This document shows, one piece after another, positions 1-41,045 of a stretch of 41,045 nt of DNA. Made by a program: the position numbers and the translations under genes. The stretch covers positions 8,743-49,787 of the forward strand of contig JADMJQ010000151.1 of NCBI GenBank assembly GCA_018780415.1, given 5' to 3'. The notes below the pieces were generated by a model, which was not told where the DNA came from, made no database searches, and saw only the letters and a list, made by a program, of their open reading frames with translations. Position 1 is the first letter of the stretch. Each line of letters begins with the position of its first letter. Source of the DNA: Roseateles sp. (lineage in GTDB: Bacteria; Pseudomonadota; Gammaproteobacteria; Burkholderiales; Burkholderiaceae_C).

Positions 1-1
1 G

Positions 2-67
2 GCGCTGGCCGGCGGCACTGCGGCTGAGCAGGACGTCGCCGCCTGGATGCGCCATTTCAAGCTCTGA
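2..67 (+). CDS. 3' end of an unidentified gene (partial)
   Basis: An open frame enters from the left edge and ends at TGA 65-67, giving about 21 residues that finish in WMRHFKL. The next gene lies in the same frame and direction just downstream. There is too little sequence to identify a family. The frame could also be open by chance, so this is offered only as a possible gene end. Confidence 0.35.
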   Translation, partial: ALAGGTAAEQDVAAWMRHFKL

Positions 68-109
68 ACCTACTCATCACTCACCGTCCTGCAAATCACA
101 CCCATCACA

Positions 110-682
110 TTGCAAGGCCCCAGCCTGCGCTTGGAGCCCTTGAACCTAGAAAGGCATCTGGACGGCTTGTGCGCCGTCGGCCTGGCGCCCGAGCTGTGGC
201 GCTGGGTGCCCACACAAGTGCGCAGCGCCGCCGATATGCGCGCCTATATCGAGTCGGCCCTAAGCGATCAAGCCAACGGCACTGCCCTGCCGTTTGCGCT
301 GGTGCTGGCCGGGCCGGGCCAGAGCGGGCCTGTCATCGGCAGCAGCCGCTTCGGCAATATCTCGGCGCGCGACCGCCGGCTGGAAATCGGCTGGACCTGG
401 GTAGCGCCGGCCTGGCAGCGCAGCAGCGCCAACACCGAGGCCAAGACGCTGTTGCTGAGCCATGCCTTCGAGACCTTAGGGGCACACCGGGTCGAGCTGA
501 AGACCGATTTCTTGAACGACAAGTCCCGCGCGGCGATTGCGCGCATCGGCGCTACGCAAGAGGGCATCTTCCGCCGCCATGTGATCACCGACACCGGCCG
601 CGTGCGCGACACCGTCTACTTTTCCATCATCGACAGCGAGTGGCCGGAGGTGCGGGCGAGGTTGCAGGAGATGCGGCGTTGA
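110..682 (+). CDS. GNAT N-acetyltransferase, RimJ/RimL type
   Basis: Likely transfers an acetyl group from acetyl-CoA to an amine; the substrate is unknown. The 190 residues fit the Acetyltransf_3 (RimJ/RimL) pattern: an N-terminal RLEPL strand, a central EIGWTWV strand, and the late block NDKSRAAIARIGATQEG, which resembles the acetyl-CoA-binding and C-terminal part of ribosomal-protein and small-molecule acetyltransferases. The start used here is TTG at 110, with no good Shine-Dalgarno. An in-frame CTG at 89 would add MQITPIT before LQGPSLRLEPL, which looks like the usual N-terminus of this family and may be the true start. The stop overlaps the start of a second GNAT gene, so the two probably form one transcript. 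I am confident of the family and have no evidence for the substrate. Confidence 0.85.
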   Translation: MQGPSLRLEPLNLERHLDGLCAVGLAPELWRWVPTQVRSAADMRAYIESALSDQANGTALPFALVLAGPGQSGPVIGSSRFGNISARDRRLEIGWTWVAPAWQRSSANTEAKTLLLSHAFETLGAHRVELKTDFLNDKSRAAIARIGATQEGIFRRHVITDTGRVRDTVYFSIIDSEWPEVRARLQEMRR

Positions 683-1101
683 AGCTTCAGTTAACTCACC
701 ATTTAGACGGCATTGACTGGCACTGGCTGGCCCAAGTGTTCGAGCGCGCGCCGCTCGGCGGCCGTGATCCAGCGCTGCTTGAAATGAGCTTCAGAAACAG
801 CCAGGTCTGCTGCTTTGCCCATATCGACGGCGTCCTGGTCGGCGCCGGCCGCGCGCTGAGTGACCGCGTGCTTTGGACCGTCATCTACGACGTGGCCTTG
901 CTGCCCGAGCACCAGGGCAAGGGCTTAGGCAAAGCCATCATGGACTCGCTGGCCGAGCAAGCCGGCGCCGCCCAGGTGATGCTCTATGCGGCACCCGGCA
1001 AAGAGCCCTTCTATGCCAAGCTGGGTTTTCGGGCGATGAAAACGGCGATGGCCAAGTTCGCCGATACCGAGCGGGCGCAGGCGCGCGGCTTGATCGAGTG
1101 A
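679..1101 (+). CDS. GNAT N-acetyltransferase, small single-domain
   Basis: A 140-residue GNAT-fold acetyltransferase. The acetyl-CoA pyrophosphate loop is visible as EHQGKGLGKAIMDSL (the Q/RxxGxG/A motif), followed by a FYAKLGF motif typical of the C-terminal strand. The open frame runs far upstream, but the sensible start is TTG 679-681. It overlaps the TGA (680-682) of the preceding acetyltransferase as TTGA, and a GGAG at 667-670 lies 8 nt before it. Translation is therefore probably coupled to the upstream gene. The substrate is unknown. A later ATG at 784 would cut off the first strand and helices and is less likely. Confidence 0.82.
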   Translation: MKLQLTHHLDGIDWHWLAQVFERAPLGGRDPALLEMSFRNSQVCCFAHIDGVLVGAGRALSDRVLWTVIYDVALLPEHQGKGLGKAIMDSLAEQAGAAQVMLYAAPGKEPFYAKLGFRAMKTAMAKFADTERAQARGLIE

Positions 1102-1114
1102 GCGCGGGCCCGGC

Positions 1115-1993
1115 TCAAAACTCCACCAACGCAAACTCAATCAAGCGACTGAGCTTGGGCATCGGCTGCCTGTCCTTGGGGTAGACCAAATGCAGCTGGC
1201 GCGGCGCCGGGCAATAGGCCGGCAGCAGCTCGACCAGGCGGCCGGCGGCGACGTCGTCGGCCAGCATGACGGCGTGCTGCATGACGATGCCAAAGCCCTC
1301 CAGCGCCGCCATGCGCAGCGCCAGGCTGTTGTTCGACTGGAAGCGGCTGACCGGCCAGCCCAGCGCCGGGGCGGCGCTGCGGCCCAGAGCCCAACCGCCT
1401 TTTTTGGACCAATGCGTGAAGCCCAGACATTGGTGCGCGCTCAGCTCATCCGGGTGCTGGGGCGTGCCGTGGCGCTTGAGGTAGTCGGGCGTCGCGCAAA
1501 TCATCACGCCATAGTCCTTGAGGCGGCGCGCCACCAGGGTCGAGTCGGCCAGCTCACCGATGCGAAAGGCCAGATCGAAGCCTTCGTCGACGATGTCGAC
1601 GACCCGGTCATTCAGGATCAGCTCTACCTGCACCTCGGGCTGCTGCTGCAAAAACCGCGTCAGCGCCGGCGCCAGCACCACGGTGCCGAAGGACACCGGC
1701 GCATTGATGCGCAACATGCCCTTGGCGGTGCCGCGCAGCCGGGCGGCGCCCGATTCCGCCGCCTGCACCTGGTCCAGAATCTGCCGGCATTGGGCCAGAT
1801 ACACACGACCCAGCTCGGTCAGGCTTTGGCGCCGCGTGGTGCGCGCCAGCAGCCGCCCGCCCAGCCGCGCTTCCAGTTGCCGAATGTGCTTGCCCGCCAT
1901 CGGCGGCGAGATATTGAACACCTCGGCGGCGGCACTCAGGCTGCCCTTGTCCACGGTGGCCACAAAGACGGCCATGCTCTGCAATCTATCCAC
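1115..1993 (-). CDS. LysR-family transcriptional regulator
   Basis: A 292-residue LysR-type regulator. The N-terminal winged helix is obvious (MDRLQSMAVFVATVDKGS, then SAAAEVFNISPPMAGKHIRQLE as helix-turn-helix), followed by the family's LLARTTRRQSLTELG wing and a LysR substrate-binding domain from about residue 90 to the end. The start is GTG at 1993, chosen because MDRLQSM is the common start of this LysR subgroup; TTG 1984 has a better-spaced GAGG but shortens that signature. It is divergent from a small SDR gene at 2138, and LysR proteins often control the divergent neighbour, so the SDR is the likely target. The 144-bp divergent region is strikingly AT-rich for this genome and holds a 12-bp palindrome. 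It converges on the second GNAT gene with only 13 bp between stops. Confidence 0.92.
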   Translation of the reverse strand: MDRLQSMAVFVATVDKGSLSAAAEVFNISPPMAGKHIRQLEARLGGRLLARTTRRQSLTELGRVYLAQCRQILDQVQAAESGAARLRGTAKGMLRINAPVSFGTVVLAPALTRFLQQQPEVQVELILNDRVVDIVDEGFDLAFRIGELADSTLVARRLKDYGVMICATPDYLKRHGTPQHPDELSAHQCLGFTHWSKKGGWALGRSAAPALGWPVSRFQSNNSLALRMAALEGFGIVMQHAVMLADDVAAGRLVELLPAYCPAPRQLHLVYPKDRQPMPKLSRLIEFALVEF

Positions 1994-2064
1994 CTCTTTT
2001 AGCCTCGCTCAATTAAAAACTTTTGGTTCTATATAAAGTAAATATACGGCTATTTATCTCAAAC

Positions 2065-2076
2065 TGATTGCAATCA
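2065..2076. promoter_or_regulatory. Perfect 12-bp palindrome, candidate LysR operator
   Basis: TGATTGCAATCA lies in the AT-rich divergent region between the LysR gene and the SDR gene, about 60 bp before the SDR start. The core ATTGCAAT is compatible with the loose T-N11-A dyad class of LysR sites. Role inferred from position and symmetry only. Confidence 0.4.
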
Positions 2077-2137
2077 ACAATTCAGGCCGTGCCAAGCCAT
2101 CTGGGCAAGGCACTTGGATCAACAGGAGTGAAGCCAC

Positions 2138-2740
2138 ATGAAAAAAGTTCTCGTCATCGGCGCCAGCGGCACCATAGGCCAAGCCATCGTCAAAGAGTTG
2201 GCCCAGCGCCATGAAGTCATTCAGGCCAGCCGCAGCAGCACCACCCATCCCGTCGACATCGAGCATCCGGACAGCATCACCGCCTTGTTCGAGCGGGTCG
2301 GGCCGGTCGACGCGATCGTGGCGGCGGTCGGCAGCCTGCACTTCGGCCCCTTGACCGAAATGACCGGCGAGCAATTTCGCATCGGCATCAATAGCAAGCT
2401 GATGGGCCAGGTGGAGCTGGTGCTGCGCGGCCAGAAGTATCTGAATGATGGTGGCTCCTTCACGCTGACCAGTGGCATCGGCGTCGACGCCGCCATCCCG
2501 CAGATCGTCAATGGCGCGGCGGTGAATTGCGCGCTGGAGGGTTTCGCCGCCGGCGCCGCGACCGAACTGGCGCGCGGCCAGCGCATCAATGTGGTGAGCC
2601 CGACGGTGCTGACCGAATCGATGCCCACCTACGGCCCCTATTTCATTGGCTTCGAATCGGCGCCCGCCGCCCGCGTGGCCCTGGCCTATGCGCGCAGCGT
2701 GGACGGCCTCGCCACCGGCAAGACCTTGCGGGTCTGGTGA
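2138..2740 (+). CDS. Short-chain dehydrogenase/reductase-like protein, atypical active site
   Basis: A 200-residue Rossmann protein, shorter than the usual ~250-residue SDR. The N-terminus VLVIGASGTIGQAIV carries the GxSGxxG dinucleotide-binding loop, and VAAVG plus LTSGIG match the later SDR strands. The Tyr-x3-Lys catalytic pair expected about 13 residues after the serine is missing: that stretch reads VNGAAVNCALEG, with neither Tyr nor Lys. A conserved subgroup of short SDRs shares this VN(A/C)ALEGF block, so this is probably family architecture rather than damage. AGGAG at 2124-2128 precedes the ATG by 9 nt. It is divergent from a LysR regulator that probably controls it. Substrate and even oxidoreductase activity are uncertain. 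Confidence 0.88.
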   Translation: MKKVLVIGASGTIGQAIVKELAQRHEVIQASRSSTTHPVDIEHPDSITALFERVGPVDAIVAAVGSLHFGPLTEMTGEQFRIGINSKLMGQVELVLRGQKYLNDGGSFTLTSGIGVDAAIPQIVNGAAVNCALEGFAAGAATELARGQRINVVSPTVLTESMPTYGPYFIGFESAPAARVALAYARSVDGLATGKTLRVW

Positions 2741-2764
2741 GGGTTTGTGCCCTTGGCCTTGGCC

Positions 2765-3550
2765 TCAATCCCGCGCCGGGAACATCCAGCGCTCGTAGAT
2801 CTTTTTGGCCGTACCGTCGTCGGCCATCGTTTTGAAGACGGCGTTGACCTCCGCCTCGGCGGCCAGCAACGGTGACTTCTTTGAAAACGCCACGGTCAGC
2901 TGGGTGGTGGTCAGCACCAACACGTCGCCGAATTCGTCCTCAAGGCCCAACTTTTTGATGATATGGCCCAGCGTTGACAGCGAGCCCGCCACCGCTTTCG
3001 CATCCCGCTCGGCCACGCTCATGCGGATGGCCTGGGTGTAGTCCAACAGCAGTTCCTTCTTGATGCTGGCATCCACGTCAAAGCGGGGGTCAACCTTGAG
3101 GCCGCGAGGCACGGCGACGACCACATTCAGCAGGTCTGCATAGGTCCGCAGCACCACACCTTTGCGGCCTATGGCGCCAAAGTCCAGCCGCACCAGCGCC
3201 GTTCCGCGCCGGGCATAGGCCGCCCGCGCATCACCCCAGGCCATGAGGGTGAAGTCCGTTTCGCCCAGCTGCAGGTCACGCTCGACACGGGCATAGGGGG
3301 TCAGCGTCCGGATCGTTCGATGGCCGCTGCGGCGCTCGAACTCGTTGAGCAGGTCCACGATGATGCCCACATAGGGCTCTTTGCTCGCCTGCACGAAGTC
3401 GGGGTTGGGCTTGGCCCAGGGGTCGAACTGGATCAGGTCGACTCTGAATTCGGCCGCATTGGCCGCCGAACAAGTCGCCCAAAGTGATGCTGCGGCACAA
3501 AAAGCTGACAGGCTCAGCCTTTGGCGAGGGCGCTGGGTAGAGGTAGACAC
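2765..3550 (-). CDS. Periplasmic solute-binding protein (SBP_bac_3-like), orphan
   Basis: A 261-residue secreted protein with a signal peptide (basic start, LSLSAFCAAASLWATCSAANA, cleavage after ANA). The mature part has the amino-acid-type binding-protein layout: VGIIVDLLNEFERRSG early, LGETDFTLMAWG for the ligand loop, and a C-terminal VFKTMADDGTAKKIYERW helix typical of family 3 binding proteins. No permease or ATPase lies nearby, so it may feed a distant ABC transporter or act as a sensor partner. The start is GTG 3550, the first start codon after an in-frame stop, with a poor ribosome-binding site. Its stop is 24 bp from the SDR stop in convergent orientation. Ligand unknown. Confidence 0.8.
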   Translation of the reverse strand: MSTSTQRPRQRLSLSAFCAAASLWATCSAANAAEFRVDLIQFDPWAKPNPDFVQASKEPYVGIIVDLLNEFERRSGHRTIRTLTPYARVERDLQLGETDFTLMAWGDARAAYARRGTALVRLDFGAIGRKGVVLRTYADLLNVVVAVPRGLKVDPRFDVDASIKKELLLDYTQAIRMSVAERDAKAVAGSLSTLGHIIKKLGLEDEFGDVLVLTTTQLTVAFSKKSPLLAAEAEVNAVFKTMADDGTAKKIYERWMFPARD

Positions 3551-3643
3551 AGCTGCAATTTACCACTGCCACAGAGGCCCGCACTCAGCCGGCGCAGCCG
3601 GCCGAACGCAGGCATCGGGTCAATGCCTGTGGCCGGTCCATGC

Positions 3644-3835
3644 TCAAGCGGCCGAGAATATCGCCTCGATCGGCATCTCGAAAACCCGGGCAATCTCAAA
3701 AGCCAAGGGCAGGCTGGGGTCGTAGCGCTCGTTTTCGATCGCGTTGATGGTTTGCCGCGACACCTTCAGGCGCTCGCCCAGCTCCGTCTGTGACCAGCTT
3801 CGCTGGGCGCGCAGCTCGCGCAACAAGTTCTTCAT
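3644..3835 (-). CDS. XRE/Cro-type small transcriptional regulator
   Basis: A 63-residue protein that is almost entirely a helix-turn-helix domain: LRELRAQRSWSQTELGERL, then VSRQTINAIENERYDPSLPLAFEIARVF. This is the widespread single-domain XRE family usually paired with a small membrane protein. Its ATG overlaps the TGA of the upstream membrane-protein gene as ATGA (3832-3835), so the two are translationally coupled. The promoter of the pair carries repeated TGTAAAGC/GCTTTACA half-sites over the -35, -10 and leader, which suggests this protein represses its own operon. A longer frame extends upstream, but it only shadows the membrane-protein gene. Confidence 0.9.
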   Translation of the reverse strand: MKNLLRELRAQRSWSQTELGERLKVSRQTINAIENERYDPSLPLAFEIARVFEMPIEAIFSAA

Positions 3836-4212
3836 TTGTAGCGCCTCGCCGCCAAGACCAGGCCCAGCATCCACAGCGTAGCCATCAGCGGCCAGACCAC
3901 AAACATGCTCAGGCGCGGGTAACCCAGGCCCTCGAGAAAGCCATAGCTGAAGCTGATGAAGGCGGTACCGGCGAAGGCCAAAGCCAGCGCCTCGAACTGC
4001 ACCCGCTGCTGCAGTTCGTCGAGCCGGCGCAGCTGGCGCAGGATCACCCAGACCATCACAGCACCGGGCAGCATCGGGCTCAGCGCGATCAGGTCGCGCC
4101 AAGGCGAGGCCAAAGTCGCATCGCCGTTGAGCCAACCGTTCGAGCCGGTCAACACCAGCGTGTAGGCCAGCAGCGCCAGGCCCAGTTCTTTCAAATACTT
4201 CTTGGCATTCAT
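3832..4212 (-). CDS. Small four-helix membrane protein partnered with XRE regulator
   Basis: A 126-residue inner-membrane protein with about four hydrophobic segments: LALLAYTLVLTG, LIALSPMLPGAVMVWVILR, LALAFAGTAFISFSYGF, and LSMFVVWPLMATLWMLGLVLA. A charged loop (RQLRRLDELQQRV) sits between the second and third. The ATG at 4212 is preferred because AAAGGT stands about 9 nt before it. An in-frame ATG at 4230 falls inside an operator-like repeat and has no ribosome-binding site. The gene overlaps the XRE regulator by ATGA. Such XRE/membrane-protein pairs are common in bacteria; the role of the membrane partner is not established, and I do not assign one. Confidence 0.8.
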   Translation of the reverse strand: MNAKKYLKELGLALLAYTLVLTGSNGWLNGDATLASPWRDLIALSPMLPGAVMVWVILRQLRRLDELQQRVQFEALALAFAGTAFISFSYGFLEGLGYPRLSMFVVWPLMATLWMLGLVLAARRYK

Positions 4213-4228
4213 CTCGTACGCACCTTTC

Positions 4229-4288
4229 ATGTAAAGCGTGCTTTCCACTTTACCGAATATGCGACGCAATGTAAAGCGAGCTTTACAT
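4229..4288 (-). promoter_or_regulatory. Promoter with overlapping TGTAAAGC palindromes (candidate XRE autoregulatory operator)
   Basis: A perfect dyad ATGTAAAGC-GA-GCTTTACAT covers 4269-4288. A second, imperfect copy (ATGTAAAGC-GT-GCTTTCCAC) covers 4229-4248, and a lone CTTTAC half-site lies at 4248-4253. On the minus strand TTTACA (4275-4270) and TAAAGT (4252-4247) are 17 nt apart, so the half-sites themselves form plausible -35 and -10 boxes, and the second copy covers the leader just upstream of the membrane-protein start. This geometry is what a self-repressing XRE operon would show. Binding is inferred. Confidence 0.6.
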
Positions 4289-4303
4289 CTGAAGATCGAA
4301 CGC

Positions 4304-4780
4304 TCAGGGGGCCGGCTGACCCGGACCTTGGGTGCCTTGCGCTCGTGCGTTGAGGTAGGCATAGAGGTCAACGATATGGCTGTTGACCAAGGGATCGCCC
4401 TGCCAAGTCGGCATGACGGCTTGGCTCGCCGGCGCGGCGCCGCTGGCGGTCACCGGCGAGGCGCTCCAGTCGTAGCGCTTCAACACCAGGTTGGAGAAGC
4501 GCTCCGCCCCCATCACGCGCACGCGCGGCAGCAAATCGGGCGCCTTGGCCGTGCCCTCTGCCGCAGGGCCGTGGCAGCCGGCACAGCGTTGCTGAAAAAC
4601 CCGCCAGCCGGTCGGCACCGAACCGGGCAGCTTGGCGTTTTCGGCAATCTCCTTGGCGCCCTGCTGGTTCAAGATCTCGATGCCAAAACTGGCCGTAGGC
4701 AGCAGCGCTGCCGCCAGCACAAGGCCAGCGATGAGACTGCTTCGATTGAAACAAAGGGCTGACGGGTTCAGATTGGGCAT
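4304..4780 (-). CDS. Periplasmic c-type cytochrome, class I monohaem
   Basis: A 158-residue exported cytochrome c. A signal peptide (SLIAGLVLAAALLPTASFG) is followed by the haem attachment site CAGCH inside GWRVFQQRCAGCHG. A late VMPTW supplies a likely axial methionine, so it is probably low-potential-to-moderate electron transfer of class I. Start ATG 4780 is chosen over the earlier ATG at 4792 because GGAG (4787-4790) lies 6 nt upstream; the earlier start has no such site. It follows a PAS-GGDEF gene on the same strand after a 76-bp gap. Nothing adjacent names its partner. It could accept electrons from a periplasmic dehydrogenase such as the PQQ enzyme at 17.8 kb, but that is speculation. 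Confidence 0.85.
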   Translation of the reverse strand: MPNLNPSALCFNRSSLIAGLVLAAALLPTASFGIEILNQQGAKEIAENAKLPGSVPTGWRVFQQRCAGCHGPAAEGTAKAPDLLPRVRVMGAERFSNLVLKRYDWSASPVTASGAAPASQAVMPTWQGDPLVNSHIVDLYAYLNARAQGTQGPGQPAP

Positions 4781-4856
4781 TGCTTTCTCCATGGCGGGCT
4801 TGGCGTTGATTGTGCAACAGCCCCGGAGCACAACCGTCCCCTATCTACGCCCCGCG

Positions 4857-6656
4857 TCAGGCCAAACTCACCCCGTTGCGACCGTTCTCCTTGATGCCAT
4901 ACATGGCTTGATCGGAACGCATCAAGGCCGCCTCGGCGGTGCCGTCTTCGCAGACGATGGCGCTGATGCCAATGCTGACGGTGGCCGGGATCACGAACTG
5001 CCGGTATTGCGCCGGGTTCTGCTCGATGCGCAAACGCAGCCGCTCGGCCAGCGCACTGGCGTCCTCGCGGCTGGTATCGGGCAGCAGCAAAGCAAACTCC
5101 TCGCCACCAATACGCCCGACCACATCGAGCGGCCGCGTCCCCAGCCGCATCAGCAGCGTCACATGGCGCAGCACAGCGTCGCCGGCGGCATGACCGAAGC
5201 GGTCATTGATCAGCTTGAAGTGATCCAGATCCAGCGTCACCACGCAGCTGCAGAGCTCGGGGTGGCGCTGGATGCGGCCGTACTCGGCCTGCAGGCGCTC
5301 CATGAAATGGCGCCGGTTGGCCGCACCGGTCAGATGATCGGTGCTGGCCTGGCGGTGCAGCTCCTGGCGGGTACGAATCAGCTCGGTGATGTCCTCAAAA
5401 CTGGCATAGACCTCACTCAAAACGCCTTGTTTGAACAGCGGTGTGGCAGTCACCTGCAGCCACACCAGGCTGCCCTCGGTCAGGCACAAGCCCATCACCA
5501 CCTGGCGCACCGGCTGGCCGGTGCGCAGCGCCTCCAAGGCGGGATTCTGCGCGGGCGGGAAATCGCTGCCGTCCTCACGGATCAGATGCCAGGCCGGATC
5601 AATCGGCGACTTGCCCAGCAATTGCTCATGGCTGAGCCGCAGCAAAGCACAGGCGGCCGGATTGGCGGCGGTGATGCGCCCCGACAGCGCGTGATAGACA
5701 ACCCCCTGCGGCATTGTCTCAAAAAACAGCCGGAACGATTCCTCGCTGGCCTTGAGCGCCACTTCGGCCTGCTTGCGGGCGGTGATGTCGGTCAACACCC
5801 CGGTCCAAAGCGCGGCTCCCTGGGCGCATGCCGCCGACTCAGCCTTGACCATCGCCTTGGCTTGCACCCAAATGAAGTCACCCCAATCGGCCGAGGCGCC
5901 CGCCTCGCTATAGACCTTCATCTCGCATTCCCAAGGCATGCCGCTGGCCGTAGCGGCGCGCAAGGAGTGCCTGCAAAAGCTGCGCGCCTCTTGCGCAACC
6001 CGGCGAAACAAGCGGCGCCCGTCGCCGCAGGCTTGGTCGGGCTTGAGGCCAAACAAGCGCTCGATGCCGGGGCTGAAGTAGACGAAGCGCAATGCACCGC
6101 CGGGCAGCACCTGTAACCTGAACAAGGCACCAGGAATCGACGCCGCCAAGTCCCGCAACTCGGCCTCTTGACGGCGCAAGGTCTCCTGCACCAATTTGAG
6201 TTCGGTCACGCTGTCGTGCGCGATGACGACGCGCGGCGGGTCGGCGTCCGCCACCCGCGACACGCGCGCCAAAAACCAGCGCGTCAGCTTGGGCGAAGGG
6301 CAGGGATATTCGAGCTGAAAGCTGTCCAGTCGCCCGGCCAAAACTTCCTTCAGTTTGAATGTGAACTCCTCGGCACCGGCTTGCACGGCATCGGCGCCAT
6401 GGTGTAAGGCGCTGGCGCAGGCGACCAAGTAGTCACTGCCCTCGCAACACAGCTCGGCATGCCCGCCATTGGCGGCCGCAAACTCGCGCCAGGCACGGTT
6501 GACCTTGACGATCACACCGCGTTCATCCAGCACACAGATATGGGCAGCCAGCGCGTCCATCACCGACAGCACCGAACGCCGCGACATTTCCAGCGCACGC
6601 TCCGCGCTGACGACCGTCTGGGTCGTCTCGGTCAAGCGTGAATCCGAATTCGCCAT
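4857..6656 (-). CDS. Diguanylate cyclase with multiple PAS domains
   Basis: Makes cyclic di-GMP from two GTP. The 599 residues hold three or more PAS-type sensor modules. One begins at MDALAAHICVLDERGVIVKVNRAW (about residue 30), one at AASIPGALFRLQVL (about 175), and one at FFETMPQGVVYHALSG (about 310), with PAC-like ends such as VLTDITARKQAE. A C-terminal GGDEF domain follows (DHLTGAANRRHF, then RIGGEEFALLLPD with an intact GGEEF). No membrane helix is evident, so it is probably cytoplasmic. Start ATG 6656 is preferred because AGGGG precedes it by about 6 nt; an in-frame ATG 12 codons upstream lacks one. Signal unknown, but the first PAS module lies near cysteines that might matter for redox or haem. 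Confidence 0.92.
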   Translation of the reverse strand: MANSDSRLTETTQTVVSAERALEMSRRSVLSVMDALAAHICVLDERGVIVKVNRAWREFAAANGGHAELCCEGSDYLVACASALHHGADAVQAGAEEFTFKLKEVLAGRLDSFQLEYPCPSPKLTRWFLARVSRVADADPPRVVIAHDSVTELKLVQETLRRQEAELRDLAASIPGALFRLQVLPGGALRFVYFSPGIERLFGLKPDQACGDGRRLFRRVAQEARSFCRHSLRAATASGMPWECEMKVYSEAGASADWGDFIWVQAKAMVKAESAACAQGAALWTGVLTDITARKQAEVALKASEESFRLFFETMPQGVVYHALSGRITAANPAACALLRLSHEQLLGKSPIDPAWHLIREDGSDFPPAQNPALEALRTGQPVRQVVMGLCLTEGSLVWLQVTATPLFKQGVLSEVYASFEDITELIRTRQELHRQASTDHLTGAANRRHFMERLQAEYGRIQRHPELCSCVVTLDLDHFKLINDRFGHAAGDAVLRHVTLLMRLGTRPLDVVGRIGGEEFALLLPDTSREDASALAERLRLRIEQNPAQYRQFVIPATVSIGISAIVCEDGTAEAALMRSDQAMYGIKENGRNGVSLA

Positions 6657-6750
6657 CAACGCCCCTTTCGGGATTTGGCCCGCGCGCCGCAATCAGCTGG
6701 CGAATTTAACGCCGCAGCGCCACCTTGTGCTTATCTATTGACAATTTGGC

Positions 6751-6790
6751 ACAAAGAAAAAGGGGAAAGGGCGCCCTGCGCCCTTTCCCC
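6751..6790 (-). terminator. Intrinsic terminator of putA
   Basis: A perfect 13-bp stem (GGGGAAAGGGCGC, 6762-6774, pairing with 6778-6790) closes a 3-nt loop. Read on the minus strand it is followed directly by TTTTTCTTTGT. Stem plus T-run, 18 bp past the putA stop, is a textbook Rho-independent terminator. Confidence 0.93.
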
Positions 6791-6807
6791 CGCTGGCCCC
6801 GGCCGCG

Positions 6808-9800
6808 TCAATGAACGCCGGCCAACAGGGCCGCGTTGCCGCCGGCCGCCGCGGTGTTGATGGTCAAGGTTTGTTCGGCGCTGAAGCGATATTGCTGGCG
6901 CACATCGAACAGCTCCTGCGCGCTGATCAGCGGCCGGATGGCGCCATCATCGGCGGCCATCTGGCGCAGCAGATCGCGCTCCGCCGCGGCATTGGCGCTG
7001 AGCAGGCAGATGCCGGCCAGGCGCTCATCGTCCAACAAGGCAGTCAGGCCCGGCGCCGCACCCGGCAGCAAGAGCAAGGCCTCGGCCGGCAGACCGGCGG
7101 CGCGCAAACGAGTCTGCAGCAACTCGGCCTGCGCCGCGCTGGTGCCGTCCACCAACAAGGCCACACTATTGCCGGCCACCAAGGCGGCGGTCACCCCCAA
7201 GGCCAAGGCATCCGGCGTGGCCGCGCTGGCTTGCAGCGCGAGCACGCCGCGGCCATGTTGACGCAGCTCGTTGCTTTCACCGGTCGGGCCGGGCAGCAAC
7301 CGGTCGGCCAGCAGCTTCTCGGCCTGGTCCACGCGGCTGTTCACCAAAGCGGCCTCGGGCTGCCCAGCAAAGGTGCGGCTCAGCAGCGCGGCGCGTTCGC
7401 TCAGCGGGCGCTCGCTCCAGGCCGCATAGCCGGCCGCCAAGGCCGCCATGGCCGAGGCCATAGGCACGGCAGGCACGGCCTCGGCCGAAGCGAGCGCCGG
7501 GGCGGCCTCGGCCAAGCCAGGCAAGGCGCAAAAGCGATACAGATAGTTCGGACCACCGGCCTTCGGGCCGGTGCCGGACATGCCTTCGCCGCCGAACGGC
7601 TGCACACCCACCACCGCACCGATGATGTTGCGGTTGACATAGACGTTACCAATACGGGCCTGCCTGGCCAGGCGCAGCGCACGACTGTCGATGCGGGTCT
7701 GGATGCCCAGCGTCAGGCCATAGCCAAGCGCATTGATCTGCTCGATCACCGCGTCCGGCTCGCCGCCCCAGCGCACGACGTGCAGCACCGGGCCGAAGAT
7801 TTCCTGGCGCAAAGCACCGATGCTGCTGAGCTCAAAGGCGACCGGGCGCACCAGGCGCGGCATGCCGTCATGCACCGGCGCCTCGGCGATCAGCTTGGCG
7901 TCGCGCTTGAGTCGCGCAACCTCATTCGAGACGCCCTCGAACGCCTCATCGTCGATGACCGGGCCGACATCGGTGGCCAGGTCGGCCGGCTGACCGACCC
8001 ACAGCTCCTGCAACGCGCCGCTGAGCATCTCGATCACCCCGTCGGCAATGCTCTCGTGCACGCACAAGAGGCGCAAGGCCGAGCAGCGCTGGCCGGCCGA
8101 GCGGAAGGCCGACTGCACGACCGCGTCAATGACCTGCTCGGGCAGCGCGGTCGAATCGACCAGCATCGCATTGAGCCCGCCGGTTTCGGCGATCAGGGGC
8201 ACGACCTGACCCTCTTTGGCCGCCAGCGTGCGGTTGATGATTTGTGCCACCACGGTCGAGCCGGTGAAGCAGACGCCGGCGGTTTGCTCGGCCGCCACCA
8301 AGCCGGCGCCGACCGTCTCGCCGGGGCCGTGCAAGAGCTGCAAGGCGTCATGCGGCAGGCCGGCGGCATAGAGCAGTTCGATGAATTGCTGCGCCACGAA
8401 CGGTGTCTGCTCGGCCGGCTTGGCCGCCACCGTGTTGCCGGCCACCAGCGCCGCCACCACCTGGCCGGCAAAAATCGCCAGCGGGAAGTTCCAGGGGCTG
8501 ATGCAGACAAACACACCACGGCCTTGCATGGCGGGCGCATCGCTCTCGGCTTGGTCGGCGTAATAGCGCAAGAAGTCAACGGCCTCGCGCACCTCGGCGA
8601 CGCAGTCGCCTTGGGTCTTGAAGGCCTCCTTGACCAGCAGCGCACAGAACTCGGGCAGACGCGCGTCGAGGGCGTCGGCGGCGCGCCGCATCACGGCCGC
8701 GCGCTGTTGCACCGGCGTCGCGTTCCAGCCTGCGAAACCGGCTTGCAGGCCGGCCATCGTCGAAGCCAGATAGGCGGGACTGGCCTCGGTCACCGACAAG
8801 ACCTGGCATTTTTCCAGCGCTAGCTGCAAGGGCTGGCGCTGCGCCATATCGGTCAGATCGACGCCGCTCGAGTTGACGCGGCCATGGCCCAGGCGGTCGA
8901 AGTACAGCGCGCCCGGCAAGGGCAAGGCGCTGGCCGTTTGCAATTGCTCCAGCGGCGAACCCAGCAACTCGGGCACCTGCACATTGACGTCGGCCAGCTG
9001 GTGGACAAAGGACGAGTTGGCGCCGTTCTCCAGCAAGCGCCGCACCAGATAGGCCAGCAGGTCGCGGTGCTCGCCGACCGGCGCATAGACGCGGCAGGGG
9101 ATGCTGCCGTCGCGCAGCACCTCGCGGTAGACGCCTTCTCCCATGCCGTGCAGGCGCTGCATCTCGAACTTGGCATTCGCCTTGCGGGCCATCAAGACGA
9201 TGGCGGCGATGGTGCCGGCGTTGTGGCTGGCGAACTGCGGGTAGATCACGTCGGCATGGCCAATCAGCGCCTGGGCGCAGGCCAGATAGGACACATCGGT
9301 GTGCTGCTTGTGGGTGAACACCGGGTAAGCGGCCAGGCCCTGCTCCTGGGCGCGCTTGATCTCGCCGTCCCAATAGGCGCCCTTGACCAGGCGCACCATC
9401 AGGCGCAGGCCATGTTTGTGGGCGATCGCGGCGACCTCGTGAATGACCTGCAAGGCCCGCGTCTGATAGGCCTGCACGGCCAGGCCGAAGCCGCGCCACT
9501 GCGGATAGGTGCTGGCAATGCGCGCGCCGAGTGTGTCCAGCACATCGAGCGACAGCTCCAGCCGGTCGACCTCCTCGGCGTCGATGGTCAGATTGATATT
9601 GGCCTGGGCGGCCAAGGTGATCAGCTCCCAAACGCGCGGCAGCAGTTCGGCAAACACGCGTTCGCGCTGCAGTACTTCATAGCGCGAGAACAAGGCGCTG
9701 AGCTTGATCGAGATGCCGGCGGCCGGCTCGGGCGCGTCGGCCCGGGCGCCCGAGGCGATCGCCTTGATCGCGCCGATATAGGCAGCGTGGTAGCGGCGCG

Positions 9801-10416
9801 CATCGGCCTCGGTGCGGGCGCCCTCGCCCAGCATGTCATACGAGAAACTCAGCTGCGGCTGGGCTTTACGGGCACTCGCCGCCTCACTCATCGCCTCCTT
9901 GATATTGCGGCCCAGCACGAACTGGCGGCCCAGCAACTGGATAGCGCGCACGGTAGCGCTGACGACGGTTTGGGCGCCGAGTCGCGTCATCAGGCCGCCG
10001 GAGCCTTCTGCGTCCGGCAAAAACTTCTTCGACAGCGAGATCGCCGACGCCGACAGCGCGGCGAACATCTTGTGCGGGCCCTCGCTGGCGCCGTCGAACT
10101 GGCCACGGCCAAGCTGGTCGGCGGTCAGCGCGATGGCGGTCGGCGCGTCCGGCACCCGCAGCAGCGCTTCGGCCAAACGCATCAGCGCCAGGCCCTCGGC
10201 GCTGCTGATCGGGTACTCGCGCAGCAGCGACTCCATCGCCCAGAACGGCGCCGGGTTGGCGCGCACCTGCTGCACCCAGGGGCCGGCGAGGGTCAGGACG
10301 CTGCTCCAGTCAAGCCCATTGCCGGTGGACTGGGCCAGCGCTTGCACGACCGCGATCTCCTCACGGTAAGGGTCGGGCAGGCGGGCGGCTTCGGGTGGCA
10401 AGGCAAATGTGGACAT
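6808..10416 (-). CDS. putA: Bifunctional proline dehydrogenase / P5C dehydrogenase PutA
   Basis: Oxidises proline to pyrroline-5-carboxylate (FAD enzyme, electrons to quinone) and then to glutamate (NAD+ enzyme), channelling the intermediate. It has 1202 residues. The PRODH barrel shows [30 protein letters not shown] and [12 protein letters not shown] (about residues 180-500). The P5CDH domain shows [27 protein letters not shown] (Glu744) and the catalytic [10 protein letters not shown] (Cys778). About 190 residues of ALDH-like C-terminal extension follow, as in long PutAs. The N-terminal ribbon-helix-helix repressor domain of E. coli-type PutA is absent: the protein begins directly with the alpha/arm domain. 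Regulation therefore probably falls to the divergent Lrp-family gene. A strong terminator follows the gene. Start ATG 10416 has no clear Shine-Dalgarno. Confidence 0.97.
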
Positions 10417-10474
10417 GACGACAGCAGCGAATGCTTGTTTCTAGTGAAGAGCCGAACTATATGAATGAATCCGA

Positions 10475-10487
10475 TGAATTAAATTCA
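10475..10487. promoter_or_regulatory. Palindrome TGAATT-A-AATTCA, candidate Lrp-type operator
   Basis: A perfect 13-bp dyad with an A/T centre lies between putA and the Lrp-family gene, flanked by further GAAT/ATTC half-sites (GAATGAAT around 10463 and ATTCAC around 10492). Lrp/AsnC proteins bind 13-15-bp palindromes with A/T-rich centres, often in clusters. Position and symmetry make this the obvious binding site; binding itself is inferred. Confidence 0.5.
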
Positions 10488-10520
10488 GATCATTCACAAG
10501 TCGGTAGTGGAAAATACGGC

Positions 10521-10991
10521 ATGAGCACCGAAACTCCTCTCGACAAAATAGACGCCCGCATTCTCAGGGTGCTGCAGGGCGACGGCCGCATCTCCAATCT
10601 GAAGCTGGCCGAAGCGGTGCACCTGTCGCCCACCGCCGTGTTGGAACGCGTCAAGCGCCTGACCCGTGACAACTACATCCTCGGCTATGAGGCCAGGCTG
10701 AACCCGGAAAAACTCGGCGCCGCGATGCTGGTCTTCATCGAGATCTTGCTCGACCGCACGGTACAAGACGTGATGGATAACTTCAAGGCAGCCGTGCAGG
10801 CGCGGCCCGAAATTCTCGAATGCCATCTGGTGGCGGGGGGTTTTGACTATCTGCTGAAAACGCGGGTGTCGGACATGAGCGCCTACCGCGAGTTCATCGG
10901 CAGCGTGATCTGGACCCTGCCCGGCGTGCGCGAGACGCGCACTTATGCGGTGATGGAGGAGGTCAAGAACACCACGGCGCTGCCGTTCTAG
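10521..10991 (+). CDS. Lrp/AsnC-family regulator, probable proline-responsive regulator of putA
   Basis: A 156-residue Lrp-type regulator. The N-terminal helix-turn-helix reads LDKIDARILRVLQGDGRISNLKLAEAVHLSPTAVLERVKRL (split here only by domain order: helix, turn, recognition helix). A RAM/AsnC ligand domain follows, containing AMLVFIEILLDRT and HLVAGGFDYLLKTRV. Start ATG 10521 puts LDKID at the usual distance from the N-terminus; an in-frame ATG at 10461 would add a non-homologous tail over the palindrome. Divergence from putA matches PutR of other proteobacteria, which activates putA in response to proline, so that role is likely here. Its stop codon shares the CTAG at 10988-10991 with the converging hypothetical gene. 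Confidence 0.9.
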   Translation: MSTETPLDKIDARILRVLQGDGRISNLKLAEAVHLSPTAVLERVKRLTRDNYILGYEARLNPEKLGAAMLVFIEILLDRTVQDVMDNFKAAVQARPEILECHLVAGGFDYLLKTRVSDMSAYREFIGSVIWTLPGVRETRTYAVMEEVKNTTALPF

Positions 10992-11302
10992 GGATGCTCT
11001 TGTTTGGACGCCTCAGATGCGCCACGCGGCAGCTGCTTTTGCAGCCTATCCAAGGCCTCCACGCATTCGGCCAGGGCCACGGCGGCCGTGGCCGGCGTGG
11101 CAAGCAGCGTGCTCAGGCGGCTCTTCACCGCGTCAAACATCAGCTGCCAATCCTCTTCGGGCATGGCCATGCGGGTCACGGCGCAGGGGCCCGTCGCACG
11201 GCGCAGGGGATGCTTGGGTAACGCGCGCAGGTTCGAGGGTTCCGGCAAGTGGGCGCATTGCGGCCAGGCGGACAAATAGGGGCGGCAATTTTGAGAGGCC
11301 AT
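10988..11302 (-). CDS. Hypothetical protein, 104 aa
   Basis: I do not recognise a family. The protein is soluble, with cysteines at CRPYLSAWPQC and GPCAV in the first half, and a helical second half (EEDWQLMFDAVKSRLSTLL, then ALAECVEALDRLQKQL). It is probably a real gene: AGGTGA stands 4 nt before the ATG, and codon use matches its neighbours. Its leader is covered by a near-perfect 22-bp palindrome that includes the ribosome-binding site. Its last three bases overlap the last three of the converging Lrp-family gene at the palindromic CTAG. Confidence 0.6.
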   Translation of the reverse strand: MASQNCRPYLSAWPQCAHLPEPSNLRALPKHPLRRATGPCAVTRMAMPEEDWQLMFDAVKSRLSTLLATPATAAVALAECVEALDRLQKQLPRGASEASKQEHP

Positions 11303-11305
11303 CGA

Positions 11306-11327
11306 CTCACCTCAGATCTGGGGTGAG
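11306..11327. repeat. 22-bp near-perfect palindrome over a ribosome-binding site
   Basis: CTCACC...GGTGAG arms around a CAGATCTG centre, with one mismatched pair. It lies 4 bp upstream of the ATG of the 104-aa gene and contains its Shine-Dalgarno. It could be a repressor operator or a leader hairpin that hides the ribosome-binding site. Confidence 0.5.
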
Positions 11328-11396
11328 TGCGAAGGCTGCGGCAAATGGAAGTACCACCATGATGGGTAGAGCGTCCTAACTTGATTGTGGCTACCG

Positions 11397-11548
11397 ACGC
11401 CGGCACATGCCGGCGTGTCGTCCGAGGTCAATGTAGGACAAAGCCGCCCGGCGGACTGTGTACAAAGACATTGGGCGAACCCTGTCGCCCTTCGCGACGC
11501 TGCAGGCAGCGTCGGTCGTCTCACCGCAGCGTTGCTAGTCCGCCGGGC
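11397..11548. repeat. Hairpin-rich intergenic element
   Basis: Three nested or adjacent inverted repeats in 150 bp. ACGCCGGC-ACAT-GCCGGCGT covers 11397-11416. A 12-bp outer pair GCCCGGCGGACT (11446-11457) and AGTCCGCCGGGC (11537-11548) encloses a 9-bp stem CGACGCTGC-AG-GCAGCGTCG at 11495-11514. The right outer arm overlaps the stop codon of the SGNH-like lipoprotein gene. No coding frame explains the region. It may be a structured RNA, a complex terminator, or a dispersed palindromic repeat. Confidence 0.55.
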
Positions 11549-12326
11549 AATGCTGGCGCGGCGCGATGGCCTGCACCGTGTCGGCCGCCACCTGGCGCAA
11601 CTGGCCCTGCAGCGCGCCATCGACGCCCAGGTCCAGCTTGGGCAGTCCCAGCGGCGAATTGCCGGTGATGGTGGCATAAAGCATCAGGGCGCTGAGGTAG
11701 GCACCAGCCACGGCCGCGTGATTGCCATCTTCGGCATGCAAGCGCAGCGTCGGCATGCGGGCCAGGGCGAGGTCCCAGGCCTGGCCTATGGGCGCCACGC
11801 AGGCCGGCTGCTGGCGCGCAATCGAGACATGCAGCGCGTAGATGGTCTCTGTCTCGGGCACGCCACGGCGCGGCCACTCGGGGAACAGCACCGGCAAGGC
11901 CTTGACCTTGCGGCTCTCACGCACCAGTTCCTGGGCCTCAACGGTGGGGAAATGGGTCCTGCCGCTGCTGCTGTACTTTTGCGCCTGCAGCAACACCGCC
12001 GTCCATTCGCGGCTGCGCAACAGATCCAGACTTTGCCGGTCGGCCAGACGCTCGTCGAGAAACATCCAACCCGGCGCCACCGTCACGGCCACCGACTTGC
12101 CGGCAAGCCCGGCACGCAGCATGGCCTCCAATTGCGCCGGTAGCTGACTGACCGTGCTGTGGCTATTGCCCATCATCAGCACATTGACGACGGCAGCCCC
12201 CGGCGATGGCGATGGCGGCGGCATGGCTTCGGGCCCCGGTTCGCCATCGGCCGAGCCGCCGCCGCAAGCGGTCAGCAGCAGCAACACGCCGAGCCAGGCC
12301 ACCGCTGCGGTGCAGTAATTCTTCAT
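11535..12326 (-). CDS. SGNH/GDSL hydrolase-like lipoprotein
   Basis: A 263-residue lipoprotein: the signal peptide ends at LLLLTACGGG, giving a lipobox cysteine, followed by a Pro/Ser-rich linker. The mature part has an SGNH-like start (VLMMGNSHS, with Ser as possible nucleophile in place of GDS) and a late DGNHAAVAGAYLSA block, which fits the Asp-x-x-His of block V. The overall pattern (GNSHS, LQAQ, LFPEW, EDGNH) resembles DUF4886-type SGNH proteins. It is probably periplasmic or outer-membrane anchored and hydrolyses an ester; substrate unknown. Its ATG overlaps the stop of the upstream Kelch-like gene as ATGA (12323-12326), so the two are coupled. Its 3' end lies in a hairpin-rich element. 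Confidence 0.78.
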   Translation of the reverse strand: MKNYCTAAVAWLGVLLLLTACGGGSADGEPGPEAMPPPSPSPGAAVVNVLMMGNSHSTVSQLPAQLEAMLRAGLAGKSVAVTVAPGWMFLDERLADRQSLDLLRSREWTAVLLQAQKYSSSGRTHFPTVEAQELVRESRKVKALPVLFPEWPRRGVPETETIYALHVSIARQQPACVAPIGQAWDLALARMPTLRLHAEDGNHAAVAGAYLSALMLYATITGNSPLGLPKLDLGVDGALQGQLRQVAADTVQAIAPRQHCPAD

Positions 12327-12700
12327 GGCTGATAGCGGTACAGCGCCACCGCTTCGCTGCCGACCGCGTCGGATGGGGCCGCAAAGGCACCCATCACATC
12401 AATGGCGTCGCTGACGGTGCCCGGCGTCGATTCACCGCCCAAGGCGTAAAGCCGCCCACCCAGCGCCACCACGGCCAAGCTGCCGCGCGCCGTCGGCATC
12501 GCCAGGGCGGTAGAAACCCGCCGCAGACTCCCGGCGGCCCGTTTTTGCGAGTGAACAGTCCGACTCGTTGGCGGGGTGTAGGTTTCGACGCCGGCCAGGC
12601 TTTGTTGGTCGCCGCCGCGTATGCCCGGCGCCCTGCCGCCATCAAAGCAGCCCGCCAACAAGCACATCAAGGTGGCGCAAAGGGCCAGTCGTCTTTGCAT
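12323..12700 (-). CDS. Short Kelch-like lipoprotein, probably a truncated propeller
   Basis: A 125-residue predicted lipoprotein (MQRRLALCATLMCLLAGC lipobox). After the signal come VETYTPP, which resembles the end of a Kelch blade, and MPTARGSLAVVALGGRLYALGG, a clear Kelch core with the double glycine. Full Kelch propellers need five to seven blades (about 250-350 residues); only one to two are present and the frame ends in VALYRYQP. This looks like a shrunken or decayed Kelch protein still under selection for its start and its coupling. ATG 12700 has an AGGA about 6 nt upstream, and the stop overlaps the next gene by ATGA. Function unknown. Confidence 0.6.
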   Translation of the reverse strand: MQRRLALCATLMCLLAGCFDGGRAPGIRGGDQQSLAGVETYTPPTSRTVHSQKRAAGSLRRVSTALAMPTARGSLAVVALGGRLYALGGESTPGTVSDAIDVMGAFAAPSDAVGSEAVALYRYQP

Positions 12701-12757
12701 GAGGGTTCCTGAATTGCTGCACCAAGCTGGTGTCACAGCAGTAGGCCCAAGCCGGGC

Positions 12758-12790
12758 GCGGCCCACAAGCGGGCTGGGCCGCCGGCCCGC
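12758..12790. repeat. Overlapping GC-rich inverted repeats between genes
   Basis: GCGGCCCA (12758-12765) pairs with TGGGCCGC (12775-12782), and GCGGGC (12769-12774) pairs with GCCCGC (12785-12790). The two stems are mutually exclusive. They lie between the propeller regulator and the Kelch-like gene. No T-run follows, so this is at best a weak or Rho-linked terminator, or an attenuator-like structure. Confidence 0.4.
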
Positions 12791-12851
12791 TCCAAATGCC
12801 ATCCAAAAGATATTTATCGTTGCACGACAAGCACTTGGCAGCGCGACCGGA

Positions 12852-14954
12852 TCAGCGCATCAGCATCAAATCGGCCACCGCCGAGTTGGAAATTTCCACC
12901 AGCGCGCTGCCGTCTGCGGCCAGCGCGAAGCTGGCCAGCTCCGGAAAAGTACCCAGGGCATGGACGCTGAGCTGCTGCTGGCGCCCGCTGGCCGGATCGA
13001 TCAAACGGAAACGCTCACGGCTGCCACGGGCGAGTAACACCACGCCGCGCGCGCCCAGGCGCCAGTCCACCAAGGGCTCACCGGGCTGCAAAAGTTCAAG
13101 CGCGCGCTCTTGGCCGTTGAGGCTGCGCAAGCGCAACTGAGCGCTGAAGCGCGGTTGATAGGCCAGAACTTGACCATCAGCGGCCCATTCAATCGCAAGC
13201 CCCGGCGCGAGCTCGGTAGGCACGACGACCGGCGGACGGCTGGCGTCGGCGGCAAAGCGCCAGAGCTGCCAACTGCCGCCACGGTCGCTGGCTACCCAGA
13301 CCTCGTTGGCGCTGGGGTGCCAGCTCGGCCGGCCGTAATTGGCGGCGTCGGCCGACAGCGCCTGCACTTTTGCGCCCGCCGGGCTCAACACGCACAGGCC
13401 CAAGCGTTTGCCGGGGCCACAACTGCCCAAGAACGCGACCTGCTCGCCATCGGGAGAAAGCGCCGGCGCCGCGACCACGCCGTCGAGCCGGGTCAGGCGG
13501 CGGACCGCTCCGCCGCTGGCGTCGCTGTGCCACAACTCCGAATGGCCGTCACGTTGCGACACGAAAACGATCGCCTGTGCGCCGGCAGCGGGGGCGCGAT
13601 CATTCGCCACCGAGCTGATCCGGCGTTCGGGCACGCCTTCGCCCCAGGCCAGCCGCGCGATGCTGATATGGGCGCGCAGCAAGGCATAGACGATGCGACC
13701 GTCGGCGCTGCGCTTGGGGGCGCTGCCGTCCAGACCCAGCGGCAGGGCCTTGGCGTTGGCGCGGTCCCAGCGCAACAGCACCCGCGCGTCTTGCCGGGTG
13801 GTGGAAAAAACCAGGTCCGGCCCGCTGGCGGCGTAGCTCAGCCCATGCAATGTGTACAGCTTCAGATGGGACAGGCGCTCGAGCTTGCCCTCCAGGGTGA
13901 TTTCGTACAGATCACGGGTGCCGTCGGCAGGGTCTTGTCTGGCGAAGGCCAGGCGCTGGCCGTCGGGGGACCAGGCCGGCTGGTGGTCGGCCATGGCGGC
14001 CGGCGGGGCTGCGCTCAGGCGCCGCAAGCCGGCACCGTCGGGGGCGATCAGAAACAGCCCGCCAACCCCATCGGCGCTGGCGCTGAAGGCGATCAAGCGA
14101 CCGTCGGGCGACCAATCGACGCTGGGCGTGAACATCGGCATGCAAGCCGCCAGCTCCCGCTGACTGCGGTCCTTCAGGCTATAGACCCACAGCGAGCATT
14201 GCGCGCCTCCACGCGTGGCCACATAGGCAATGGCCTGCCCGTCCGGTGACCAAGCCAGTCCGTGAACTTCGCCGCCGGCCTCGCTGATGGGTTGCGGCGG
14301 CGCGGTCTGGTCAGCGGCGCTGCGCAGATAAAGCCGGCCCACACCTTGCCCCTGCCACCAGGCAAAGGCCAGCAAACGGCCATCCGGCGAGAGTTGGCCC
14401 AAGTACTCGAGCCCGGGATCTTGCGTCAATGTCATGGCGCTGGCCAGCTCGGGCGAGCTGGTCGAGCTGGTCGTTGGCGACCTGGCCTGCAGCCAGGCCC
14501 AGGCCAGGGCCGCGAGGATCAGCGCCGCCGCCAGCGCCATCAACAGCCCCTTCAACGGCGACGCCACAGGCCACCGCGTTGCCGCGCCGGATGGCGGTTC
14601 AAGCCCTCTCAAGGCCGGCGCGGCGCTGACCGGGGCGATCAGCCGATAGCCCTTTTTGGCCACCGTCTCCACATAACGCGGCGCCTCAGGGTCGTCGTCC
14701 AAAGCCTGGCGTATGGTCCAGATGGCGGTGTTGATCGCCTTCGGCGCGACGAACTGATTGCCGTCCCAGATGGCGTTGACGATCTCGTCGCGGCCGACGG
14801 TCTCGCCGGCATGGCGGGCCAGCAAGACCAGCAAGGCCATCGCCTTGTGCCGCAGCGGGCGCGATTGCTCGCCGCGCCACAGGCGATTGCCGGTGGCATC
14901 GACAACCCATTCACCCAGCGTGAAGCGCTCTCGGGCCGGGTCCAGCGGGCTCAG
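12852..14954 (-). CDS. Membrane one-component regulator: winged helix, TM, beta-propeller
   Basis: A 700-residue CadC-like regulator with a TolB-type propeller. Residues about 9-110 form an OmpR-type winged helix (FTLGEWVVDATGNRLWRG, LVLLARHAGETVGRDEI, VETVAKKGYRLIAPV). About 135-156 is one membrane helix (LLMALAAALILAALAWAWL). The rest carries PD40/WD40-like repeats (LSPDGRLLAF, WSPDGQAIAY, WSPDGRLIAF, WSPDGQRLAF, LSPDGEQVAF and others) predicted to lie in the periplasm. The first ATG (14840) would delete the first strands of the winged helix. The frame stays homologous up to CTG 14954, which has GGAG 7 nt upstream and overlaps the preceding TGA as CTGA. I therefore start at CTG. It probably senses an envelope signal and regulates nearby genes; its targets are unknown. 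Confidence 0.82.
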   Translation of the reverse strand: MSPLDPARERFTLGEWVVDATGNRLWRGEQSRPLRHKAMALLVLLARHAGETVGRDEIVNAIWDGNQFVAPKAINTAIWTIRQALDDDPEAPRYVETVAKKGYRLIAPVSAAPALRGLEPPSGAATRWPVASPLKGLLMALAAALILAALAWAWLQARSPTTSSTSSPELASAMTLTQDPGLEYLGQLSPDGRLLAFAWWQGQGVGRLYLRSAADQTAPPQPISEAGGEVHGLAWSPDGQAIAYVATRGGAQCSLWVYSLKDRSQRELAACMPMFTPSVDWSPDGRLIAFSASADGVGGLFLIAPDGAGLRRLSAAPPAAMADHQPAWSPDGQRLAFARQDPADGTRDLYEITLEGKLERLSHLKLYTLHGLSYAASGPDLVFSTTRQDARVLLRWDRANAKALPLGLDGSAPKRSADGRIVYALLRAHISIARLAWGEGVPERRISSVANDRAPAAGAQAIVFVSQRDGHSELWHSDASGGAVRRLTRLDGVVAAPALSPDGEQVAFLGSCGPGKRLGLCVLSPAGAKVQALSADAANYGRPSWHPSANEVWVASDRGGSWQLWRFAADASRPPVVVPTELAPGLAIEWAADGQVLAYQPRFSAQLRLRSLNGQERALELLQPGEPLVDWRLGARGVVLLARGSRERFRLIDPASGRQQQLSVHALGTFPELASFALAADGSALVEISNSAVADLMLMR

Positions 14955-16762
14955 AACGTCGCTCCGCGCTGGCGCAACTCAAGCGTCCGCCTATCGATCT
15001 CGCGCTGCAAGGTCGGGCCTTGGCTGGGCGGTGGCGGCGCCACCAATGGGCGCATCGAGGGCGGCACCCAGGGGTCGCGCAGCGGGGTCAGCAGCAGCTC
15101 GGGCGCGGGCAGCGTGGCGGCCGCTGGCACGCCAGGGCCGCCTTCAGGCGCGGCCAGCGCGCGCGCCATCGATGCTTCGGCGCCGACCTGCGCCCCTAGC
15201 AGGGTGCCGCGGTAGAAGGCCTGCAGGTCGACCTTGCTCGCCACCCGGGCGGCGTCGTCCAGATAAGTCATATGCCCGCCAGCATAGTTGCGCACCAACA
15301 CACGGCCGGGCAAGTTCAGCCGCGCCAGATCCAGCTCGGTCTGATAAAACGGCGTGGCCAGATCGTGATAGCCGTTCAGGGCCAGCACCCGCAGTTGCGG
15401 GTTCAGCGCCAGCGCCGCGCCGAGGTCGGGAATGGTGTCGGGCAGGTCCTTGCCGGCGTGACGGAAGTTCCAGCTCTCGATCGCATTGCTGAACAGCACA
15501 TAGGTCGAGGCGTTGCGGTAACGCAAGGTGTCACGCAAGTAGGTGGCAATGGCGGCTGAGAAGGACGCGCCGATGACGGTGCTGGACGGGTCGCCCTCGG
15601 CGGCCAACTCGCTACCGACCGGCGCCGACACCCGCGCGTCATAGCGGCCGAGCAGGGCGCCGGGCATCAGCTGGTTGCGGAATGTCCCCGGCTGCAGATT
15701 GAAGCCGCTTTGCCAATGCGCGAGCGCCAGGCCGGTGTAGTCGCGCAGCAGCGGCGGCAGCTCGGTGGGCACGGGCTTGCCCGCCAGCAGATCAAGCACC
15801 GCGGGCGTGTAGCGGCTGGCGCTGAAGTCTCGCAGCTGCGTCATATGGGCGCCCAAATCGGCCTGCTGCGTTGCGCTCAGCCGGTAGTACTGGCCGATGG
15901 CCGCATAACTGGGCAGATAGCCGCCGCAGCTAACACTGGGCTGGCCGGTGACGCCGCAATTGCTGTTGTAGTCCAGCGCCGGCGCCTGCAGCACCAGGCC
16001 GGTCAGTGGCACGCCGGCGCTCTCCAGCAGGCCGGCCAGCACGGCGGTGCGCGGGCCGCCATAGGATTCGCCGAACAGGTATTTGGGCGAGGCTTGGCGG
16101 GCATAGACGGTGATGTAGCGCTGCACAAAGTCGCGGAACACCGCCGCATCGGTAGCAACGCCCCAGAAGCTGCTGTTGGTGAACGGCGCGATCGCCTGCG
16201 ACAGGCCGCTGCCGACAGCGTTGACGAACACCAAATCGCTGCTGTCCAGCAGGCTCTGGGCGTTGTCCACCAAGGCGTAGGGGCGCGCCAGGGCGGTGGA
16301 CGGCATGCCGGTGGCCAGCCGCTTGGGGCCGTAGGAGCCCAGATGCAACCAGACGCTGGCCGAGCCCGGCCCGCCGTTGTAGAAAAAGGTGATGGGCCGC
16401 GTGGCCGCCGGCTGATGGTCGGCCGTGTAGGCCACGTAAAAGAACGAGGCTTGGTCCTGCCCGGAGGCCATCGCTTTGGCCGTCAGGTGACCGGCTCTGG
16501 CGGTGTAGGGAATGACGACGCCGTTCAAAGTGATGCTGTGCGTGGTGCTGGCGGCCGCCTCGACGGCCGAGGCCAGGGCCGCATTGGATGCGGAGGAATA
16601 GCTGGCCGTATCGACCAGCGTACCCGGCAGGTTCTCGGCCGGATCGACCGGACCGCTGTCACTGCTACCACCACCTCCGCCGCCGCCGCAGGCATTCAGC
16701 GCCAACAGCAAGCTCAGCATGCCGGCCCTTCTCAAGCCGCGATGTTCAGATGCAGCACTCAT
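14951..16762 (-). CDS. Peptidase S10 (serine carboxypeptidase-like) lipoprotein
   Basis: A 603-residue exported peptidase. The lipobox is LLLALNACGGGG, followed by a Gly/Ser linker. The S10 signatures are all present: FFYNGGPGSAS for the oxyanion region, GESYGG with nucleophile Ser233, the acid in LNGYHDLATPF, and the base in GGHMTYLDD. It should remove C-terminal residues from peptides at the cell envelope, preferring acidic pH as the family does. A long Pro-rich tail follows the catalytic domain. Start ATG 16762 has GGAGG (16769-16773) 6 nt upstream; the adjacent ATG at 16765 is only 3 nt away. The stop overlaps the CTG start of the membrane propeller regulator, tying peptidase and regulator together. 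Confidence 0.92.
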   Translation of the reverse strand: MSAASEHRGLRRAGMLSLLLALNACGGGGGGGSSDSGPVDPAENLPGTLVDTASYSSASNAALASAVEAAASTTHSITLNGVVIPYTARAGHLTAKAMASGQDQASFFYVAYTADHQPAATRPITFFYNGGPGSASVWLHLGSYGPKRLATGMPSTALARPYALVDNAQSLLDSSDLVFVNAVGSGLSQAIAPFTNSSFWGVATDAAVFRDFVQRYITVYARQASPKYLFGESYGGPRTAVLAGLLESAGVPLTGLVLQAPALDYNSNCGVTGQPSVSCGGYLPSYAAIGQYYRLSATQQADLGAHMTQLRDFSASRYTPAVLDLLAGKPVPTELPPLLRDYTGLALAHWQSGFNLQPGTFRNQLMPGALLGRYDARVSAPVGSELAAEGDPSSTVIGASFSAAIATYLRDTLRYRNASTYVLFSNAIESWNFRHAGKDLPDTIPDLGAALALNPQLRVLALNGYHDLATPFYQTELDLARLNLPGRVLVRNYAGGHMTYLDDAARVASKVDLQAFYRGTLLGAQVGAEASMARALAAPEGGPGVPAAATLPAPELLLTPLRDPWVPPSMRPLVAPPPPSQGPTLQREIDRRTLELRQRGATF

Positions 16763-16852
16763 CATCGACCTCCATGCACATGAGCTGGGGTGGGACCTCA
16801 ATCAACCGACCCGCACAATTATGCCCAGCAGCGGGCTCAGCCCAGCAGCGTC

Positions 16853-17629
16853 TCAGACCAGCGGCCGAGGCGGCGGGCGGCCATCGCCATAGAGGTCGGC
16901 GGTCCTTGCCATGGCCTTCACGTCCAGCATGAACAGCCGGCCGTCGGCAATCCGGTGCAGGCCGCGGCGCTCGAGCTTGCGCAGCGTCTTGTTGGTGTGC
17001 ACCAGGGACAGCCCCAGGCCATCGGCCACATGCTGCTGGGTCAGTGGAAACGGCACGCCGGCGGCGCCACCATCGGCCTGCAGCGCTGCGGCGCGCTTGA
17101 ACAGCAGGATCAGCAACATCGCAATCCGCTCCTCGGCGCTGCGCCGGCCCACCGACAGCAAGGTGTCGTCGACCAGCGATTCCTCGTGCGCCGTCAGCCA
17201 GGTGATATTGAAGCCCATGGTCGGCGAGCGGCGATGCAACTCCCACAACGAGTCGCGCTTGAAGACGCAGAACACCGCGTCGGTCAAGGTATCGACCCCA
17301 TGTGCCGCAGCGTCGGCCATTTTTTGCTGCACGCCGATGAAGTCACCGGCGAGCAAAAAGCTCAGGATTTGCCGGCGCCCGTCGCTCAGCGTCTTGTAAC
17401 GAAAGGCCCAGCCGCGCAGCAAGGTGTACAGCGGCGCGTCGGTCTGGCCCTCATGGATCAGCGTCTCCATGGCGCCGAGCCGCAGCTCACGCTGCTTCAA
17501 AGACTGCACCAGACTGTGCTCGTCGTCGGTGTGATTGATGAAGAGCGGCAGCCGGCGCAAGGGGCAATCGCCACATGCTGTCTCGCCGATGATCTCTGTG
17601 GGCCGAGTCTGAAGAGGGGGCGTAGGCAT
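16853..17629 (-). CDS. Crp/Fnr-family transcriptional regulator
   Basis: A 258-residue regulator with a cyclic-nucleotide-binding-like fold (LYTLLRGWAFRYKTLSDGRRQILSFLLAGDFIG) and a C-terminal HTH_Crp domain (PLTQQHVADGLGLSLVHTNKTLRKLERRGL). The N-terminus has CGDCPLRRLPLF, reminiscent of FNR. Only two N-terminal cysteines plus one in VFCVF are present, so the four ligands of the FNR iron-sulfur cluster are incomplete. Start ATG 17629 is chosen because this segment begins the recognisable family; the longer upstream frame is not homologous. It is divergent from the PQQ sugar dehydrogenase, with an inverted repeat in the shared 142-bp region, so control of that operon is plausible. The effector is unknown. 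Confidence 0.88.
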   Translation of the reverse strand: MPTPPLQTRPTEIIGETACGDCPLRRLPLFINHTDDEHSLVQSLKQRELRLGAMETLIHEGQTDAPLYTLLRGWAFRYKTLSDGRRQILSFLLAGDFIGVQQKMADAAAHGVDTLTDAVFCVFKRDSLWELHRRSPTMGFNITWLTAHEESLVDDTLLSVGRRSAEERIAMLLILLFKRAAALQADGGAAGVPFPLTQQHVADGLGLSLVHTNKTLRKLERRGLHRIADGRLFMLDVKAMARTADLYGDGRPPPRPLV

Positions 17630-17658
17630 CGGGCTAGGCGGCGTCAAAGTGGAGTAAA

Positions 17659-17694
17659 TGGGATTGGCGCCAGAGTATCCGTCAATCAATCCCA
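17659..17694. promoter_or_regulatory. Inverted repeat TGGGATTG/CAATCCCA in divergent promoter region
   Basis: Arms of 8 bp at 17659-17666 and 17687-17694 are separated by 20 bp, between the Crp/Fnr gene and the PQQ dehydrogenase gene. It is not a canonical CRP or FNR box. Recorded as a possible operator from its position only. Confidence 0.35.
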
Positions 17695-17771
17695 CCAGCC
17701 GGCACCATGCAATACTTGGCTCAGCGCCATGTCTGTTGGGCCCGTCCTCTTCCCCCGGAGCTGAATGACTT

Positions 17772-18857
17772 ATGAAGAACCTTCTTTGGCTGCTGTTGCC
17801 GGTTGCCGCACAGGCGCAAAGCCTGCAGACCGAAGTCGTTGCGCAGGGCTTGAACAGCCCCTGGGCATTTGCCGCCTTGGCCAACGGTGAATGGCTGGTC
17901 ACCGAGCGGCCCGGCAGCATGCGCAAGGTCGACGCCAAGGGGAAGATTGGCGCGCCGCTGCAGGGGCTGCCCAAGATCGACGCCGTCGGCCAAGGCGGCT
18001 TGTTGGACCTGGTGCTGGACAGCGGCTTCGCCAGCAACCGCCTGCTCTATTTCTGCTACGCCGAGGCTGGCACCGGCGGCAATGGCACGGCCTTGGCCAA
18101 GGCGCGCTTGAACGCCGAGGCCACGGCGCTTGAACAGGTGCAAGTGATCTTCAGGCAACAGCCCAAGATGACCGGGCGCAACCACTTCGGCTGTCGCATC
18201 GTTGAGGGCCGTGACGGCAATTTGTTCATGACCCTGGGTGAGCGCTTCAGCGGCATGCAGCGTGCGCAGCAACTCGACAACCATTTGGGCAAGATCGTGC
18301 GCATCACGAAGGACGGCAAGGCCCCGGCCGACAACCCATTCACCCAAACCGCCGGCGCCTTGCCCGAGATTTACAGCTATGGTCACCGCAACCCGCAGGG
18401 CCTGGTGCTGGATACGCAGGGCCAGCTTTGGGCCCATGAACATGGCCCCCAGGGTGGCGACGAGTTGAACCTGGTGCAAGCCGGCAAGAACTACGGCTGG
18501 CCGGTCATCACCTATGGCGAAAACTACGGCGGCGGCAAGATTGGCGACGGCCTCACGGCCAAGGACGGCCTGCTGCAGCCGATTCTGCATTGGACCCCGT
18601 CGATTGCGCCTTCGGGCCTGGCACAGCTGACCAGCAAGGCCTATGGCGATGCCTGGCAAGGCAGCTACTTTGTGGGCTCGCTGAAATTCCGCTACTTGGA
18701 GCGCGTGCAGCTCAAGGATGGCAAGGTGGTGGCCCAGCAGAAACTGCTTGAGGACATTGGCCGGCTGCGCGATGTGCGCCAAGGCCCGGATGGCCTGATC
18801 TATGTGCTGACCGAGAACGAGCCGGCGCAACTTTTGCGTCTGCGACCCGGCCCTTGA
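17772..18857 (+). CDS. yliI: PQQ-dependent aldose sugar dehydrogenase (YliI-like)
   Basis: A soluble periplasmic quinoprotein that oxidises aldose sugars to lactones with PQQ as cofactor. It has 361 residues: signal peptide MKNLLWLLLPVAAQAQ, then the six-bladed GSDH propeller. Family signatures are LNSPWAFAALANGEWLVTERPG, the catalytic-region GRNHFGCRIVEGRDG, SYGHRNPQGLVLD and HGPQGGDELNLVQAGKNYGWP, where PQQ and calcium ligands lie in the known enzymes. Length and motifs match E. coli YliI (Asd). GGAG (17757-17760) is 11 nt before the ATG. Its stop overlaps the TTG start of a PqqU-like receptor gene (TTGA, 18854-18857), so enzyme and receptor form one operon. No PQQ biosynthesis gene is seen in the window. 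Confidence 0.94.
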   Translation: MKNLLWLLLPVAAQAQSLQTEVVAQGLNSPWAFAALANGEWLVTERPGSMRKVDAKGKIGAPLQGLPKIDAVGQGGLLDLVLDSGFASNRLLYFCYAEAGTGGNGTALAKARLNAEATALEQVQVIFRQQPKMTGRNHFGCRIVEGRDGNLFMTLGERFSGMQRAQQLDNHLGKIVRITKDGKAPADNPFTQTAGALPEIYSYGHRNPQGLVLDTQGQLWAHEHGPQGGDELNLVQAGKNYGWPVITYGENYGGGKIGDGLTAKDGLLQPILHWTPSIAPSGLAQLTSKAYGDAWQGSYFVGSLKFRYLERVQLKDGKVVAQQKLLEDIGRLRDVRQGPDGLIYVLTENEPAQLLRLRPGP

Positions 18858-20752
18858 TTCCAGCGATCTTGCTGGCCGTCAGCAACGCCGCCCTGCCCCC
18901 GGTGCTGGTGCAAGGCCGCGCCGAGGGCTTGGCGGCCACGGTCATCACCGCCGAGCCGCTGCTGCAGGAGCGCCCTGTGGCCGACTGGCTGGCCGGCGCG
19001 CCCGGTGTGTTCGCGGCCGAGCGCGGCAACTATGCGCAGGACACCCAGCTCTCGATCCGCGGCTTCGGCGCGCGCAGCTCGTTCGGCGTGCGCGGCCTGC
19101 GGGTCTATGTCGACGGCATTCCCGCGACCATGCCGGACGGCAGCGGTTCGCTCAGCCATGTGCCACTGGCCAGCCTGGAGAGCATCGAGCTGTTGCGCGG
19201 CCCTTTCAGCGCGCTCTACGGCAGCAATAGCGGCGGGGTGCTGGTCTTTTCCACTCGCTCGGCAAACGGGCACGAGCCGCTGCGCCTGAGCGTACAGACG
19301 GGGTCCTTTGGCGAGCGGCTGCTGCGCGTTCAGTCGGGCCACCGGCTCGGCGACGCTGGCCTGCGTGTAGATGCCAGCACCTGGCAACAAACCGGTTGGC
19401 GGCCACAGGCTGCGGCGGAGCGGCAACTGCTGGATCTGCGCCTGGATCAGCAAGGACTGCGGCTGAGCTTCAATGCGCTGCGGCAAAGCGGCGATGACCC
19501 GCAAGGGCTCAGCCGGGCGCAGTGGGACGCGAAGCCCTTCAGCACCGCCCCACCAGCGCTGGCCTTCAACACCCGCAAGACCACCGATCAATGGCAGCTC
19601 GGTGCCGGCTGGAGTGGCGGTAATGCCTGGGCCGGCCAGCGCCAAGTGCGGCAGTGGCAGTCGATCCCGGCGGCGGTGCAGGCGCCAGCCAGTCATCCGG
19701 GCGGCGTCATTGAGCTCGCGCGCAACTTTGCCGGCCTGGACCTGCGCACCCACCGCATGCTCGGTACGGCCACGGCCGTGCTGGGCTTGGCCGTCGAAGG
19801 GCAATGGGATGAGCGCAAGGGTTTCGAGAACTTCATCGGCTCGCAGCTGGGTCTGACGGGCGCACTGCGCCGCGCCGAGAGAAACCGCGCGCTGGGCCTG
19901 GACCTGTATGCCCAGCTGCGCCAGCCGCTGAGTGCCGCCACCAGCTTGCAAGCGGGTCTGCGCGGCAGCCGGCTGCAGATGCGCAGCCAGGATCACTTCA
20001 CCGGCAATGGCGACGACAGCGGCAGTCGGTCGTTCGCGACACTGAGCCCGATGCTGGGCATCAGCCATCGGGTGGGATCGGGCTGGAGCCTCTATGCCAG
20101 CGCCGGCAGCGCCCATGAAACGCCGACCTTGAACGAACTCGCCTACCGCAGCGACGGCAGCTCCGGCTTCAATACCAGCCTGCAGGCGCAGCAAAGCCGC
20201 CAGATCGAGATCGGCGTGCGCGGCAATGGCCTGGAACTGAGTGCCTTCAGCGCCCGCAGCCGCGATGAAATCATCGCGCTGGGCAGCGTCGGCGGGCGCG
20301 CCCGCTTCGGCAATGCGGAGGGCATTCGCCGCAGCGGGGCCGAGCTGTCCTGGCAGCAAAGCATCAATGCCGCCTGGGATCTGCAATTGGCCCTCACCGC
20401 GCTGCACGCTCGCCTGAGTGACGGCACGGTGTTGCCGGGCGCGCCGGCGCAACAGGCTTTTGCGGCGCTGGGCTGGCAAGTCGATGGTTGGCGCGCCCAG
20501 GCGCGGCTGCAGGCGCAGAGCAAGCTGTGGGCCGACGCACGCAATGCCGCGCCCGGTTTTGGCCTGCTGCACCTGGCGCTGCAGCGCGAGGGTCACAACC
20601 CGGCCGGGCCTTGGCAGCTGCGCTTGGCGCTGGACAATCTGTTCGACAAACGCCATGCCGCCAGCGTGATCGTGGCCGAAGCCAATGGCCGCTTTCTGGA
20701 GCCCGGCGCGCCGCGTCGCTGGCAGCTGGGATTCAGCCAGAGTTTTTTGTGA
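18854..20752 (+). CDS. pqqU: TonB-dependent receptor, YncD/PqqU-like (probable PQQ importer)
   Basis: A 632-residue outer-membrane receptor. A short signal (MIPAILLAVSNAALP) leads into a plug domain and a 22-strand barrel ending in WQLGFSQSFL (terminal Phe/Leu). Several blocks match my recollection of E. coli YncD almost residue for residue: NYAQDTQLSIRGFGARS, LRVYVDGIPATMPDG, LRGPFSALYG, ETPTLNELAYRSDG, and DNLFDKRHAASVIV followed by ANGR. YncD was renamed PqqU after being shown to import PQQ. The start is TTG 18854, overlapping the TGA of the PQQ-dependent sugar dehydrogenase gene, with no Shine-Dalgarno, so translation depends on coupling. Context and sequence agree on PQQ uptake. An iron or cobalamin ligand is less likely. 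Confidence 0.88.
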   Translation: MIPAILLAVSNAALPPVLVQGRAEGLAATVITAEPLLQERPVADWLAGAPGVFAAERGNYAQDTQLSIRGFGARSSFGVRGLRVYVDGIPATMPDGSGSLSHVPLASLESIELLRGPFSALYGSNSGGVLVFSTRSANGHEPLRLSVQTGSFGERLLRVQSGHRLGDAGLRVDASTWQQTGWRPQAAAERQLLDLRLDQQGLRLSFNALRQSGDDPQGLSRAQWDAKPFSTAPPALAFNTRKTTDQWQLGAGWSGGNAWAGQRQVRQWQSIPAAVQAPASHPGGVIELARNFAGLDLRTHRMLGTATAVLGLAVEGQWDERKGFENFIGSQLGLTGALRRAERNRALGLDLYAQLRQPLSAATSLQAGLRGSRLQMRSQDHFTGNGDDSGSRSFATLSPMLGISHRVGSGWSLYASAGSAHETPTLNELAYRSDGSSGFNTSLQAQQSRQIEIGVRGNGLELSAFSARSRDEIIALGSVGGRARFGNAEGIRRSGAELSWQQSINAAWDLQLALTALHARLSDGTVLPGAPAQQAFAALGWQVDGWRAQARLQAQSKLWADARNAAPGFGLLHLALQREGHNPAGPWQLRLALDNLFDKRHAASVIVAEANGRFLEPGAPRRWQLGFSQSFL

Positions 20753-20840
20753 CATCGGCCTGGCTACGCAACAGTCCCCAGGGCGCTGAGCAACTAGGCA
20801 AACAAACGGGCCGCTGAAGCTCACCGGCCACCCGCCTCAC

Positions 20841-20870
20841 CCCCTCGCCCTTTGGGGGGAGGGAGGTCCC
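20841..20870. terminator. Possible terminator hairpin after the receptor gene
   Basis: A CCCTC/GAGGG stem continues with CCC/GGG around a TTTG loop, about 90 bp past the receptor stop. No T-run follows, so intrinsic termination is doubtful. The rest of 20753-21012 shows nothing I can name beyond the ribosome-binding site of the next gene. Confidence 0.3.
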
Positions 20871-21012
20871 CAGCGCCCCCCCATCGCACCACCCGGGTTC
20901 CGCCTTCAGTTGGATGGGAACTCAGGCCCGCAGCGCCGAATATTGCTGCACTGCACAGGCAGCCCCGCCCTCTTTCCCCAAACACCCAAACAACGCGCAA
21001 ACGGAGTCCAAA

Positions 21013-21249
21013 ATGCAAGTCCAGGTCGCCACCCTCGCCGCCATCAGCCCAGTCGCTCAAAGCCAGTCAGGCCTGGCTAGCCTGGAGTTTTTGAGCCCCG
21101 AACCGGTGCGCGGCGGCTGCGGCTACTTTGACTCCAGCTTCGAACTCAGCCAAGGCCTGAGCGTCACGGAAGAGCTGGACCCCACACTGCTGCAGCTTTG
21201 GGCGCGGGTGCTGGGCGGCGCCGTGCCAATGACGACGATGCTGCACTGA
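21013..21249 (+). CDS. Small hypothetical protein, 78 aa, overlapping PAP2 gene antisense
   Basis: I do not recognise this family. ATG 21013 has a good ribosome-binding site (GGAG about 7 nt upstream). The product is soluble, has no signal peptide, and contains SGLASLEFLSPEP, then GGCGYFDSSFELSQGL, then VTEELDPTLLQLWARVL. The ordered, non-repetitive sequence and acidic patch look like a genuine small protein. Its last 86 bp lie opposite the 3' end of the PAP2 phosphatase gene. A function cannot be assigned; it could be a small regulator or binding partner. Conservation in relatives would settle whether it is real. Confidence 0.55.
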   Translation: MQVQVATLAAISPVAQSQSGLASLEFLSPEPVRGGCGYFDSSFELSQGLSVTEELDPTLLQLWARVLGGAVPMTTMLH

Positions 21250-21916
21250 GCGGAACCGCTTGTGGCTGGCGCTGCAAATCACCGCGCAAAAACGGCTGAG
21301 CTCGGCCCGACAACTGCATAGAAAGCTGCAACACCCAGTCATGGCTGCGCGACTTGGGCGCGGCCAAAGGGAGCAAGAGCAGCGCGGCCAACATCCCGAC
21401 CGGCAGCCACAGCGGCGGCGCGGCGCGCGCCTTGGCCGGCTGTGACACCCGCAAACTCAAGAGGCTGGCCACGCTGCCGATCAAGAATCCGGCGATCGAT
21501 TCCGCAGGTGAGTGGGCGCCCACCTTGAGCCGGGAGTAGGCGATCATTGCCGCGAGCCCGAAACCCAGGCCCACACCCCAATAGCGCAGCCGCGTCGCCT
21601 GACCCATCAAAGCGAACCAAGCCAAGCGCGGCAGAATCGCGGCCGACGCCATCGCGTGGCCGGAAATGCCGGTGAAGTCCCAGGCCGCGATGCCCCAACC
21701 CCAGCCGAAAAAAGCCAGCTTGCTGGCGGCGGTCAGCGCCATTGCCAGGCCCAGGGCCAACATCCAGCGCTTGGCCACCTCGGTCTGCGCGGACCGGCGC
21801 CATAGCCAAAGCGCACTCAACAGCGCCAGGGGCAAGAGGATTTGAATCTCACCCAGACGGGTGAGCAGCTGCCAAAACGGCGCCACGGAAGCAGAAGACA
21901 GGCTGAACAAGGACAT
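21164..21916 (-). CDS. PAP2-superfamily membrane phosphatase
   Basis: A 250-residue inner-membrane phosphatase of the PAP2 superfamily, which acts on lipid phosphates or diphosphates such as phosphatidate or undecaprenyl diphosphate. About five to six membrane helices are visible. Motif 2 is present as ISGHAMASAA and motif 3 as SRLKVGAHSPAES, with the usual Asp replaced by Glu, as in one PAP2 subgroup. The classical KxxxxxxRP motif 1 is not clear. It lies 47 bp after ppk2 on the same strand and may share its transcript. The last 28 residues (Pro/Ala-rich, no motif) are antisense to the small gene at 21013-21249, so the natural C-terminus may be a recent read-through extension. Confidence 0.82.
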   Translation of the reverse strand: MSLFSLSSASVAPFWQLLTRLGEIQILLPLALLSALWLWRRSAQTEVAKRWMLALGLAMALTAASKLAFFGWGWGIAAWDFTGISGHAMASAAILPRLAWFALMGQATRLRYWGVGLGFGLAAMIAYSRLKVGAHSPAESIAGFLIGSVASLLSLRVSQPAKARAAPPLWLPVGMLAALLLLPLAAPKSRSHDWVLQLSMQLSGRAQPFLRGDLQRQPQAVPLSAASSSLARRRPAPAPKAAAVWGPALP

Positions 21917-21963
21917 CCCGCCATGCTAGCGGCACAGGGTGACAAGCGCCTGCGACAAAGCGT

Positions 21964-22920
21964 TCAATAAATCTCGGGAACCACCATTTCCGGCGGCACC
22001 GGCTGGCGCGCATAGTCGTCATGGCGCTCGCGCGTCGGCAGCGTGATGGGCGCATGCTCGACCTCGTGGTACGGCATCTGCGCCAGCAAATGCGCCATGC
22101 AGTTGAGTCGCGCCTTCTTTTTGTCGACCGCCTGCACCACCCACCAAGGCGCTTCCTCGATATGGGTGCGCTCCATCATGGTTTCTTTGACCTTGGTGTA
22201 GTCCTCCCAGCGGCGGCGCGACTCCAGGTCCATCGGGCTGAGCTTCCACTGCTTGAGCGGGTCATGGATGCGGCCCAAGAAGCGCGTGTGCTGCTCTTCA
22301 TCGGTGATGGAGAACCAGTATTTGATGACCTGGATGCCGGCGCGCACCAGCATCTTTTCGAACTCGGGCACCGAGCGGAAGAACTCCTCGTACTCGTCGT
22401 CCGAGCAAAAGCCCATCACCCGCTCGACGCCGGCGCGGTTGTACCAGCTGCGGTCAAACAGGACGATCTCGCCGCCGGCCGGCAGATGCGAGATATAGCG
22501 CTGGAAGTACCACTGCGTGCGCTCGCGGTCGTTCGGCGCCGGCAGCGCCGCCACGCGGCAGACGCGCGGGTTCAAACGCTGGGTGATGCGCTTGATGACG
22601 CCGCCCTTGCCGGCCGCGTCGCGGCCTTCAAAAATGATCACCGCCTTGTGCTTGGTCGCCACCACCCAGTCCTGCAGCTTGACCAGCTCGCCCTGCAGGC
22701 GGAACAGCTCCTTGAAATAGGCCCGGCGCTGGGCCCGCTGCTCGGCGCTGAAGACGCCGCTGCCACCGGCCTCGTCGAAGGCGCGGTCGTCGATCTCCAT
22801 CTCCAGCTCTTCGTCATAGCTGTCGATGAGATCGGCCTGCATGCGCTGCATCATCTCGGCCTGCTCTGCGGCCTGATTTGCAGCGGCCGCGGCTTCCTGC
22901 TGGGGTGTTTTGCTTGTCAT
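21964..22920 (-). CDS. ppk2: Polyphosphate kinase 2
   Basis: Transfers phosphate between polyphosphate and nucleoside di- or monophosphates. The 318 residues contain the full PPK2 fold: a Walker A FEGRDAAGKGG, the lid region with RVAALPAPNDRERTQWYFQRY, the Walker B-like FDRSWYNRAGVERVMGF, and KLSPMDLESRRRWEDYTKVKE. An acidic, helical N-terminus of about 60 residues precedes the domain. The single PPK2 domain with this lid is typical of class I enzymes (ADP or GDP as acceptor), though class cannot be fixed by eye. Start ATG 22920 is preferred over an in-frame ATG eight codons upstream, which has no ribosome-binding site. The downstream PAP2 phosphatase may be co-transcribed. Confidence 0.95.
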   Translation of the reverse strand: MTSKTPQQEAAAAANQAAEQAEMMQRMQADLIDSYDEELEMEIDDRAFDEAGGSGVFSAEQRAQRRAYFKELFRLQGELVKLQDWVVATKHKAVIIFEGRDAAGKGGVIKRITQRLNPRVCRVAALPAPNDRERTQWYFQRYISHLPAGGEIVLFDRSWYNRAGVERVMGFCSDDEYEEFFRSVPEFEKMLVRAGIQVIKYWFSITDEEQHTRFLGRIHDPLKQWKLSPMDLESRRRWEDYTKVKETMMERTHIEEAPWWVVQAVDKKKARLNCMAHLLAQMPYHEVEHAPITLPTRERHDDYARQPVPPEMVVPEIY

Positions 22921-22958
22921 TTCATTAGCCTGCCAGGGCCGCATGACAAGATGATGAA

Positions 22959-25292
22959 TCAGGCCAGCTGCAAGCGCTTCACCACCGCCAGCTTAGGCGC
23001 AGGCGGCAAGACCTGCTGCACAACGACAAAGTCCTCCGCCGGCATCGGGCGGCCGTAATACCAGCCCTGCGCCCAGTCGCAGCCCTCGCGCTGCAGCCAG
23101 GCGGCTTGCTCGGCCGTCTCCACGCCCTCGGCCAGCACATCCAGATGCAGGCTGCGCGCCAGCACGATGACGGTGCGAGCGATCGCCGCGACGTTGGCGT
23201 CCTGGCCCAGCTCGGAGACGAAGCTGCGGTCGATCTTCAGCGTGTTGACCGGCATGCGGCGCAGATAGGACAGCGAGGAATAGCCGGTGCCGAAATCATC
23301 GATCGCCACCCGCACACCGCGCGAACGCAGCGCACCCAGCAACTCGATCGCGCCCTCGGCGTCTTCCAAGAGCAGGCTCTCGGTCACTTCAAGCTCCAAG
23401 GCATGGGCGGGGCAGCCGGTCTCGGCCAGGATGAAGTCGACGGTCTGAATGAAGTCGGGCTGGCGCAATTGGCGCGCCGACACATTCACCGCCACCTGCT
23501 GCGGTTTGGACGGCACGCCCTGCCAGCGTGCGGCCTGGGCGCAGGCGGTCTCCAGCACCCAGCGGCCGATCGGGATGATCAGGCCGGTTTCTTCGGCCAA
23601 GGGGATGAACTCGACCGGCGAGATCGGCCCGCGCGTCGGGTGGCGCCAGCGCAGCAGCGCCTCGGCGCCGATCAAGGCGCCATCCGACAGCCGCACCTGC
23701 GGTTGATATTCAAGCCTGAACTGCGCCGCTTCGTTGGCATGGCGCAACGCATGGGTCAGCTCAAAGCGCTGCTTGACGGCCTGGGTCAGCTCCGGCCGGT
23801 AGGCCTGCACGCTATTGCGCGCATGGACCTTGGCCCGCACCATCGCCGCCTCGGAATTGCGCAGCAACTCGTCCACCGTCACGCCATCGGTCGGGTACAA
23901 GGCCAAGCCTATGCTGGCGCCCAGATTGAAACGCTTGGTGATGTCGGTCTGGCCATCAAAAATCGGCTCGCGCATCGCATCGATCAGGCGCTCGCCCAAG
24001 CGCATCGCGGTTTCTTCATCGACCAGGCCCGACAGCACGATGACGAACTCATCCGCGCCGACCCGGGCGACCGAATCACTGGCCCGCACCACATTGGCAA
24101 AGCGCGCTGCCGCTTCTTTCAGCACCGCATCGCCCGCCGCATGGCCGGCAATGTCATTGACCTCGCGGAAGCCGTCCAGGTCGACATAGAGCACCGCCAC
24201 GCGGGTCTGGTCACGCTGGGCCAGGCCCACCTGGCGCTCGATGCGGTCACGCAAGAGGGCCAGATTGGGCAGGCCGGTCAGGCGGTCATGCAGTTTTTGA
24301 TGCAGCAGCTCGGCCTCGGTCTCCTTGATGCGCGAGATGTCGGTCAGCACCGCCAAGTAATGCGGCTCGCCGCCCTGCTCGGCCGCCGGCACGCTGACCA
24401 TGGTGACCCACAGCGGCACACAGCTACCGTCTTTGTGGCGGTCAACCAGCTCGCCGCTCCATTTGCCCTTGGCGCCAACGTCGGCCCAGAGTTCCTTCAA
24501 GACCTCGGCGCCTTGCTCGCCCAGTTGCAGGCAATGGGGCATGGTGCCCAGCAGCTCATCGCATTGGTAGCCGGTGATGGCGCTGAGCGCCGGGTTGACG
24601 TCGCGGATCAACAAGTCGGCGTCCATCATCATGATGCCTTCGCCGCAATGCTCGAACACGGTGATCGCCCGGTGCAGCTTGGTGGTGGCCTCGCGCAGCG
24701 CGGTGACGTCGCGGGCCACGCCGATCTGGCCCAGGCTCACACCCTCGTCAAAAACCTGTGCCTGCACCACATCCAGGCAGGCACGCTCGCCGCCGGGCTG
24801 CGACACCCAGGCCAGCGTATGCTGGGCCGATCCGTCGCCGGGGCCGGCCAAGGCGGCGCTCCATTCCGGGCGCCGCTCAATCTGCTCATCGCGTTTACCC
24901 AGCACCTCGGCCTCAAGCAGGCCGGTGCAACGCTCAAAAGCCGGGTTGCAGCCCTCATAGGCGCCGTTGGCGTCCTTGAAGTAGACCGGGTCGGGGATCG
25001 CATTCAACAAGGCACTGAGCTTGCTGCGTTCGCGCCGCACCCGCTGCAATTCGCTGCGTCGCTGGCGCAAGCGCAAGCGCTGCGAATGCACCAGGGCCAA
25101 GACCAGGCCCATGGCCACGGCCCCCAGCAGGCTGAAGGCGATCAGCCAGAACATCGGGTCGTGCCAATCAAGCGCCCAGCCGCCGTCCGAGGCGGCGGCC
25201 CAGGCGGGCAGGCTGGCGCTCAGCGCTCCCGACGCGATCAACGCGACGAATGCAGCCCTCCTCCCCAACAGGCGTTTGAAAAAAATGCTCAT
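22959..25292 (-). CDS. PAS-GGDEF-EAL cyclic di-GMP protein, probable phosphodiesterase
   Basis: A 777-residue membrane protein. It has an N-terminal signal-like segment (FVALIASGALSASLPAWAA) and a second helix (FWLIAFSLLGAVAMGLVLALV). Two PAS modules follow (LLNAIPDPVYFKDANG about residue 95, and FEHCGEGIMMMDADLLIRDV about 210), then GGDEF (DRLTGLPNLALLRD) and EAL. The GGDEF signature is GADEF, not GGDEF/GGEEF, so cyclase activity is doubtful, and the domain may instead bind GTP to activate its partner. The EAL domain is complete: GAEALLRW, AVNVSARQ, EVTESLL, IDDFGTGYSSL, LKIDRSFV, AEGVETAEQ. It therefore probably hydrolyses cyclic di-GMP. It is 38 bp upstream of ppk2 on the same strand. The signal is unknown. 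Confidence 0.93.
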   Translation of the reverse strand: MSIFFKRLLGRRAAFVALIASGALSASLPAWAAASDGGWALDWHDPMFWLIAFSLLGAVAMGLVLALVHSQRLRLRQRRSELQRVRRERSKLSALLNAIPDPVYFKDANGAYEGCNPAFERCTGLLEAEVLGKRDEQIERRPEWSAALAGPGDGSAQHTLAWVSQPGGERACLDVVQAQVFDEGVSLGQIGVARDVTALREATTKLHRAITVFEHCGEGIMMMDADLLIRDVNPALSAITGYQCDELLGTMPHCLQLGEQGAEVLKELWADVGAKGKWSGELVDRHKDGSCVPLWVTMVSVPAAEQGGEPHYLAVLTDISRIKETEAELLHQKLHDRLTGLPNLALLRDRIERQVGLAQRDQTRVAVLYVDLDGFREVNDIAGHAAGDAVLKEAAARFANVVRASDSVARVGADEFVIVLSGLVDEETAMRLGERLIDAMREPIFDGQTDITKRFNLGASIGLALYPTDGVTVDELLRNSEAAMVRAKVHARNSVQAYRPELTQAVKQRFELTHALRHANEAAQFRLEYQPQVRLSDGALIGAEALLRWRHPTRGPISPVEFIPLAEETGLIIPIGRWVLETACAQAARWQGVPSKPQQVAVNVSARQLRQPDFIQTVDFILAETGCPAHALELEVTESLLLEDAEGAIELLGALRSRGVRVAIDDFGTGYSSLSYLRRMPVNTLKIDRSFVSELGQDANVAAIARTVIVLARSLHLDVLAEGVETAEQAAWLQREGCDWAQGWYYGRPMPAEDFVVVQQVLPPAPKLAVVKRLQLA

Positions 25293-25467
25293 CAGCTACC
25301 AAAAGTTTCAATTGCTTAAGGCTGGACTGCTTCGGCCTCTTGGGCCGAACAGTTGCACCTTGCATTTATAGATTTTCAAGTTCACCTCGGCGGCAATCGC
25401 CAGCCCAGGTGTCCCCTCGTTCTCGTCGTTTCGGTAGTGTCGGGGCTGGCTTGAGCCCGTCTAGGGT

Positions 25468-27579
<2,112 letters not shown>

Positions 27580-27740
27580 CTAGCAGTCGGGGGGCAAAGC
27601 GCAGGGCAGGTTTGCCCGCTATTGGGGAGCTCGCCCTAGGGCGTGCAGCAACAAGACTTCACCTGCCCGACACAAGGCCACATGCAGCAGCAACACGGCT
27701 CACGCCCAATCGCTCGGCACCTTTCCTTGGAGTTCCAGCG

Positions 27741-29036
27741 ATGCGATTTGAATTTTCTACCCCTAAAAACTGGGGTCTGCTGACCCTGCTCGGCACCGGC
27801 CTGATTCTGAGCGCCTGCGGCGGCGGTGGCTCCAGCGACAGCAATGCCAATATCCGCCTGCTCAACGCCACAAGGGGCTACGCCAGCCTGGCGCTGACCG
27901 TCAACGACAAGAGCATCAACAGCAATGTGGCCTATGCCAGCGTCGGCGCCTATGCCGGGGTCGACACCGGCACCACCACCAGCCTGGTGCAAACCACCGG
28001 CATCGGCACCACGGTGGCCAGCCTGGCGCCTTCGCTGAGCAATGGCGGAAACTACACGATGATTGCCTATGGTTGGGCGGGCGCCGTCTACACCAGCATG
28101 CTGCAAGAGGACCAGGAAGCCGCCGCCAGCGGCAAGAGCAAGTTCCTGGTGATGAATCTGGCACCCGACGCCGGCCCGCTGGACGTCTATTTGTCCGTGG
28201 TCGGTGACAGCCTGGACAACGAGGCCGCCGTGGCCAGCAATATCGCCGGCGGCTACAGCAGCGCCTTCAACACCATCAACAGCGGCAGCTACCGCGTGCG
28301 CATCACCAGCGCCAGCAAAAAGACCGAGCTGCGCCTGGACATTCCCAGCATCACGCTGGCCTCGACCGGTGTCGCCACGCTGATCATCACCGCCAACGAA
28401 GGCGGCATGCTGGTCAACGGTATCCTGGTGACGCAAAAAGGCGAGGCCAGCAACTTCCCCAGCGGCGAAGCGCGCGCCCGCGTGATCAGCTCCTTCGGTG
28501 ACGGCGCGCGGGTCAGCGCCTTGCTCAACGGCGCCAGCATGATGAGCAGCACGGTGGCGCCGGCGATTGGCGAATACCAGAGCACGGCGGCCGGTGCCAC
28601 CAGCTTGAGCATGAGCATCAACGGCAACCCCATGAGCCTGGCCGCACCGACGCTGAAGGCCGGCGGCGACTACACCCTGCTGCTCTGGGGCGACAGCGCC
28701 GCGCCGCAGCTGACCGTGTTGAACGACGACAACCGCCTGGCCGCCACCAGCGGCGCGGTCAAGATGCGCATGGTCAATGCGGTGCACAACCTGAACGCCG
28801 GCCTGACGCTGTCGCTGGACTACAGCGCCGTCGCCAGCAATGTGCTGCCCGGCGCCGCGTCGACGCCGACGCTGTTGAGCTCCAGCGCCAGCTCGCTGCT
28901 GAGCGTCAGCTCCAGCGCCAGCAACACGGCGGCCTACTCGATCACCGAGCTGCCCCTGGTGGCGAACGGTGTCTACAGCGTCTTCATGCTGGGCAATGCC
29001 GACAAGATGGTGGGCGCGCTGCGCCGCGAACGCTAA
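27741..29036 (+). CDS. DUF4397-like surface lipoprotein
   Basis: A 431-residue lipoprotein. The lipobox is LGTGLILSACGGGG, followed by a Ser/Asp linker. The mature part contains about three related all-beta repeats of the DUF4397 kind (NIRLLNATRGYASLALTVND, then VMNLAPDAGPLDVYLSVVGD, then MVNAVHNLNAGLTLSLDYSA), each opening with a hydrophobic strand plus NA/LAPD and a short LDVYL-type strand. The C-terminal third is rich in Ser/Ala, with an exact 15-bp tandem-like repeat at 28878-28892 and 28908-28922. GGAG (27729-27732) is 8 nt before the ATG. It probably sits at the outer membrane or periplasm; function unknown. Upstream 27541-27740 holds only its promoter region. Confidence 0.82.
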   Translation: MRFEFSTPKNWGLLTLLGTGLILSACGGGGSSDSNANIRLLNATRGYASLALTVNDKSINSNVAYASVGAYAGVDTGTTTSLVQTTGIGTTVASLAPSLSNGGNYTMIAYGWAGAVYTSMLQEDQEAAASGKSKFLVMNLAPDAGPLDVYLSVVGDSLDNEAAVASNIAGGYSSAFNTINSGSYRVRITSASKKTELRLDIPSITLASTGVATLIITANEGGMLVNGILVTQKGEASNFPSGEARARVISSFGDGARVSALLNGASMMSSTVAPAIGEYQSTAAGATSLSMSINGNPMSLAAPTLKAGGDYTLLLWGDSAAPQLTVLNDDNRLAATSGAVKMRMVNAVHNLNAGLTLSLDYSAVASNVLPGAASTPTLLSSSASSLLSVSSSASNTAAYSITELPLVANGVYSVFMLGNADKMVGALRRER

Positions 29037-29072
29037 TGTGAGAGCGAGGCAGGGTTCAGGCAAGATGCCGCC

Positions 29073-30083
29073 ATGCCGACCCTGCCTGAGAACCCCCAAC
29101 CCGCTTCCCGCCACAGCCTTTTCGTCGGCCTGGCCGTGGTGATCGCCTGGGGCCTGAACTTCCCGCTGCAAAAAGCCCTGCTGACTGCCATGCAGCCGGA
29201 GGGCTTTTTGCTGCTGCGCTTTGCGCTGATGCCGCTGCTGGTGGCGGGCCTGCTGTTATGGCGTTATGGCCTGCGCTGGCCGCGCGTTTCGAACCGCGAC
29301 GCCTGGGCGCTGGCGCGATTGGGTCTGCTCGGCCAAGGCCTGCATCTGGGCTTGAGCAGCTACGGCATCCATTTCTCAACGCCGTTCTCCAGCTCGGTGC
29401 TGCTGGCCTGCGGACCGGTGTTCACTTTGCTGATCCTGCGCGCCTATGGACTGGAAACGCTGCAGCGCGCCCAGTTGGCCGGCATCGCGGTGGCGGCGGC
29501 CGGCGCGCTGCTGTTCATGTCCGACAAGCTGCTGGCGGCCGACTGGCGTGCAGGCGGCGGCGACGCCGTGCTGCTGCTGGCCGCCGCCATGTTCAGCTAC
29601 TACACGGTCGCCGCCAAACCGCTGATTGAGCGCCATGGTGCCGTCCTGGTGATGTGTTATGCCAGTCTGGCCGCCACGCTGCCGGTGCTGATCTATGCCG
29701 CGCCGCTGGCGACACGGGTAGCCTGGGCGGCGGTGCCGCCGCTGCTCTGGCTGGGCGCGCTCTGGGCGGTCGTCGGCATTGGCTTCGTCACCTGGCTGGC
29801 CTGGGGTTGGGTCAATGCCCAGCGCGGTGTGGCGCGCACGGCGCCCTTGATCTACCTGATGCCGCCGGTGGCCGGCCTGGCCGCCTGGGCCAGCACCGGC
29901 GAGCAGTTCAGCCTCGCCAAGGTCTTGGGCGCAGCGATCACGCTGGGCGGCGTGGCCTTGGCGCAGTTTGCGCCGCAGCGGCGGGCCCGGCAACCGCTAC
30001 CATCGCGGCCAGACACGCTTGTTCGTCCACGCCTCACCGAATCGCCACAGCAACAGCCCCACCATGACACTCCAAACCATTGA
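29073..30083 (+). CDS. EamA/DMT-family transporter
   Basis: A 336-residue inner-membrane exporter of the drug/metabolite superfamily, with ten hydrophobic helices in two repeated EamA halves. The first half begins LFVGLAVVIAWGLNFPLQKALL and contains FLLLRFALMPLLV. The second begins GDAVLLLAAAMFSYYTVAAKPLIE and ends IYLMPPVAGLAAWASTGEQFS, a standard EamA closing signature. Substrate cannot be read from sequence; relatives export amino acids or other small metabolites. A polar C-terminal tail (RPDTLVRPRLTESPQQQPHH) overlaps the start of the downstream carboxylesterase gene by 20 bp, suggesting one transcript. Confidence 0.9.
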   Translation: MPTLPENPQPASRHSLFVGLAVVIAWGLNFPLQKALLTAMQPEGFLLLRFALMPLLVAGLLLWRYGLRWPRVSNRDAWALARLGLLGQGLHLGLSSYGIHFSTPFSSSVLLACGPVFTLLILRAYGLETLQRAQLAGIAVAAAGALLFMSDKLLAADWRAGGGDAVLLLAAAMFSYYTVAAKPLIERHGAVLVMCYASLAATLPVLIYAAPLATRVAWAAVPPLLWLGALWAVVGIGFVTWLAWGWVNAQRGVARTAPLIYLMPPVAGLAAWASTGEQFSLAKVLGAAITLGGVALAQFAPQRRARQPLPSRPDTLVRPRLTESPQQQPHHDTPNH

Positions 30084-30726
30084 AATCTGCCCGGCCCAAG
30101 ACGCCACCGCCAGCCTGATCGTCTTGCACGGCCTGGGCGCCGACGGCGCCGACTTCATACAGATGTGCGATGCACTGGACCTCGGCGATGTCGGCGCCGT
30201 ACGCTTTGTGTTGCCACGCGCCGCCGAGCGGCCGATCACGCTCAACAACGGCTACCGCATGCGCGCCTGGTACGACCTGTACGGCATGGAGCTGCAGCGC
30301 CGCGAAGACGAGGTCGGCCTGCGCGACTCGATTCGCGAGGTCCATGCGCTGATCGACCGCGAACGCGCACGCGGCGTGCCGGCTCATCGCATCGTCTTGG
30401 CCGGCTTTTCGCAGGGTTGCGCGATGACGCTGCTGGCCGGTCTGCGCTACCCGGAGCGCCTGGGCGGCCTGGTCGCCCTGTCCGGCTATTTGCCGCTGGC
30501 CGCCAGCACGGCGGCGGAACGCCATGACGCCAATGCCTTGGTGCCCATCTTCATGGCCCATGGCCGCAAGGACGCGATGGTGACGATGGAGCGCGGCATC
30601 GCCGCCCGTGATGCGCTGGCAGCACTGGGCTACAGCATCAGCTGGCATGACTACCCGATGGAGCATTCGATGTGCATGGAAGAAGTCACCGAGCTGAACC
30701 GCTGGCTGCTCAAGGTCTGGCAATAG
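30064..30726 (+). CDS. Carboxylesterase/phospholipase family alpha/beta hydrolase
   Basis: A 220-residue cytoplasmic esterase of the bacterial carboxylesterase/acyl-protein-thioesterase-like family. The oxyanion strand is LIVLHGLGADGADF. The nucleophile elbow is GFSQGCAM (Ser116), the acid lies in HGRKDAMV, and the base in YPMEHSMCMEE. It should cleave short acyl esters, and related enzymes also hydrolyse lysophospholipids. The start is ATG 30064, inside the 3' end of the EamA transporter gene, with a weak ribosome-binding site, consistent with coupling. The longer frame upstream only shadows the transporter. Confidence 0.93.
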   Translation: MTLQTIEICPAQDATASLIVLHGLGADGADFIQMCDALDLGDVGAVRFVLPRAAERPITLNNGYRMRAWYDLYGMELQRREDEVGLRDSIREVHALIDRERARGVPAHRIVLAGFSQGCAMTLLAGLRYPERLGGLVALSGYLPLAASTAAERHDANALVPIFMAHGRKDAMVTMERGIAARDALAALGYSISWHDYPMEHSMCMEEVTELNRWLLKVWQ

Positions 30727-30738
30727 TAGGCCGCCGCC

Positions 30739-31206
30739 ATGAGAACAACTACTTCGCGGCGCGGCCCGCTGTTGGGCTTGCTGCTCGCCTTGGTCTTGCC
30801 CGGCTGCGCCACGCTGAGCGCAGGGGACGCCTTGAAGGTCACGGTTGCCGGCGTCGAGCCGCTGGCCGGCGAAGGCCTGGAGCTGCGTTTCCTGGTCAGG
30901 CTGCGGGTGCAGAACCCGAACGACAGGGCGGTCGAGTTTGACGGTGTGGCGCTGGACCTGGCGCTGACCGGCAAGGCGCTGGCCAGCGGCGTCAGCGACC
31001 AAAAAGGCGTGGTGCCGCGTTTCGGCGAGATCCTGCTCGATGTGCCGCTGACGCTGTCCGCCTTTGCGGCGGTGCGCCAGGCCATCGCCTTGAGCGGCGC
31101 CGCCGACAAGGGCGAGATGCCCTATGTGGTGAGCGGCAAGCTGGCCGGCGGCTTGTTCGGCAGCGTGCGGTTTTCGAGCAGCGGGATGCTGACGCTGCCG
31201 AGGTGA
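30739..31206 (+). CDS. LEA14/WHy-domain lipoprotein
   Basis: A 155-residue lipoprotein with signal LLGLLLALVLPGC and a lipobox cysteine (PGCATLS). The mature part is a single LEA type-2 (WHy) domain: LKVTVAGVEPLAGEGLELRF, then VRLRVQNPNDRAVEFDGVALDL, the core NPN motif of the family. In bacteria such proteins are envelope proteins of uncertain role, sometimes linked to stress tolerance. It starts 12 bp after the esterase stop and probably belongs to the same transcript. Confidence 0.88.
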   Translation: MRTTTSRRGPLLGLLLALVLPGCATLSAGDALKVTVAGVEPLAGEGLELRFLVRLRVQNPNDRAVEFDGVALDLALTGKALASGVSDQKGVVPRFGEILLDVPLTLSAFAAVRQAIALSGAADKGEMPYVVSGKLAGGLFGSVRFSSSGMLTLPR

Positions 31207-31250
31207 AAGTACGGGGCGATGACACTCACCGCCAAGATGGAGATCACGCT

Positions 31251-31784
31251 ATGTTGAAGCTAGTTCTTTGCCTTGCCATGCTGGCGGTCAGCGCGCCCGC
31301 ACGCAGCGAACCCACGCAAGTGATTGTGGTCAGGCATGCCGAGCGCGCGGCGGAGCCGAAGGACGATCCGGCCTTGTCCGACGACGGACAGCAACGCGCA
31401 GCCCTGCTGGCGCAAACGCTCGCCGCTGCCCATGTGCAGACCATCATCACCACGCAATACCGCAGAACGCAGGAGACGGCGGCCCCGCTGGCGAAGAGCC
31501 TGGGGCTGCAACCGGTCGTGATGCCTGTCGGGCGGGGTGGGCAAGACGCGCACATTGCCGAGCTGCTCGCCGAGATCCGCAAGCTCGCCGGCGTCGTCTT
31601 GGTCGTCGGCCACAGCAATACCGTGGCCGCCATCGTGGCCGGCCTGTCCAGCAGCAAACCCGAACCGCTTTGCGAAACCAGCTTCGCCAACCTCTTCATC
31701 GCCAGCCCCGCGAGGCCACTGGAACCGGCCTTGCAACTCAAGTACGGCAAGGCTGACGCGGCGCCTGCGGCGGGCTGCCAGTAA
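31251..31784 (+). CDS. Secreted histidine phosphatase (phosphoglycerate-mutase-like)
   Basis: A 177-residue protein with a signal peptide (MLKLVLCLAMLAVSAPARS). The histidine phosphatase core is present: VIVVRHAER with catalytic His29, ITTQYRRTQETAAPL for the second Arg region, and VVGHSNTVAAIVAG with the second catalytic His. Unlike cytoplasmic family members, it is exported, so it is more likely a periplasmic phosphomonoesterase than a glycolytic mutase. Start ATG 31251 has GGAG 8 nt upstream and gives the signal peptide; an earlier ATG at 31203 does not. It follows the LEA-like lipoprotein by 44 bp. Confidence 0.9.
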   Translation: MLKLVLCLAMLAVSAPARSEPTQVIVVRHAERAAEPKDDPALSDDGQQRAALLAQTLAAAHVQTIITTQYRRTQETAAPLAKSLGLQPVVMPVGRGGQDAHIAELLAEIRKLAGVVLVVGHSNTVAAIVAGLSSSKPEPLCETSFANLFIASPARPLEPALQLKYGKADAAPAAGCQ

Positions 31785-31872
31785 TTTTCGGGGTCAATGC
31801 CAATGAAGGCGAGGCCTAGCATCAAGCACCGAGAACAGGGTCCTCCGCAGGCGCGGTACGTACCTCAGACCT

Positions 31873-32508
31873 ATGCAAGATGACAACGCGGTGTCGGTGG
31901 CGACATTCGATAAATATGCGGTGAACTACGCCGAAAAGTACTTCGCGCTGCGCGACTACGACGCCTACTACGCGCTGGTGGCCGCCACGCTTCCGGCAGG
32001 CCCTTGCAAGTTCCTGGATCTGGCCTGTGGCCCAGGGAATGCCGCCGCCTATATTCGCGAGCACCGCCCACAGACGGAGATACTTTGTGTAGACGCTTCG
32101 CTCCAGATGCTTGCGGAGGTCAAGCGACGCCTTGACCCTGTTGAGCTGCTGGCCGCCGATTGCCGCGACCTGGGCGCCATTCAAGTTCGCTTCGATGCCG
32201 CGGCATTCTGCTTTGGCTTGAGTTACTTCGACGATGCCGATGCGGCCAAGGTCTTGAGCCAGCTGCACCAGGTGCTGCTGCCAGGCTCGTCGATGTTGCT
32301 GGCAACGGTAGCGGGTGACCCAGGGCTGAGCGGGGCGCAGGTCAATGCTGCGGGCGACAAGGTCTTCAACTTCTATCGCCAGCAAGCAGAAATAGAACAG
32401 ATGCTTGCCAACGCTGGCTTCCAAGTCACGCAAGCCGCGACGCTGCATAGCCCTGCCACCGCGAGCGTGCGGTCAAACGATGTGCTGGTGTTGTGCGAGC
32501 GCCAATGA
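31873..32508 (+). CDS. Class I SAM-dependent methyltransferase
   Basis: A 211-residue methyltransferase with the Rossmann SAM site: motif I FLDLACGPGNAAAYI, acidic motif II end ILCVDASLQML, and motif IV-like AAFCFGLSYFDD. The FDKYAVNYAEKYF N-terminus resembles small-molecule methyltransferases of the UbiE/SmtA type. Substrate unknown. A 10-bp palindrome GGTACGTACC (31855-31864) lies 8 bp before the ATG and might be a control site. It converges on the sensor diguanylate cyclase gene downstream. Confidence 0.88.
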   Translation: MQDDNAVSVATFDKYAVNYAEKYFALRDYDAYYALVAATLPAGPCKFLDLACGPGNAAAYIREHRPQTEILCVDASLQMLAEVKRRLDPVELLAADCRDLGAIQVRFDAAAFCFGLSYFDDADAAKVLSQLHQVLLPGSSMLLATVAGDPGLSGAQVNAAGDKVFNFYRQQAEIEQMLANAGFQVTQAATLHSPATASVRSNDVLVLCERQ

Positions 32509-32566
32509 TCGCGCCACCGCCGCGGGCCATCACAGCGCGAGCCTTGAGCCGCCCGCCAGCCTTACC

Positions 32567-34330
32567 TCACTCCGGCATCGCCACGCTCGGTGTCGGCGTG
32601 GAATAGAAGCGCACCCCGCCCTGACCGACCGCCTTGGCCTCGTACATGGCCTTGTCGGCCTTGACCATGATTTCGGTGCGGGTCTGGCCGTCTTGCGGGT
32701 AGCGACCTATGCCGATGCTGGCACCCAGCGCCAGCTCCTGGCCCTGGTAGGAAATCGGCGCGGTCAGGCCGTTCAAGAGCTTGTCGGCAATCGCCAGCAC
32801 ATGGTCCATGCTGGTCTGCGCATCCAGCAACACCACAAATTCATCGCCGCCCAGCCGCGCCACGGTGTCGACCTCACGCATCATGCCCAACAGCCGTTCG
32901 GCGACGATTCTCAACACCGCATCGCCGGCGTCGTGGCCGTAGCGGTCGTTCAGCGCCTTGAACCTATCCAGGTCGATGAACAAAACGCAGACCCCGCCGC
33001 CATGCCGGCGTGCATAAGCGATGGCGCTGTCCAGCCGCTCTTCCAGCAAACGCCGATTCGGCAGGCCGGTCAACATATCGTGTTGGGCCAGGTGCTCCAA
33101 CGCCTCTTGCTTGCGCCGCAGGTCGGCCAGTTGCTCGGTGATCTGGCCTTGCATCTGCGCGAAGTTGCGCGCCAGGCTGCCGATTTCGTCCTTGCGCCCC
33201 AGCGGCAAGGGCCCCGGCGGCAGGCCCTCGGCAAAACGCTGCGCCGCCACGCTGACGGCATTGATGGGCCGCGTGATCGCGCGCGCCAAGCCGGCCGCCA
33301 GGCCCAGGCAGAGCAGGCACAGCAGCGACACGATCTGCAGCAAGTCCTGCGCCAAGGGCTGGCTGCGCGCCAGAATTTCGGCGAGCGGCTGAGCCAGACC
33401 CAGCACCATACGGCTTTCATTGGAATGCACCTTGATGGGCTGGCCAATGAAGGCCACCACCATGGGCGCATGGGCGTAGTCGTTCTCGCTCGCCTCAAAC
33501 ACGGCCGCGTCCAGCTTGCCGCTGACCACATCGGCGGCCTGCGCAATCTCGTCCTGGATCAAGGCACGGCGGCCGCGGTCAAAGCCGAAGGTCTTGGCAG
33601 CATCCGGGTGAATCAAGATATCACCCTCGCCATTGGCCAAGAACAGCTGAAAGCCACTCGGCAGATCGGTCTGCAACAGGGCAAACATGCCGTTCAGGTC
33701 GACGTTGACGACGACCAGTCCGGCAGCCATTTCAACGCCTTCCGCACGCACCGGCATCGCCAGCTGCAAGGTGGGCTGCTCCTGGCCGGCATTGGCGCCA
33801 CGCTCATGGTTGATGCTGATGCGCGACAAATAGGTTTCACCGGCGGCCAGCTTCAGCGTGTCGACCACATAGTCAAAATGCGCCTTCTCCTGCAACTCGT
33901 CGCCGCTGACCCTGATCAAGCCCGCCAACTGCTTGTCGACCCGTACCCGCTCCATCCCAAAGTCGGCGGCCGAAATCAGGCGCAGCTGGAAATACGCCGG
34001 GTTGGCCTGCATGAACTGGGCAAACAGGGTGGCCATTTGATCGGCTGCCGCCGCCAGTTCAGGGCCCTTATCGCGCTGCTTGCCATCCACCGCCAAGGCC
34101 TGCAGCGCGGCCGGATGGGTGGCCAGCACCTGTAAATTGCGGGTGATTTCCTCGCGGTTGAGCTTGATGCGGCGTGCCAGCACCCGGGTCGAGGTCAGTA
34201 ATTCCTGGCGGGCCGATTTGAGCAAGATCTCGCGGCTGGCCTGATAGGCATAAAAACCACTCAAACCGGCCGCCACCACGCCCACCAGTGCCAACAAGAC
34301 ACCCAGCTTGAAGGCAATGCCGTACTTCAT
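32567..34330 (-). CDS. Membrane sensor diguanylate cyclase (dCache-HAMP-GGDEF)
   Basis: A 587-residue protein. The first helix (FKLGVLLALVGVVAAGLSGFYAY, residues about 7-29) is followed by a periplasmic sensor of roughly 250 residues with a Cache-like core (ISINHERGANAG, LQLAMPV, GLVVVNVDLNGMF). A second helix (IVSLLCLLCLGLAAGLARAI), a HAMP segment (ITRPINAVSVAAQRF) and a GGDEF domain follow (HDMLTGLPNRRLLEERL, RLGGDEFVVLLD, intact). It should make cyclic di-GMP in response to an external ligand. Start ATG 34330 gives the short cytoplasmic N-terminus expected; the longer frame upstream runs through a palindrome array and is not coding. Confidence 0.92.
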   Translation of the reverse strand: MKYGIAFKLGVLLALVGVVAAGLSGFYAYQASREILLKSARQELLTSTRVLARRIKLNREEITRNLQVLATHPAALQALAVDGKQRDKGPELAAAADQMATLFAQFMQANPAYFQLRLISAADFGMERVRVDKQLAGLIRVSGDELQEKAHFDYVVDTLKLAAGETYLSRISINHERGANAGQEQPTLQLAMPVRAEGVEMAAGLVVVNVDLNGMFALLQTDLPSGFQLFLANGEGDILIHPDAAKTFGFDRGRRALIQDEIAQAADVVSGKLDAAVFEASENDYAHAPMVVAFIGQPIKVHSNESRMVLGLAQPLAEILARSQPLAQDLLQIVSLLCLLCLGLAAGLARAITRPINAVSVAAQRFAEGLPPGPLPLGRKDEIGSLARNFAQMQGQITEQLADLRRKQEALEHLAQHDMLTGLPNRRLLEERLDSAIAYARRHGGGVCVLFIDLDRFKALNDRYGHDAGDAVLRIVAERLLGMMREVDTVARLGGDEFVVLLDAQTSMDHVLAIADKLLNGLTAPISYQGQELALGASIGIGRYPQDGQTRTEIMVKADKAMYEAKAVGQGGVRFYSTPTPSVAMPE

Positions 34331-34360
34331 GAGCGCCCCCAGACCTGTCGCTTCGCGCCA

Positions 34361-34446
34361 GGCTTTGCGGCTTGCAAGCCGCAAAGCCTTCGCCAGCCAC
34401 AAAGCCCCTTCCGGGCCTTTGTGCGCGGGCTCAGCCCCCCGAGGGG
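34361..34446. repeat. Array of three palindromes between genes
   Basis: A perfect 28-bp palindrome (34361-34388), then a CACAAAG...CTTTGTG stem (about 34399-34422), then GCCCCC-CGA-GGGGGC (34432-34446). They lie between the PotD-like gene and the sensor cyclase. Similar palindromic cassettes occur as dispersed repeats and transcription ends in Burkholderiales, and this looks like one. A genome-wide count would tell. Confidence 0.6.
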
Positions 34447-34484
34447 GCGGAGAAACAACTTGGGAACGGCCCTGCGTTTGTTTC

Positions 34485-35528
34485 TCATGCTGCCAGCACC
34501 TTGGCCGCACGGTCACCCGAAATGATGCGGTGCCAGAGCCGGTTGCGCCGCTCCTCGCTTTCAACGGGCTGCAGCCAGACCAGCTTGTCCTCGCTGCCAT
34601 AGTCCGCCGTGGCCTGCGTGGTGTTGCCCAAGCCTTGCCGGCTGGTCAACAGCCGGCTGGCGGGCTCGTCGAGCAGGTGGTTGATCCAGGCATGCGCGAG
34701 CCCGGAATTCTGTGCCGCGTGGGTGATGACCCAGCAGTCCAACCAGGCCAGGGCCCCTTCCTTGGGGATCTGATAGGCGGCATCGACGCCGGCCGCCTTC
34801 AACAACAGCAGTTGCTGGCGGCCAAAATTGGCAAACATCAGCGCCGCCTGGCGGCTCTTGAACAGCGCCACCGATTCCTCGGGCTGGGTGTAAAAGCCGC
34901 CCGCATTGCGCCGCAAGGCGATCAGTTGCTCCACCGCCGGCGCCCAGTTCGACTCGGCCAGCTTGAACGGCGCCGGCAAGCCCAGCGCCTGCGCGGCCAA
35001 TGAGAAGTTGTGCGTGCCGCCGTTATAGGCAATCACGCGCCCGCTCAGCGACTTGTCCCACAGCGCGGCGACGGACTCGGGCGGCCGCCGCAACTGCTTG
35101 CGGTCATAGAGCAGGCCCATTTCGGCATAGGCAAAGGGCACACCCACAAACTCCTTGCCGGCGCCGATTCCGGGGATGGCCCCGGGCTTGCGAAAACGCG
35201 GCAGTTGGCGGGCCAGATTGGGAATCAGCCCGGGCTCCACCTTGGCCACCAGGCCTTGTTGAACATAGCGCTGCAGCTCGGCGGTATTGACGGCAAAGAC
35301 ATCAAAGTTCGCAGCTTGCTTGGCGTTCATCTTCTGCCACAGATCGAGGTCGGAATCGATCAGCGTCAACTCGACCGCAGCGCCGGTGATGTGCTCAAAG
35401 CTCTTGATGGTCTCGGGCTCGGCATAGCCGGGCCAGGCCAAAACGCGCAGGCGCGCCCGACCCTCGGCCGCCTTGGGGCCGCCGGCCATCAGAGCTGTCG
35501 TCAGCCCCACGCGTCGTTGCTTATACAT
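34485..35528 (-). CDS. PotD-like periplasmic binding protein (polyamine/extracellular SBP family 1)
   Basis: A 347-residue binding protein resembling spermidine/putrescine-type receptors: LRVLAWPGYAEPETIKSFEHITG at the N-terminus, then LDLWQKMNAKQAANFDVFAVN, VPFAYAEMGLLYD, and a late HAWINHLLDEPASRLLT typical of the PotD/F group. The N-terminus is only weakly signal-like (RRVGLTTALMAGG), so export is likely but not certain. No transporter genes are adjacent. ATG 35528 is used; the ribosome-binding site is weak. It could bind a polyamine or another organic cation or anion. It lies 86 bp past the P-type ATPase stop on the same strand. Confidence 0.82.
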   Translation of the reverse strand: MYKQRRVGLTTALMAGGPKAAEGRARLRVLAWPGYAEPETIKSFEHITGAAVELTLIDSDLDLWQKMNAKQAANFDVFAVNTAELQRYVQQGLVAKVEPGLIPNLARQLPRFRKPGAIPGIGAGKEFVGVPFAYAEMGLLYDRKQLRRPPESVAALWDKSLSGRVIAYNGGTHNFSLAAQALGLPAPFKLAESNWAPAVEQLIALRRNAGGFYTQPEESVALFKSRQAALMFANFGRQQLLLLKAAGVDAAYQIPKEGALAWLDCWVITHAAQNSGLAHAWINHLLDEPASRLLTSRQGLGNTTQATADYGSEDKLVWLQPVESEERRNRLWHRIISGDRAAKVLAA

Positions 35529-35614
35529 ATTGCCAGTACCGCCAGAGATACAGTGTGCCGCACCCAGACACCCAATTCTCGGCCGGCCCATTTTTAGCAC
35601 AGGAAGAAGTCACG

Positions 35615-38191
35615 CTAGCTGGCTTCGGCGGGCTTGCCTCGCACCAGCAAGAGGCATTTTTTCAAGCCCTCAAGCAATAGCAAGACCCCCAGGCCTAGCC
35701 CCAGCGCGGCGGCCAAAAGCTCGGCCGGCGGCAGCTCGAAGCGAAACACCGACCGCAAAGGCGCCAGCCCCAGCGCCAAGGCCAAAAGCAAGGCGGTCGC
35801 CGCCAAGACCCAGCCGAGCATGCGGTTGGGCCGCAGCCACGCCTTCAAGAGCGGGCCGGCAAAGCTGCGGTTGGCCAGGATCAGCGCCACATTGCTGGCC
35901 ACCAGCGCCACAAAGGTCAGCGCCCGGGCCTGCTCGGCTGCGACGCCCTGGGCCAGCAAGGCATAGAACCAGCCGCCCACCACCGCCAGCACCAAACCGC
36001 CTTGCACCAAACTCCAGCCCAGCAACGCCGGCGAGAACAAGGGCGCGGCCGGGTCGCGCGGCGGCCGCGCCATCACATCGGCCTCCTCGGGTTCGGCCTC
36101 AAACACCAACGAGCAGACCGGGTCGATCAACAGCTCCAGAAAAGCGATGTGAACCGGCGACAAGATCAAGGGCCAGCCCAGCAGCAGCGGCAACAAAGAC
36201 AGCCCCGCGATGGGCACGTGGACGGCCAGCACAAAGGCCATTGCTTTGCGCAAATTGTCAAAAATGCGCCGCCCCAGCCGCACCGCCTGCACGATGGCTG
36301 CAAAGTTGTCATCCAACAAGACCAGGCTGGACGCCTCGCGCGCCACATCGGTGCCGCGCCCGCCCATCGCGATGCCGATATGGGCGGCCTTCAGCGAGGG
36401 CGCGTCATTGACGCCGTCGCCGGTCATCGCCACCACCTCGCCCTGTGCCTTCAGCGCCTCCACCAGGGCCAGCTTTTGCTGCGGCCGGATGCGCGCGAAC
36501 ACATGGCGACGCTGCACCTCGCGGCCCAACTCGGCCGCACTCAGCGAGGCCATCTCAGGCCCGGTCAGCGCCGCTTCGCCGGCCACCAAACCGGCTTGGG
36601 CGGCGATCGCCATCGCGGTGGCCGGATGGTCGCCGGTGACCATCAACACACGCAGCCCGGCGGCGCGGCATTCGGCAATCGCCGCCGGCACCTCGGGCCG
36701 CAAGGGGTCGGCAAAAGCGCACAGACCCAGCAACTCGAACGCAAAGCCGCTCGGATCGTCCGGCCAAGCCGCCCCTGCAGTTTGCGCCCAACGCGCTTTG
36801 GCCACGGCCAGGACCCGCAGGCCGTGCGCCGCCATCGCCTCGGTCTGCTGCATCAAGGCCAGGCGCTGGGCGTCGCTCAGCGGGCACAACCCCATGACCG
36901 CCTCGGCAGCGCCCTTGATCGCCACCACCGGCTCGGCACCCTCGGCCTGCCAGACATGGGTCATCGCCGGCAAGGCCGGGGTGAGCGCGTACTCATGCAG
37001 CAAGCGCCAGGCCGGGTGCAAGGCCGTGGCCGGCAATTGCGCCTGGCCTAGCTCGACCAAGGCGCGCTCCATCGGGTCAAAGGGATCACGCTCGCTGGCC
37101 AGCACGGCGAACTCCAGCAGCGCATGGAAATCAGTCGGCAAGGCCTGACCCTGCTCCAACGCCCAATGGCGCAGGCCGCTCGCGTCCGCCAGCGGCACGC
37201 TCAGCTCGGCCACCGCCATCTTGTTGGCCGTCAGCGTGCCGGTCTTGTCGGTGCACAGCACCGTGGCCGAGCCCAGGGTTTCGATCGTCGCGGAGCGCCG
37301 GCTCAGTACCCTTTGCTTGGACAAACGCCAGGCGCCCATCGCCATGAAGACCGTCAGGATCAGCAAAAACTCCTGCGGCAACATCGACATCGCCAGCGTG
37401 ATGCCAGCCAGCAAGCCGGCCAACCAGTCGCCCCGCGTCAAGCCATAGATCAACACCAGGGCGGCGCTCAGGCTCAAGCCCAGGACCGAAAACACCCGCA
37501 TCAGGCGCCGGGTCTGCAGATGCAAGGGCGTTGGTGGCGGGGCGATCTCGGCCAGCGACTGACCGATCTTGCCGATCTCGCTGCGCGGCCCGGTCGCCGT
37601 GACCCGCGCCCTGGCCTGGCCGCCCACCACCAGCGAGCCGGCAAAGACCATGTTCTGCTCGCCTTCGGGGTGGCCGGCCTCGACGGCCCGCTTGGCCACC
37701 GGCAGCGACTCGCCGCTGAGCAACGACTCATCGCATTGCAAATCATTGGCCTGCAGCAGCAACGCATCGGCGCCGACGCGGTCGCCCTCGGCCAATAGAA
37801 GCAGATCGCCACGCACCAGCTCGCGACCGGCAATCCGCTCGGTTTGGCCGTCACGAATCACCAGCGCGCGCGGGCTGGTCAGGTCACGCAAGGCCTCCAG
37901 CACGCGCTCGGTGCGCTGCTCCTGGCTGACGCTGATGATCACCGACAGCAGCACAAACGCCAGCAGCATCAGCGCCTCACCGCGGTCCCCGAGCAGCAGA
38001 TAGATCGCACCGGCGGCCAGCAGCAGCTGCAACATCGGCTCGCGGATCAGGTCCGCCAGGATGTGCCAAACCGTGCGTTTTTGCGGTGGGCTGAGCAGAT
38101 TGGGGCCGTCCTCCAGCAATCGCTTGGCGGCCATTGCTTGGCTCAGGCCGTCTTGCGGGGATAGGGGGTCGGAAGGCGCAGCATTACTCAT
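35615..38191 (-). CDS. Cation-transporting P-type ATPase
   Basis: An 858-residue P-type ATPase. It has the actuator LSGESLPV, phosphorylation site CTDKTGTLT with Asp315, the nucleotide-domain block IKGAAEAVM, and the hinge AMTGDGVNDAPSLKAAHIGIAMG. About ten membrane helices are arranged as in P2-type pumps. The M4 motif is MLPQEFLLILTVF, so PQEF replaces the PEGL of calcium pumps and the PEEF of the closest bacterial subgroup; ion specificity is therefore uncertain. There is no N-terminal metal-binding domain. Start ATG 38191 is plausible (MSNAAPSDPL), with an alternative at 38200. It is divergent from the cytochrome b561-type gene. Confidence 0.93.
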   Translation of the reverse strand: MSNAAPSDPLSPQDGLSQAMAAKRLLEDGPNLLSPPQKRTVWHILADLIREPMLQLLLAAGAIYLLLGDRGEALMLLAFVLLSVIISVSQEQRTERVLEALRDLTSPRALVIRDGQTERIAGRELVRGDLLLLAEGDRVGADALLLQANDLQCDESLLSGESLPVAKRAVEAGHPEGEQNMVFAGSLVVGGQARARVTATGPRSEIGKIGQSLAEIAPPPTPLHLQTRRLMRVFSVLGLSLSAALVLIYGLTRGDWLAGLLAGITLAMSMLPQEFLLILTVFMAMGAWRLSKQRVLSRRSATIETLGSATVLCTDKTGTLTANKMAVAELSVPLADASGLRHWALEQGQALPTDFHALLEFAVLASERDPFDPMERALVELGQAQLPATALHPAWRLLHEYALTPALPAMTHVWQAEGAEPVVAIKGAAEAVMGLCPLSDAQRLALMQQTEAMAAHGLRVLAVAKARWAQTAGAAWPDDPSGFAFELLGLCAFADPLRPEVPAAIAECRAAGLRVLMVTGDHPATAMAIAAQAGLVAGEAALTGPEMASLSAAELGREVQRRHVFARIRPQQKLALVEALKAQGEVVAMTGDGVNDAPSLKAAHIGIAMGGRGTDVAREASSLVLLDDNFAAIVQAVRLGRRIFDNLRKAMAFVLAVHVPIAGLSLLPLLLGWPLILSPVHIAFLELLIDPVCSLVFEAEPEEADVMARPPRDPAAPLFSPALLGWSLVQGGLVLAVVGGWFYALLAQGVAAEQARALTFVALVASNVALILANRSFAGPLLKAWLRPNRMLGWVLAATALLLALALGLAPLRSVFRFELPPAELLAAALGLGLGVLLLLEGLKKCLLLVRGKPAEAS

Positions 38192-38246
38192 GAAGATCAT
38201 TGTCGGCCGGGGCCAAACTCCGAACCTGATGTAGCGCAAGTCAGCC

Positions 38247-38264
38247 CCTTCAGAATGCCTTCAG
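38247..38264 (+). promoter_or_regulatory. Direct repeat CCTTCAG-N4-CCTTCAG, candidate OmpR-type binding site
   Basis: Two exact CCTTCAG copies start 11 bp apart just before the cytochrome b561-type gene. An 11-bp direct-repeat period is the usual geometry for OmpR/PhoB-class response regulators. A truncated response-regulator gene start lies just beyond this gene. The site is close to the start codon, so repression or a very short leader would be needed. Inference. Confidence 0.35.
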
Positions 38265-38271
38265 GTGGCAA

Positions 38272-39024
38272 ATGCAAGATGCCGGCATGAACACCGCGTC
38301 CGCATCCCCAACTGACCATGCCCAGACCGCACAGAGCCGGCCCCCAAGTCGCCGCGTCATCGACGCGCCGACCCGGGCCCTGCACTGGCTGCTGGCCTTC
38401 AGCTTCAGCGGTGCCTATCTGAGCGCCGAGAGCGAGCGCTGGCATCTGGTCCACATCACGCTGGGCTATACCGTGCTGGGCCTGGTGCTGACAAGGCTGG
38501 CCTGGGGCTTGTTCGGCCCCAAGCGCGTCGGCCTGGCCGCCTGGGCCAGCAAGCTGCGCGGCCTGCCGCAGCAGCTGCGCGGCTGGCCGCAAGGGCACGG
38601 TAATCTGCTGGCCAGCTACCAAGGCCTCAACACGCTGTTGATCGTCGCGCTGCTGGGCTTTGCCCTGCTGGCCGCACTCAGCGGCATGGGCCTGGAGCTG
38701 GAGTGGTTGTCAGGCAACCGTTTGGAAGAGTTGCTGGAGGAGGTGCACGAGACCCTTGGCAACGCCACGCTGGCGGTGGTCTTGGGCCATCTGGGTCTGA
38801 TCGTTGGCATCAGCTTGCTGCGCCGCCACAACCACGCAGCCCCGATGCTCAATGGCCGCACGCCGGGCAAGGGGCCCGATCTGGTCAAGCACAACCTGCG
38901 CCCCTTGGCCGCCTTGCTGATCGCGGCGGTGTTGGGCTTTTGGTATTGGCAATGGCAGGGCGCGCCACTGGCCACGCAGGAGCGCCCCGGGATCAGCGCC
39001 CGCGACGATGGTGATGACGATTAA
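38272..39024 (+). CDS. Cytochrome b561-type membrane protein (Ni/Fe-hydrogenase cytochrome b-like)
   Basis: A 250-residue haem-b membrane protein. The conserved start VIDAPTRALHWLLAFSFSGAYLSAE supplies one haem histidine, and HITLGYTVLGLVLTRLAWGLFG another. Two more helices (LLIVALLGFALLAALSG and VVLGHLGLIVGISLLRRHNH) bring further histidines, so two haems are likely. A final helix (LLIAAVLGFWYWQW) and an acidic tail end the protein. Such proteins move electrons across the inner membrane, often for a soluble cytochrome or a reductase. AGG at 38263-38265 is 6 nt before ATG 38272; ATG 38287 is the alternative. The partner is not evident nearby. Confidence 0.88.
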   Translation: MQDAGMNTASASPTDHAQTAQSRPPSRRVIDAPTRALHWLLAFSFSGAYLSAESERWHLVHITLGYTVLGLVLTRLAWGLFGPKRVGLAAWASKLRGLPQQLRGWPQGHGNLLASYQGLNTLLIVALLGFALLAALSGMGLELEWLSGNRLEELLEEVHETLGNATLAVVLGHLGLIVGISLLRRHNHAAPMLNGRTPGKGPDLVKHNLRPLAALLIAAVLGFWYWQWQGAPLATQERPGISARDDGDDD

Positions 39025-39050
39025 GCCCTCACGCGGTCAATCATCAGTCG

Positions 39051-39128
39051 ATGCGAGTCCTGCTTGCCGAAGATGATGCCTTGCAAAGCAGGGGCTGGGA
39101 TGCTCTCAGCGACTCAAGCTCAGCTTGA
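39051..39128 (+). pseudogene. Truncated response-regulator gene start
   Basis: Directly after the cytochrome b561-type gene, an ATG opens MRVLLAEDDALQ, the first strand and acidic pair of an OmpR-class receiver domain. After about 12 residues it turns into unrelated sequence and stops (TGA 39126-39128). The receiver's phosphorylation Asp, the rest of the domain and the DNA-binding domain are absent. The natural reading is a deletion that removed a two-component regulator. Its tail overlaps the 3' end of the opposite-strand gene at 39106. Confidence 0.65.
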
Positions 39129-39483
39129 GCTCGATCGCTTGTTTCGATTTGTTCGACCACATCCAGCAATAGTCCTGCTCAGTCGCCGCCGTCAACAAGC
39201 CAGCGGCGCTGGTGGCGCCCTCGACCTTGGCCGGGTAGGTCACCTTCTCGCCTGCATGAAAGTGGATATTGAAGTTCAGCGCTCGCTCGGCGCTGAACTG
39301 CCAGGTGACCGGCTTGGCCTTGTCCAGCTTGCCGCAAACTTCGAGGAACTTGCCGGCTTCAATGGGCCGGCCTTGCTCGAAGCGGCCGGCCTCGCTCCAT
39401 TGAATCTCAATCAGCTCGGCTCGCGCTTGTTGCCCACTGAACAGGGCCAGAGCGACGGCTGCCACCGCCAGCGACGGCCTCAT
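39106..39483 (-). CDS. Small secreted protein of the efflux locus, 125 aa
   Basis: A signal peptide (MRPSLAVAAVALALFSGQQARA) precedes a mature part with two cysteines (LEVCGKL and DYCWMWSNKS), which may form a disulfide, and a beta-rich pattern FNIHFHAGEKVTYP whose His-x-His could bind metal. I do not recognise a named family. Its ATG overlaps the stop of the previous small gene as ATGA (39480-39483), and both lie just downstream of the RND pump gene on the same strand. A role as a periplasmic accessory or metal chaperone for the pump is plausible but unproven. Confidence 0.75.
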   Translation of the reverse strand: MRPSLAVAAVALALFSGQQARAELIEIQWSEAGRFEQGRPIEAGKFLEVCGKLDKAKPVTWQFSAERALNFNIHFHAGEKVTYPAKVEGATSAAGLLTAATEQDYCWMWSNKSKQAIELKLSLSR

Positions 39484-39866
39484 TTGATCGCAAAGCGGAC
39501 CGTGACCGCCTTGCCGCTAACATTGTTCAAGCTGGCCACCACCTTAGCGCCGCTGGCGATTTTGATGCCGCGCGCTTCGAGCTTGTTGTCGCCCACGGCA
39601 CTGATCTCGGCCTCGGTCTTGGCGCCGCCATTCAACACCGTCAGCTTGCCGCTGATGCCCGCCGTGCTCAGCGGCTCGTCATGGTCAATCAGATAGATCA
39701 CGGCGCCATCGGCCAGCAGCACCAGCTCGAAGTTCACATCGTTGACGACTTGCACCACGCCGCCATGCACGGACTTGGCTGGGCCATGGGCCGCGGCGGT
39801 GTTGACGACCAGGGCGCTCATCAAGGCCACCGCCAGGGCTTGCGCCCACTGTCTTGCTTTCAACAT
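39480..39866 (-). CDS. Small secreted protein of the efflux locus, 128 aa
   Basis: Signal peptide (WAQALAVALMSALVVNTAAA) and a mature start HGPAKSVHGGVVQVVNDVNFELVLLADG, with two histidines near the N-terminus. This pattern (HGG...FELV...YLIDHDEPL) recurs in small proteins near heavy-metal RND pumps, but I know no established function. Start ATG 39866 has GGAG 9 nt upstream; an earlier ATG at 39881 lacks one. It follows the pump gene after 70 bp and is coupled by ATGA to the next small gene. Probably a periplasmic metal-binding or stabilising partner. Confidence 0.75.
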   Translation of the reverse strand: MLKARQWAQALAVALMSALVVNTAAAHGPAKSVHGGVVQVVNDVNFELVLLADGAVIYLIDHDEPLSTAGISGKLTVLNGGAKTEAEISAVGDNKLEARGIKIASGAKVVASLNNVSGKAVTVRFAIK

Positions 39867-39936
39867 TTTGATTGACTCCATCGGGTGCGGCGCCTTCAAC
39901 AGGTGGCGCCGCGAAACCTGGATTCTCACGCTGCGC

Positions 39937-41045
39937 TCAAAACGCTTCGCGCTCCTGGGTATCCTGCAACAAGCGCTCGGTCGCGGCCCGACCCAGGCGC
40001 CAGAACAGCAGCGGCGTCAGCAGCGTGTCGAGCAGGGTCGAGCTGATCAAGCCACCGAAGATCACCACCGCGACCGGATGCAGGATTTCCTTGCCCGGTG
40101 CGTCCGCCGAGAATAGCAGCGGCGTCAGCGCAAAAGCCGCCACCAGCGCTGTCATCAAGACCGGCGTCAAGCGCTCCAGCGAACCGCGCACAATCATCTT
40201 CTGACCGAAGCGCTCGCCCTCGAACTGGCAAAGATTGATGTAGTGGCTGAGCTTGAGGATGCCGTTGCGCGTGGCAATGCCGGCCAAGGTGATGAAGCCC
40301 ACCAGCGTCGCCACCGACAGGCTGACGCCGGCCAGCCACATTGCCGCCACCGCGCCTATCAGGGCAAGCGGAATATTCGCCATGATGATGGCCGCCAGCA
40401 CGGCCGAGCGGTAGCGCGAGTACAGCACCAGGAACATCAGCGTCAGCGACAGCAGCGAGAGGCCAGCAATCAGCCGCATCGCCTGCTCCTGCGCCTGGAA
40501 CTGACCCTCCAGGCTGATGAAGCTGCCCACCGGCAGGCTGGTCTTGGCGATCACCTGACGGATGTCGGCGATCACATGGGCCATATCGGTACCGGCAGCA
40601 CCGTCGGTATTGGCGTAGACGACGATGCGACGGCGGCCATTCTCGCGGCCGATCTGGTTCGGCCCGTCGGCTTCCTCCACAGTCGCGAAGCTGGCCACCG
40701 GCAAGCGGCCGGCCGGCGTTTCGACCAGCATGCGGGCCAGGTCCTGCGGGCCGCGCTGGCCATCGGCCAGGCGCAGCACCAGGTCGTAGCGGCGCGGACC
40801 GTCAACGATTTGCGCCGCATGCGCACCGTCCGTCAAGGTTTGCAAAATGCGCACCGCCTCACCCGGCGACAAGCCGGTCTGCGCCAGCCGGCGCGGGTCA
40901 ATGCGCACCAGCACCTGCGGGATCAGCACCTGTTTTTCAACCGTCAGGTCGACCAGGCCTGGAATGCTGGCGAGGCCGGCGCGCAGCTGCTCGGCCAGGC
41001 CGCGCAGCGTGTCGGTGTCGTCGCCGAAGATCTTCACCGCGATCT
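39937..41045 (-). CDS. Heavy-metal efflux RND transporter CzcA/CusA family (3' part only)
   Basis: About 369 residues of the C-terminal half are present; the gene continues beyond the right edge. It belongs to the HME-RND pumps that drive metal ions out through a tripartite complex using proton flow. Visible are the periplasmic porter segment (VKIFGDDTDTLRGLAEQL, then PQVLVRIDPRRLAQTG), membrane helices LLSLTLMFLVLYSRYRSA and LAGVSLSVATLVGFITLAGIATRNGIL, and the closing KEILHPVAVVIFGGLISST with DTLLTPLLFWRLG. The helix-4 metal/proton residues are outside the window, so metal specificity (Cu/Ag versus Zn/Co/Ni/Cd) cannot be judged. Two small secreted genes follow on the same strand. Confidence 0.95.
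   Translation of the reverse strand, partial: IAVKIFGDDTDTLRGLAEQLRAGLASIPGLVDLTVEKQVLIPQVLVRIDPRRLAQTGLSPGEAVRILQTLTDGAHAAQIVDGPRRYDLVLRLADGQRGPQDLARMLVETPAGRLPVASFATVEEADGPNQIGRENGRRRIVVYANTDGAAGTDMAHVIADIRQVIAKTSLPVGSFISLEGQFQAQEQAMRLIAGLSLLSLTLMFLVLYSRYRSAVLAAIIMANIPLALIGAVAAMWLAGVSLSVATLVGFITLAGIATRNGILKLSHYINLCQFEGERFGQKMIVRGSLERLTPVLMTALVAAFALTPLLFSADAPGKEILHPVAVVIFGGLISSTLLDTLLTPLLFWRLGRAATERLLQDTQEREAF

What the first reader, a model, noticed from the sequence alone, without database searches (positions are those of the whole stretch)
17772..20752. Operon coupling a PQQ sugar dehydrogenase to a PqqU-like PQQ receptor
The first gene is a YliI-like quinoprotein. The second, fused to it by a 4-base TTGA overlap, carries long blocks nearly identical to E. 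coli YncD (NYAQDTQLSIRGFG, VDGIPATMPDG, LRGPFSALYG, ETPTLNELAYR). YncD/PqqU is the known outer-membrane PQQ importer. Enzyme and cofactor importer are thus made together, and no PQQ biosynthesis gene is in the window: a likely PQQ-scavenging cassette under a divergent Crp/Fnr regulator. In E. coli, as I recall, the two genes are far apart, so this linkage independently supports both assignments.
Basis: partly seen in the sequence, partly recalled or inferred. Interest (0 to 1): 0.8.

Follow-up and report, generated by a model that had tools for sequence, protein, structure and literature searches.

The report
PQQ enzyme and importer, one operon
Two overlapping genes in a beta-proteobacterium appear to make a sugar-oxidising enzyme that needs the cofactor PQQ together with the outer-membrane pump that collects PQQ from outside, in a genome where the PQQ-making genes searched for were not found; each part is of a known kind, and the tight pairing recurs in two related genera.

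Summary
17772-18857 encodes a YliI-type quinoprotein (GSDH family); 18854-20752, overlapping it by TTGA, a TonB-dependent receptor. The receptor lies inside the PqqU clade (SH-aLRT 99), keeps the published PqqU signature (F77, R263, R321 for Y99, R304, R365) and 9 of 11 checked PQQ contacts; its model fits PqqU-PQQ 9c4o (TM 0.92). In the genome (93% complete) no pqqC, no pqqE over cut-off and no PF01011 quinoprotein was found, and one GSDH gene: this one. The pair recurs: the four receptors nearest in the tree (two other genera) all have the same enzyme directly upstream, three with the same TTGA; both gene trees recover the same five members. GSDH hits flank 8 of 27 PqqU rows but 0 of 123 other receptor rows, although only 2 of those 8 are YliI-type. 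PQQ scavenging through PqqU is published; I found no paper describing this enzyme-importer operon. The oddest detail is a 12-14-residue receptor leader without a basic residue, seen in all five operons. PQQ transport is inferred, not shown.

The parts
17772..18857 (+). YliI-type quinoprotein aldose sugar dehydrogenase (GSDH family, 361 aa, leader MKNLLWLLLPVAAQAQ judged Sec-like by eye)
   Evidence: PF07995 435.7 bits; 7cdy/2g8s best solved relatives; Q74, H138, R206, N207, K305, R331, R333 shared with E. coli YliI
18854..18857 (+). TTGA overlap: TTG start of the receptor on the TGA stop of the enzyme (translational coupling inferred)
   Evidence: same overlap in L229, L242 and L243
18854..20752 (+). 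PqqU-type TonB-dependent receptor (632 aa)
   Evidence: NF041535 460.7 bits, below its 1200-bit equivalog cut-off; inside the PqqU clade; model pLDDT 91, closest solved fold 9c4o, TM 0.92
18854..18892 (+). short receptor leader (MIPAILLAVSNAA), no basic residue; start codon TTG
   Evidence: parallel leaders in L229, L230, L242, L243
18893..18919 (+). TonB-box-like stretch LPPVLVQGR directly after the leader
   Evidence: sequence; LPPVVVTGG and similar in sister operons; the assignment as TonB box is recalled knowledge
19082..19084 (+). F77 = E. coli PqqU Y99 (stacks on PQQ; F accepted in the published signature)
19640..19642 (+). R263 = E. coli PqqU R304 (PQQ carboxylate)
19814..19816 (+). R321 = E. 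coli PqqU R365 (PQQ carboxylate)
20297..20299 (+). R482 = E. coli PqqU R536
16853..17629 (-). divergent Crp/Fnr-type regulator, 258 aa; a neighbour, not shown to belong to the unit
   Evidence: PF00027 and PF13545; no relative found in the stretches around the four sister operons

Best explanation
A two-gene PQQ-salvage operon. The first gene makes a periplasmic PQQ-dependent aldose sugar dehydrogenase of the YliI type. The second, started on the enzyme's own stop codon and so probably translated by ribosomes that have just finished the enzyme, makes a PqqU-type TonB-dependent importer that captures PQQ at low concentration and delivers it to the periplasm, where the apo-enzyme binds it with Ca2+ and passes electrons on. 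The genome shows neither of the two PQQ synthesis genes that could be searched for, and no other PQQ enzyme of the two families searched, so importer and enzyme form a supply-and-use unit. Shown: gene anatomy, family placement, contact residues, recurrence of the pair, absence of the searched genes from the assembly. Inferred: PQQ transport, PQQ use, translational coupling, export of the receptor. Unknown: electron acceptor and physiological sugar.
For: Receptor: 9 of 11 checked PQQ-contact positions identical to E. coli, plus F for Y99 and S for Q121; PqqU-like rows on one side of a branch against 10 other receptors, support 99; 9c4o first with TM 0.92, against 0.66-0.81 for the non-PqqU receptors in the 50 listed rows. 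Enzyme: active-site positions shared with E. coli YliI. Genome: 0 pqqC while 6 of 10 searched genomes ring; best pqqE hit 69.6 bits against a cut-off of 381.35, with 6 of 59 genomes over it; 0 PF01011 while 9 of 10 ring; 1 PF07995. Linkage: GSDH within 2 kb of 8 of 27 PqqU rows and 0 of 123 other receptor rows, Fisher p 4e-7. The same enzyme directly upstream in four genomes of two other genera, with the same five members grouped in both gene trees (GSDH 97/100, PqqU 99). NG86 omega 0.27 and 0.36 (pqqU) and 0.20 and 0.22 (GSDH) in the two closest pairs.
Against: The receptor scores below the NCBIfam PqqU equivalog cut-off (460.7 of 1200); none of 59 genomes reached it either, one control (E. 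coli) did. Q121 is S. The receptor has a long branch; NG86 omega between window and sister receptors is 0.59-0.60 at dS 0.8-0.9. Its short uncharged leader is not shown to be exported. Of 25 YliI-scale GSDH rows (over 350 bits) only 2 (G000, G049) lie next to pqqU; the other six of the eight linked rows are weak, sorbosone-type hits. Most pqqU loci examined have no quinoprotein of the searched kinds on the same strand within 2 kb (47 of 60, 68 of 80, 44 of 60). Within the four sisters the branching order differs between the two gene trees. The genome is 93.27% complete; pqqB, D, F were not searched and the pqqA search was uninformative.
Confidence: 0.86

Rival explanations
1. The receptor is a PqqU relative that imports something else tied to the enzyme, for example its sugar substrate, its acid product, or a metal complex.
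For: TonB-dependent transporters vary in ligand (general knowledge); receptor identity to E. coli PqqU is only 39%, with a long branch and Q121 changed.
Against: All residues of the published PqqU signature and 9 of 11 contact positions are kept. Seven of these positions are invariant across 41 aligned PqqU-like proteins, the window's included, and the eighth, F77, is nearly invariant. Elsewhere the partner is one of several different PQQ enzyme families (GSDH, sorbosone-type, Gcd-type, PQQ alcohol dehydrogenase), whose common factor is PQQ rather than the substrate.
Confidence: 0.08
2. The adjacency is incidental: two unrelated genes in a gene-dense stretch.
For: Flanking genes are unrelated (S10 peptidase, PAP2, PPK2); in E. 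coli the two genes are far apart; 23 of 25 YliI-scale GSDH rows are not next to pqqU.
Against: Same pair and order in two other genera, three of four with the same overlap, and with different flanks where tested; same five members grouped in both gene trees; 8 of 27 against 0 of 123 control; further pairings in L083 (same order, gap 27) and L061 (reverse order, gap 3), whose receptors lie in the other main PqqU branch.
Confidence: 0.02
3. The unit is controlled by the divergent Crp/Fnr-type protein.
For: Divergent arrangement with 142 bases between; an 84% identical regulator in G022 is divergent from a GSDH-like gene of the sorbosone type.
Against: No relative of the regulator in the fetched stretches around the four sister operons; over all pqqU loci scanned only weak Crp-like hits in L052, L136 and L283. 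No FNR-like site between the genes; the N terminus has CGDC but no further cysteine nearby (sequence).
Confidence: 0.2
4. The organism does make PQQ, its cluster lying in the unassembled part; the receptor only recaptures leaked PQQ.
For: The assembly is 93.27% complete in 356 contigs. One same-genus relative (G009) has PqqU together with pqqC and pqqE.
Against: No pqqC and no pqqE over cut-off in G000; no pqqC hit in 3 of 4 other same-genus genomes tested.
Confidence: 0.07

Closest known systems
PqqU (formerly YncD), E. coli TonB-dependent PQQ importer (Munder et al. 2025, PMC12124388; text parts 1-4 of 8 and passages read)
   Same: Predicted fold, PQQ-contact residues, published signature, presence without the PQQ synthesis genes searched
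   Different: 39% identity, shorter (632 against 700 aa), short leader with TTG start, in one operon with a quinoprotein; in E. coli K-12 pqqU lies next to yncE with no quinoprotein dehydrogenase annotated in the 10 kb shown
YliI / Asd, E. coli soluble aldose sugar dehydrogenase (2g8s)
   Same: PF07995 domain, PQQ-site positions, leader
   Different: In E. coli unlinked to pqqU; in the window's genome it is the only GSDH hit and no PF01011 enzyme was found, whereas E. coli rings for both families
PqqU placed beside PQQ biosynthesis genes (four Burkholderiales genomes, reported in PMC12124388)
   Same: pqqU linked to PQQ genes in Burkholderiales
   Different: There linked to cofactor synthesis, here to the cofactor's user; by coordinates the synthesis type is also seen in G050
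pqqU linked to other quinoproteins in relatives (sorbosone-type GSDH with cytochrome c; PQQ alcohol dehydrogenases; Gcd-type)
   Same: Importer next to a PQQ enzyme
   Different: Other enzyme families, mostly wider spacing, several with a cytochrome c gene or domain

Membership tests
PqqU (sense of Munder et al. 2025) | Aromatic residue at Y99 plus R304 and R365 | tested here: met
   F77, R263, R321
PqqU (sense of Munder et al. 2025) | Placement inside the PqqU clade against other TonB-dependent receptors | tested here: met
   SH-aLRT 99 against 10 outgroup receptors; the tool warns of long outgroup branches
PqqU (sense of Munder et al. 2025) | Barrel-and-plug fold matching the PQQ-bound structure | tested here: met
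   model pLDDT 91, 9c4o first with TM 0.92; strands were not counted
PqqU (sense of Munder et al. 2025) | High-affinity PQQ binding and TonB-dependent uptake | not testable with these tools
   needs the bench
NCBIfam NF041535 PqqU equivalog | Score at or above the curated cut-off of 1200 bits | tested here: not met
   460.7 bits; 0 of 59 genomes met it. I therefore do not file it under this equivalog
GSDH / aldose sugar dehydrogenase (PF07995) | Pfam gathering score | tested here: met
   435.7 against 25
GSDH / aldose sugar dehydrogenase (PF07995) | Catalytic His and PQQ-binding Arg, Lys, Asn positions of the bacterial enzymes | tested here: met
   H138, R206, N207, K305, R331, R333 aligned with E. 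coli YliI; sGDH residue numbers partly from PMC6881789 passages, the equation of motifs recalled
GSDH / aldose sugar dehydrogenase (PF07995) | PQQ-dependent sugar oxidation | not testable with these tools
   needs the bench
TIGR03606 soluble glucose/sorbosone PQQ dehydrogenase | Curated cut-off 434.55 bits | tested here: not met
   127.1 bits; not filed there
PQQ scavenger (importer and quinoprotein without synthesis) | No PQQ biosynthesis genes in the genome | tested here: inconclusive
   no pqqC and no pqqE over cut-off, with other genomes ringing; pqqA search uninformative; pqqB, D, F not searched; genome 93% complete

The most novel reading that the evidence does not exclude
This is a heritable one-enzyme, one-importer salvage unit: a PqqU subfamily that has become the translationally coupled partner of a YliI-type dehydrogenase, sits in different genomic contexts as a two-gene block, and in the window's genome serves the only PQQ-dependent enzyme. 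Its receptor is exported by an unusually short leader without a basic n-region, so import capacity is set by synthesis of the apo-enzyme rather than by a separate regulator.
Probability: 0.4. Interest if true: 0.55.

Novelty: new member of a known kind. Interest (0 to 1): 0.42.

Why it matters
It gives independent genetic support that YliI-type enzymes can work with scavenged PQQ, and that PqqU relatives far from enterobacteria are still PQQ importers. It also suggests that the published genome survey of PqqU can be extended by gene neighbourhood: pqqU sits beside GSDH, sorbosone-type, Gcd-type or alcohol quinoproteins in a sizeable minority of the loci examined. Because no other PQQ enzyme of the two families searched was found in the window's genome, deletion of either gene there should show what a YliI-type enzyme is for (its physiological role is, as I recall, unsettled).

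Tried and rejected
The pqqA (PF08042) and first pqqC searches rang in no control genome; pqqC was repeated with genomes known to have pqqE and then rang in 6 of 10. pqqA cannot be judged. An FNR-like box (TTGAT-N4-ATCAA, up to 2 mismatches) was sought between regulator and enzyme: none of 18 window matches lies there. The consensus scan showed no promoter-like site upstream of the enzyme within 17500-21050. A plasmid search with the receptor gave 999 records, all below 60% identity. My pqqE seed in the neighbourhood script was taken from an open frame I did not verify, so its pqqE hits are not used.

Considered and rejected: chance adjacency, a siderophore receptor, and filing under the NCBIfam equivalog (cut-off not met). 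The quick tree put the window next to L055, L056, L098 and L176; with 19 of the 60 set C receptors added, its sisters are L229, L230, L242 and L243. Counts for sets A, B and C are not added together: some genomes stand in more than one set, and set C was picked from the listed rows, mostly one per genus. Dropped rows: L062 (G057, fragments under my 200-bit limit) from set A; one class hit (G096) and one further g369 genome (G661, 48%) were not fetched; loci cut by contig ends were counted as they are; position N447 of the paper was not counted, because E. coli has W there and N at 477. Loci L188-L190 were fetched and not analysed.
Full report
WHAT IS THERE. Window 17772-18857 (+) is an ATG-started 361-aa open frame with a full GSDH domain (435.7 bits against a cut-off of 25). 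Window 18854-20752 (+) is a TTG-started 632-aa frame with plug and barrel of a TonB-dependent receptor. The receptor's start codon lies on the enzyme's stop codon (CC-TTGA-TTC). The nearest solved enzymes are 7cdy and E. coli YliI 2g8s; the nearest solved receptors are the two E. coli PqqU entries, 9c4o (with PQQ) and 6v81.

THE RECEPTOR. Munder et al. 2025 (PMC12124388; I read parts 1-4 of 8 of the text and search passages) use an aromatic residue at Y99 plus R304 and R365 as the signature of PqqU. On an alignment with E. coli PqqU the window has F77, R263 and R321 there. Of 11 PQQ-contact positions checked, 9 are identical (Q62, K242, R263, Q267, Q269, R321, N427, Y431, R482), one is conservative (F77) and one differs (S99 for Q121). 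58 of the 61 PqqU-like proteins in that alignment, E. coli and the window included, carry the signature; L070, L074 and L081 do not. (The paper also prints N447 in one place; in E. coli position 447 is W and 477 is N, so I used 477.) In a tree of 98 rows the 88 PqqU-like proteins are one side of a branch against 10 other receptors (SH-aLRT 99); the tool warns that two outgroup branches are long. An AlphaFold2 model from 41 aligned sequences has mean pLDDT 91 and pTM 0.89, with residues 1-21 poorly defined; Foldseek ranks 9c4o first (TM 0.92), then 6v81 (0.91), and other receptors at 0.66-0.81 in the 50 listed rows. It does not reach the NCBIfam PqqU equivalog cut-off (460.7 of 1200 bits); 0 of 59 genomes did, and one control genome did, which one search shows to be E. 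coli.

THE ENZYME. Aligned with E. coli YliI it keeps Q74, H138, R206-N207, K305, R331 and R333. PMC6881789 (passages) names His144, Lys377 and Arg408 of the Acinetobacter enzyme, and arginines equivalent to its own Arg430 and Arg621, as catalytic or PQQ-binding; equating those with the window residues rests on motif positions that I recalled. The leader MKNLLWLLLPVAAQAQ looks like a Sec signal (by eye), which would place the enzyme in the compartment to which PqqU delivers PQQ.

THE GENOME. The window lies in a 5.43-Mb, 356-contig genome, 93.27% complete. It has one GSDH hit, the window gene; no PF01011 quinoprotein, while 9 of 10 genomes in that search have them; no pqqC, while 6 of 10 ring; and a best pqqE hit of 69.6 bits against a 381.35-bit cut-off, while 6 of 59 genomes pass it. 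The pqqA search is uninformative; pqqB, pqqD and pqqF were not searched.

IS THE LINKAGE REAL? Three tests. First, over the same 59 genomes, GSDH hits lie within 2 kb of 8 of 27 PqqU rows and of 0 of 123 other receptor rows (Fisher p 4e-7). The receptor listing was cut at 150 rows, some of the 123 are two pieces of one gene, and several of the 8 come from one genus, so the p-value overstates independence. Only 2 of the 8 (G000, G049) are YliI-scale hits; the other six are weak, sorbosone-type GSDH hits. Seen from the enzyme, only 2 of the 25 GSDH rows over 350 bits lie beside pqqU. Second, quinoprotein-like genes of any of three seeded kinds (at least 60 bits and over 700 bases) lie on the same strand within 2 kb of pqqU in 13 of 60 loci of set A (relatives and class, window included), 12 of 80 loci of set B (best hits in GTDB contigs) and 16 of 60 loci of set C (family, mostly one per genus). 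The partners include YliI-type, sorbosone-type with cytochrome c, Gcd-type and alcohol dehydrogenases; Pfam was run on part of them. Third, a scan of 399 family genomes found PqqU-like hits in 224. Its closest receptors by identity (49-51%) include G428 and G704 (one genus) and G482 and G584 (another). All four (L229, L230, L242, L243) have a YliI-type enzyme directly upstream on the same strand. In L229, L242 and L243 a TTG start overlaps the enzyme's stop by exactly TTGA; in L230 a GTG start lies 10 bases further on. In L229, L230 and L242 the receptor frame is also open further upstream with other possible starts, so the TTG or GTG start is the shared, not the only, candidate. The tree of the enzymes (29 rows) and the tree of the receptors (56 rows) both group the window with these four (97/100 and 99). 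Inside the four the order differs: the enzyme tree puts L230 with L242 and L243, the receptor tree puts L230 with L229. Flanks differ where tested (DUF1501 and PhoX in L229; an AMP-binding enzyme in L242; a PAS kinase in L243; two frames in L230 without a family). NG86 omega is 0.27 and 0.36 for the receptor and 0.20 and 0.22 for the enzyme in the two closest pairs, 0.37 for both between L229 and L242, and 0.59-0.60 (receptor) and 0.32-0.36 (enzyme) between the window and the sisters; several YN00 runs failed. Further pairings of a YliI-type enzyme with pqqU occur in L083 (same order, gap 27) and L061 (reverse order, gap 3); their receptors sit in the other main PqqU branch.

HOW IT MOST LIKELY WORKS. 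Ribosomes finishing the dehydrogenase restart on the overlapping TTG and make the importer. The importer takes PQQ from outside with TonB energy; the periplasmic enzyme binds it and oxidises an aldose. The first step is inferred from the overlap (TTGCGTCTGCGACCCGGCCC precedes the TTG, without an obvious ribosome site). Transport is inferred from residues, fold and context. The sugar and the electron acceptor are unknown; the immediate neighbours tested are not cytochromes.

THE REGULATOR. The divergent gene 16853-17629 is a Crp/Fnr-type protein. 2 of 38 other genomes have a match at E 1e-20, one of them (G022) 84% identical and divergent from a GSDH-like gene of the sorbosone type. No relative of it was found in the stretches around the four sister operons; over all pqqU loci scanned there are weak hits in L052, L136 and L283. 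No FNR-like box lies in the intergenic stretch. Control by this protein is possible but unsupported.

KNOWN AND NEW. PQQ scavenging by PqqU in bacteria without PQQ synthesis is published, as is synteny of pqqU with the biosynthesis operon in four Burkholderiales. I found no paper that describes pqqU in an operon with a quinoprotein: searches 'PqqU + pyrroloquinoline quinone + TonB-dependent' (1 paper), 'yncD + PQQ + quinoprotein' (1), 'yliI / aldose sugar dehydrogenase / PQQ', two of three (24, 20 listed), 'PQQ-dependent sugar dehydrogenase + TonB-dependent receptor' (0), 'PQQ + TonB-dependent + quinoprotein + gene cluster' (24, 15 listed), 'PqqU' alone (5), and (6; 3). Beyond PMC12124388 I read passages of PMC6881789, PMC13088180, PMC12997753 and PMC11658791 only; the rest I saw as listings. 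The library lacks most subscription papers; Hantke and Friz 2022 I saw only as a reference. The proteins are therefore new members of known families in an arrangement that these searches did not find described.

THE ODD DETAIL. The receptor leader is MIPAILLAVSNAA, followed at once by LPPVLVQGR. The sister operons read MIEVLLLTTAGA-LPPVVVTGG (L229), MIASLLLATAVE-LPAVTVSGG (L242), MIATLLLAPAVA-LPPVQISGG (L243) and MIGALLLAAAEATA-LPPVIVTGG (L230) (start codons read as M). All are 12-14 residues and lack a basic residue; the other receptors in alignment A1, read from their first start, have longer ones. In the window's frame there is no other ATG, GTG or TTG between the preceding stop and this TTG. 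Whether such a leader is exported normally is open.

Noticed in passing
window 18854-18892; L229, L230, L242, L243: Receptor leader of 12-14 residues without any basic residue, in five operons of three genera.
   Followed up: partly
window 21013-21249 (+): 78-aa open frame about 260 bases downstream of the receptor, no Pfam family.
   Followed up: no
window 16853-17629 (-): Crp/Fnr-type regulator with CGDC near its N terminus but no further cysteine nearby; an 84% identical protein in G022 (L187, 8421-9200) is divergent from a GSDH-like gene.
   Followed up: partly
L037, L038, L039, L041: In same-genus relatives pqqU lies in a cluster with cytochrome c, a family-3 solute-binding protein, cytochrome b561 and a beta-propeller protein (TIGR03866-like in L041), with a sigma-54 activator nearby; families were checked in L041 only.
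   Followed up: partly
L100, L110, L129, L135, L143: A second TonB-dependent receptor (178-192 bits to my PqqU profile) stands near pqqU, in four of the five with a Gcd/alcohol-dehydrogenase-type hit within 6 kb; could be a lanthanide or other receptor.
   Followed up: no
genome G017 (C220, C21, C351): Three PqqU-like genes in one genome, one of them (C351) beside a sorbosone-type GSDH.
   Followed up: no
L047 (G050): By coordinates pqqU lies beside pqqE and pqqC on the same strand, like the published synteny with PQQ biosynthesis.
   Followed up: no
L133, L147, L153, L170: Gcd-like quinoproteins (502-1129 bits to E. coli Gcd) directly next to pqqU on the same strand, for example in Erwinia typographi (gap 60 bases).
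   Followed up: partly
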